44,490 nt of DNA from Nitrospirota bacterium. Lineage in GTDB: Bacteria; Nitrospirota; 9FT-COMBO-42-15; HDB-SIOI813. The position numbers were made by a program, and so were the translations under genes. Shown in pieces: positions 1 through 44,490 of the stretch. Position 1 is the stretch's first letter. Every line of letters starts with the position of its first letter. Where the stretch lies: NCBI GenBank assembly GCA_020846775.1, contig JADLDG010000053.1:1-44490 (forward strand), read 5' to 3'. The notes under the pieces were generated by a model. That model was given only the letters and a program-made list of their open reading frames with translations, searched no databases and was not told the origin of the DNA.

Positions 1-119
1 TCTCTCAGGATAGCAAGCAACAGATGCTCGGTCCCAAGGTAATCATTCTGATGCTTTTCAGCCTCTTCCCTTGCCAGGATAATGATTTTTCTTCCGCGGT
101 CAGTAAATCTTTCGAACAT
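1..119 (-). CDS. clpC: ClpC-type AAA+ protease ATPase, N-terminal fragment (gene runs off the window start)
   Basis: Only the first 39 codons are present, read on the minus strand from the ATG at 119. The peptide begins MFERFTDRGRKII and contains YLGTEHLLLAIL, which matches the first repeat of the Clp N domain (double Clp-N motif) of ClpC-type unfoldases. ClpC is a cytoplasmic AAA+ chaperone that feeds substrates to ClpP. A G-rich Shine-Dalgarno (GGGGGTG) lies just upstream of the start. ClpA and ClpB share the fold, but the MFERFTDR start is typical of ClpC. The ATPase domains are outside the window, so full length and integrity cannot be judged. Confidence 0.85.
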   Translation of the reverse strand, partial: MFERFTDRGRKIIILAREEAEKHQNDYLGTEHLLLAILR

Positions 120-162
120 TTGCACCCCCGCTAAAAAAGTTATAACCCTTGAATTTACTTTA

Positions 163-192
163 ATATTATCTTAGTATTCAAAGGGATGTCAA
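163..192 (-). promoter_or_regulatory. Sigma-70-type promoter for the clpC-like gene
   Basis: On the minus strand TTGACA (187-192) is followed by TAATAT (163-168) with an 18-nt spacer, or by ATAATA (164-169) with 17 nt. The predicted start near 157 gives a leader of about 38 nt before the ATG at 119. An imperfect inverted repeat (CCCTTGAAT / ATTCAAAGGG, 147-185) overlaps the promoter and could be an operator. This is inferred from sequence only. Confidence 0.6.
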
Positions 193-249
193 GTAACTTG
201 TAACCCTTCCGATGAACGCCGTAAATTAGTTACATGCCCAACTACATGC

Positions 250-284
250 TTGTCAACTTTATATAACCACTATCATGTTGACAA
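250..284. promoter_or_regulatory. Probable BirA (biotin repressor) operator
   Basis: A perfect inverted repeat TTGTCAAC (250-257) / GTTGACAA (277-284) with a 19-nt centre. It matches the known BirA operator pattern (TTGTnAAC...GTTnACAA) in sequence. The gap is slightly longer than the usual one, equivalent to 17 nt between 9-nt half-sites. The right half-site covers the -35 box of the biotin promoter, so holo-BirA binding would block RNA polymerase. Its position directly before bioB supports the assignment. Confidence 0.7.
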
Positions 285-306
285 TCAACAGTTCCTGTAA
301 TAATAT
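278..306 (+). promoter_or_regulatory. Sigma-70-type promoter of the biotin operon
   Basis: TTGACA at 278-283 and TAATAT at 301-306, separated by 17 nt. The -35 box is exact and the -10 is one base from consensus. The predicted transcription start is near 313, giving a leader of about 44 nt before bioB. The -35 lies inside the right arm of the BirA-like inverted repeat. Confidence 0.7.
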
Positions 307-356
307 TCGAGAATATATTTTGCAAGATTAATGCCTGTATCAATTTACGCATTTCT

Positions 357-1340
357 ATGAGAGAACAAATAGACACCATATGTGAAAAAGCCTTGTCGGG
401 CAAGGGGATAACGCATGATGAGGCTGAATTCATATTACAGATTGATAACAGCTGCCTGTCATACTTATTGGCATTGACAGAGAGGGTGCGTCAAACTTAC
501 AACGGCAGCAAAATAGAACTCTGCTCTGTGATTAATGCCCGGTCAGGAGGATGCAGTGAAGACTGTTCCTTTTGCACCCAATCTGTCTATGCTTCATCAG
601 ATGCAGCTACATACCCTCTTTTATCTTTGGATGTAATCCTGGAAGGTGCACGGTCGGCTAAGTCTAACGGGGCTGTAAAATTTTGTCTTGCCACAAGCGG
701 CGCCGGCATTACTAACAGCAGGGAACTGGATAGGCTTTGTGATGCTGCGAAAAAGATACGAACTGAAGTTGGTATCGAAGTCTGCGCGACTCTTGGGGCC
801 ATGTCCCTGGAGCAGATGATTGCAATGAAGGATGCAGGTTTGACACGTTTCCATCACAACCTCGAAACAGCAGAATCATATTTTCCGTCAATATGCACAA
901 CCCACACATACAGGGACAGGATTGAACAGGTTGCAGTCGCAAAGGAGGCCGGTCTGTCCACATGCAGCGGAGGGATATTCGGCATGGGGGAATCAATTGA
1001 ACAGAGGGTTGAGCTGGCATTTGCCCTGATGGAACTGGATGCAGATTCAGTGCCGGTAAATTTTCTTATGCCGCCCTCAGGCACTGCCCTGGGCCATATA
1101 ACACCCATTGAGCCTGCTGCTGCACTTAAAACAATTGCCATGCTCAGACTCCTGATGCCTGACAAGGAAATTCGGGTGTGCGGCGGGAGGATGACTGCAC
1201 TGCATGACCTTCATCCACTCATCTTTGCGAGCGGCGCCAATGGCATGATGATAGGAAATTATCTGACGAGGAGCGGCAGGGAACCTCATAAAGACCTGCA
1301 AATGTTAAAAGACCTGGGCCTGACAATTGAGTCTCTATAG
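357..1340 (+). CDS. bioB: Biotin synthase BioB
   Basis: BioB is a radical SAM enzyme that inserts sulfur into dethiobiotin, the last step of biotin synthesis, in the cytoplasm. The protein is 327 aa, usual for the family. The radical SAM cluster motif CxxxCxxC is at C66, C70 and C73 (GGCSEDCSFC), preceded by the family's INARSGG. Downstream the conserved FHHNLET and GGIFGMGE stretches are present. It is the first gene of the bioB-bioW-bioF-SDR-bioD operon and its end overlaps bioW by 14 nt. The ATG at 357 has no clear Shine-Dalgarno. It overlaps (ATGA) the stop of a 9-codon upstream reading frame starting at 331, so translational coupling is possible. Confidence 0.95.
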   Translation: MREQIDTICEKALSGKGITHDEAEFILQIDNSCLSYLLALTERVRQTYNGSKIELCSVINARSGGCSEDCSFCTQSVYASSDAATYPLLSLDVILEGARSAKSNGAVKFCLATSGAGITNSRELDRLCDAAKKIRTEVGIEVCATLGAMSLEQMIAMKDAGLTRFHHNLETAESYFPSICTTHTYRDRIEQVAVAKEAGLSTCSGGIFGMGESIEQRVELAFALMELDADSVPVNFLMPPSGTALGHITPIEPAAALKTIAMLRLLMPDKEIRVCGGRMTALHDLHPLIFASGANGMMIGNYLTRSGREPHKDLQMLKDLGLTIESL

Positions 1341-2091
1341 CGTTCGAATGCGTGCCTCATTAAATGACGGGCATATGTCCGGAGCTGAACGTCTTGTGAA
1401 TGGGGATTTTGTGCAGGTAATTCCTGAACTGTTGCATCAGTCTATATCCTCTTATAACATGCCTGACAGTATCATTTTTTCTGTAGATACAATTGACCCT
1501 TCATCTGTTGTATATACTCCACCTCTCACTATAGGAACGATTAATTCATCACGACCTGAAGAAGCAGCAGCGATATCTTCTGACATCCTCAACATGAATG
1601 GAGTATCCTCTCCCGCAATTGAGAGGGCGTTTTATCTGCTCAGCACTGGTCCTTCTCCAGACCGCAGAAATATGCGGGGAGCAATCATCATGGACGCAGC
1701 GACAGGAGAGCGGGTGGAACCAGATTCATCAAGGGGTGTCAGGGTTACACGTGCTGACTTCACCAGTGATGAAAGGCTCTCGATAATAAAAAGTCTGATG
1801 GAAGAGGGTATCTTTCACAGAAGGGTTATGGATGCACTTGCCATTGCTACTAAGGTTGCGGTTAGAAATGAATCAGTTGCTGAGCTATGCTGGTCTGATG
1901 ATCCTGAATATACTACCGGATACGTTGCCTCACGAAATAGCGGATATATGCGTATGACTAACATGAAGAAGAGAGGGAACATGATAGGCGGAAGGGTATT
2001 CTTTGTAAACCTTCAGGGATTTAATTTGCAAGAATATATATATTATCTTGAAAAACAACCAGTGATAATAGGTGGAAGGGTTACTCCTTAA
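1327..2091 (+). CDS. bioW: 6-carboxyhexanoate--CoA ligase (pimeloyl-CoA synthetase) BioW
   Basis: BioW activates pimelate with ATP and CoA to pimeloyl-CoA, the first committed substrate for BioF. The 254-aa protein opens with YSVRMRAS followed by HMSGAER, the N-terminal signature of BioW, and its length is typical. The start is a TTG at 1327 overlapping the bioB end. An ATG at 1348 would cut off the conserved SVRMRAS segment and is less likely. The gene implies that free pimelate is the precursor in this organism; no bioC or bioH is seen in the window. The biotin-operon context makes the call secure. Confidence 0.92.
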   Translation: MSLYSVRMRASLNDGHMSGAERLVNGDFVQVIPELLHQSISSYNMPDSIIFSVDTIDPSSVVYTPPLTIGTINSSRPEEAAAISSDILNMNGVSSPAIERAFYLLSTGPSPDRRNMRGAIIMDAATGERVEPDSSRGVRVTRADFTSDERLSIIKSLMEEGIFHRRVMDALAIATKVAVRNESVAELCWSDDPEYTTGYVASRNSGYMRMTNMKKRGNMIGGRVFFVNLQGFNLQEYIYYLEKQPVIIGGRVTP

Positions 2092-2095
2092 CCTG

Positions 2096-3286
2096 ATGAA
2101 CATTGATAACGAATTACTTCATGAATTAAGAGAGCTAAAAGATTCACATCTCCTTAGAGTGCTTAAGAGGGTTGACTCAGCTCAATCATCAAGGATCATA
2201 ATAGAGGGAAAAGAGTATATTAACCTCTGCTCCAACGACTACCTTGGACTTGCGGATCACCCCTCATTAAAAGAGGCAGTTATTGAATCAGTGAAGAAGT
2301 ATGGAACCGGAGCAGGGGCTTCAAGGCTTGTATCGGGCAATATGGAATTACATGAGACACTCGAGGGCGCCACTGCACAATTTAAGGGGACTGAAGATGC
2401 TCTTCTGTTTAATTCAGGATACATGGCTAACACAGGCATTATCCAGGCCCTTGCCTCAGAAGGGGATGCAATTTTCAGCGATGAATTAAACCATGCAAGC
2501 ATAATTGACGGATGCAGGCTGAGCAAGGCGAAGGTATTTATCTACAGACACAAGGATGCAGGGCATCTCAGGTCATTGATTATGCAAACTACTGAGAAGG
2601 GAAACAGGGCTTACAGAAGGAGAATTGCAGTTACTGAAAGCGTCTTCAGTATGGACGGTGATATAGTACCATTAAATGATATAGTAAAGGTGATTGAAGA
2701 GTTTGAAGGCATACTTATAGTTGACGATGCACATGCAACTGGTGTCCTCGGGCGTTCCGGCCGGGGTTCATTTGAACACTTCGGGGTCAACAACAGTTCT
2801 CATATACAGATGGGAACATACGGCAAGGCCCTTGGTTCGTTTGGGGCGTATGCTGCAGGAACCTCACTGTTGAAAAACTACCTTATAAATAAAGCGAGGA
2901 CTTTTATTTATACTACTGCCCTGCCTCCTTCTGTCATGGCTGCGTCAATAGCAGCATTAAGAATACTCCAAAATGATGAAGAATTACTTGAAGTACTTTG
3001 GGTAACCACACGTTTATTCAGGGATGGGCTCTCGGCACTAGGTTATAATACCATGCAGAGTGAAACACCGATCATTCCTATTTACGTCGGTGATACGGAA
3101 AAGGCTCTTAGGTTTTCACAGAGATTATTTGATGAAGGTATATACGCTGCGCCGATACGTCCTCCAACAGTACCGGAAGGGGGTTGCAGGATAAGGACAA
3201 CTGTAACAGCGGCACACAGCCTTGAAGATATTGAACGCAGTATTGAAGTGTTTAAAAATGTCGGAAGAGAGTTAGGATTAATCTGA
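2096..3286 (+). CDS. bioF: 8-amino-7-oxononanoate synthase BioF
   Basis: BioF is a PLP enzyme that condenses pimeloyl-CoA with alanine to 8-amino-7-oxononanoate. The conserved LCSNDYLGL segment is near the N-terminus, and HATGVLG (aspartate and histidine that contact PLP) lies near residue 213. The PLP lysine is K244 in TYGKALG. The length is 396 aa from the ATG at 2096, chosen because it sits 4 nt after the bioW stop. A GTG at 2072 would add 8 residues and overlap bioW. Regions AGASRLVSGN and FNSGYMAN are intact. Alpha-oxoamine synthases such as Kbl and HemA share the fold, but the operon fixes the role. No bioA (DAPA aminotransferase) is visible here, so that step must be encoded elsewhere. 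Confidence 0.93.
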   Translation: MNIDNELLHELRELKDSHLLRVLKRVDSAQSSRIIIEGKEYINLCSNDYLGLADHPSLKEAVIESVKKYGTGAGASRLVSGNMELHETLEGATAQFKGTEDALLFNSGYMANTGIIQALASEGDAIFSDELNHASIIDGCRLSKAKVFIYRHKDAGHLRSLIMQTTEKGNRAYRRRIAVTESVFSMDGDIVPLNDIVKVIEEFEGILIVDDAHATGVLGRSGRGSFEHFGVNNSSHIQMGTYGKALGSFGAYAAGTSLLKNYLINKARTFIYTTALPPSVMAASIAALRILQNDEELLEVLWVTTRLFRDGLSALGYNTMQSETPIIPIYVGDTEKALRFSQRLFDEGIYAAPIRPPTVPEGGCRIRTTVTAAHSLEDIERSIEVFKNVGRELGLI

Positions 3287-3309
3287 TATAAGACAGCAGG
3301 TATTCTCTG

Positions 3310-4035
3310 GTGAAAAAGGTTGCTATCATAACAGGCGCCTCAGGCGGGCTCGGACATGCACTATCATTAAGGTTTACTGAAGGCGGGTTTGCTGTTGCCG
3401 TTCATTATTATCAAAATAAAAAGGCCGCTGATGAATTGGTCAGCATGGTCAGGTCAAATGGCGGCGAGGCCGGACTTTTCTATTGTGATGTAAGATCTTC
3501 AGGTGATGTAACATCCATGATTGATATGATTGCTGAAAGATGGGGCAATATTGATGTATTGATTAATAACGCTGCTATTAGCATAGACAATCTTCTTATC
3601 AGAACAGATCAGGCAGAATGGGAAAACATTATCGCCACTAATCTCACAGGTTCATTTTATACAATAAGGGCAGTTTCAAAATATATGATGAAGAAAAAAA
3701 AGGGACATATCATTAATATTTCATCATTGGTGGGGTTAAAAGGACATGCAGGGCAATGTGCATATTCATCAGCAAAGGCCGGTCTGATCGGATTAACAAA
3801 GTCAACAGCACTGGAACTGGGAAGATTCAATATATATGTTAATGCGATCCTTCCAGGCTTCATGAAAACAGCTATGACAGAGTCAATACCTGAACAGGAC
3901 CGGGATAGTATCATTAATTCCAATGCACTTATGATGTCACAGGACATCAGCGAGGTTGCTGAGTTTGTTTATCACCTGTCTAACATGACCCGGATCTCCG
4001 GGCAGGTCTTTAATACTGACAGCAGGATATTATGA
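3310..4035 (+). CDS. FabG-like short-chain dehydrogenase/reductase within the biotin operon
   Basis: A 241-aa classical SDR. It has the NAD(P)-binding TGASGGLG at 8-15, NNAA at 86-89, catalytic N111, S138/S139, and YSSAK with Y152 and K156. The closest functional family is FabG (3-oxoacyl-ACP reductase). It starts at GTG 3310, 23 nt after bioF, and lies between bioF and bioD on the same strand. The position suggests a role in making or adapting the pimelate precursor, or a paralogous fatty-acid reductase carried with the operon; this is inference. The C-terminus (SGQVFNTDSRIL) differs from the usual FabG ending (GQ-hydrophobic-DGG). No specific biotin role can be proven from sequence. Confidence 0.85.
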   Translation: MKKVAIITGASGGLGHALSLRFTEGGFAVAVHYYQNKKAADELVSMVRSNGGEAGLFYCDVRSSGDVTSMIDMIAERWGNIDVLINNAAISIDNLLIRTDQAEWENIIATNLTGSFYTIRAVSKYMMKKKKGHIINISSLVGLKGHAGQCAYSSAKAGLIGLTKSTALELGRFNIYVNAILPGFMKTAMTESIPEQDRDSIINSNALMMSQDISEVAEFVYHLSNMTRISGQVFNTDSRIL

Positions 4036-4041
4036 GAAGCA

Positions 4042-4062
4042 ATGAGCAATGAGTAATGAGTA
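4042..4062. repeat. 7-bp tandem repeat carrying successive start codons before bioD
   Basis: Three 7-bp units (ATGAGCA, ATGAGTA, ATGAGTA) begin at 4042, 4049 and 4056. Each unit carries an ATG in a different frame. The first two frames stop after four codons, and the third is the bioD start. The array sits between the SDR stop (4035) and bioD. Confidence 0.75.
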
Positions 4063-4784
4063 AGGGGGAAAAGACTCGGGGGATCTTTATAACCGGCACC
4101 GGCACTGGCGTTGGTAAGACGGTTGTGGCCGCTGGCATAGCAGCTGCATTGAGGGTAAGGGACATCAGTGTAGGGGTCATGAAGCCTGTACACACGGGGT
4201 GCATGCTCGATAACGAGCGGCTTGTACCTGAAGACTCACTCTTCCTCGCCAGGGCCGCAGGGTCTAAAGATTCCGAAGAGCTGATCACTCCTTTCATGTT
4301 TAAAGAACCGGCGGCGCCATACGCGGCGGCAAGAGAACATAATATAGTCATAGATATCAACAAAATCGCAGACTGTTTCAACGAACTATGCAGAAGACAT
4401 GATTATGTTATTGTTGAGGGGATCGGGGGCGTACTTGTTCCTGTTACAAAAGACTTCTTTGTTGCAGACCTTATCAAGCTGCTCAATATACCTGTAATAT
4501 TGGTAACAAGACCCGATCTCGGTTCCATTAATCACACGATGCTGTCCATACACTGTCTGAAGACGAAAAAGATTAATTTAAGCGGCATTGTCATAAGTAA
4601 TTGCAGGGCTGGGAGCGGCAATTTTGCAGAAAAAACCTTCCAGGATACAATAGAAACCCTATCTGACATTCCCGTGATTGGGACATTGCCTTACATAACA
4701 GATTTAAATATGCTGATCTGTTCAGACGCCATGAAGTCCCCTGATCTTTTCCTTAAGATTGCGGACACTCTTTTTGATATCTGA
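4056..4784 (+). CDS. bioD: Dethiobiotin synthetase BioD
   Basis: BioD closes the ureido ring of dethiobiotin from 7,8-diaminopelargonic acid, CO2 and ATP. The P-loop GTGTGVGKT is at 14-22. MKPVHTG holds the conserved lysine K43, EPAAPYAAA follows at 84-92, and VEGIGGVLVPV holds E121. At 242 aa it is slightly longer than average. The start is the third ATG of a short tandem repeat; its Shine-Dalgarno is poor, and a G-rich AAGGGGG lies just inside the gene. It is the last gene of the operon and its end overlaps the convergent thiE by 63 bp, leaving no room for a separate terminator. Confidence 0.93.
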   Translation: MSKGEKTRGIFITGTGTGVGKTVVAAGIAAALRVRDISVGVMKPVHTGCMLDNERLVPEDSLFLARAAGSKDSEELITPFMFKEPAAPYAAAREHNIVIDINKIADCFNELCRRHDYVIVEGIGGVLVPVTKDFFVADLIKLLNIPVILVTRPDLGSINHTMLSIHCLKTKKINLSGIVISNCRAGSGNFAEKTFQDTIETLSDIPVIGTLPYITDLNMLICSDAMKSPDLFLKIADTLFDI

Positions 4785-5351
4785 CGATGAAAGGATGGCT
4801 GATATTACTGCAGCTCCATCAGCGCCGCATCTTATTACATCCTGAATATTTTCATTACTGATACCGCCAATTGCAATTAATGGAATGGAGATGGCATTCC
4901 TGACCCTGCGTATTACCCCGGGACCGAGTGGCTCTGTAACCATCTTCGTACCAGAGTTGAATATGGGACCAAGACCAATATAGTTTATACCGGAAGATCC
5001 GGCCTCCATTGCCTCATTATAGCTGTGTGTAGAGAGGCCGATGATCTTGTCCTCTCCCAGTATCCGCCTTGCTACATGAACAGGGATGTCATCCTGTCCG
5101 AGATGAACGCCATCCGCATCAACTGCAAGGGCAAGGGCAGGGTCGTCATTTATAATAAATGGGATCCCTGTACCTGATGTGAGGTTACGCAGCCTTTTTG
5201 CCGTGCATAATGCATCCTTTTTGGGCAATCCCTTCTCTCTGTATTGTAATACATCAATGCCTGCATCAATAGCATCAGCAGCTATGGATATAATGTCCCT
5301 GGCTGTATATTGCTGATCAAGGATAAGGTATATGCCTTTAATCCGGTTCAC
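4722..5351 (-). CDS. thiE: Thiamine-phosphate synthase ThiE
   Basis: ThiE joins HMP-pyrophosphate and thiazole phosphate to thiamine phosphate. Motifs in order: QYREK (36-40), IINDD (66-70), HLGQDD (83-88), GLGPIF (126-131), and a late IGGI phosphate-binding loop. The start chosen is GTG at 5351, giving 209 aa, the usual family length. The frame stays open upstream to 5441, but that extension is repeat DNA and has no family similarity. GAAAGG lies 9 nt before the GTG and is itself part of the repeat. It is the last gene after accC on the minus strand and converges with bioD. TenI-type paralogues are possible but the active-site set looks complete. Confidence 0.88.
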   Translation of the reverse strand: MNRIKGIYLILDQQYTARDIISIAADAIDAGIDVLQYREKGLPKKDALCTAKRLRNLTSGTGIPFIINDDPALALAVDADGVHLGQDDIPVHVARRILGEDKIIGLSTHSYNEAMEAGSSGINYIGLGPIFNSGTKMVTEPLGPGVIRRVRNAISIPLIAIGGISNENIQDVIRCGADGAAVISAILSSSDIKKSVRNLKEKIRGLHGV

Positions 5352-5433
5352 TCGAAATGGCCTTTCAAATCCCCCCTGACCCCCCTTTTCTAAAGTGGGG
5401 TAACTAATTTCTCCCTTTGAAAATTGGGGATTA
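5347..5433. repeat. Dispersed palindromic repeat, copy A
   Basis: About 85 bp matching 32308-32393 at roughly 90% identity (one 1-bp gap, a few substitutions; aligned by eye). It contains C-runs and G-runs forming nested inverted repeats (CCCCCCTTTTC, then AAAGTGGGG, then CTCCCTTTG, then TTGGGGATTA). It fills the accC-thiE junction. Its left edge supplies, on the minus strand, GAAAGG, 9 nt, then the GTG start of thiE. See copy B for the same arrangement. Confidence 0.85.
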
Positions 5434-5437
5434 CGGT

Positions 5438-6784
5438 TCAACGCTTAGAGGTAAAAAGATGTTCAACCAAATTGGTAGAGTATTTACCTGCCCTGAACTC
5501 CCGGCTTTTCAGGACCATTTTGTGGAATGGAATCGTAGTCTTGATACCTTCAATCACGTACTCATCAAGAGCGCGGCACATTTTGTCAATGGCCTCTTCC
5601 CTGTCTTCACCGTAGGCTATAAGCTTTGCTATGACAGAGTCGTAGTACTGAGGTACAGTATAGCCGGCATACGCCGCAGAATCTACCCTTATACCAGGGC
5701 CTCCAGGTACACAGTACGCTGTTATAAGACCGGGAGACGGTGTGAATTTCTCTGAATCCTCCGCGTTAATCCTGCACTCAATGCTGTGTCCCTTGATCCG
5801 TATGTCCTTTTGTGAATATCGTATTTTCTCACCTGCAGCTATCCTTATCTGCTCTTTAATGAGGTCTACACCCGTCACCATCTCGGTTATTGGATGCTCC
5901 ACCTGTATTCTGGTATTCATTTCCATGAAATAATAATTATTCTGATCATCTACAAGAAACTCTATCGTACCAGCGCTTACGTAATTTACAAACTTTACGG
6001 CCTTTAAAGCCACTTCTCCCATCTTCTTCCTCATCTTCTCATCAACCACAGGTGAGGGAGCTTCTTCGATCAGCTTCTGGTGTCTTCGCTGGACCGAGCA
6101 GTCTCTCTCTCCAAGATGAATGGCATTGCCTGAACTGTCCCCAAGCACCTGAACCTCTATATGTTTGGGGTTATTAAAGAACTTTTCAATATACACATCG
6201 TCGCTGCCGAATGACGCCTTTGCCTCTGCCCGGGCCATCAGAAATGTATTCACCAGTTCCTGTTCCTTGTGAACGACACGCATCCCCCTGCCGCCGCCGC
6301 CTGCTACCGCCTTTATTATTACAGGGAATCCAATCTCTTTAACAACATCCAGAGCATCTTTCTCTGTAGCGACAACGCCGCGGCTGCCAGGCATAATAGG
6401 AACACCGCATTTCGTCATCGTCTCCTTGGCCTTTGCCTTATCTCCCATAAGGGCAATATTGTCAGGAGTCGGGCCTATAAATACAATACCGGCTGCTTCA
6501 CATGCCTCAGCAAAATGGGCATTCTCAGCAAGAAAACCATAACCGGGGTGTATGGCCTCTGCATCAGTTATTTCTGCCGCACTCAGGATGTTAGGGATAT
6601 TCCTGTAACTCTGCGCACTATCTGCCGGGCCGACACATACCCTCTCATCGGCAAATCTTGCATGGAGGGCGGTCTCATCAGCAGTGGAATAGATCGCCAC
6701 GGTCTTTATCCCGAGCTCTTTACATGCGCGAATTATACGGAGGGCAATCTCCCCGCGGTTTGCTATAAGAATTTTGTGGAACAT
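5438..6784 (-). CDS. accC: Acetyl-CoA carboxylase, biotin carboxylase subunit AccC
   Basis: AccC carboxylates the biotin on AccB using ATP and bicarbonate, the first half of malonyl-CoA formation. The 448-aa protein has the N-terminal domain start ([13 protein letters not shown]), an ATP-grasp domain with the glycine loop GGGGRGM at 162-168, [12 protein letters not shown] at 226-237, and the catalytic TRIQVEHP at 291-298. Length is typical of free-standing AccC. The gene begins 2 nt after accB. The biotin-carboxylase subunit of a pyruvate carboxylase would look similar, but pairing with accB and efp supports AccC. Confidence 0.94.
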
Positions 6785-6786
6785 AA

Positions 6787-7269
6787 TTATAAAGGCTCTA
6801 TCTTAAAAAGTGCCTTTCCATACTCAACAGGCTGGGAATCTTCCACCAATGCCTCCACGATCTTTCCATCTATCTCTGCCTCAATCTCATTCATTAACTT
6901 CATGGCCTCAACTATGCAGAGTATCTGACCCTTCTTGACCACATCACCTACGTTAACATATGATTCTCCACCAGGAGTAGGTGACCTGAAAAATGTCCCT
7001 ACAATGGGGGACCGTACCGTAAAATATTTATCATCAACCACTTCTGTAGTAATGGTCTGAGCGCCCTTATTTACGGGTAAGGCCGGAATAGATGCAGTTA
7101 ATGTTTCGTGAATTCTTCTCGGGCTGTATATACTCTGTGGTGATAATTTCTTTATCCTGACCCTGGTCCCCTCTTTTTCAATCTCCAGTTCCGAGATGTC
7201 TGAATCTTTAAGAAACTCAGAAAGATCCCTGAGATAATCAAGATCAACCAACGACTTTTTCTTTTTCAT
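6787..7269 (-). CDS. accB: Biotin carboxyl carrier protein AccB
   Basis: This is the 160-aa carrier subunit of acetyl-CoA carboxylase. The N-terminal region is variable. The C-terminal biotinyl domain (about 83-160) contains [10 protein letters not shown] with the acceptor lysine K124. The 'thumb' region (about 92-100, [12 protein letters not shown]) typical of true AccB is present. The start overlaps efp by 4 nt, and accC follows 2 nt after its stop. BirA, encoded elsewhere, would attach biotin made by the bio operon at the start of this window. Confidence 0.95.
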
Positions 7270-7826
7270 TTCACCCTTTCAAGAAATGTCCCTGTTCTGG
7301 TATCTACCTTAATCATATCTCCTTCATTCAGGTATAAAGGAACCTTGACTACTGCCCCGGTTTCAAGGTAAGCAGGCTTTGTCCCCCCCGTGGCAGTATC
7401 TCCCCTTATGCCCGGGTCTGTCCTGACAATAGTAAGTTCAACTGATATAGGCAGATCAATACCAATAGGGTCACCATTAAAATATAAAATGTTCAGCATC
7501 ATATTCTCTTTGAGATAATTTTTACTGTCACCGAGCTGATCTTCCCGAACAAACAACTGTTCGTATGAATTTACATCCATAAACCAGTACTGACCCTCAG
7601 TGCAATAGAGGTATTGCACCTCCTTTTCCTCCAGGTTAGGTTCATCAAGTTTTTCATTAATTCTATATGTCCTCTCGATAACACTCCCGCTTTTAAGGCT
7701 TTTTAATTTGGTCCGGCAAAATGCCCCGCCTTTTGCCGGTTTAACATGCTGGGCCTCTATGACTTTGTATGGCTCTCGATCTATCTCCACCTTGTGTCCA
7801 TTTCTCAAATCACCAACAACTATCAC
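7266..7826 (-). CDS. efp: Translation elongation factor P
   Basis: EF-P relieves ribosome stalling at polyproline stretches. It is 186 aa with the three beta-barrel domains expected: an N-terminal KOW-like domain, then two OB domains ending GDxIKVDTRTGxFLERV. The loop that enters the peptidyl transferase centre reads KPAKGGAF with K32 at the tip, where many EF-Ps have PGKG. The tip lysine is kept, so lysylation or another modification is possible, but no modifying enzyme is in the window. The start is GTG at 7826, chosen because AAGGAGG sits 6 nt upstream. It precedes accB-accC, a common linkage. Confidence 0.95.
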   Translation of the reverse strand: MIVVGDLRNGHKVEIDREPYKVIEAQHVKPAKGGAFCRTKLKSLKSGSVIERTYRINEKLDEPNLEEKEVQYLYCTEGQYWFMDVNSYEQLFVREDQLGDSKNYLKENMMLNILYFNGDPIGIDLPISVELTIVRTDPGIRGDTATGGTKPAYLETGAVVKVPLYLNEGDMIKVDTRTGTFLERVK

Positions 7827-7902
7827 ATTTACCTCCTTATTGTATCGCTCTACAGCAGGGAAACCCCATTACTGTATACTCCTGCTGTTATCTGCTGCAT
7901 TC

Positions 7903-8361
7903 TCACTTTTTAGCAGGCCTTACTGCATCTACCGCTGCCCTTAATCCCAGAAGATAGCTGTTAACACCAAATCCGGATATCTGCCCGACAGCCACCGGTG
8001 ATATGTAAGAGTGATGACGAAACTCTTCCCTGCCGTAAATGTTTGACATGTGGACTTCTACAGTCGGTATGCTTACAGCAGCAACCGCATCACGCAGTGC
8101 AATGCTTGAATGGGTATACCCTCCGGGATTTATTATAATAGCATCATATGCGCCGTCGGCCTCATGTATTATATCAATGAGTTTACCCTCTGAGTTAGAC
8201 TGGAAGAAGGAAACTTCTGCATCCAGCTCCTTTGCATAAAGTCTCAAGGTATTGTTTATTTCATCGAGTGATGCGCTGCCGTAAACACCAGTCTCTCTCC
8301 TGCCCAGCATATTAAGATTCGGTCCATGGATAATCAGTACTTTTGGCATTCTGCCGCTCAT
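7903..8361 (-). CDS. aroQ: 3-dehydroquinate dehydratase, type II (AroQ)
   Basis: This shikimate-pathway enzyme converts 3-dehydroquinate to 3-dehydroshikimate. The 152-aa protein has [12 protein letters not shown] at 12-23, catalytic Y27 (TGVYG), IINPGGYTH around 76-84, and EVHMSN with catalytic H104. Length is standard for the dodecameric type II enzyme. The start overlaps the TPR gene end by 4 nt (ATGA); an internal ATG at 8349 would give MPKVLIIHG and is also possible. The 76-nt gap to efp holds an 8-bp inverted repeat (7852-7859 / 7881-7888) with no T-run, so it does not look like a terminator. Confidence 0.94.
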
Positions 8362-9125
8362 CCCCTGTTTTTCCTTACTTTGTTAAGAAGGTCATTGAGT
8401 CTTGCAGTCTTCTGTTCAGTAGTTTCTGTATCAGAATCAACTTTAGAATTCGAAGCCGTATTATTACCTGATGATTGACCCATCCCCACTCCTTCGATTC
8501 CTCCCAGGTGTGTCATCAGTTTTCCCCTTACAGATTCGTTAGCAGGGTCTTTCTGTAAAATCTTCCTGAATATCTCTATGCCTTTCGACTTCTCTCCCTG
8601 TGCAATGCAGATATCTCCCATGCTTTCTGTCAGGAATTCATCGGAAATTCCATCAGACGGTGTTTCTTCTGATGCAACCGCCCAGCCGGAGGTGAAATCA
8701 ATTACAGGGGCCGCAGGGTCATCTGATGAGGAGGTCTGTTTAAGATTATTTAATAAACCTGAAATCTCCATGTCTCTGGGACTAAAGATTAAGACTGCCT
8801 CACATGATTTTATGGCAGAATCAACCATGCCGGCATCCTTATAGAGAAAGGCGAGCTTTCTGTTGGCTAACAGGTTATCAGGACTTACCCTGACTACGTG
8901 CTCAAACTCCTGAATAGCCTCCTCAATCATTCCCTTTGCAATGTATGCCTTACCAAGAGAAACTCTCGCACTTAGATAATCCGGGTATGTCGTAATACCT
9001 TCTTTAAGTAAATCAATCGCCTCGTCGAGGCGTCCTGTTCTTATGTACTCTTCAGCTATTGGAATGAAATTTCTGTCACGTTTATCGGTATTCATAATGT
9101 CCGCGATTCGTTCCTTACAAGGCAT
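8358..9125 (-). CDS. Tetratricopeptide repeat protein of unknown role
   Basis: A 255-aa protein without an obvious signal peptide. Two to three TPRs cover about residues 20-125 ([21 protein letters not shown], then [19 protein letters not shown], then [19 protein letters not shown]). An acidic, serine-rich linker follows, then another TPR-like helix pair near 165-205 and a charged C-terminus ([17 protein letters not shown]). TPRs usually bind partner proteins. It lies between coaBC and aroQ and overlaps aroQ by 4 nt, so it is co-transcribed with housekeeping genes. AGGGA about 9-10 nt before the ATG at 9125 supports the start. No function is assigned. Confidence 0.8.
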
Positions 9126-9192
9126 CGTTTGAATCCCTGAAACAATATTGAAACTAATTCAGCACAAGTTCCAGGTGACACGATTGGCACTA

Positions 9193-10434
9193 TCATGCCC
9201 CAAAGTTATTTATCAGCCTGTAAATTACATGATCCAGGATTTTATCAGCAACCGTCTTCTTTGTCATCATTGGAAATTCAATCACATCTCCCCACCGGTC
9301 AAGCAACGTGACAATATTGGTATCAACCTCAAACCCGGCTCCTGCCTTTGTGATATCGTTTGCGACTATCATATCCAGATTCTTCGAGATGAGCTTCTCC
9401 TTTGCGTTGCCGACAACGTTCTCTGACTCTGCAGCAAAACCTGTAATGAACTGTTTACCCTTCTTTCCTGATATCTCATTTAGAATATCCTGTGTCTTAA
9501 CGAGATGGAGCGTAATGCCTTCTGCATCTGTATTTAAAGAAGGCAGTTTGTCTTTTTTTATCTTTGAATCTGAAACCTCTGCAGGTTTAAAGTCAGAGAC
9601 AGCAGCGGACATTACGACAACATCTGACTCAGGCAGCCTGTTTATTACAGCGTTGAACATATCCTCAGATGACGTAACATTTACAATCTCTACACCAGGA
9701 GGCTGATCAATGGCTACAGGACCGCTGATGAGAATAACCCTGGCCCCGCGCCTTTTTGCGGCCGCTGCAACTGCATAGCCCATCTTACCTGATGAATGAT
9801 TGCTCAAAAAACGAACGGGATCAACAGCCTCCCTTGTAGGTCCTGCTGTTACCAGTACTGTTCGACCCTCAAAATCCCTAACAGAGGGTTCTGCAATAGT
9901 CTCTTCTACCATTGCCAGTATATCTTCAGGCTCTGACATTCTGCCGCTTCCTTCAGCGCCTGAGGCAAGGTGACCGCTTACAGGGCCTATAAAGGATACG
10001 CCCAGTTGTCTGAGGTATGAGATATTCTTCTGAACGATCCTGTTCTCATACATCTCGTAGTCCATGGCTGGAGCTATTAATACAGGACAGGTACATGCAA
10101 TCAGGATGGTGCTTAACAGGTCATCTGCTATTCCGGCGGCCATCTTGCCTATGATGTTTGACGTAGCCGGCGCTATGATAGCCATATCAGCCTTTCTTCC
10201 GATGTACAGATGAGATATCTCCCCACCCTGACTCAGGTCAAACATATCTGTATAAACCCGATTACCTGACAACACCTGAAAGGTCAGTGGAGCCACAAAC
10301 TTTTCAGCCTCAGGCGTCATTACTACTGTAACGTCTGCGCCATGTTCAACAAGTCTTCTCAGGAGATAGACAGATTTATATGCTGCAATACTACCTGTCA
10401 CACCAAGGATTATCTTTCTACCTGAAAGCCCCAT
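9193..10434 (-). CDS. coaBC: Bifunctional phosphopantothenoylcysteine decarboxylase / phosphopantothenate-cysteine ligase CoaBC
   Basis: CoaBC makes 4'-phosphopantetheine for coenzyme A in two steps. The N-terminal flavoprotein half (1-185) has GVTGSIAAYKS, catalytic H75 (SHL), APATSN at 88-93 and PAMDYEMY at 122-129. The C-terminal ligase half has TAGPTREAVDP (196-206), SNHSSGKMG (211-219) and KKDKLP. Two decarboxylase positions differ from the E. coli consensus. The usual PAMN reads PAMD (D125). The usual LACG loop reads LASG, placing S158 where the catalytic cysteine sits in E. coli. Similar variants may occur in other phyla, so activity is still likely. The order yicC-gmk-rpoZ-coaBC is a classic linkage. 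Confidence 0.92.
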   Translation of the reverse strand: MGLSGRKIILGVTGSIAAYKSVYLLRRLVEHGADVTVVMTPEAEKFVAPLTFQVLSGNRVYTDMFDLSQGGEISHLYIGRKADMAIIAPATSNIIGKMAAGIADDLLSTILIACTCPVLIAPAMDYEMYENRIVQKNISYLRQLGVSFIGPVSGHLASGAEGSGRMSEPEDILAMVEETIAEPSVRDFEGRTVLVTAGPTREAVDPVRFLSNHSSGKMGYAVAAAAKRRGARVILISGPVAIDQPPGVEIVNVTSSEDMFNAVINRLPESDVVVMSAAVSDFKPAEVSDSKIKKDKLPSLNTDAEGITLHLVKTQDILNEISGKKGKQFITGFAAESENVVGNAKEKLISKNLDMIVANDITKAGAGFEVDTNIVTLLDRWGDVIEFPMMTKKTVADKILDHVIYRLINNFGA

Positions 10435-10455
10435 CTTAATGCCTCTTATCTGATA

Positions 10456-10821
10456 TCAATCCTCCGCCCCTGAATTGCCGGCGCTGCCTTCTGTATCATC
10501 CACATAATTCCCCAGCTCTTTTTCAATCTCTTTCTTTACCTGATCCTCTTCAGCTGCCGATTGAGACCCGGCCGCAAGTTTCTCCTTCTGATCTATTGAC
10601 TCACGGAGGGCCTTACGTGCGTCTTTACCTTTAACTATTACAACGTCGCAGGAGACTATCTCTTCCAGTGCCACTGTAGACTCCTTAAGATATCTGAGTG
10701 GCACACATGGTTTCGCCCCGTTGATAAGCTTCCTGGCCCGTTCAGTGGCAACGACAACCAACCTGAACCTGCTGTCGAGCCTGTCTTTATCAAAAACTAT
10801 TGGTAATGATACAATCTCCAA
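10456..10821 (-). CDS. rpoZ: RNA polymerase omega subunit
   Basis: Omega helps assemble and stabilise RNA polymerase by binding beta-prime. The 121-aa protein has the conserved segment DSRFRLVVVATERARKLI (16-33) followed by helices with ALEEI (51-55). The last 40 residues form a charged, acidic tail (EEDQVKKEIEKEL, then DDTEGSAGNSGAED) longer than in E. coli. It lies 4 nt after gmk and 21 nt before coaBC, in the usual gmk-rpoZ-coaBC order, which supports this short-gene call. Confidence 0.9.
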   Translation of the reverse strand: MEIVSLPIVFDKDRLDSRFRLVVVATERARKLINGAKPCVPLRYLKESTVALEEIVSCDVVIVKGKDARKALRESIDQKEKLAAGSQSAAEEDQVKKEIEKELGNYVDDTEGSAGNSGAED

Positions 10822-10825
10822 AATT

Positions 10826-11491
10826 TTATCCTCCTATCTTTTCAAAGAAATTATTCTCAACCCATCTGTTGTTTATCCGTTCAACCCTTATTCGTGCGCT
10901 CACAATAATGGACTTGAGCTCAGTAAGTGCCCTGTCAAAATCATCATTTATGATGAGATAATCATACATCCTGTAATCCTTTATCTCTTCCCTTGCAACA
11001 TTCATTCTTCTGTCGATCTCATCAATCGAATCACCCTTCCGCACCATAAGCCTTTCCCTCAGCTTTGCAAACGACGGGGGTAATATATAGCAAAACAACC
11101 CATTTCTGAAAGTCTTTCTTATCTGCTTTGCTCCATTCGAATCAATATCCAGGATCAAATCTATACCACTGTTTAATAATGCCGTTAACTCCTTCCTGGA
11201 AGTTCCATAATAATTACCATGAACTATGGCCCATTCGATGAAGGCATCTTCATCTATCATATTCTTAAATGTTTCTACAGAGACAAAGTGATAATCTCTG
11301 CCGTCAACTTCTGACGCACGGGCAGACCTGGTCGTATAAGACACCGAGTGCTGTATGTCGGGGATGTATTTAACAACCTCGTCGCAAAGTGTAGTCTTGC
11401 CGGCGCCTGACGGAGCAGATACTACTACCAGGAGTCCATCTCTTATCCACGGGCCTGTTTCACCCCCAACATGGTCTCTATGAATCTCCAT
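10826..11491 (-). CDS. gmk: Guanylate kinase
   Basis: Gmk phosphorylates GMP to GDP. It is 221 aa with the P-loop APSGAGKTT at 26-34. The GMP-binding region contains SVSYTTRSARASEVDGRDYHFV, and LILDIDSNGAKQIR follows. The N-terminus carries about 20 residues before the P-loop strand, slightly longer than E. coli Gmk. The gene is 4 nt upstream of rpoZ. The 81-nt gap between yicC and gmk (11492-11572) shows no gene; in other bacteria a remA-like gene can lie here, but none is visible. Confidence 0.95.
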   Translation of the reverse strand: MEIHRDHVGGETGPWIRDGLLVVVSAPSGAGKTTLCDEVVKYIPDIQHSVSYTTRSARASEVDGRDYHFVSVETFKNMIDEDAFIEWAIVHGNYYGTSRKELTALLNSGIDLILDIDSNGAKQIRKTFRNGLFCYILPPSFAKLRERLMVRKGDSIDEIDRRMNVAREEIKDYRMYDYLIINDDFDRALTELKSIIVSARIRVERINNRWVENNFFEKIGG

Positions 11492-11572
11492 CCGGCATAG
11501 TATACATTTTCAGACAAAAAATCTCAACAAATCTTAAAATATGTTCTTTCAGCATTTTATTCGCGGCACTGC

Positions 11573-12463
11573 CTATTCAATATTCTGAACCTGTTCCCTT
11601 ACCCTCTCAATCTCAGTCTTCATGTCAACTACAATCTGAGCGATCTTAACATCCGATGCCTTTGATGCTATCGTATTTACTTCACGGTTGACCTCCTGCA
11701 GAAGGAAGTCTATACTGCGGCCTACAACCGACCCCTTTTCGAGCCTGTTCGTCAACTGGGAAATATGACTTCCGACCCTTACAATCTCCTCAGTTATATC
11801 CATACGTTCAATCATTATTGCAATTTCCTGGGCGAGCCTGTTCATATCCACCTGCAGACTACCTGAGATTTCCTTCACCCTTTCAGTATAACGTACCTTC
11901 ATATCACGAATGACAGCCGGCACCCGTTTCTCAATGCGGTTAATCAGAGTATTCAGCAGGTTAATCCGCTTAATGAGATCCTTGTAAATTAGTTCACCCT
12001 CTCTTAATCTCATCTCCATTAGATTGTCTACAGACCTGGCTACAATTTTCATTATGGTTGTGTCAACATCAGCTTTATCAGTTTCACTGACGCGGGATAA
12101 AGTTAAGTCTCCAAGCGCCGCAAGGTCAGATATGCCTATTTCTTTTCTCAAGCTGAAATTGACCTTAAAATGCCTTGATAACTCCTTTAACAGGGCCTGG
12201 CAGCGGTTTATTGCCTCTGTGTCAACAACCGGAATTGCATTATTGACGGTGTTGTCCATCCTGGTCAGAAACAGATCAAACTTCCCTCTGGAAAATTTCC
12301 TGGCTATTTGACTTCGTATCCCCTGTTCAATCCGTGTAAGTGATTCAGGCAACCGCACAGTAATATCACAGTATTTATGATTTATGGAACGGACCTCTGC
12401 CTTGTATACGGTGTTCCCGTATAAACCTTCACTGCATCCATATCCTGTCATACTCTGAATCAT
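11573..12463 (-). CDS. yicC: YicC/YloC family endoribonuclease
   Basis: A 296-aa protein starting MIQSMTGYGCSEG, the signature start of the YicC family. The C-terminal DUF1732 region (GSVVGRSIDFLLQEVNREVNTIASKASDVKI) ends in the family's typical EREQVQNIE. E. coli YicC is described as an RNase linked to small-RNA turnover. The start overlaps the sigma-54 activator's stop by 4 nt (ATGA), indicating coupling, and gmk-rpoZ follow downstream, a conserved neighbourhood. The biological substrate here is unknown. Confidence 0.9.
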   Translation of the reverse strand: MIQSMTGYGCSEGLYGNTVYKAEVRSINHKYCDITVRLPESLTRIEQGIRSQIARKFSRGKFDLFLTRMDNTVNNAIPVVDTEAINRCQALLKELSRHFKVNFSLRKEIGISDLAALGDLTLSRVSETDKADVDTTIMKIVARSVDNLMEMRLREGELIYKDLIKRINLLNTLINRIEKRVPAVIRDMKVRYTERVKEISGSLQVDMNRLAQEIAIMIERMDITEEIVRVGSHISQLTNRLEKGSVVGRSIDFLLQEVNREVNTIASKASDVKIAQIVVDMKTEIERVREQVQNIE

Positions 12464-14031
12464 GGGGCCGCAATACCGTATTTTTTTATCTTATATCCTA
12501 TCTGCCTTGACGTTATTCCAAGTTGCCTTGCTGCCCTTGCCTGCACGTAACCGGCACGCTTTAACGCTTCTATGATCCTGTCTCTTTCCAGGTCTTCAAT
12601 AGTGTGATCAAGAGTTTTTGCCTGACCATAAAGATCGCTGGCATCTGAACTATTACCTGTCAAACTGGCATCTATGGTGAGCGGGACATCTTCTGTCATT
12701 ATAAGATCATTTTTTGCCATCACGATCATTCTTTCAATACAGTTCTCAAGTTCTCTGACATTGCCGGGCCAATCATGCATGAGAAGGGTATCAAGCGCCT
12801 CATTTGAGATCTTGACATCCCTTCCATTCTCTTCGTTATAGAGCTGCAGGAAATGACCAACCAGCGGCGGGATGTCTTCTTTTCGTTCCCTCAGAGAAGG
12901 TATCCTGACAGGAACCACGTTTAATCTGTAATAAAGGTCTTCACGGAATTTCCCTTCCCTTACTGCCTCTTCAAGGTTCCGGTTCGTTGCCGCAATTATA
13001 CGCACATCAACGTTAATGCTCTTTGAACTTCCGACCCGCTCAAACCTTCTCTCCTGGAGTACCCTGAGCAGTTTTACCTGCATCGGCGATGGGATGTCTC
13101 CTATCTCATCCAGAAATAGTGTACCTCCATCAGCCATCTCAAACCTTCCTTTTTTATCCGTTACAGCGCCCGTGAATGCCCCTTTTACATGCCCGAACAG
13201 GTCACTTTCAATAAGTGTATCCGGAATAGCTGCACAATTAACACTAATAAAGGATTTATCACAACGCTTGCTGTGGTAGTGGATTGTTCTGGCTATTAAT
13301 TCTTTTCCTGTCCCGCTCTCCCCCCTTAATAATACGTTAGCCTTACTCTGGCTAACCCTCCATGCAGAATCGAGAACATCCCGCATCTTATCACTTACAA
13401 AGACTATATTTGCAAAACGGTATGGAGATTTTAACTCCTTCTGCAGGGTTAATTTCTCTTTAAGCAGGTTCTTTTTCTCAAGTTCTACCATCTTTGCCGT
13501 TGTAATCGCCTGACCTATTAAAGAGGCAATGACGGTAAGAATCCTGACATCCTCGTCAAGTGTTATGGTATCGTCAGTGAAAAGCCTGTCAACACTGAGT
13601 ACACCAATGGTATCTCCCTTCACTTTAACCGGAACACAGATAAATGATATGTTATCCCTCTTTATATCTCCCCGTGATCTTGTCCTGTTAAGAAACATAG
13701 GCTCTTTACCAATATCAGGCACTATAATAGGTTCTCCTGTCTCAACAACCTTACCGGTAATACCCTCCCCGATCCGGTAAATACCGCGGCTCTTTTCTTC
13801 AGGAGTCAGCCCATGGGCGAACTCTATATAGAGTTGTTTTGTCTCAGGGTCAAGGAGTGTCAGTGTACCCCGGCTCATCCCCATACTTTCAGAAAGTATC
13901 TCGAGGATCGAACTAAGGGTAACCTTAGGGTCTACAGAAGACCCTAACCTTTTGGCAATCTCGTAAAGGGTGGAAAGCTCTACTATCTTATAGTTAAGTT
14001 TATTTATGGCATCCTGCTGATCAATTTCCAT
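12460..14031 (-). CDS. NifA-like sigma-54-dependent transcriptional activator (GAF-AAA+-Fis)
   Basis: A 523-aa bacterial enhancer-binding protein. An N-terminal GAF sensor domain spans about 20-180. The AAA+ domain has Walker A GESGTGKE (237-244), the sigma-54 contact loop GAFTGA (284-289) and Walker B LFLDEIGD (305-312). A Fis-type HTH lies at the C-terminus (QARAARQLGITSRQIGYKIKKYGI in two parts). The HTH and domain order are those of NifA, but no nif gene is present, so the target is unknown and the symbol is withheld. The residue before KGAFTGA is V (GHVKGAFTGA) where E is common. rpoN is encoded at 23763-25214. It sits between aroB (9 nt upstream) and yicC (4-nt overlap), inside a housekeeping operon. 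Confidence 0.9.
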   Translation of the reverse strand: MEIDQQDAINKLNYKIVELSTLYEIAKRLGSSVDPKVTLSSILEILSESMGMSRGTLTLLDPETKQLYIEFAHGLTPEEKSRGIYRIGEGITGKVVETGEPIIVPDIGKEPMFLNRTRSRGDIKRDNISFICVPVKVKGDTIGVLSVDRLFTDDTITLDEDVRILTVIASLIGQAITTAKMVELEKKNLLKEKLTLQKELKSPYRFANIVFVSDKMRDVLDSAWRVSQSKANVLLRGESGTGKELIARTIHYHSKRCDKSFISVNCAAIPDTLIESDLFGHVKGAFTGAVTDKKGRFEMADGGTLFLDEIGDIPSPMQVKLLRVLQERRFERVGSSKSINVDVRIIAATNRNLEEAVREGKFREDLYYRLNVVPVRIPSLRERKEDIPPLVGHFLQLYNEENGRDVKISNEALDTLLMHDWPGNVRELENCIERMIVMAKNDLIMTEDVPLTIDASLTGNSSDASDLYGQAKTLDHTIEDLERDRIIEALKRAGYVQARAARQLGITSRQIGYKIKKYGIAAP

Positions 14032-14040
14032 TTTTCAAAA

Positions 14041-15150
14041 TTATTCTTCAGATTTGTTGGAAGTATAACATAATTGTAGGGTCCTCTGCAATAAATCACT
14101 GTCTGCATTTTCGACTATTTTCACCTCTCCAATCCTGACCGGAAGCACAAACCGCACCTTGCCGTCAGCAACCTTCTTATCCCTGCCAAGGATGTCTGTA
14201 AGAACAGGAAGTTGGATTACCGGAAGTTCAGTCTTAAGACCTATCAGCCTGCAAAGCCTCTCTACACTTGCAGCTACCTCATCCCCGCACAATCCCATAT
14301 TGACGGCCAGCCTTGCAGCAAAGACCATCCCCATTGCCACTGCCTCGCCATGCCTGTATTTCCTGTAGCCGGTAATAGTTTCGACGGCATGACCCATCGT
14401 ATGACCGAAGTTCAGGATTGCCCTCAAACCAGCTTCTCTTTCATCCGAGCTTACTACCATTGCCTTAATTTCACAAGACCTGGCTACTGTGTGTATCAAC
14501 ATATCTTCGTTGAGCAACAGGATATCCTTAAAATTATCCTGGATGTAGTTAAAGAACTGCTCATCTGCTATAACTCCATACTTGACGACTTCTCCCATAC
14601 CTGAAGTAAGTTCCCGCCTTGGAAGAGTTTTCAATACATCTACATCTATCCATACGAGGCAAGGCTGATAGAATGCACCTATCAGATTCTTACCAAGGCG
14701 GTGATCAACCCCTGTTTTGCCGCCTACACTGCTGTCAACCTGGGCGAGTAAGGATGTGGGGACCTGGATATATGGGATACCTCGCAGGAATGTAGCTGCT
14801 GCAAACCCGGCAACGTCACCGATTACACCTCCGCCGAGCGCTATTATGAATGAATTTCTTTCAAATTTTTCTTCGATAAGGATATCATAAATTCTGCTGA
14901 CAGACTTAAGTGTCTTGTACCGCTCTCCTGCCGGAAGCTCAATCGTCGTTATTTTGTAACCTTCTCCCGATAAATGACGACTCAGGGATTCACCATATAG
15001 CTTACTTAATACAGGATTGGTTATTATGGCGCCCTTTTTCCCAACAGGCAGGGTTTTCAAGTGTCTGGCCAATCCGGACATGCTATTATGACCTATACAG
15101 ATATCATAACTGCGCTGTCCCAGATCCACCCTGACTTTTCTCATTTCCAT
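14041..15150 (-). CDS. aroB: 3-dehydroquinate synthase AroB
   Basis: AroB converts DAHP to 3-dehydroquinate using NAD and a divalent metal. At 369 aa it is standard length. The NAD-binding loop ALGGGVIGDVAGF, the PTSLLAQVDSSVGGKTG substrate region, and the metal-ligand histidine stretches (FGHTMGHAVE and RHGEAVAMGM) are all present. It overlaps aroK by 10 nt and follows aroC-aroK, so three shikimate steps are in one transcription unit downstream of pilQ. ATG 15150 and ATG 15144 are both possible starts. Confidence 0.95.
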   Translation of the reverse strand: MEMRKVRVDLGQRSYDICIGHNSMSGLARHLKTLPVGKKGAIITNPVLSKLYGESLSRHLSGEGYKITTIELPAGERYKTLKSVSRIYDILIEEKFERNSFIIALGGGVIGDVAGFAAATFLRGIPYIQVPTSLLAQVDSSVGGKTGVDHRLGKNLIGAFYQPCLVWIDVDVLKTLPRRELTSGMGEVVKYGVIADEQFFNYIQDNFKDILLLNEDMLIHTVARSCEIKAMVVSSDEREAGLRAILNFGHTMGHAVETITGYRKYRHGEAVAMGMVFAARLAVNMGLCGDEVAASVERLCRLIGLKTELPVIQLPVLTDILGRDKKVADGKVRFVLPVRIGEVKIVENADSDLLQRTLQLCYTSNKSEE

Positions 15151-15650
15151 TCAGCTGCCTTTCTGATGATGGTATTAACAAGATCATCTATTTTAATTCC
15201 ATCCGTGTCAATGGCAAAATCAGCCCTTGCGTAGGCCTGTTCACGCTTAGACATGAGCATTTTAATCTGTTCAAGCGGGTCGTCAACTTTTAACAATGGT
15301 CTGTGGGTTTCAGTGCTGATTCTTTTAAATATTGTCTCAGGTGATGCCTTGAGCCAGACAACCAATCCTGTTTTTTTTATCTGCAGGATATTTTCTTCCC
15401 TTGTGACTACCCCGCCCCCGGTGGAAATTACATGTTCGGTTATACCTGACAGTTTTTCTAATATCAATGTCTCAACATCTCTGAAGGATTTCTCTCCCTC
15501 ATGACTGAATATATCCGATATGCTCTTTCCTGTCCTTTCCTCTATCAATACATCTGTGTCTATAAAGGTGTAGCCAAGCCGATGGGCCAGCTGCTTACCA
15601 ACCTCTGTCTTGCCGCTGCCCATAAAACCGATCAATATTATATTTTTCAC
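15141..15650 (-). CDS. aroK: Shikimate kinase AroK
   Basis: AroK phosphorylates shikimate at the 3-hydroxyl. The 169-aa protein has the P-loop GFMGSGKT at 8-15, the shikimate-binding FIDTDVLIEERTG (D31, D33), STGGGVV in the middle, and a lid-region arginine in THRPLL. Length and architecture are typical. It lies between aroC (27 nt upstream) and aroB (10-nt overlap). Confidence 0.95.
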   Translation of the reverse strand: MKNIILIGFMGSGKTEVGKQLAHRLGYTFIDTDVLIEERTGKSISDIFSHEGEKSFRDVETLILEKLSGITEHVISTGGGVVTREENILQIKKTGLVVWLKASPETIFKRISTETHRPLLKVDDPLEQIKMLMSKREQAYARADFAIDTDGIKIDDLVNTIIRKAAEWK

Positions 15651-15677
15651 AAGGTTTGTTTTCAGAAAACTGCTCTT

Positions 15678-16841
15678 TCAGATCTTGCTGATATAATCGA
15701 GGTAACCCTGATAATTCCTTTGAATTTCATCCATAGAATCACCGCCAAACTTTTCAAGAAATGCGTTGGCAATCTCTACGGCAACCATCGCCTCGCCTAC
15801 TACACTGGCCGCAGGCACTGCACAATAGTCCGATCTTTCAACAGTTGCCTTAAATCGCTTCTTTGACTTTATATCAACTGAATCCAAAGGTGAATACAGG
15901 GTTGCTATGGGTTTCATTGCTGCACGCACAACGATATCCTCTCCATTTGTCATACCGCCTTCAATACCGCCAGCCCTGTTCGTCTTTCTATAGAATTTGT
16001 GTTTGCTCCTGTCATAGTATATGGCATCATGAACATCAGAACCAAAAATGGCTGCTGCATCAAACCCGGCACCGACCTCCACGCCTTTGATAGCCTGTAT
16101 ACTCATTACAGCATACGCAAGTCTTGCGTTTATCCTCTTGTCCCATTGAGAATAACTCCCGATTCCGGCTGGAACATTAGTCGTTATTATTTCGAATATA
16201 CCGCCAACTGTGTCACCCTTCTTCTTTGCCTCGTCTATAATTTTTCTCATCTTTTCTTCAGCTTTTTTATCAGCACAGCGTAATTCCGATTTTTCCACAC
16301 TCTCTGAGAGACGGTCGAGAGATAACTTGCCCGGTTTTGCCTTTATACCGCCTATGTCTGTTACATGGCTGATAATCCTTATAGAAAATACGTGCAAAAA
16401 TCTCCTGGCAACGGCGCCCAGAGCAACCCTCATTGCGGTTTCTCTTGCACTCGCCCTCTCGAGGACATTTCTTACATCAGAGTGAGCATATTTAATAATG
16501 CCGCAAAGATCAGCATGTCCTGGTCTTGGTCTTGTCTCGGGAGGAATAACTCCCGACATGGAAGGGTCCGGTGACATCTTGTCTGTCCAGTTTGCCCAGT
16601 CACGGTTTTTTATTATGAGCCCGATTGGACTGCCAAGTGTCTTACCCCAACGGACACCGCAGGTAATCTCTGCAGTATCTTTTTCGATCCGCATCCTGCC
16701 ACCACGGCCATAACCTATCTGACGCCTGGCAAGATCAGAATTGATGTCACTTGCAGTTATTGTCAATCCCGAGGGAAGTCCTTCAATAATTCCCATGAGG
16801 AGTTGTCCATGAGACTCACCGGCGGTAAGGAAGCGAAGCAT
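15678..16841 (-). CDS. aroC: Chorismate synthase AroC
   Basis: AroC makes chorismate from EPSP and needs reduced FMN. The 387-aa protein begins MLRFLTAGESHG with the conserved AGESHG, then RRQIGYGRGGRM with RIEKDTAEI. GHADLCGIIKY (PROSITE-type signature region) and a C-terminal segment with AVPAASVVGEAMVA follow. The start is 6 nt after the pilQ stop. The linkage pilMNOPQ-aroC-aroK-aroB is, to my knowledge, shared with some other anaerobic diderms. Confidence 0.95.
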   Translation of the reverse strand: MLRFLTAGESHGQLLMGIIEGLPSGLTITASDINSDLARRQIGYGRGGRMRIEKDTAEITCGVRWGKTLGSPIGLIIKNRDWANWTDKMSPDPSMSGVIPPETRPRPGHADLCGIIKYAHSDVRNVLERASARETAMRVALGAVARRFLHVFSIRIISHVTDIGGIKAKPGKLSLDRLSESVEKSELRCADKKAEEKMRKIIDEAKKKGDTVGGIFEIITTNVPAGIGSYSQWDKRINARLAYAVMSIQAIKGVEVGAGFDAAAIFGSDVHDAIYYDRSKHKFYRKTNRAGGIEGGMTNGEDIVVRAAMKPIATLYSPLDSVDIKSKKRFKATVERSDYCAVPAASVVGEAMVAVEIANAFLEKFGGDSMDEIQRNYQGYLDYISKI

Positions 16842-16847
16842 AAGTCC

Positions 16848-19256
16848 TCATGAAGTAACAGGTATGATTTTTGGTGTTATAAAAATAAGCAATTCACTCT
16901 TTATATTTGACTGTGACGTGTTTTTGAATAACCAACCCAGGATTGGTATCTTATTCATCCACGGAAGCATGCTGGCATTATCCGAATCCGAAAGCTCATA
17001 GATGCCGCCTATGACAGTAGTCTCACCATCTTTTACGAGGACCTCTGTAGTGGCCTCTTTCTTATTTATGCTGGGTGTCCCTTCCACTATGATCGACCCC
17101 TGACGGTTTTTAGTAATATTGATATTCATTGAAATATGTCCATCAGGAGTAACCTTCGGAGTCACTTTGAGTGTCAATGTAGCATCGATGAACTCAGTTT
17201 TAGTACCTTCCTGTGAATAGGTCTTGTAAGGGATAGACTCCCCCTGCTGAATTATTGCCTCCCTGTTATCAAGTGTGGCGATCTTAGGAGCAGATAATAT
17301 CTTGGTCAGTCCTTTTGTCTCTCCTGCAGATAATCTAAGATCAAGATTAAACGCATCCCCGATGGTCTTTCCTATTGTAAATCCAACGCTGCCCTTTGTA
17401 CCGGCTATACCAGTTGCAGGCAGATTGACAGCAAAACCTGTCGTGGGGGCGCTGACTGTTCCGGTTGGTCCGGATACAACGCTCATATTATAATCTCCTG
17501 GATTAGACGCATAGTTGCCGCCCCACTGAACCCCGAGATCCCTGGCAAAATTTGTATCTGCCTGTACAATCCTCGCCTCAATAAGCACCTGAGGGGTTGG
17601 TCGGTCCAGTGTTTTGAGGAGATTTGAGATCTCCTCATGTTTATCTGCAACATCTTTAACAATTAAGGTATTTGTACGTTCATCAATCGTGATATCACCT
17701 CTTGCACTAAGAGTCTTTTTAATAGATTCAGCCAGCTCTCTTGCCCGCGCATAATTGACAGGAATTATCTTCGTAGACACGTCCTCTGCCTTAACCATGG
17801 CATCCTTGGCCCTGGCCTCCTCCTCCTGCTGCTGCGCTATGCTTGCAAGTGTATCAATCCTGACTACATTGTTCTCATGAATTTTCCCCAGACCCTTCAT
17901 CTTCAGGATAATATTAAGCGCCTGATCCCATGGGATGTCCAGCATCTTAACAGTTATTTTGCCTTTGACATTATCTCCTATGATCATGTTTAACTTACTA
18001 ACCTCTGCAAGCAGTCTAAGGACATTTACAACATCTGCGTCCTGAAAATCAAGAGATACCTTTCTGTTATTGAGCTGACCATTATTGTTTTTACCAGGTG
18101 GAACACTTGCAACCTTAGTGTCTGCCGACGAAATATTTTTTTCTTTCTGCGCCTGAGGTGCTTCGACTTTTGAAGAGCTGTCTGCCTTCACTTCCTGAGG
18201 GGCTGCAGCCGCCTTAACCTTCTCTACCTTGGGAACCTGAGCTACCTCTACCTTCGGAGTGCTTTCTACCTTATCTTCCTGAGGAACTGCAGATGCCTTA
18301 ACCTTGTCTACCTTGGGCAGCTGAGACACCTCGACCTTCGGAGTATTCTCAACCTTTGGAGTTACACTTGCAGCAGAATCGGTATCTCCTGAATCAATAT
18401 TGCCCTCCAATACCGGTTTACTTGCGGCTAACCTAACCGCCGTTTGAGTCATCTCTTCCTTTGGGTATACATTTATTGTTATTTCATTACCCTGTTTATT
18501 CACTTCATATTTTACAGCCCTCTTCAGATCCGCCACAAACCTTACTTTATTGGATGGAGAACTATGAACTCCCATCCTGATTTTTGAAATAAGATTGCTA
18601 TCTACAACTTTTTCAGAAGGTCCTATTGATGTGTCTGCATCTCTGACATCTACTACAAGTTTGTCTCCCTCAACTATGAATGAATCAACACTAATTTCAT
18701 TGTCGGCGACGATCTTCAAGCTGTTATTGTCTTTTGTCTCATTAAAAATAAGTTCTCTTACCATATTTAGCTGAGGTTTTACAGACGCTTGTTCAGGAAC
18801 AGGAACGGGAGTCATAGTTGGAATATCTATTATAAGGACATTTGACTTACTTAAGATCTGTGGTACCGTCTTGTCATCTGAAAGTTTAATATTTAATCTG
18901 GCAATCCTGACCGGTGTAGTAGTCTCTACCGGGTCTATTTGAATTACGGATCCCTTGTCAACCTTGATCGTTTTCGTAAATTCACCAAGAGAAACTCCCG
19001 GCAAGTCTACAACAAATCTGGGGGGGTCCATTAGGATAAAGGATGTATATTTCAAGGAATTTCCAGTTTCCAGCAGAATTTGTGTACTTGCCTGCAATTC
19101 AACGATATCTATTCTTCTGAGTACCGGCACATCAGGAGTTTTGGCATTAATGACGGGTTCTGCGGCTTTAACCTGATCACCCGCTGAAGGGAACACAACA
19201 AATAGCAAGGCTATCAGCGCCGCACAAACAGCCCTTTTAAAATTAATTGTCTTCAT
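16848..19256 (-). CDS. pilQ: Type IV pilus secretin PilQ
   Basis: PilQ forms the outer-membrane pore through which type IV pili pass. The 802-aa protein has a signal peptide (1-32, ending near VKAAE) and two AMIN-type domains (about 48-145 and 165-265) that bind peptidoglycan. A repetitive linker (302-372) and an STN/N0 domain (about 400-460, beginning VSLDFQDADVVNVLRLLAE) follow. Then come an N1 secretin domain (about 490-555) and the C-terminal secretin domain with GLTKILSAPKIATLDNREA and a late VLVKDGETTVIGG. The start overlaps pilP by 14 nt. The linker contains a 28-aa tandem repeat, noted separately. Confidence 0.94.
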   Translation of the reverse strand: MKTINFKRAVCAALIALLFVVFPSAGDQVKAAEPVINAKTPDVPVLRRIDIVELQASTQILLETGNSLKYTSFILMDPPRFVVDLPGVSLGEFTKTIKVDKGSVIQIDPVETTTPVRIARLNIKLSDDKTVPQILSKSNVLIIDIPTMTPVPVPEQASVKPQLNMVRELIFNETKDNNSLKIVADNEISVDSFIVEGDKLVVDVRDADTSIGPSEKVVDSNLISKIRMGVHSSPSNKVRFVADLKRAVKYEVNKQGNEITINVYPKEEMTQTAVRLAASKPVLEGNIDSGDTDSAASVTPKVENTPKVEVSQLPKVDKVKASAVPQEDKVESTPKVEVAQVPKVEKVKAAAAPQEVKADSSSKVEAPQAQKEKNISSADTKVASVPPGKNNNGQLNNRKVSLDFQDADVVNVLRLLAEVSKLNMIIGDNVKGKITVKMLDIPWDQALNIILKMKGLGKIHENNVVRIDTLASIAQQQEEEARAKDAMVKAEDVSTKIIPVNYARARELAESIKKTLSARGDITIDERTNTLIVKDVADKHEEISNLLKTLDRPTPQVLIEARIVQADTNFARDLGVQWGGNYASNPGDYNMSVVSGPTGTVSAPTTGFAVNLPATGIAGTKGSVGFTIGKTIGDAFNLDLRLSAGETKGLTKILSAPKIATLDNREAIIQQGESIPYKTYSQEGTKTEFIDATLTLKVTPKVTPDGHISMNINITKNRQGSIIVEGTPSINKKEATTEVLVKDGETTVIGGIYELSDSDNASMLPWMNKIPILGWLFKNTSQSNIKSELLIFITPKIIPVTS
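18141..18353 (-). repeat. 84-bp tandem repeat inside pilQ (linker)
   Basis: Two and a half units of 28 codons (PilQ residues 302-329, 330-357, and a decayed third to about 372). Each unit has the pattern TPKVEVxQxPKVxKVKAxAxPQ. It lies between the AMIN domains and the N0 domain, so it probably acts as a flexible periplasmic spacer rich in Pro, Lys and Glu. Confidence 0.85.
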
Positions 19257-19773
19257 CTACTGCCTCCTCTTTGGAACGGAGTCCCAATACTGTCATTTTA
19301 GCTTTTTTCCTTCCATTGAAATCTGTGAATATCTCCTCTATGGTCACCGCTTCCGCTGAGATCTTCCTGACTACTCCACCCTCTGGACCGACAAGGACCC
19401 CTTCCCTGACCAAATATCCCTTACCGTCAGGAGTTTCTATCATAGCAACGAATGATTTTCCTTCCCACATAATCCCTATAACCTTCAACTCTCCTAAACT
19501 CCGAAGTTGTAAAGGTGTAAGTCCCGCCACTTTTTTCTCTTTTAACCCCAGTATTAGAGATCTGAAAGGGTCTCTCCTCCCTGAAGGTTTGTAATTATAG
19601 GCCGTTTGTCCATCCTCAACTACACCAGTATCTGCCATTTTAACAGCTCCGGAAGCCCCTTGTTTTACTTCCTTAGCTGACCTTGAGACCGGCGCCTGTG
19701 ACACGGTATTCACCGGCTGCTCTGAGCAACCTGAAAATATTATAAATATGGCAAGTAATATAAACGCCTTCAT
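19243..19773 (-). CDS. pilP: Type IV pilus assembly lipoprotein PilP
   Basis: PilP is an inner-membrane lipoprotein that links the PilMNO platform to the PilQ secretin. The start is the ATG at 19773, giving MKAFILLAIFIIFSGCSEQ, a lipoprotein signal with lipobox FSGC (C16). The 176-aa length suits the family. The conserved RRDPFRSL and the beta-sandwich core (GELKVIGIMWEGKSFVAMI) are present. The frame is open upstream to 19977, but that extension puts 68 residues before the signal peptide and overlaps pilO, so it is rejected. The 97-nt pilO-pilP gap (19774-19870) holds no recognisable gene. Confidence 0.9.
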   Translation of the reverse strand: MKAFILLAIFIIFSGCSEQPVNTVSQAPVSRSAKEVKQGASGAVKMADTGVVEDGQTAYNYKPSGRRDPFRSLILGLKEKKVAGLTPLQLRSLGELKVIGIMWEGKSFVAMIETPDGKGYLVREGVLVGPEGGVVRKISAEAVTIEEIFTDFNGRKKAKMTVLGLRSKEEAVDEDN

Positions 19774-19870
19774 TTTAATATTGGCAACTTCCAACGCAGT
19801 GAAACGCCGCACGACCAGTTCAAATAAGCTCTTCGCAATGGGTACCCCGTTATTTACTATTCCGTTGATG

Positions 19871-20440
19871 TTATTTCTCCTCTGCCGCAAATGTCGTCGC
19901 AATAAATTTATCCTGGATGTAAACAGATTTTCCAACAACCTTGGCTGAATCCATATCCAGACCAGTAATATTAACAATTCTTGGCAGCTTGCTTACCTTG
20001 TCAAAAAAGATTCCAAGTGAATGGTAACCACCTGCCACTTCCACACTTACGGGTATTTCTGTATACAGACCTGAAGGATCCTTTTTCCTATCGCCTGGTT
20101 TCCACAATTTGACACTTAGTCCGGACTCGATACTTAAATCAGATATCTGTTTGAGCAATCCTGATACCTCTGCCTCTGCCGGAAGCTGTGCCCTCAGTTC
20201 ATTGAGCTGTGCCTGCAGTTGTGCATTCTCTATCTTAAGTTGATCGAGCCTCCTTAGTTTAACCTCGTTTGTCATTATTTCGCGATTAAGATTCGCAACA
20301 CTGTTTCCAAGGGCATCAACCTGATCTTTACCTGGCAAAAAAATAAAATAAACAAAACTACCGATTATTATCGCAAAAACAAGCACTATAAGAATTATTT
20401 TTTGCGAACGGGGTATATTATCAAGAGCTTCAAAGTTCAT
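19871..20440 (-). CDS. pilO: Type IV pilus inner-membrane protein PilO
   Basis: A 189-aa bitopic membrane protein of the pilus alignment complex. One transmembrane helix (about 15-34, IILIVLVFAIIIGSFVYFIF), a coiled-coil segment (about 38-88 with QLKIENAQLQAQLNEL) and a periplasmic ferredoxin-like domain follow. It pairs with PilN. It is 5 nt downstream of pilN. Sequence conservation of PilO is low; order and topology carry the call. Confidence 0.9.
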   Translation of the reverse strand: MNFEALDNIPRSQKIILIVLVFAIIIGSFVYFIFLPGKDQVDALGNSVANLNREIMTNEVKLRRLDQLKIENAQLQAQLNELRAQLPAEAEVSGLLKQISDLSIESGLSVKLWKPGDRKKDPSGLYTEIPVSVEVAGGYHSLGIFFDKVSKLPRIVNITGLDMDSAKVVGKSVYIQDKFIATTFAAEEK

Positions 20441-20445
20441 TAGTA

Positions 20446-21009
20446 TTATACCGACTCAAGGTTAATGTTAAATATAAGATTAAAATTGTATACAGGGATA
20501 CCCGAATCGATAACCTGCCTTGACTCTGTTAATTGAACATTCTGGAATATCCTGGATGATTTCAGATTGTTCACATACTTAACAATGTCGTCATTTGTCA
20601 TCCCGGAGCCCGTAACATTTATCTTTCCATCTTTTTCTTTCAGTGATATTATCCACACCCTTTCAGGCAGCATCATGCTGACCTCGTCCAATACCCGTAC
20701 CGGCCCCTTCTGGGACTTCTTGAGATTCTGTATAATTGTTATCTTCTGCCCATAAAGTTCTTTATCCTTCTCATAACTTTCAACCTCTTTAACCTTTTCT
20801 TTCAATTCAGAAAGTTGTACTTCAAGTGTCTTCTTTTCATTAGCAAGAGAAGATTTGGTGCTGTTCAGCCAGTACCATGTATACCCTTCAATTAATAATA
20901 CAGCTACGACAGCAATAATTACGAAAATAACGTAGGAAGGCAATCCTAATCTCAGATTTACTGCAGTTCCTTTTGACTTCTTGTTGAGCAAAAGATTTAT
21001 TCTTATCAT
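20446..21009 (-). CDS. pilN: Type IV pilus inner-membrane protein PilN
   Basis: A 187-aa protein beginning MIRINLLLNKK, the N-terminal motif that binds the cytoplasmic actin-like PilM. A transmembrane helix (about 27-49), a coiled coil (about 55-90) and a periplasmic domain with LPERVWIISLKEKDGKINVTG, typical of PilN/GspL-like folds, follow. The start overlaps pilM by 4 nt (ATGA), consistent with stoichiometric coupling. Confidence 0.93.
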   Translation of the reverse strand: MIRINLLLNKKSKGTAVNLRLGLPSYVIFVIIAVVAVLLIEGYTWYWLNSTKSSLANEKKTLEVQLSELKEKVKEVESYEKDKELYGQKITIIQNLKKSQKGPVRVLDEVSMMLPERVWIISLKEKDGKINVTGSGMTNDDIVKYVNNLKSSRIFQNVQLTESRQVIDSGIPVYNFNLIFNINLESV

Positions 21010-22070
21010 CTGTCGTCCATCCTTCTTACCCCCAGGCCAACAGCAACTGCTGCAAACGGGGCAATCATTTTAATATACTCTTTATCAAATGACGGAGGGA
21101 TGTCAATCATTTTAAATGGATTTATTAACTCAACAGGCAGTTCCAACCGCTCCTGCAGAAATGAGTCCAGGTTAGGTATCTTTGAAGATCCTCCACTTAA
21201 CAATACTTTATTAATTTTTTCGCTTAACATTGTGGCCTTGAAGTAACCAAATGACCTTGTTATCTCGCTGGTTATTTCCGTTGATACATTCTCTATTATT
21301 GAATCAACCTGAAGTGTTTCTGCTCCTTCGACTGATTCTCCCTTCTTGATTTTTTCAGCATCCTCGAAAGAAAGGCCGAGGTCTTTTTGTATAGACTCAG
21401 TATATCTGTTACCGCCAATAGAAATATCTCTGGTAAATGCAAACATACCTCCCTGCAGTATATTAATGTTCGTGATGCCAGCGCCTATGTTGACAAGGGC
21501 AACAGTATCATTCTCGTTCATTTCATAGTTGATGTTGTACATGTTCTCTATAGCAAAAGCATCTATATCAACTATCGCAGGCGTCAAGCCGGCCTCAATA
21601 ATTAGAGAGGTATAATCAGCAAGCTTATCTTTTTTTACTGCAGCCAGAAGGACATTCATCTGCAGCTTTCCATCAGGACCCGTAAAAGTACTAAGGATCT
21701 GAAAGTCCATATTTACTTCATTAATGTCAAACGGTATATATTGCTCTGCTTCCCATTTAATAGATTCCGATAGTTCATCTTCGGACATCTGCGGCAGAGT
21801 TACTCTTTTAACTATAACTGAATGACCGGACACGGAGATTACCGCATCCTTCGTTCGAATGTCATGTGCACTAATGAGATTCTGTAATGTCTCAACACAC
21901 CTTACTGAATCCATAACAGTGCCATCAACTATTATCTCAGGGGCTAATGCATCAAGTCCAAACTTATTAAGGGTATAACGCCCTTCAGATTCTGTCAATT
22001 GAATGACTTTTATGGAGCTGGAACCTATATCTATGCCTATTGTTTCTTTCTTCTTACTGAAAAACATCAC
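21006..22070 (-). CDS. pilM: Type IV pilus assembly ATPase-like protein PilM
   Basis: An actin-fold cytoplasmic protein that binds the PilN tail. The 354-aa protein has the phosphate-1 loop IGIDIGSSSIKVIQL (12-26), a middle VALVNIGAGITNINI (phosphate-2 type) and LLSGGSSKIPNLDSFL (adenosine motif). First gene of pilMNOPQ. The start is ATG 22070 or the adjacent ATG 22067. A strong promoter lies 180-205 nt upstream and leaves a long, structured leader. Confidence 0.94.
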   Translation of the reverse strand: MMFFSKKKETIGIDIGSSSIKVIQLTESEGRYTLNKFGLDALAPEIIVDGTVMDSVRCVETLQNLISAHDIRTKDAVISVSGHSVIVKRVTLPQMSEDELSESIKWEAEQYIPFDINEVNMDFQILSTFTGPDGKLQMNVLLAAVKKDKLADYTSLIIEAGLTPAIVDIDAFAIENMYNINYEMNENDTVALVNIGAGITNINILQGGMFAFTRDISIGGNRYTESIQKDLGLSFEDAEKIKKGESVEGAETLQVDSIIENVSTEITSEITRSFGYFKATMLSEKINKVLLSGGSSKIPNLDSFLQERLELPVELINPFKMIDIPPSFDKEYIKMIAPFAAVAVGLGVRRMDDR

Positions 22071-22152
22071 TCGATCTCTTTTCTTTAGAAAGAATTATCT
22101 GCTTTTCTCTATCAAATACATTATTCTAACTTTGATTCATCTTACTGAAAGA

Positions 22153-22231
22153 TTGTCTCCAACTATGTGTTCAGAGGTTCAAGTATTCATTGAATAGCGG
22201 AGACAAAGAGGATTGACCTGAACCCTCAGGT
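22153..22231 (-). promoter_or_regulatory. Structured 5' leader of the pilM operon (inverted repeats)
   Basis: Within the 211-nt gap 22071-22281 there are two stems. One is a 6-bp hairpin with a 4-nt loop (ACCTGA / TCAGGT, 22216-22231). The other is a longer-range 8-bp stem TTGTCTCC (22153-22160) / GGAGACAA (22199-22206), whose 38-nt interior contains TATTCATTGAATA. No match to known riboswitch consensus sequences (for example c-di-GMP GEMM) was recognised. Confidence 0.4.
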
Positions 22232-22246
22232 ATTAAAACACTTGTA

Positions 22247-22275
22247 ACTATACTTAATAAAATTACTGTAGTCAA
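22247..22275 (-). promoter_or_regulatory. Sigma-70-type promoter of the pilM operon
   Basis: On the minus strand TTGACT (22270-22275) and TATAGT (22247-22252) are separated by 17 nt. The predicted start near 22240 gives a leader of about 170 nt before pilM. No sigma-54 (GG-N10-GC) site was recognised nearby. Confidence 0.6.
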
Positions 22276-22281
22276 GGGTTA

Positions 22282-22884
22282 TTACCTCCCATCCCATCTG
22301 CTATAGAGATGATTATCTATAGACAGGGCATCAAGAATACGTCCTACAATAAATTCAACCATGTCTGCTACAGTCTCTGGCTTATTATAGAAGGCCGGCA
22401 TTGCAGGAATTATGTGAATTCCCATTTCTGAAAGGGCGAGGAGGTTTCTTAGATGAATAGTATTCAAGGGAGTTTCTCTCGGAACGATGATGAGCTTCCT
22501 TTTCTCCTTTAATACTACATCGGCAGAACGCCCAACAAGATTAGAAGATAATCCGGATGCAATTGAGGCAACGGTTTTCATTGAGCATGGAACAATAATC
22601 ATGCCATCGTTTCGAAAAGATCCGCTGGCGATCGGCGCCTTAAGGTTACTTTCTTCATAATAATGAATTGTCCCGTTTGAAACCCCATAATAGTCGCACA
22701 ATAAAGATTGAATCTTTTCTTCTGAACCCTCCATAACTAATCCAAGCTCATCTTTCAATATCCACCAGGCCTCTTTAGTAACAGTCATGTGAACTGTCAG
22801 CCCATTTTTAACCAAATAACTCAGCAGTCGAATTCCATAAACTGCACCACTGGCCCCGGTTATTGCAACTATATACGAAGACAT
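22282..22884 (-). CDS. ubiX: Flavin prenyltransferase UbiX
   Basis: UbiX prenylates FMN to make the cofactor of UbiD-type decarboxylases. The 200-aa protein has the Rossmann start VAITGASGAVYGIRLL (6-21), the conserved SGSFRNDGMIIVPCSMKTVASIASG region in the middle, VPRETPLNTIHLRNL, and IIPAMPAFYNKPET near the C-terminus. It is the last gene of the minus-strand block, 3 nt after rapZ. No ubiD is present in the window. Confidence 0.94.
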   Translation of the reverse strand: MSSYIVAITGASGAVYGIRLLSYLVKNGLTVHMTVTKEAWWILKDELGLVMEGSEEKIQSLLCDYYGVSNGTIHYYEESNLKAPIASGSFRNDGMIIVPCSMKTVASIASGLSSNLVGRSADVVLKEKRKLIIVPRETPLNTIHLRNLLALSEMGIHIIPAMPAFYNKPETVADMVEFIVGRILDALSIDNHLYSRWDGR

Positions 22885-22887
22885 CCC

Positions 22888-23766
22888 TTAAGCCTTTATC
22901 CTTTCAATATCCCTGTGCCGCACAGTAGTGTCATATCCAATCTCCTTAATGTGCCTGTCAAGTGTCTCAGCAATATAGACTGACCTGTGTCGTCCCCCTG
23001 TACAGCCAATACCGATGTTTAAATAATATCTTCCTTCCTGCTCATATTGAGACATTAGAAAATCAATAAACTGAAATAATTTTTCGAGAAAAAGTACAGT
23101 CCTGGGACTATCATGGAGAAATTCAGCGACCTCTTGATTTTTCCCTGACAATTGATTGAGGTGAGACACAAAATTAGGATTAGGGAGGAACCTTATATCA
23201 AACAACAAGTCTACATCATAGGGAACTCCGTATTTGAATCCAAAGGAAATTATATTTACGATTATTTTTTTATTTTTATCTGCTTCATGAAAGTGTCTGA
23301 ACACCTCATTCTTGAGCTGATGGATATTGAAGTCTGACGTGTCCATAATCAGAGTAGCTCTATCACGCAGCCACTTCAGCATCTCCCTCTCGAGTTTTAT
23401 CCCGTCTGCTACAGATTTATTCATCGCCAGCGGGTGTGGTCTTCTCGTCTCACTGAATCGCCGTACAAGCATCTCATCACGTGCCTCGAGAAACACGATT
23501 TCAATAGGACAACCGTCTGCCATCAACTCTTTCAGAATATTCTCAAAATCAGCAAAAAAGTCACGCTCACGGATATCTATGCCGAGGGCTATTTTCTTTA
23601 CTTCGGTGCGGGATTGAGTACATAATTCGACAAATTTAGGCAGTAATTGCGGGGGGAGATTATCTATGCAGAAAAAACCAAGGTCTTCAAAACATTTTAG
23701 TGCACTGCTCCTTCCTGCACCTGACAGACCACTGATAACTACAACGCGGAGATTATTAAATCTCAT
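22888..23766 (-). CDS. rapZ: RapZ / YvcJ family nucleotide-binding protein
   Basis: A P-loop protein family; E. coli RapZ is an RNA-binding adaptor controlling GlmS synthesis. The 292-aa protein has ISGLSGAGRSSALKCFEDLGF near the N-terminus, DNLPPQLLP, SFGFKYGVP in the middle, and the C-terminal IGIGCTGGRHRSVYIAE motif. The Walker A position carries arginine (GAGRS) where lysine is common; this substitution is, to my knowledge, also seen in other phyla. It overlaps rpoN by 4 nt. In proteobacteria hpf, ptsN or hprK often lie between rpoN and rapZ; here they are absent. Confidence 0.92.
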   Translation of the reverse strand: MRFNNLRVVVISGLSGAGRSSALKCFEDLGFFCIDNLPPQLLPKFVELCTQSRTEVKKIALGIDIRERDFFADFENILKELMADGCPIEIVFLEARDEMLVRRFSETRRPHPLAMNKSVADGIKLEREMLKWLRDRATLIMDTSDFNIHQLKNEVFRHFHEADKNKKIIVNIISFGFKYGVPYDVDLLFDIRFLPNPNFVSHLNQLSGKNQEVAEFLHDSPRTVLFLEKLFQFIDFLMSQYEQEGRYYLNIGIGCTGGRHRSVYIAETLDRHIKEIGYDTTVRHRDIERIKA

Positions 23767-25214
23767 ATTACTAATTTTCTACGCCTGCTTGCGGAAGGCA
23801 ACTTTAACTCTTTCCTGTATTTGGCAACAGTCCTTCTCGCAATTTCAATCTGCTGTCCCTTCAGATATTCCATGATCTGCTGATCACTGAAAGGCTTCCG
23901 GTGATTTTCATCTGTAATAAGTTTATTAATCATATCCCTGACACTCTTGGACGAACAACTATCGCCGTTACTTGTATTAAGTCCACTGCTGAAAAAGTAT
24001 TTTAATTCAAATATGCCCTGAGGTGTACAGATATATTTGTTATGCGTCACGCGGCTTACTGTAGATTCATGCATATTAATATCATCTGCTATCTCCCTTA
24101 GTGTCAGGGGTTTAAGTTCATTAATCCCCTTTTCCAGAAAATCCTCCTGGCATTTAACAATGCTTTGCGCTACCTTATATATGGTTCTGTTGCGCTGTTC
24201 AATGCTTCTTATCATCCATACGGCAGATCGGAACTTTTCTTCAAGATAGCCCTTGGCATCATCAGCGATTTCATTCCCGCCCTTGAGCATTCGCCTGTAA
24301 GTTGGATTGAGTTTAAGCCTCGGAATGCCATCGTCATTCAACAAAACCACATATTCCCCCTCGTGTTTAACAACATAGACATCGGGAATTATAGCAACAT
24401 TGTCAGATGAATAGAACAATCTCCCAGGTTTCGGTTCAAGCCTCTCAATAACCTTAAGGGCATGAGCCAGATCTTCCATAGAAATACCAAGTTTTCGTGC
24501 AATAACGTGAAACCGCTTCCTCTCAAAATCAGCAAGATGTTCCGAGATAATGGTCTCAACAATTGTCCCCTTAACACCAAGCAGAGATAACTGGATAAGA
24601 AGACACTCCCTCAAGTCCCTTGCAGCAATACCTGCAGGATCAAACTGCTGGATCAACTTTAATGCCTCAAGGGCTTTATCCCTGGACCCGCCATTTGTTG
24701 CTGCAATCTCTTCAATAGTAGATTGAAGGTAACCATTATCATCAAGGTTTCCTATGATAATTTCCCCTGCTTTTATGATTTCATCATCAGATGTGGCAAG
24801 GTTCAGTTGCCATGACAAGTGTTCAGAAAGAGATGACGGTCTTGTTAACATCTGGTCATATGTCATCCCCTCATCATCATTATCCTTATAATATCCAGCC
24901 TCTTTATTATCATAACCGTCATCAGACAAATATTCCCCCCACTTCATGGTTTCCCCATCCAGTGGTGAAATAGCTCCGCCTTCGTCTTCCCTGGTGGTAG
25001 CTTGTTCAGAGGCCGTTACAGTCTTGTATGTCTCATCCTCATCTGTTTCTGTAGTTTCAACCGGCGTCTCATCAAGAAATGGATTTTCAAGGAGGGCTTG
25101 ATAAACAGTCTGTTCCAACTCAAGTTTTGACAACTGAAGTAATTTTATTGCTTGCTGAAGCTGAGGGGTCATAATAAGCTTCTGGGTAAGTCTCATGTCT
25201 AGTTTTGTATCCAT
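23763..25214 (-). CDS. rpoN: RNA polymerase sigma-54 factor RpoN
   Basis: The 483-aa sigma-54 factor has the glutamine-rich activator-interacting region I (MRLTQKLIMTPQLQQAIKLLQ) and an acidic linker (about 55-120). The core-binding domain follows. The DNA-binding part has an HTH (LREIADDINMHESTVSRV) and the RpoN box ARRTVAKYRK near 459-468. It requires AAA+ activators such as the one at 12460-14031. The linkage lptC-lptA-lptB-rpoN-rapZ is the classic one. Confidence 0.96.
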   Translation of the reverse strand: MDTKLDMRLTQKLIMTPQLQQAIKLLQLSKLELEQTVYQALLENPFLDETPVETTETDEDETYKTVTASEQATTREDEGGAISPLDGETMKWGEYLSDDGYDNKEAGYYKDNDDEGMTYDQMLTRPSSLSEHLSWQLNLATSDDEIIKAGEIIIGNLDDNGYLQSTIEEIAATNGGSRDKALEALKLIQQFDPAGIAARDLRECLLIQLSLLGVKGTIVETIISEHLADFERKRFHVIARKLGISMEDLAHALKVIERLEPKPGRLFYSSDNVAIIPDVYVVKHEGEYVVLLNDDGIPRLKLNPTYRRMLKGGNEIADDAKGYLEEKFRSAVWMIRSIEQRNRTIYKVAQSIVKCQEDFLEKGINELKPLTLREIADDINMHESTVSRVTHNKYICTPQGIFELKYFFSSGLNTSNGDSCSSKSVRDMINKLITDENHRKPFSDQQIMEYLKGQQIEIARRTVAKYRKELKLPSASRRRKLVI

Positions 25215-25268
25215 CTCGTCCCCTCCTGATGTTGATTTCTAAACTAACAACGAATTATCCTGCTGTAA

Positions 25269-26012
25269 TCAGTTAACGACACTCTCGCTTTCAAGCTTAA
25301 ACTTCTCACCCAAATATTTGGCTTTAACTTCCACACTCGAAGCAATATCATGTGGAGTGCCGGATTTAAGTATTACACCGTCATTTAATATATAGACCCT
25401 GTCACAGACTTCAAGTGTATTTTGAACATTATGGTCCGTGATCAGGATACCAATATTCTTGTTTTTTAATTGTCTGATTATTTGCTGCAGATCAATGATT
25501 GATATGGGATCTATACCGGCAAAAGGTTCGTCAAGAAATATAAAGGAAGGGGAAGATGCCAGGGCACGGGCTATTTCAACGCGTCTTCTCTCACCACCTG
25601 ACAGTGTATTAGCCGTCTGCCCAGCCAGGGAAGTGATGTTAAGTTCTTTCATCAGGCGGCTTAGCGAGTTACTTCGCTCATATGATGACATTGTCTGAAA
25701 CTCGAGGATTGCCATAATATTTTCTTCTACTGTCAGCTTTCTGAATATTGACGGTTCTTGTGGGAGATAACATAACCCAAGCCTTGCCCGTTTATATGTG
25801 GGAAGATGGGTTATTTCCATATCACCAAGGAAAATACGGCCTTTAGAAGGTTTTAATATCCCGATGATGATTGAAAATATTGTTGTCTTTCCAGCCCCGT
25901 TAGGACCCAGGACTCCAACTACCTCTCCCTGATTCACGGTTATGCTTACGCTGTTTACTACTTTTCGGTTTTTATAGACCTTCTCTACATTCTCGACCTT
26001 TAACATAGTCAT
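25269..26012 (-). CDS. lptB: LPS export ABC transporter ATP-binding protein LptB
   Basis: LptB powers extraction of LPS from the inner membrane, with LptF and LptG (33326-35547). The 247-aa protein has Walker A GPNGAGKTT (36-44), the Q-loop in YLPQEPSIFRKL, the signature LSGGERRRVEIARAL, Walker B FIFLDEPFAGIDP and the H-loop TDHNV. The PQEPSIFRKLTVEENI segment is characteristic of LptB. It is 54 nt upstream of rpoN and 9 nt downstream of lptA. Confidence 0.95.
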   Translation of the reverse strand: MTMLKVENVEKVYKNRKVVNSVSITVNQGEVVGVLGPNGAGKTTIFSIIIGILKPSKGRIFLGDMEITHLPTYKRARLGLCYLPQEPSIFRKLTVEENIMAILEFQTMSSYERSNSLSRLMKELNITSLAGQTANTLSGGERRRVEIARALASSPSFIFLDEPFAGIDPISIIDLQQIIRQLKNKNIGILITDHNVQNTLEVCDRVYILNDGVILKSGTPHDIASSVEVKAKYLGEKFKLESESVVN

Positions 26013-26021
26013 ATATTTTCT

Positions 26022-26579
26022 CTACTTAGGATGTATTATTGCCTCTCCTCCTTCAATTACTACCCTATCTTCCAAAATAAACACTGTAATTTTCTCACCC
26101 TTCAACTTATCCAGCCCTTCCTGTATTGTGGGTGACCCGGTAAAAACCATCATCTCACCTTTCTTGGAATAGACAACCATGTTTGCATAAACAGTCCTGT
26201 CACCATGCATAAACTTAATATTACCTGTAGCAGTTATAGTAGACAGAGATCTCTTACTATCCACTCCATCCATTAGTTTTTTTTCACTTTCCAAGACCGT
26301 TTCAAATACAACATCTACAACATCAGCTTTCAGGGTCATTGTATCCTGTTCGACAATAACATTACCTTCGAACAGTATCGTGTTCATCTGATTATTAAGG
26401 GTCATTTTACTTGAACTTATCGAAAGCGCCCCCCCCTGATCCTTGCTTACAAACCTTGTTATTGATTTATCCTTACCTTCAGATGTGACCGTCCAGACAA
26501 GAAGCGTAAAAAGCGCAATATAGAATATTATTGTCTGCCGCTTACCATATTCTAGCCCGAATATTTTTCCTGATCTCAT
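26022..26579 (-). CDS. lptA: LPS transport periplasmic protein LptA
   Basis: A 185-aa OstA-fold protein that bridges the periplasm for LPS. The start is the ATG at 26579 (MRSGKIFGLEY), followed by an N-terminal hydrophobic helix (about 17-33) that can act as signal or anchor. Repeated beta strands follow (MTLNNQMNTILFEGNVIVEQ, TATGNIKFMHGDRTVYANMVVY, VFTGSPTIQEG, ILEDRVVIEGG). It overlaps lptC by 38 nt. The frame is open upstream to 26705 inside lptC, but the extension would precede the hydrophobic segment and is rejected. Confidence 0.85.
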   Translation of the reverse strand: MRSGKIFGLEYGKRQTIIFYIALFTLLVWTVTSEGKDKSITRFVSKDQGGALSISSSKMTLNNQMNTILFEGNVIVEQDTMTLKADVVDVVFETVLESEKKLMDGVDSKRSLSTITATGNIKFMHGDRTVYANMVVYSKKGEMMVFTGSPTIQEGLDKLKGEKITVFILEDRVVIEGGEAIIHPK

Positions 26580-27129
26580 AAATTCCACTATCAAGGTTTG
26601 CGACAAGCCCTTCTCCATCAAGAACAAAAGCTTGTCCTGTAACATGAACCATGCCGGTACTTCGCACCTGCCTGTCTTCATCAGACCACATGAGGTTACC
26701 CACATTTATCGTAACATCCCTGGAAAGCCTTATAATTACATCTCTATCCTCTTTTTCCATAAAAAATGAACTGGTGCCAATATTGTACCTCCCCTTCTCT
26801 GCTGTTAGTGTTATGGTTCCGACTTGCTGGGTCCTGTGAGTAATATTTATATCCTGCAGCAAGGCTTCTTCCTCACCGCTCGCAATCGAGGCTTTTTTTG
26901 CCCCGATTTCCCACTCGACTATAGAACCATTTACACGTGTAAGATAAAAATCATCTATCTCCTGAACCGTATCTCCAAGCGTTGACAATACTGAAGGCCT
27001 TTCAAGGTTATCTTTGTACCCGCTGAAAAATCCGGCCACGACAATAATAAATAAGAATATATATATTACTCCAAGTAATAATTTCCATTTACTTGTCATG
27101 CGCATCAGCATTGATAACCATTCGAGCAT
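26542..27129 (-). CDS. lptC: LPS export protein LptC
   Basis: A bitopic inner-membrane protein that passes LPS from LptBFG to LptA. An N-terminal transmembrane helix (about residues 16-37 from the ATG at 27129, LLLGVIYIFLFIIVVAGFFSGY) is followed by a beta-jellyroll domain with GAKKASIAS, ITLTAEKGRYN and VTGQAFVLDGEGL. The start is uncertain: GTG 27141 and ATGs at 27129, 27111, 27105 and 27099 are in frame and none has a strong Shine-Dalgarno. The 78-nt gap to fumarase beta (27142-27219) shows nothing further. Confidence 0.82.
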   Translation of the reverse strand: MLEWLSMLMRMTSKWKLLLGVIYIFLFIIVVAGFFSGYKDNLERPSVLSTLGDTVQEIDDFYLTRVNGSIVEWEIGAKKASIASGEEEALLQDINITHRTQQVGTITLTAEKGRYNIGTSSFFMEKEDRDVIIRLSRDVTINVGNLMWSDEDRQVRSTGMVHVTGQAFVLDGEGLVANLDSGIYEIRKNIRARIW

Positions 27130-27219
27130 GTAATATACCACATGCGGCTGTTCAAGTAAAGAATTTTAAGCACGAATCTTGCATTGTTTGATTTAAGAAG
27201 AAAAAAGACAGGTAACAGA

Positions 27220-27774
27220 TTAACTGATTGAATACTTGGACATACCTTCTTTATACAGATCACCACCATGTACATCATTTATGACAATGACAGGAAAGTC
27301 TTCGACTTCAATCCGGCGGACAGCTTCAGTGCCCAAATCATCAAAAGCTATTATTTCTGCTTTCTTGATCCTCTTCGAAAGAAGTGCAGCTACACCTCCA
27401 ATAGCAGCAAAGTAAACACACTTGTGCTTATGCATCGCCTCTATAACTTCTTTTCCTCTTCCGCCCTTGCCTATCATACCTTTCAGGCCATGTTCTATAA
27501 GATAAGGGGAGTACGGGTCCATTCTCCCACTCGTCGTAGGCCCGGCAGAACCTATAGGCATTCCGGGCCTGGCTGGTGTGGGACCGACAAAATAAATTAC
27601 CTGTCCTCTGAGATCGAAGGGAAGTTTATCTCCATCCTTTATCATCTGTACAAGCCTCTTATGTGCTGCGTCCCTGGCAGTATACAGTACCCCGCTTATC
27701 TCTATCCTGTCACCCGCCTTCAGGCTGGCTATGACATCCTCCGTCAAAGGTGTCGTCATTTTTTTTACCGACAT
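27220..27774 (-). CDS. Class I (Fe-S) fumarate hydratase, beta subunit
   Basis: The 184-aa C-terminal-type subunit of a two-subunit fumarase. It has LKAGDRIEISGVLYTARDAAHKRL at the N-terminus, VGPTPARPGMPIGSAGPTTSGRMD in the middle and GKGGRG plus AIGGVAALL later, all family hallmarks. It works with the alpha subunit 14 nt upstream. L-tartrate dehydratase (TtdB) is a close relative, but linkage to malate dehydrogenase supports fumarase. Reaction: fumarate and water to L-malate, reversible. Confidence 0.9.
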   Translation of the reverse strand: MSVKKMTTPLTEDVIASLKAGDRIEISGVLYTARDAAHKRLVQMIKDGDKLPFDLRGQVIYFVGPTPARPGMPIGSAGPTTSGRMDPYSPYLIEHGLKGMIGKGGRGKEVIEAMHKHKCVYFAAIGGVAALLSKRIKKAEIIAFDDLGTEAVRRIEVEDFPVIVINDVHGGDLYKEGMSKYSIS

Positions 27775-27788
27775 AATATTTTTTTCTC

Positions 27789-28634
27789 CTAAATCACTAT
27801 ACTCTTATGCCTGCTTGAATGACATCCTATGTTCACTGCAACCGGCAGACTCGCAATATGGCAGGGATGAACTTCAACATGTACGGCAAGGGCGGTAGTA
27901 TTGCCTCCAAGACCGACCGGGCCAATTCCAATCTGATTTATCTTCTTTAGAAGTTCTTGTTCCAGGGAGGCAACATCCATTCTCGCATTGGGTTGTCCCA
28001 CCGGTCTCAGCAAGGCCTTTTTAGCAATCATAGCCGCCTTCTCAAAATCACCGCCTATTCCGACGCCCACTACTACAGGTGGACACGGATTTGCGCCTGC
28101 ATTCCTGACAGAATCTACAACAAACTGCTTGACACCTTCTATTCCATCAGCAGGACGAAGCATTTTTAGAGATGCCATATTCTCACACCCGCCGCCGGCA
28201 ATATCCAGTTTAATACTGATATTCTCACCCGCAACTATTTCAGTATGTATAATGGCCGGGGTATTGTCAGTTGTATTTCTCCTGTTAAATACAGGTTCTT
28301 CGACAACAGATTTTCTCAGATAGCCCTTGCTGTATCCCTGTCTCACACCTTCATTTACGGCATCACTCAGGAGCCCTCCGGCAATAGAGACATCCTGACC
28401 AAACTCAATGAAAAAAACAGCCAGACCAGTATCCTGACAGAGAGGCATAGACTCCTTAGCCGCAATCTCGGAATTTTGCATAATCTGTCTCAGCACCTCC
28501 TGCCCGAGTGGTGATTTTTCCGTATCAATAGCCTTCTCGTATGCAGCCGTAACATCCGCGCTGAGGTTGAAATTTGCATCCATGCACATTTCCCTGACCT
28601 TATCTACTATGTCGTTGAAATGAACTCGCCTCAT
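27789..28634 (-). CDS. Class I (Fe-S) fumarate hydratase, alpha subunit
   Basis: The 281-aa subunit carrying the oxygen-sensitive 4Fe-4S cluster. C66 (LCQDTG), C184 (NPCPPVVVG) and C271 (NIGCHSS) have the spacing expected for the three cluster ligands; this assignment is by comparison from memory. [13 protein letters not shown] around 147-159 is conserved. The start overlaps the mdh stop by 4 nt (ATGA). TtdA-type tartrate dehydratase cannot be excluded by sequence alone, but the mdh context favours fumarase. Confidence 0.9.
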
Positions 28635-29578
28635 TTTAGAATTTCCTTAAGCTCCTCGACCCCGCTTTTGATCATGTTTGCAGATTTGATAAAGGCGGTC
28701 TCCTCATCATCCTTAAACTTTACTTCAACAATCTCCTCAATCCCAGTTCTACCAAGCTTTACAGGCACCCCTGTAAATATTCCTTTCATCCCATACTCTC
28801 CCTCAAGGTATGCCGCACAAGGCAAAATCTTTTTCCTGTCAAGGAGAATTGCCTCAACCATTTCTACGATGGAAGCAGCAGGGGCGACATATGCGCTTCC
28901 TGTCTTGAGTAGTTCAACTATTTCACCGCCTCCAAACCTGGTACGCTCAACCATATCATCAATCCGTGACTTTGGGAGCAATTCAGTTATTGGAATGCCC
29001 GCCACTGTGGAAAACCTCGCAAGCGGGACCATAAGATCACCATGCCCTCCAAGAACAAAGGCATGAACATTATCCGCAGACACCTTAAGTTCAGATGAAA
29101 TAAAGCACTTAAAGCGTGCAGAATCAAGCACTCCGCCCATTCCTATTACACGATGCTTTGGAAAACCCGAAACAGTGTAGGAAACCCATGTCATCAGGTC
29201 CATGGGATTGGTCACTACAATAAGTATGGAGTCTGGAGACCGCTTGGCCGTCTCTAAAGTTACTCCCTTTACGATACCCGCATTCTTCTCGAGAAGGTCT
29301 CTTCGGCTCATTCCAGGTTTTCTCGCAAGTCCTGCAGTAATAACCACTATGTCAGATGCAGAAGTATCGTCATAATTATTGGTTCCGGTAATGTTAACAT
29401 CCGAGCTGCTCAATGATGCGGATTCAAGGATATCAAGCGCCTTACCCTGGGGAATTCCTTCGACAATGTCAATTAATACAACATCACCGAGTGATTTTTC
29501 CATTATCCTTTGCGCTGCAGATGCTCCAACATTACCTGAGCCAATAATTGTTATTTTATTACGTCCAGCCACTTTCAC
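28631..29578 (-). CDS. mdh: Malate dehydrogenase
   Basis: NAD-dependent LDH/MDH superfamily enzyme, 315 aa. Nucleotide loop GSGNVG (13-18), D37 at the end of the second strand (NAD preference), and ARKPGMSR with R86, the residue that marks malate specificity. VTNPMD (122-127), LDSARF (151-156) and catalytic H179 in LGGHGD follow. It sits between Re-citrate synthase (43 nt upstream) and fumarase alpha (4-nt overlap). Together they interconvert fumarate, malate, oxaloacetate and citrate. Confidence 0.94.
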
Positions 29579-29621
29579 CTCCTTAATGATGGAACTGCGT
29601 TCGCCTACTAATACCAGCGGC

Positions 29622-31490
29622 CTAAATCATCTCTCCTTCAACACCGCCCTTTTCTCCGGAAGATTCAACACCAGCAACCATCCTCCTGTCTATTTTTACC
29701 ACATCTTCAAATCTCAGATCCACACCGAACACGCCTTTAATCTCACTGTTCTCATTTCTGACAGGTGTAGAGATGGTCACACATAGTGCATCTGTTACAA
29801 GAGATTTATAGAAGTCTGTAACAATGGTCTTTCCGCTCCTTACAGGTTCAATAAACCATGGCCTGTTGGAAAAGTCCTGTCTCATGTCAAACTTCTCGTA
29901 TTTGGCCCTGTCAATCACCTGAGTAATATTTTTAGTCAATATCTTTCCGTTGAGGTCAACTACATATGCAAACTGAATAAATGGATTCTCATCCACCAGT
30001 TTCTGCATCTTCTCTTCCATCCCGGCTGCGTTCAGGACTCTGAATGATTCATCATCAACTAATTCTTCAACCAGTGATGCCACAATCTCTTCAGCACGCT
30101 TTTTTAAGCGGTCCAGGTCAGAACCAAAATATTCAGGCAAATACTTTTTTGACTGGGCATACATCTCATCCGAGGAAATCGCTGTCAGCCTTCCGGCCTC
30201 ATACTGTTCCATAACCCACTTAAATATCTTGGCAACTCCCGGGTGTTTCTTATCTACCTGCTCTTTATGATCTATCCCGAGATGTCCGTTTACCCAATAA
30301 GCTATTCCTGCGATTCCTGATTTATCAGTAATTGTAATCCCCATAGGCCTCTTGAGCAATTTAACGGTATCAAATATATTGTATATTTCCTCGTTCTTCA
30401 AAGCCCCATCTGCATGGATGCCGGCGCTCGTATTATTAAAATCTGCACCTACAAACGGATAGTTTGCAGGGACCAGTACTCCAAGCTCTTTCCTGAAATA
30501 ATCAGCCAGGTCAGTTATCACTGTCGTATCTACACCATTAGTGTCACCACGCAGGGCGATATACTCCATAATAAGAGACTCTACAGGGGTATTCCCTGTC
30601 CTCTCGCCAAATCCAAGCATAACACCATTAGCCGAGCAACATCCGTATAACCATGCTGTCGTAGCATTAATAAGCGCCTTGTGGAAATCATTGTGGCCAT
30701 GCCATTCAAGTTGTTGTGAAGGGACCCCTCCATAGTGGACAAGGCCATAGATCAATTCCGGGATACCGCGCGGGGTAGACGCACCTATATAAGGAACGCC
30801 ATAGCCCATCGTATCACATGCCCTTATCTTAACAGGGATTCCGCTCTGCTCAGACAACGTCATCAGCTTTTGAACGAACGGGATAACAAAATTATAAAAG
30901 TCGGCACGCGTAATGTCTTCAAGATGGCATCTGGGTATGATTCCGGATTCCAGCGCCTTACTGACTATATCCAGATACTTATTAGCGGCCTCTCTTCTGG
31001 TCATCCCAAGCTTAAGGAAAATATGATAATCAGAACATGAAGTCAGTATTCCGGTCTCCTTCAGACCTGCCTCTTTGACTATCTGAAAATCCTCCTTAAC
31101 GGCCCTGATCCATCCTGTTATCTCTGGATACCTGTAGCCCCGTTCCTGACACTTCTCGACCGCCTCCCTGTCTTTTTTGTTGTAAAGGAAAAACTCACAT
31201 TGTCTTAACACCCCGTTAGGTCCGCTAAGTTTGTGAAACATGTCGTATATGTCTACTATCTGCTTTACGCTGTATGGAGGTCTCGACTGCTGTCCGTCAC
31301 GAAAAGTCGTATCACTTATCCAGAACTCCTGCGGTGTAAATTGAGGAACAATGCGGTGATTAAACGGGATCTTAGGCACCTCACTGTAAGGGAAGAATTC
31401 TCTGAAAAGGTTTGGCTCTTTAACCTCCTGAATCTCATAATGATATGCTGACCTCGCGAGGAGATTTTTTTCTTTGACCAGACCGGACAT
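29622..31490 (-). CDS. Probable Re-citrate synthase (HMGL-type acyltransferase) with C-terminal Cache-like domain
   Basis: The 622-aa protein is longer than a bare Re-citrate synthase (about 450 aa). The TIM-barrel domain starts [15 protein letters not shown] (60-74), very like Clostridium kluyveri Re-citrate synthase as I recall it. It has HGHND (264-268) with metal-ligand histidines and [11 protein letters not shown] (295-305); GIHADG (358-363) follows the barrel. Residues about 480-600 form a separate domain ([21 protein letters not shown], then [12 protein letters not shown]) resembling a Cache/PDC small-molecule sensor. Adjacent mdh would supply oxaloacetate, fitting citrate synthesis. 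Alternatives are isopropylmalate, homocitrate or citramalate synthase. Some databases label relatives oddly (for example histone methyltransferase); nothing supports that here. Confidence 0.75.
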
Positions 31491-31550
31491 AACGTTGAAA
31501 TCTTAACACAACGGAATCTTTTATTGCAAGGAATTTGTAATAAAGAGTAA

Positions 31551-32312
31551 CTACTTATTTACCTCTAAAGTCACCGCACGACCGCCTGTAAACCTTATGG
31601 TTACCCTGTCCCCAACCTTTATCTTATCAAATGGTATTATCTGACCATCTTTAAATATAGGTATGCCCATGTAGACAACTACTGATATTTTCCCCATTTT
31701 AATATCATCTAATGTCACCAGGTTAAGGGCCTGGTTGAGTTCTTTGACCGTACCGCTTGCGTCTCCATGTCCATATTCATCCCCGTGATAAATCTTTGAA
31801 AGGTCTATGTTGCGGACCGGACTTCCATCATCCGGTGCGATGCCTGCAGTCTTAAATACTACTTCACCACCAAGCCTGACGCATGACATAGGAGCTCCAT
31901 TTCTTATAGTTATATATAAGTAAGTCCATACTCTGTACTGGGTACCCGGCTCCAAAGTCGCTTCCGGCACTATTATCTCCACGTTTCCCATCCATGAAGC
32001 AGTCCCTCCTATACCCCACTCAGTAGTCAGGAGCGTCCCCATGCCATACCTGCCGCCTGATATATTTACAGATTCCAGTGCTGGTTTTAGATCTCTCAGT
32101 CCGTCTGAAAGAGTCTCTAAGGTTTCCTTGTCCCAGGTAATGATAACAGGCCTCTCTGTGGAAACCCCATCTGAAAGAGTTCGTGGATTGGATGATACCA
32201 TTTTTAGTAATGGTGGACAGGCAATCTCAGCAGACATAGAATTAGTCGGAAATGAGATTATGTTAAATATACTGAGAGAAATAATGGCTGCATAATAATA
32301 AATATTTTTCAT
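31551..32312 (-). CDS. Exported protein of unknown function
   Basis: A 253-aa protein with an N-terminal signal peptide (about 1-28, hydrophobic, ending near SMSAE). The body looks like an Ig-like or Big-type beta domain (PVIITWDKETLETLSDGL, then VEIIVPEATLEPGTQYRVWTY) and the C-terminus like a small OB-type barrel (KIKVGDRVTIRFTGG). Two cysteines (about 32 and 142) could form a disulfide. I do not recognise a family. The start ATG at 32312 lies on the edge of the dispersed repeat copy B, which also supplies GAAAGG 9 nt before it. It lies 60 nt upstream of the Re-citrate synthase gene on the same strand; whether they are co-transcribed is unclear. Confidence 0.75.
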   Translation of the reverse strand: MKNIYYYAAIISLSIFNIISFPTNSMSAEIACPPLLKMVSSNPRTLSDGVSTERPVIITWDKETLETLSDGLRDLKPALESVNISGGRYGMGTLLTTEWGIGGTASWMGNVEIIVPEATLEPGTQYRVWTYLYITIRNGAPMSCVRLGGEVVFKTAGIAPDDGSPVRNIDLSKIYHGDEYGHGDASGTVKELNQALNLVTLDDIKMGKISVVVYMGIPIFKDGQIIPFDKIKVGDRVTIRFTGGRAVTLEVNK

Positions 32313-32402
32313 CCGAAATAGCCTTTCAAATCCCCCCTGCCCCCCTTTTCTAAAGTGGGGTAATTAATTTACCCCTTTGAAAAAGGGGGATTAAGGGGGA
32401 TT
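32308..32402. repeat. Dispersed palindromic repeat, copy B
   Basis: Matches 5347-5433 over about 85 bp. This copy is more complete. Outer arms AATCCCCCC (from 32329) and GGGGGATT (to 32402) and inner arms around AAAGTGGGGTAA / TTACCCCTTT make a nested palindrome. Left-edge comparison with copy A: TTCA, two variable bases, CGAAAT, a purine, GCCTTTCAAATCCCCCC. On the minus strand this reads GAAAGG, 9 nt, then GTG (A) or ATG (B). Confidence 0.85.
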
Positions 32403-32440
32403 ATTTTCATGCACCTGTGAGCCCACGGCAGAATGAGTAT

Positions 32441-33277
32441 TCACCTCTGACATAACGCAGTAAAGCCGCGTTGGTCGGCCATTATATCCAGATTCAGGGT
32501 GGCTACATCCTCAATCTCCATATCGAGATCATCCGGTCTTTTTTTGTCACTTCGGCATCCGGTAAAAACAGTCTTGAGATATGTTTTGCATTCTTCACAA
32601 CTCACGGCCCGCACGCACTGATCCCTGACAGAATCTCCAACGATGAGGCCAAAACGCTCCGGACTCGAATTCCCGCAGGAAGGACAACCGGTCATGGGGT
32701 AATGCCACCTGTACGCGCAAAAACAGCAGGAAAGCAGGCGCTGTTCATATGTCTCGTCCTCAGGGGTAAAGACAATGGCCATAGCCGGTGGAGACGAACA
32801 TAACGGACATATCCCCTTCCCGGAGCTTATTTCAAGATTCAGTTTTTTCAATGTATTTTCAAAAGATGGTTTGAGTATCCATTTGAGCAGTGCATTTTTG
32901 AATTTATCTTCTTTTAAGAGTCCCTGGCTTATAAACTCCTGCACGGCATCCGATGATGAACCGGAACACCCTATTTCTTTACCCCCTCCCATGCATGTCT
33001 CAAACAGCTTAAATACGTCCTTAGCAATGTTTATGCTGCTGGTAAGTTTAAGCTCACTTATTCTTGTTGTGTCGAGAAGATGTATTCTTTCTGACTCTCC
33101 TTTTGGCGATAAAGCTGCAGAAGTCTCAAACAAGGCAGACAGGTCATCCGGAGAATATGCACTCCAGATATCAAGAAGTCCCTTGTAGAAAACAACCATA
33201 TCATGGATAAAGGGATAATGCCTTACCCTATCGTCCAGGTATAACTTGAATTTAGTATATTCTTTTATCTTTTGCAT
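32441..33277 (-). CDS. fdhE: Formate dehydrogenase accessory protein FdhE
   Basis: FdhE helps activate molybdenum- or tungsten-dependent formate dehydrogenase in the cytoplasm, probably binding iron through its cysteines. The 278-aa protein has four CxxC pairs: C157/C160, C184/C187 (as CCFC), C198/C201 and C227/C230. FCAYRWHYPMTGCPSCG is a strong family signature. No formate dehydrogenase gene is in the window, so its client must be encoded elsewhere. It is divergent from lptF with a 48-nt gap. Confidence 0.9.
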   Translation of the reverse strand: MQKIKEYTKFKLYLDDRVRHYPFIHDMVVFYKGLLDIWSAYSPDDLSALFETSAALSPKGESERIHLLDTTRISELKLTSSINIAKDVFKLFETCMGGGKEIGCSGSSSDAVQEFISQGLLKEDKFKNALLKWILKPSFENTLKKLNLEISSGKGICPLCSSPPAMAIVFTPEDETYEQRLLSCCFCAYRWHYPMTGCPSCGNSSPERFGLIVGDSVRDQCVRAVSCEECKTYLKTVFTGCRSDKKRPDDLDMEIEDVATLNLDIMADQRGFTALCQR

Positions 33278-33285
33278 AATTCAGG

Positions 33286-33314
33286 TTTAGTAATAAGACG
33301 ATTTATTGTATAGT
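33286..33314 (+). promoter_or_regulatory. Possible promoter of lptF-lptG
   Basis: TTTAGT (33286-33291) and TATAGT (33309-33314) separated by 17 nt. The predicted start near 33321 leaves only about 5 nt before the ATG at 33326. No Shine-Dalgarno is visible, so the transcript may be nearly leaderless. The -35 is weak. Confidence 0.35.
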
Positions 33315-33325
33315 ATGAATTCATT

Positions 33326-34462
33326 ATGGTAAAGATCATTGACAGATATATCCTCCGCGAACTTTCTCTTTCCTTCATCCTCAGCATTGCGATCTTGTTA
33401 TCAGCATTCCTTATGCAGCAGGTAATTAAATTCTCGAAGATATCGTCTGAAACGGGTATAAGTTTTCTTCTCCTCGTAAAATTTTCCTTCTTCATTATAC
33501 CCCTTTTTTTAGTGCTTGCAATACCGCTCTCAGTATTGATCTCATCAATACTGACATTTAGCAGGCTCTCGACAGATAATGAAGTAACTGCAATGAGGTC
33601 AGGGGGATTAAGTGTATACCGCATGCTTTTCCCCGTATTAATCTTTTCAATAACGGCGTTTCTTCTCGCGTTGGTTTCATCGTCTGTTCTTCAGCCAATG
33701 GGACATAAGTATATTCGCGTGCAAGCCTACGAGACACTGAACGAACAAAAGAATCTGGGATTGCATGAGGGTGTATTTAATAATCTGTTTAATCTGCTGG
33801 TATATGTGAAGAAAATCACATCAGGGAATACATTAAACAGTATTCTCATTTCTGACCGGTCGGCAAAGGATTCAAAAATTATTACTGCCAGGCAGGGTAA
33901 TATCCTCAATGATCCGTCTACATCAAACCTGTTTTTGAAACTTCAGGATGGTCATATATACTTTGAGACTGGTGACAAAACTAAGTATCAGATGGTCACG
34001 TTTTCAACATATCTCTTGAGACTGGAGTCAGTCCAGTCCATTGAGAGTGTCCGGCTTGTAAAAGAGACATGGGGTCTAAGCCTGTCTGAATTGAAAAAGA
34101 AAATAAACGATAAAAAAGAACAGGGGCAGACAAGGGAATACAGGCGGCTGTTGATGGAGTACTATAAGAAGTTTTCGCTGCCTGCGGCAGCCCTGGTACT
34201 GGGACTTCTCGGCTCACCAATAGGTATTGTGACCAGATTTTCAAGCAGATTTGCCGGCTTCATACTAAGCATTGTCATTGTTTTCAGCTACTACATACTT
34301 GACACCGGCTTTGAGATACTGGCCGTCGAGGGTTATATACATCCTGTGTTTGCAGCCTGGGCTACTGTTTTTATTTCGCTTATGCTGGCGATAATTACTA
34401 TAGTTTTAGTATCTGCAGAAAAAGGGATCCATTTGTTAAATATTTTTTCCAGAGGCAAATGA
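33326..34462 (+). CDS. lptF: LPS export ABC transporter permease LptF
   Basis: The 378-aa YjgP/YjgQ-family permease starts MVKIIDRYILRELSLSF, the family's amphipathic start. Three N-terminal transmembrane helices come first (about 15-36, 47-80, 95-120), then a large periplasmic jellyroll region (about 125-270) and three C-terminal helices. DNEVTAMRSGGLS (cytoplasmic coupling helix) is conserved. It overlaps lptG by 4 nt (ATGA). Whether this copy is F or G is assigned from order and similarity. Confidence 0.9.
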   Translation: MVKIIDRYILRELSLSFILSIAILLSAFLMQQVIKFSKISSETGISFLLLVKFSFFIIPLFLVLAIPLSVLISSILTFSRLSTDNEVTAMRSGGLSVYRMLFPVLIFSITAFLLALVSSSVLQPMGHKYIRVQAYETLNEQKNLGLHEGVFNNLFNLLVYVKKITSGNTLNSILISDRSAKDSKIITARQGNILNDPSTSNLFLKLQDGHIYFETGDKTKYQMVTFSTYLLRLESVQSIESVRLVKETWGLSLSELKKKINDKKEQGQTREYRRLLMEYYKKFSLPAAALVLGLLGSPIGIVTRFSSRFAGFILSIVIVFSYYILDTGFEILAVEGYIHPVFAAWATVFISLMLAIITIVLVSAEKGIHLLNIFSRGK

Positions 34463-35547
34463 AGATAATCACACGATATATCTCTTCCGAATTACTAAAG
34501 TTGTTAATTCTCATTGCAGCGGCATTCACAGTACTGTACCTCCTCATTGATATCTTTGAAAATATTGGCGATTTCACAAAGGCCCATGCAGGCTTCATGA
34601 CAATTGCGGGTTACTTTCTTTTCCGACTCCCGCAGGCAATTTATTTCACAATACCTCTTTCACTCCTCTTTGCATCATTTTTGAATCTTGGTCTCTTTAC
34701 AAAATACAATGAGCTCACTGCCCTGCGTTCAGGCGGACTGAGTATACACAATATTACACTGCCTGTCTTGGCGATAACACTGATTTCTTCTGCCGGTGCA
34801 TTCTTATTAAATAACTCTGTCATACCTGTAAGCAATAAGATGGCAGAGGATATACGTATGACGATCGAGGGAAAACCAAGGGAAATGTTTTTTAAAGAAG
34901 ACAGCCTGTGGATAAAGGCTGACGACTATACAATATACAATGCAAGCTTTATAGACCCGGACAAGAAGATCATGGGGCGGATAAATATATATTATCTGAC
35001 ACCTGACTTTAATATAAGGGAAAGCATCTCAGCTAATGGCGCGGTCTCCATAGATAATCAGTGGTTTCTTAAATCAGGTGTAAGGAGGCTGTTTGATCCT
35101 GATAACAGAAATATAACACTCATCGAGTTTGATACCCTTCCATTGGAATTCCCTATAAGACAAGATGATTTCAGTCATGTAACTGTCCAGGCATCTGAAA
35201 CAAGCTATACAACCCTTAAAAAATATATAGACACAATCAAAAGAGAAGGCTATGAGGTTAAAAGACTTACAGTTGATTTATATGCCAAGACATCGTTCCC
35301 ATTTTCAGGGTTTATTCTATCAGTCTTCGGAATGACCTTTGGTTTCAGTATAAAGAAGAAGTTTGGCGGACTTGCCAGAGGCATAGGGATGTGTATTCTT
35401 ACCGGTGTACTCTATTGGACCACCTACTCTCTGTCTTTAAATATGGGATACGCAGGCAGCATAAACCCAATTCTTTCGTCCTGGCTTGCAAATCTTGTGT
35501 TTAGCGTTATAGGCGGATTAATTTACTTCAGGGCTATGAAACTATAG
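34459..35547 (+). CDS. lptG: LPS export ABC transporter permease LptG
   Basis: The second permease, 362 aa, of the LptB2FG extractor. It starts MKIITRYISSELLK, has N-terminal helices (about 13-33 and further segments to 120), the coupling motif YNELTALRSGGLSIH, a periplasmic domain, and C-terminal helices with SIKKKFGGLARGIGMCILTGVLYW. It converges with the GGDEF/EAL gene; the two overlap by 14 bp, leaving no dedicated terminator. Confidence 0.9.
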   Translation: MKIITRYISSELLKLLILIAAAFTVLYLLIDIFENIGDFTKAHAGFMTIAGYFLFRLPQAIYFTIPLSLLFASFLNLGLFTKYNELTALRSGGLSIHNITLPVLAITLISSAGAFLLNNSVIPVSNKMAEDIRMTIEGKPREMFFKEDSLWIKADDYTIYNASFIDPDKKIMGRINIYYLTPDFNIRESISANGAVSIDNQWFLKSGVRRLFDPDNRNITLIEFDTLPLEFPIRQDDFSHVTVQASETSYTTLKKYIDTIKREGYEVKRLTVDLYAKTSFPFSGFILSVFGMTFGFSIKKKFGGLARGIGMCILTGVLYWTTYSLSLNMGYAGSINPILSSWLANLVFSVIGGLIYFRAMKL

Positions 35548-38146
35548 TACTGACCTCGAGTTTTTTCCCGGATCTGAGCATCTCTCTAAATGAATCAAAT
35601 GGCACCGGTCTGCTGAAATAATAGCCCTGCATCTCCTCGCACCCATGTCCAGCAAGGAATAGGAGCTCCTCTAACTTCTCTACGCCTTCTGCTACTGACC
35701 TCAACTTTAGTGTATGGGTCATCGCTAATATTGTCTCAACAATGGATGCACCATCAGGATTAGTTGTAATGTCCATTACAAAGGAGCGGTCTATTTTTAA
35801 CACATCAATAGGAAACTTTTTCAGGTAACTGAGAGAGGAATAACCAGTACCAAAATCATCTATTGAAAGCCTGATTCCTCTGTCTTTTATCGCAAAAAGC
35901 TTCCTGACAAGTTTTTCCTCATTCTTCATCAGGATGCTCTCTGTCAGTTCCAATTCAACATACACAGGGTCGAGGCAGTTCTCGTCCAGTGCAGAGCCAA
36001 TCAATTCAATAAGGTTTTCATTTGCAAACTGCCGTGATGAAAGATTTGAAGACATAACAAGATTAGAAAACCCATCGTCTATCAGCTTTTTCATATCTCT
36101 GCAGGAAGTACGAAGTACCCATTCACCTATCGGAAGGATAATACCGGTCTCCTCTGCAATATAGATAAATTCTGCCGGTGATATCATGTACCCGTCTTTC
36201 TGCCATCTAATCAATGCCTCCATTCCACAGATCTCTCCTGTAGACAAGTCAATTTTGGGCTGGTAATAGAGAACAAATTCCTGCTGTTCCAACGCCTTTC
36301 TGAGATTAGTTTCCATACTCAGTCTGTTCTTAACCCTCACGTTCATTTCTTCGGCAAAGAACTGGTAGTTATTTCCTCCCTGCGCCTTACAATGATACAT
36401 GGCAGTATCAGCCTTCATCAATAGATGGTCAGCCGTCTCACCATCTGAAGGAAACATAGAGATCCCGATACTTGCAGCAACAAACAGCTCATTCTCATTG
36501 ATCTTCACAGAGGCAGTAAACAAGTCCAGGATGTTCTTTGCCACTGTAATAATATCATTTGTGTCAGTCACATCGTTTACCAGAATAACAAACTCGTCCC
36601 CGCCCAGCCTTGCAACCGTATCATAATTTCTAACGCTATTAGCAAGTCGTTCAGCAATCTGTTTCAGGAGGATATCTCCTGAGCTGTGTCCCAGGGTGTC
36701 ATTTATTACCTTAAACCTGTCAATGTCAAGCAGCATAACGGCATACAACATCTTTTTCCTTTTCTGATAGGCCGTGGCCTGACCAAGCCTGTCATTAAGG
36801 AGATTTTTGTTGGCTAAGCCAGTCAGGGAATCGTGGGTTGCCTGATCCATCAGCTGCTCTTCAAACAGTTTTCTATCTGTTATATCATGAACCACAACAC
36901 ACATAGTATTACTATCGCACTGTGAGAGATTACTTGCGGATAATTCAGCATACACTACGGAACCATCTTTATGTCTCAGCCTGAGATCCCTCTTCTCTTT
37001 ATCTATACGTTCTATCTCAAGAGATGAAGTTTCAATGTCCTCTGAAACTATGTCATATAATGACATTTTCAATATTTCATCACTATTGTAGCCAAGAAGG
37101 CTTTTAAATGCCGTGTTGCCTTCAAGTATCATCTTGTCTGCACAATTAACAATAATAATACCTTCATTTGCCTGCTCTATGACAGCCCTGTATTTCGCCT
37201 CTGATTCTTTCCCCATCCGTCGAGAAAGGACCAGTTTTTTAAAAAGCCGGTTATTTATCAAGGCAAATACAAGTACTGCAAGAACAAACCAGAGGATAAA
37301 ATATGTAATTGTATCAACACCCTGTCTGTATATTTTCCTTTGGGATTCAACCTTTGTAACGAATGCATTGTTGCCATAAATGTCTTTTACAGTGGCGTAG
37401 CCAGCCACTAAGTCCCTGCTTAATGGAGATACCAGGACAGGGGCCGCATCATCAATCTTTTGAATTGCGATCTTAATATCATCAGGTATTATCTTATCGT
37501 CTACTCTAATAACATTAATGGACAATTTTGTCTGTTGGGCTATCTGTTCGATCTCTTTAGAATCAAGATAACGACCTATAATAAGCGCTCCGCGAATCGG
37601 CCCTTTGAATTCATTCGTTAGAACCGGTCTTGAGGAGACAAGCAGGATGCCTTCAGGAAGCCGCATAATACCTTTTATCGTACTCTCAATGCGAGGATGT
37701 CTCACGAGAGGGCTTTCCGGAGTAAGGTGCTTTAGGAAGCTCTCAGAGACAGGAACCGGAATTTCTCTGATGAGATCAAACCCCCTTTTATAAACAACTT
37801 CTCCACTGTTTCTTATATAAACCAGGATATTAAGATGCAATTGGGGGAAGACTGCATCAGGAAGGTTGTCTTTGAGAAATGCCTTGTTGCCATCGTTAAT
37901 AAACTTATAACTCTCATCCCATCCGGCATAATCACCATTTACAGTACTTAAGTGTGCAAGTTCACCGTTGAGAGCATTAAGCGTCCGTTCTACATTCTTC
38001 TCCATGTTGTTATGCTCGATTTCGACAAAACTGTCAAGTAAGATCAGCCTGGATGCAATCAAAAGGACAATAAATAATGCAGACAGGGAAGTCCCCACAA
38101 TTACAAACATTTTAAACTGCCGATAATCAAACAATTTCTTCATCAT
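35534..38146 (-). CDS. Membrane CHASE4-like/PAS/GGDEF/EAL cyclic-di-GMP enzyme
   Basis: An 870-aa signalling protein. TM1 is at about 12-35 and a periplasmic CHASE4-like sensor at about 40-275 (VNGDYAGWDESYKF near 69-82 is typical). TM2 is at about 280-298, a PAS domain at about 315-425, a GGDEF domain at about 435-600 with intact GGDEF 515-519, and an EAL domain at about 610-862 with EALIRW from E643. An RxxD inhibitory site (R506-D509) lies five residues before GGDEF. DDFGTGYSSL is present in the EAL domain. Both synthase and phosphodiesterase activities look possible. The neighbours are not pilus genes, but type IV pili elsewhere in the window are frequent c-di-GMP targets. The start is ATG 38146 or 38143. 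Confidence 0.9.
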   Translation of the reverse strand: MMKKLFDYRQFKMFVIVGTSLSALFIVLLIASRLILLDSFVEIEHNNMEKNVERTLNALNGELAHLSTVNGDYAGWDESYKFINDGNKAFLKDNLPDAVFPQLHLNILVYIRNSGEVVYKRGFDLIREIPVPVSESFLKHLTPESPLVRHPRIESTIKGIMRLPEGILLVSSRPVLTNEFKGPIRGALIIGRYLDSKEIEQIAQQTKLSINVIRVDDKIIPDDIKIAIQKIDDAAPVLVSPLSRDLVAGYATVKDIYGNNAFVTKVESQRKIYRQGVDTITYFILWFVLAVLVFALINNRLFKKLVLSRRMGKESEAKYRAVIEQANEGIIIVNCADKMILEGNTAFKSLLGYNSDEILKMSLYDIVSEDIETSSLEIERIDKEKRDLRLRHKDGSVVYAELSASNLSQCDSNTMCVVVHDITDRKLFEEQLMDQATHDSLTGLANKNLLNDRLGQATAYQKRKKMLYAVMLLDIDRFKVINDTLGHSSGDILLKQIAERLANSVRNYDTVARLGGDEFVILVNDVTDTNDIITVAKNILDLFTASVKINENELFVAASIGISMFPSDGETADHLLMKADTAMYHCKAQGGNNYQFFAEEMNVRVKNRLSMETNLRKALEQQEFVLYYQPKIDLSTGEICGMEALIRWQKDGYMISPAEFIYIAEETGIILPIGEWVLRTSCRDMKKLIDDGFSNLVMSSNLSSRQFANENLIELIGSALDENCLDPVYVELELTESILMKNEEKLVRKLFAIKDRGIRLSIDDFGTGYSSLSYLKKFPIDVLKIDRSFVMDITTNPDGASIVETILAMTHTLKLRSVAEGVEKLEELLFLAGHGCEEMQGYYFSRPVPFDSFREMLRSGKKLEVSTIVS

Positions 38147-38353
38147 CCTTTGAAATTTAAGTTATAAACTAATTTAATGCTACATATTATCGTCCTTTAA
38201 ACAGAATTCGTTAACAGTTTTTAGTCCTAAAGATAGAAAAAATTGATATTTTACTGCAGAAACCAGACATTTCATTTAATTACAAGAGGTTGACCATTGA
38301 CTTTAAATCTTCAGATTGCTAATATAAGCGGAAAATCAAAGGGACCGAATCTT

Positions 38354-39838
38354 ATGGGTCAATACATACTTGTCCTTGATCAGGGTTCTCAAAGATCCAG
38401 CGCCTTACTCGTTGACAGCCACGCAAAAATAATTGCCAGGTCAGAATACCCTTTGAAGCCACATATACTCCGCTCAGGTTGGATTGAGTACAACGCAGAT
38501 GACATCTTAAAAGGCCAGTTAAATTCGATCAAGACTCTTTTCCGGAAAATCGGATCTAAAAAACAACAGATAGCTGCACTTGGAATATCGGGACAGCAAT
38601 CCACGATACTGCTGTGGGATAAAGAAACCGGAAAACCAGCTTGCAATGCAATAAGTTACAGCGACCCGCGGGGAACAGACATATGCAGACAGAGGTTTGA
38701 ACGTAGGCATATAGTTCGTGAACGTACCGGACTTGACCTTTCACCTTTCTATTCTGCATCCAAGATTAAGTGGGTTCTGGATAATATCAAGGCTGTGCAG
38801 AAACTCGCAGAGAAAGGGCGTTTGTTACTTGGAACAGTAAATACCTATCTACTGTGGCATTTGTCAAACAGGTCCGTCTATATTATAGATCATGCAAGTG
38901 CGGCTCAAACACTTCTGTGCAATATATTTACCAGGACCTGGGACAGAGAATTACTTGATTTGTTCAATCTGCCCCATGAAATATTCCCTGCCGTTGTGCC
39001 CACTTCATCTTATTTAGGTGATGCAGTTATTGAGCGTCAGGCAATCCCGATACATGCATCTATTACAGAAAAACAGGCCTCCCTTGTTGGACAAGGACTA
39101 TTTCAGGAGGGGGAGGTAAGTATTAACTACGCTGACGATGGACTTATACTTGCAAATACAGGAAAAAAAATATTCCTTTTACCAGGTCTCCTGACAACCA
39201 TTGCATGGTCAAATCAAGAAAATACATCGTATCTACTGGAAGGCGTAATTAATTCAGCTGGTTCATTCTTATCATGGCTGAAAGACAATCTTGGTCTCAT
39301 CGGTCCAAAAGAAGACATTGAAAAGCTCTGCAAGGGATCTGTAAACCGGCTATTTATGCTGCCATCATTAGACGGCCTCGGAACCCCTCACCGGGAGAGT
39401 TACAGCACTGTATGCTTGTATGGACTTAAAAAGAATTCGAGGAGAGAGGATATAGTGCGTGCAGCAGTTGAGGCAATAGCATTCATGGTAAAGGACAATC
39501 TTAATGTTATTCAGACAGACGGACGCTTGCAGTTGAAAAAGGTAGTATGCAGTGGCACTGTCTCAGAGATATCTCATCTGATGCAGTTCCAGGCTGACAT
39601 CCTTAAGATGCCGGTGCACAAGGTTAAGGAAGATTATAATACTGCCATTGGAACTGCCTTCCTCGCAGGGCTCAGCAAGAATATCTGGCAAGGCATATCT
39701 TCGATCGAGAAAATAACATCTTCTGCAAGTACCAGGGTCTTTCACCCTAAGCTAAGCGACCAGGAGGCTGCAAAGCTGTATGAGCGCTGGCGGCTCACCT
39801 TTTATCACTCAAGAGAATGGTCAAGAAATTCTCCTTAG
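38354..39838 (+). CDS. FGGY-family carbohydrate kinase, divergent GlpK-like
   Basis: A 494-aa protein of the FGGY (hexokinase/actin-fold) family. YILVLDQGSQRSSALLVD at the N-terminus and GWIEYNADDI are close to glycerol kinase. ATP-binding regions (GSVNRLFMLPSLDGLGTP, VCSGTVSEI) are retained. Residues that bind glycerol in E. coli GlpK appear changed by eye alignment: NQRE reads GQQS (77-84 region), the WQD tryptophan reads Y (SYSDPR), and the GDQQ aspartate reads E (TEKQ). The substrate is therefore uncertain, so no symbol is given. ATG 38354 has AGGGA 9 nt upstream. TTG 38297 with AGAGG 7 nt upstream would add 19 residues. The gene overlaps the following lipoprotein gene by 22 nt. The 207-nt gap before it (38147-38353) holds no other gene or convincing promoter. 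Confidence 0.82.
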   Translation: MGQYILVLDQGSQRSSALLVDSHAKIIARSEYPLKPHILRSGWIEYNADDILKGQLNSIKTLFRKIGSKKQQIAALGISGQQSTILLWDKETGKPACNAISYSDPRGTDICRQRFERRHIVRERTGLDLSPFYSASKIKWVLDNIKAVQKLAEKGRLLLGTVNTYLLWHLSNRSVYIIDHASAAQTLLCNIFTRTWDRELLDLFNLPHEIFPAVVPTSSYLGDAVIERQAIPIHASITEKQASLVGQGLFQEGEVSINYADDGLILANTGKKIFLLPGLLTTIAWSNQENTSYLLEGVINSAGSFLSWLKDNLGLIGPKEDIEKLCKGSVNRLFMLPSLDGLGTPHRESYSTVCLYGLKKNSRREDIVRAAVEAIAFMVKDNLNVIQTDGRLQLKKVVCSGTVSEISHLMQFQADILKMPVHKVKEDYNTAIGTAFLAGLSKNIWQGISSIEKITSSASTRVFHPKLSDQEAAKLYERWRLTFYHSREWSRNSP

Positions 39839-42561
39839 TTATACTTATCATCACCACAGGCTTTGCTCTTTCAGGCTGCATGTCAATAATAAACTCGTAT
39901 CGCTCCAATGTTGCCTTGAATAATTGGGAGAGACTGGCGCACCAACGCCGGTACGATCGTGCAGAAGAGTTAATTAACAAAGCTCTCAAGTACAACCCCG
40001 AAAATGTTAAGGCATGGACCGCTCTGGGAGATGTCTATCTTATTACAGAAGAATACAGAGAGGCCAGGTTAGCCTATGAGGAGGCATTACGACTGGACAG
40101 GGATGCATTCGAGGCATACTCCGGGCTGATGGCGGTTGAACTTGAAGAGTCCGGTTATTCAGACGTGATAAAAGATAAAATCAGCAGGGAGATTGAGGCA
40201 TACAAAAATACAGGTGAAAGAAACGCTAAAAGGTTGATGGCGGTATTTAACGTGCTTAATTTTCTGCATGAATATGATAAGGCTGCAGAAATAGCAGAAG
40301 AGATCATGAAACTATCTCCTGATGAAAAGACCTCAGAGACGTTGTCCGGCTTTCTCTCTGAGGAGTTGCTAAGCGAGAAGGATGTGGACAAACGTCTTAT
40401 AAGAATCGAACATTTTCTATCTTTATTCCCGTCAGCCAAAGAGTCCTTTATGGTAAATCACCTCAGGCTTGGCATCTTACAAAAGGACCTTAAAAATAGA
40501 GATTTATTATTCAAATTTGGTGAGGAATGGTTAAAGAAAGAACCAGAGAACAGGAGGGCAAATTTCTCAGTTGGTTACTGGTATACAGAAGAAGGTATCT
40601 CACTGGAGAGTGCGGTATTACACATAAGAAAGGCATTAGACCTTATGGTAAATCCGGACCTTGCTGATAAACCTGATCACTACCCTGAAATCGAGTGGTT
40701 GAAGGACCTTAAAAAGACAACTGGTATATACTATTCAACGCTGGGGTTGGCATACTATAAGCTCGGCCAAAAGGAGATGGCCGAAGAGGCATACATAAAG
40801 GGGACTCAATATCTTGAGTACGACAAAGAACTCTACTTCAGATTGGGTAATATCCTGGAAGAACGAGGTGATGCACTGGGTGCTGTAAATGCTTATGTGC
40901 AGGCGCTCAAATCAGGCGAAAATAAAGAGGCAGAGGAAAGACTGCTAACTCTGACAGGATCTGACGCTGCAAGCACTAACAAGTTTTATGCGATCAAAGA
41001 GGGGATAACGTCATTTACAGATGTGACTGCAGATGCAGGACTTCAGGGAATTGAGGCTTCAAGAATAGCCTGGGGAGACTTCAATAATGACGGATATGAG
41101 GACCTCATGCTTAACGGGGCGCTGCTTCTGAAAAACAATGGTAATGGAACATTTACCGATACAACCGCGAGCGCTGGAATTAAAAAAATTGATGGAGCCA
41201 ATGGGGGTATATGGGGAGATATTGATAACAATAGTTTTATTGATTTCTACACATTTGCAAAAGGCAGTAATAATATTGACCGGCTATGGAAAAACAACGG
41301 GGATGAGACGTTCACAGACATTACCTTGACAGCTTTTACAGATGTGGACAACTACCCTACTGAGGCTGCGGCATGGGTTGATTATGATAAAGATGGTTTT
41401 ATAGATCTCTACCTGGCGAATTATGAGAGACCTCTTCATGAAACTATTGACAGGGCAAGAGGCACTCCCGACCGTCTGTTTCACAACAATGGCAATGGTA
41501 CTTTTGATGATGTAAGTATGATATCGGGTATAACATTACGGGAGAATATGTGCGGGAGGGGTGTCAGCTGGGGTGACTATGACAACGATGGTGACTCGGA
41601 CATATATGTTTCAAACTACAGACTTGATCCGAACTTATTATGGAACAATAACGGAGACGGGACATTTTCTAATAAGGCTGAGGAAAAAGGTGTTGAAGGA
41701 GATGAAACTGAAGGGGCTTACGGACATACTATAGGGTCAGAGTGGGGTGATTATGACAATGATGGCGACTTGGACCTGTTTGTCTCCAATCTTGCCCACC
41801 CAAGGTATATAGGTTATTCTGACAAGAGTATGCTTCTCGAAAATCAGGGGCCGCCCCGTTATAACTTTATAAACCGGTTTGGCGACTCAGGAATAAGATT
41901 TGAAGAAACATCCGCTGATCCTTCCTTTATTGACTACGATAATGACGGGTTTCTGGATATCTTCTTTACATCCACATATAAAGATAGAAACAGTTTTTTA
42001 TACAAGGGTAACGGTGACGGGACGTTTAAAGATGTAACGTGGCTTGCAGGAGTCAGGGTAGACGATGGATGGGGCGATGCTTTTGCAGACTTTGATAATG
42101 ATGGTGACATGGACCTTGCGATTGGAGGCGGTGCAGGGCTGAAATTATTTAGAAATGATGGGAATGAACACCACTGGCTGCATGTAAAAGTAGTGGGGCG
42201 TGAGTCAAACTATTCAGGCATAGGGGCGAGAGTCATTATCAGGCCGGGCGAAGTCAACCCAACCCAAACAACCACTAAGCGTCACCCTGAACCTGGTTTG
42301 TTGTCTCCCGGGGAGGAGACCACGAAACAAAAAACAGATTCCCGCGCCACCTTCAAGATGCAAATGCGTGAGGTCCAGGGTGGGAAAGGCAGCGGCTCCC
42401 AGCACTCACTCCCTGTGGAGTTCGGACTTGGAGATTACAGCGGACTTCTTGATCTCGAAGTGCTGTTTCCATCAGGCAAGGCCATAAGATTAAACGGCGT
42501 AACTCCGGACCAGCTTATCATCGTGGATGAGCGGGCTGAGGGTGAACCATCTGTGAATTGA
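39817..42561 (+). CDS. TPR / FG-GAP (VCBS) / ASPIC-UnbV surface lipoprotein
   Basis: A 914-aa lipoprotein with signal and lipobox ALSGC (C21). TPR-like helices cover about 35-375. Seven calcium-type DxDxDG repeats (near 421, 468, 523, 588, 646, 707 and 759) suggest a seven-bladed propeller as in integrin-type FG-GAP proteins. The C-terminal ASPIC/UnbV domain (about 785-905, GIGARV then VEFGLGDYSG and VLFPSGKAIRLNG) is interrupted by about 33 low-complexity residues (814-846) encoded by palindromic DNA. It probably acts on the cell surface or periplasm, binding proteins or sugars; the partner is unknown. It starts inside the kinase gene (22-nt overlap), so the two are likely co-translated. Confidence 0.88.
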   Translation: MVKKFSLVILIITTGFALSGCMSIINSYRSNVALNNWERLAHQRRYDRAEELINKALKYNPENVKAWTALGDVYLITEEYREARLAYEEALRLDRDAFEAYSGLMAVELEESGYSDVIKDKISREIEAYKNTGERNAKRLMAVFNVLNFLHEYDKAAEIAEEIMKLSPDEKTSETLSGFLSEELLSEKDVDKRLIRIEHFLSLFPSAKESFMVNHLRLGILQKDLKNRDLLFKFGEEWLKKEPENRRANFSVGYWYTEEGISLESAVLHIRKALDLMVNPDLADKPDHYPEIEWLKDLKKTTGIYYSTLGLAYYKLGQKEMAEEAYIKGTQYLEYDKELYFRLGNILEERGDALGAVNAYVQALKSGENKEAEERLLTLTGSDAASTNKFYAIKEGITSFTDVTADAGLQGIEASRIAWGDFNNDGYEDLMLNGALLLKNNGNGTFTDTTASAGIKKIDGANGGIWGDIDNNSFIDFYTFAKGSNNIDRLWKNNGDETFTDITLTAFTDVDNYPTEAAAWVDYDKDGFIDLYLANYERPLHETIDRARGTPDRLFHNNGNGTFDDVSMISGITLRENMCGRGVSWGDYDNDGDSDIYVSNYRLDPNLLWNNNGDGTFSNKAEEKGVEGDETEGAYGHTIGSEWGDYDNDGDLDLFVSNLAHPRYIGYSDKSMLLENQGPPRYNFINRFGDSGIRFEETSADPSFIDYDNDGFLDIFFTSTYKDRNSFLYKGNGDGTFKDVTWLAGVRVDDGWGDAFADFDNDGDMDLAIGGGAGLKLFRNDGNEHHWLHVKVVGRESNYSGIGARVIIRPGEVNPTQTTTKRHPEPGLLSPGEETTKQKTDSRATFKMQMREVQGGKGSGSQHSLPVEFGLGDYSGLLDLEVLFPSGKAIRLNGVTPDQLIIVDERAEGEPSVN
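42256..42354. repeat. Palindromic insertion within the ASPIC domain coding region
   Basis: A stretch with a hairpin TTTGTT-GTCTCC (42297-42308) / GGAGAC (42315-42320) and AAACAAA (42325-42331), flanked by AACC-rich and CCCGCG-type sequence. It encodes Thr/Lys/Pro-rich residues that break an otherwise ordinary ASPIC domain, staying in frame. It resembles small palindromic repeat elements; no second copy is present in the window. Confidence 0.5.
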
Positions 42562-42605
42562 CACGGTGTATTGGCCTATGTTATTTTAAGCATGTTTGGA
42601 TCTGT

Positions 42606-42680
42606 GCGGGTGTAGCTCAGTGGTAGAGTCCCAGCTTCCCAAGCTGGTTGTCGCGGGTTCAAATCCCGTCGCCCGCTCCA
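42606..42680 (+). tRNA. tRNA-Gly (anticodon CCC)
   Basis: A full 75-nt cloverleaf: acceptor GCGGGTG / CGCCCGC (one G-U), D-stem GCTC / GAGT, anticodon stem CCAGC / GCTGG with loop TTCCCAA, T-stem GCGGG / CCCGT with loop TTCAAAT, discriminator T and an encoded CCA. The anticodon CCC reads GGG. No clear promoter box is seen in the short gap after the lipoprotein gene. tRNA 3' ends are common integration sites, and the sequence that follows differs in character. Confidence 0.96.
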
Positions 42681-42701
42681 TTATTTCCTAATAATATCAA
42701 T

Positions 42702-42840
42702 AAGTTGAGATTTCAAAAGTGTGTCCCCAGACTGTCCCCAGAACTACCTACAGAGCTACTTTCCAGACAAATTCCCCAATAGATTTTAACGTAATTTACT
42801 GCGATCCTGCCGGTTACCGAGCAGCAAATCCTCAAGTATA
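42702..42840 (-). pseudogene. Possible 3' remnant of a tRNA-targeting integrase
   Basis: On the minus strand an open stretch ends SSSVGSSGDSLGTHF and a TGA at about 42715-42717, formed by the repeated TGTCCCCAG sequence. Terminal GDSLGT-type tails occur on some tyrosine recombinases that integrate at tRNA genes. No catalytic residues are present and no start is found. The rest of the 221-nt gap (42681-42901) shows no gene. Low-confidence call based on a short tail and position. Confidence 0.25.
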
Positions 42841-42901
42841 AAACTCTGGCTTCCAGCAAATTCTTGTTTTAAATAGCAGCCAAAAGCAAGCCAAAATCGA
42901 T

Positions 42902-44053
42902 TTATTTCTCAACCCATCTCCCATCAGAAAAGTTAAAAAACCTTGGGGCCCGCACAACTCTTGCACTAACAAGCCTGCGGTTTTCCTCCTGTGGCCCATA
43001 TGAACCAGCAGATCGTGGCGCTGTGATTACTTCTATTACGGCTACCAGTAGCGGTTGTTTTTTGTTTGAATCGAATTTTGGCAAAACAGCATTAATTTCT
43101 CCCTTGGTGACAACATTAGCAAGTCCGAGCGTTGTTGATCCATATGTTCCACAGAGGCTCATGACAACCTGTCCTACAGGAGGCTGGCGTTGTGCAACCA
43201 GGAGGGCATAACTTGCCCCCACGCGGGTACTGATGAAAACATCTTGAGATACTATTATTGCCCGGTCATCTCCCTTCAACGATTCTATTTCCAATATCTT
43301 CTTTGTAAGCGATTCCTTTATTTCCTGCGTATTACAAACTTTCGATTCGATTTCTCTCACCTTCTTCTGTAATAACGTAATCGCCTCACTCTTCTGAATA
43401 AAAAATGTGCTTGGGCAGTCCGATTCGTCCGGGAAAATAAAATAGAAAGGAAGCGGTTTATCTATATCTAACGGCTCCTTTTGATAAGGTGTCAGATTGA
43501 CCATTCTGGCCATAAGGTACTCAGAGGCCGGACAGGCGAGGGGACTGCCGATAGTGACCTTTGCTCTGTCGTCTTTGAGCATTTTGATCCAGTCATCATC
43601 CTTGATCTGCTCGATACGATCCCAGAGAAGCACATCCTGGATATCGATATGCATACCCGCAAGCTTCGTTCTGGTAAACCGTGTGACTGCTCGCATATCC
43701 CAGCGTGAAACAGTTTCAGTCTTAAGTTCTTGATGGTATCTGGCTGCAATAAAGATAGTCAGTGCCTCGCTTTCTGCCAATGAATCCAATATGTTTTCCC
43801 CTCGATAGAATATTGTATTTTCGGCCAATCCTTCATTAAACCTCCGCAGGTACTGGTCTAAGGCCAGCAGCTCTGAAACTGATAAATAGACATCTTCGCC
43901 GTCACACAGTCGCTTTAGTTTTCGCCTGTCTACCCCACGCTCCCTGTTATTTGCCTCAAAAATTGCTTTTGCAAGGGCGTCCCAACTCCTCCCCTTCCTC
44001 TCATATCGTTTTCTCAGTACATCTGGCAGGCGGAATGTTGTTATATTATCCAT
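42902..44053 (-). CDS. Unknown regulator-like protein with N-terminal HTH-like region
   Basis: A 383-aa protein from the ATG at 44053, chosen because AAGGAGG lies 8 nt upstream; the frame is open to 44104 with other ATGs. Residues about 22-70 (SWDALAKAIF, then DRRKLKRLCDGEDVYLSVSELLALDQYL) resemble an XRE-like HTH. A central alpha/beta region (about 95-190) contains TIGSPLACPASEYLMARM (167-184), possibly a nucleotide- or ligand-binding fold. A predicted coiled coil (222-262) follows, then a C-terminal domain (264-370) with LCGTYGSTTLGLANVV. No signal peptide. I do not recognise a named family. Its promoter overlaps an inverted repeat, suggesting autoregulation. It sits beyond a tRNA, in a probable accessory region. 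Confidence 0.75.
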   Translation of the reverse strand: MDNITTFRLPDVLRKRYERKGRSWDALAKAIFEANNRERGVDRRKLKRLCDGEDVYLSVSELLALDQYLRRFNEGLAENTIFYRGENILDSLAESEALTIFIAARYHQELKTETVSRWDMRAVTRFTRTKLAGMHIDIQDVLLWDRIEQIKDDDWIKMLKDDRAKVTIGSPLACPASEYLMARMVNLTPYQKEPLDIDKPLPFYFIFPDESDCPSTFFIQKSEAITLLQKKVREIESKVCNTQEIKESLTKKILEIESLKGDDRAIIVSQDVFISTRVGASYALLVAQRQPPVGQVVMSLCGTYGSTTLGLANVVTKGEINAVLPKFDSNKKQPLLVAVIEVITAPRSAGSYGPQEENRRLVSARVVRAPRFFNFSDGRWVEK

Positions 44054-44131
44054 GTCTTCGCCCTCCTTGTTGTCAAGATGCGACTCTGTCATTATTTGCC
44101 ACATAAGAGGCAGTAAATGACATGTCTCTAT

Positions 44132-44154
44132 TTGTACATTATCATATTGTACAA
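44132..44154. promoter_or_regulatory. Operator-like inverted repeat
   Basis: A perfect TTGTACA (44132-44138) / TGTACAA (44148-44154) with a 9-nt centre. It covers the -10 box and start site of the minus-strand gene ending at 42902. The size fits a dimeric HTH repressor. Confidence 0.6.
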
Positions 44155-44174
44155 TGTCAACTTTATCGCGTCAA
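44146..44174 (-). promoter_or_regulatory. Sigma-70-type promoter of the unknown regulator-like gene
   Basis: On the minus strand TTGACG (44169-44174) and TACAAT (44146-44151) are separated by 17 nt. The predicted start near 44139 gives a leader of about 85 nt before the ATG at 44053. A second inverted repeat ATGTCAA / TTGACAT (44154-44160 / 44183-44189) and a palindrome ATGTCAGACAT (44208-44218) lie just upstream, so several protein-binding sites may be clustered here. Confidence 0.5.
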
Positions 44175-44250
44175 ATATTGACTTGACATCTGGTAAGTTG
44201 TAGGTTTATGTCAGACATTGACAGAACAAATATAGGGACTTTTTTTACTA

Positions 44251-44287
44251 AAACATGCCAGAACCACACCCATTCTGGCATGTTTTT
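44251..44287 (+). terminator. Rho-independent terminator
   Basis: A perfect 13-bp stem AAACATGCCAGAA (44251-44263) / TTCTGGCATGTTT (44273-44285) with a 9-nt loop. The 3' arm ends in TTT and two more T follow, so the T-tract is five long. On the minus strand the hairpin is followed by TTTT, an AG, then A-rich sequence, a weaker tail. No annotated plus-strand gene ends just before it, which raises the chance of a short RNA from about 44190-44285. Confidence 0.7.
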
Positions 44288-44315
44288 ATCGCCTTTGGGC
44301 TCCCAGCAACAATGT

Positions 44316-44350
44316 AAACTGCTATCGCTGACTTTGTGTGTTAGCAGTTT
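44316..44350. repeat. Inverted repeat before the last gene
   Basis: AAACTGCTA (44316-44324) and TAGCAGTTT (44342-44350) are perfectly complementary over 9 bp with a 17-nt loop. A second, overlapping pair TGTTAG / CTAACA (44339-44344 / 44352-44357) could form instead. The alternative stems lie 13-54 nt before the ATG at 44370 and may act as an operator or translational switch. Confidence 0.45.
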
Positions 44351-44369
44351 TCTAACAGGGATCGGGGCT

Positions 44370-44490
44370 ATGTCAAAGGATGGGAAGCAAGAGAATCAAT
44401 CTTATGAAGCGCTGAAGGAGCGGTTGTGGAATCAGCCCAGGGCCCGGCAGGTCCTGGAACATCTGGAGCAGCATGGGGCTTCGCCTTCCA
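44370..44490 (+). CDS. Unknown protein, N-terminal fragment (gene runs off the window end)
   Basis: The first 40 codons, from ATG 44370: MSKDGKQENQSYEALKER, then LWNQPRARQVLEHLEQHG. The start is hydrophilic and charged with a likely helix and no signal peptide. GGGATCGGGG upstream could serve as a Shine-Dalgarno. I do not recognise a family from this short piece. The sequence is richer in G and C than the neighbouring core genes, in line with acquired DNA. Confidence 0.5.
   Translation, partial: MSKDGKQENQSYEALKERLWNQPRARQVLEHLEQHGASPS

Follow-up and report, generated by a model that had tools for sequence, protein, structure and literature searches.

The gene at positions 29622..31490 (minus strand) of the window, the whole stretch of 44,490 nt analyzed here, raises the question of why a metabolic enzyme should carry a sensor module of a kind known from membrane receptors. 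It encodes a protein of 622 amino acids that, judged from its open reading frame, Pfam domains and homologs, represents a predicted Re-citrate synthase with a Cache module fused to its C-terminal end. The reading frame begins with ATG, contains no internal stop codons and is intact. Many anaerobes enter the TCA branch through Re-citrate synthase. The enzyme family is already known, and the attached Cache sensor appears undiscussed; our literature search returned nothing relevant on a Cache domain and a citrate synthase together, and in the literature searched we found no description of the control of Re-citrate synthase.

Domain architecture of the fused protein

The catalytic part is an HMGL-like TIM barrel (residues 58–330; 30501..31319, minus strand; Pfam PF00682, E = 1.2e-27), which according to Pfam and Foldseek is a fold other than that of Si-citrate synthase. 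Its RDG (R64-D65) and HGH (H264/H266) motifs, which we take to be the metal-ligand motifs of the barrel superfamily, are invariant across 66 homologs. Next follows a post-barrel region (residues 331–455; 30126..30500, minus strand), delineated from the domain layout and from comparison with unfused relatives, which end at its far edge, at residue ~458–470. The single Cache/PDC module (residues ~458–600; 29691..30119, minus strand) was recognized by Pfam, profile search, AlphaFold and Foldseek and is predicted to consist of a long N-terminal helix (458–478) and a PAS-like sheet. The C-terminal tail (residues 604–622; 29625..29681, minus strand) appears disordered (pLDDT <50). The AlphaFold predictions, based on a 66-row alignment, reached a pLDDT of 88 over the full length and of 83 over residues 440–622, with moderate pTM values of 0.72 and 0.75. 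In Foldseek, the full protein matched homocitrate, isopropylmalate and citramalate synthases.

The first-pass annotation, made from the sequence alone, had suggested a Cache/PDC-like domain behind the TIM barrel and proposed comparing its predicted structure with Cache folds. Pfam detected dCache_1 (PF02743) at residues 474–596 (53.5 bits against a gathering cut-off of 45, E = 3.1e-14) and MCP-like_PDC_1 (PF22673) at residues 529–596 (46.2 bits, cut-off 27). A profile of the C-terminal domain from 66 homologs had its best PDB matches in Tlp3 (6.6e-11), KinD (7.3e-10) and PctA (1.9e-7). The structure predicted for residues 440–622 likewise matched Cache domains in Foldseek, with KinD in first place (E = 7e-9; its pyruvate complex included) and Tlp3, YkuI, PctA/PctC, Mlp24, DctB and WalK as further top matches. 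The suggested domain is thereby confirmed. The Pfam match covers positions 33–154 of the 240 in the dCache_1 profile, hence the first of two modules only, and by this coverage the second tandem module of a double Cache is absent from the window protein. The domain is a single module of the dCache_1 type, less than a full dCache.

The extracellular setting between transmembrane segments that is typical, if not universal, for Cache domains was not found here: the window protein has no transmembrane segment. Its hydropathy peaks at 1.08 over 19 residues, and because every segment of that length stays at or below this value, there is no sign of export or of a membrane anchor. The earlier view of a cytoplasmic enzyme was therefore upheld. 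In a census of Cache domains, 78% of the members were confidently extracellular, two small families were chiefly intracellular, and the outputs listed were signaling domains (PMC4822843). PctA, Tlp3 (both dCache_1AA) and KinD share the fold and most ligand contacts (R, W, aromatic, Y, D) with the module described here, but theirs are extracytoplasmic domains of membrane receptors, whereas this one is a single module on a soluble metabolic enzyme. YkuI, with an EAL domain and a C-terminal intracellular Cache (PDB 2bas/2w27), is soluble like the window protein, but it is a c-di-GMP signaling protein (PMC4822843).

Enzyme identity and genomic context

We are highly confident that the enzyme is a citrate synthase; judged by its relatives, it would be of the Re type. 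Unfused relatives from anammox bacteria and other Planctomycetota share 61–63% identity over the barrel. The Kuenenia copy (L071) adjoins succinate-CoA ligase genes (SucCD), and the Kuenenia gene KSMBR1_RS10820, near succinate-CoA ligase, was posited to encode a Re-citrate synthase by isotope tracing and shares 55% identity with the enzyme proven in Clostridium kluyveri (PMC8027424). Both belong to the same catalytic family as the window protein, whose homology to the C. kluyveri enzyme runs via the anammox copies (63%). In contrast to the window protein, the anammox form stops at residue ~458–470 and lacks the Cache module.

The Re-citrate synthase of Syntrophus aciditrophicus (SYN_02536) has been purified (Kim et al. 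2013, cited in PMC12016533). This enzyme belongs to the same family as the window protein. Fused Syntrophales homologs of ~629 residues have computed masses of ~71.0–72.1 kDa, or 72.2–73.3 kDa with a Strep-tag, and the unfused 458-residue form comes to ~52 kDa by calculation. The tagged Syntrophus subunit is reportedly 72,892 Da (72.9 kDa) in mass. Because this figure fits the fused and not the unfused form, the proven Syntrophus enzyme probably carries the Cache module and shares the fused architecture.

The gene arrangement points in the same direction. Next downstream, across a gap of 43 bp, lies a malate dehydrogenase gene (28631..29578, minus strand; TIGR01763 above cut-off), the product of which would supply oxaloacetate. 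It overlaps by 4 bp with the gene for the class I fumarase alpha subunit (27789..28634, minus strand; NF004885 above cut-off), followed by that for the beta subunit (27220..27774, minus strand; NF005310 above cut-off). The fused synthase, mdh, fumA and fumB thus form an operon-like run, all on the minus strand. Among relatives, aconitase and isocitrate dehydrogenase genes follow the synthase gene at loci L033, L034, L038, L039 and L047, and a malate dehydrogenase gene follows it at L046 (plus aconitase), L047 and L004. Homology and TCA-gene context together bear out the initial assignment as Re-citrate synthase. Elsewhere in the window, a large GGDEF/EAL-type signaling protein is encoded at 35534–38146 (minus strand), its translation displaying an N-terminal sensor between membrane helices, and an FdhE-like zinc-ribbon protein at 32441–33277 (minus strand; 57.9 against an NCBIfam FdhE cut-off of 187.65).

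A full-length Si-citrate synthase was not found in the window's genome. The lone citrate-synthase-family match there falls in an ATP-citrate lyase subunit of 613 residues, of which it makes up the C-terminal half; this leaves the window gene as the sole citrate synthase candidate found. Aconitase is present, and monomeric isocitrate dehydrogenase is represented by terminal pieces only, near contig ends (C6, C23, C34, C35); these pieces suggest two near-identical copies at which the assembly is broken. The occurrence of the ATP-citrate lyase large subunit (G000:C78:7981-8547; L084) in the genome raises the possibility of a futile cycle in need of control. Among 41 Nitrospirota genomes, no anticorrelation with Si-citrate synthase was found: a full-length Si-type match occurred in 7 of the 18 genomes with the gene versus 12 of the 23 without it, so the gene is not always the sole candidate in its carriers.

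Low-scoring top matches in NCBIfam and the PDB link the protein to homocitrate, isopropylmalate and citramalate synthases, and an enzyme of this kind with the Cache module as its end-product sensor would be an alternative. All NCBIfam scores, however, lie far under the curated cut-offs (121.8 versus 462.9 for nifV, and isopropylmalate synthase scores likewise). LeuA and CimA are encoded by separate genes elsewhere in the genome, each with its own LeuA_dimer domain, and are 28–29% identical to the window protein. The genes accompanying the relatives are those of aconitase, isocitrate dehydrogenase, malate dehydrogenase and fumarase, and the nearest characterized kin are Re-citrate synthases. 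On scores, gene context and separate paralogs we rejected these three identities, and consider the alternative very improbable. The invariant R129 was dropped as proof of an oxaloacetate-type substrate, since Arg is also found there in isopropylmalate synthases.

The putative ligand pocket and its proposed regulatory role

To locate the pocket, we aligned the module with solved Cache sensors and checked the PctA numbering against residues named in PMC10104139, PMC11245519 and PMC11237719. R543 (29862..29864, minus strand) aligns with the carboxylate anchor R126 of PctA and with the mutated R131 of KinD, and is Arg in 85 of 89 fused proteins (95%). W545-F546 (29853..29858, minus strand) correspond to PctA W128-Y129 (W in 89/89, F in 88/89). 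Y561 corresponds to PctA Y144 and S563 to the PctA D146 position (29802..29810, minus strand); position 561 is Y in 79/89 and F in 9/89, and position 563 is S throughout (89/89). T572 (29775..29777, minus strand), equivalent to PctA T155, which is a pocket position (PMC11245519), is invariant in the 89 fused proteins, as are W545, S563 and D591. The latter (29718..29720, minus strand; D in 89/89) corresponds to PctA D173; an Asp of this type touches the ligand amino group in amino-acid sensors, where the carboxylate is gripped by the first Tyr together with the Arg and Trp, and the amino group by the Asp together with the second Tyr (PMC11237719). The mean entropy of the pocket-equivalent positions was 0.16 bits versus 1.72 across the Cache domain, a value as low occurring in none of 100,000 random position draws. 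The pocket residues rank with the best-conserved positions in the domain, which over its entire length has a mean identity of 46%.

Five of the six positions of the amino-acid-sensor motif are satisfied (R543, W545, F546, Y561, D591). The first tyrosine (PctA Y121) is replaced by Q538, a position variable among the homologs, and for this reason the module was left out of the dCache_1AA class, from which it further differs by the Ser for D146. This Ser is shared with KinD. In related amine sensors, one motif mismatch sufficed to abolish binding (PMC10104139). The R/W anchors and the alignment of R543 with KinD R131 make a carboxylate a well-supported prediction for the ligand. An amino acid is plausible even though one defining motif position fails; with both Q538 and the Ser at the D146 position as counterpoints, we see this as finely balanced, tilting slightly against.

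Our preferred reading is that of a cytosolic Re-citrate synthase, which would use an isopropylmalate-synthase-type TIM barrel to condense acetyl-CoA and oxaloacetate to citrate, with the C-terminal Cache module serving as a ligand-binding regulatory domain. The pocket would hold a small cytosolic carboxylate via R543/W545 and the amine or hydroxyl side of the ligand via Y561/S563/D591. Binding would alter catalysis in the barrel, and the likeliest form of this control is feedback from an end product of the branch to 2-oxoglutarate and glutamate, for which leucine and LeuA_dimer in isopropylmalate synthase would be the precedent. Taken as a whole, Cache-mediated feedback by a small carboxylate on this enzyme is reasonably probable; domain identity, cytosolic setting, the conserved pocket and the TCA context are its computed support. 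That the module binds a ligand is quite likely, and that it regulates catalysis is likely as well; the ligand would be an amino acid, perhaps one of the glutamate family, or a keto/hydroxy acid.

LeuA and citramalate synthase belong to the same barrel superfamily and share the layout of the window protein, with a barrel, a post-barrel part and then LeuA_dimer, a domain whose role is the binding of the end-product amino acid. In the window protein, an unrelated domain, Cache, occupies this place. LeuA_dimer (PF08502) itself is absent from it by Pfam, which puts the protein outside the LeuA-type family, although it may act alike. The likeness to LeuA-type regulatory domains drawn in the first-pass annotation thus holds for the position behind the post-barrel region, and the allosteric role proposed there has the best support of the readings considered. 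Feedback on the first step toward 2-oxoglutarate and the glutamate family is the economical reading. A tight site would already be saturated by glutamate at its high abundance, which makes glutamine, arginine, proline or a keto acid further candidates. With ATP-citrate lyase in the same genome, unregulated citrate synthesis would waste ATP, an extra reason for control. A counterpoint to regulation is that unfused relatives, ~62–63% identical, apparently function without the Cache module.

The same observation bears on the view that the module serves dimerization or stability, its pocket no longer sensing and the domain aiding oligomer assembly, since unfused homologs do without it. Cache domains often dimerize by their long N-terminal helix, and the LeuA domain in the same position is a dimerization domain as well. 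Conservation, however, is highest in residues that line the pocket of solved relatives, whereas the helix 458–478 is mostly variable, which makes this view improbable. A variant of the regulatory reading, not exclusive of it, has the module sensing a small pyruvate-like 2-oxo or hydroxy carboxylate as a feed-forward or balance signal. KinD is the best structural match, pyruvate complex included, and has both the Arg and the Ser of position 563 in common with the window protein; synthesis and cleavage of citrate would, moreover, need opposite control in a genome with ATP-citrate lyase. But the amino-group contacts D591 (89/89) and Y561 (79/89) are kept, and KinD lacks the Asp, so that we regard this variant as possible but rather doubtful. 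For the preferred regulatory reading, the conserved putative sensor pocket offers a concrete site on the enzyme and narrows the ligands to try to a small set.

Probable intracellular relatives and distribution of the fusion

We searched eight genomes for non-enzyme relatives of the window's Cache module. The closest, at 96 bits, is a chemoreceptor of Fundidesulfovibrio agrisoli (L148:1094-2794, minus strand) with two N-terminal membrane helices, an MCP signaling domain and a cytoplasmic C-terminal Cache. A 377-residue protein of another Nitrospirota genome (G018; L147:1121-2254, plus strand) gave a Cache match of 71 bits. Its Cache is probably cytoplasmic because it is placed ahead of the first membrane helix; about four membrane segments follow. 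The remaining non-enzyme matches were weaker (26–35 bits). Both proteins retain the Y-x-S and the Asp of the pocket, and these two examples hint at an intracellular Cache branch. It is conceivable, if unlikely, that this branch, with the pocket R-x-[WY]-[FY] ... Y-x-S ... [LP]C-[IV]TVS ... D, reads one metabolite of central metabolism, so that metabolism and behavior would share a sensor. The same sensor would then sit on the entry enzyme of the anaerobic TCA branch, on the cytoplasmic end of a chemoreceptor (L148) and on another type of protein (L147).

To follow the fusion itself, 84,980 species were scanned and the best 80 loci, ranked by score, were examined. Most of these have the fused form, and among these best 80 loci the fusion is spread over about ten bacterial phyla: Nitrospirota, Thermodesulfobacteriota, Omnitrophota, Elusimicrobiota, Spirochaetota, Lentisphaerota, Fibrobacterota, Margulisiibacteriota and Auribacterota, together with unplaced Deltaproteobacteria. 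The 80 loci fall short of a census because ranking by score prefers long matches. The presence in more than 80 further loci indicates that the fusion is real, neither chance nor an assembly artifact, and the initial impression of a peculiarity of one enzyme gave way to that of a conserved and widespread architecture.

In a sample of 149 Syntrophales genomes we counted 81 full-length copies with the fusion and no copy that was clearly unfused. The seven strong homologs from 119 Planctomycetota genomes were all without the Cache module. In a tree built from the catalytic part, the unfused sequences are nested in fused groups, except for one distant paralog, and require five state changes, at least two of them forced by well-supported branches. 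This topology, with a root that depends on a long outgroup branch, would suit an old fusion with later losses. Among the fused proteins, divergence of the Cache module tracks that of the catalytic domain (Mantel r 0.74; 0/999 permutations).
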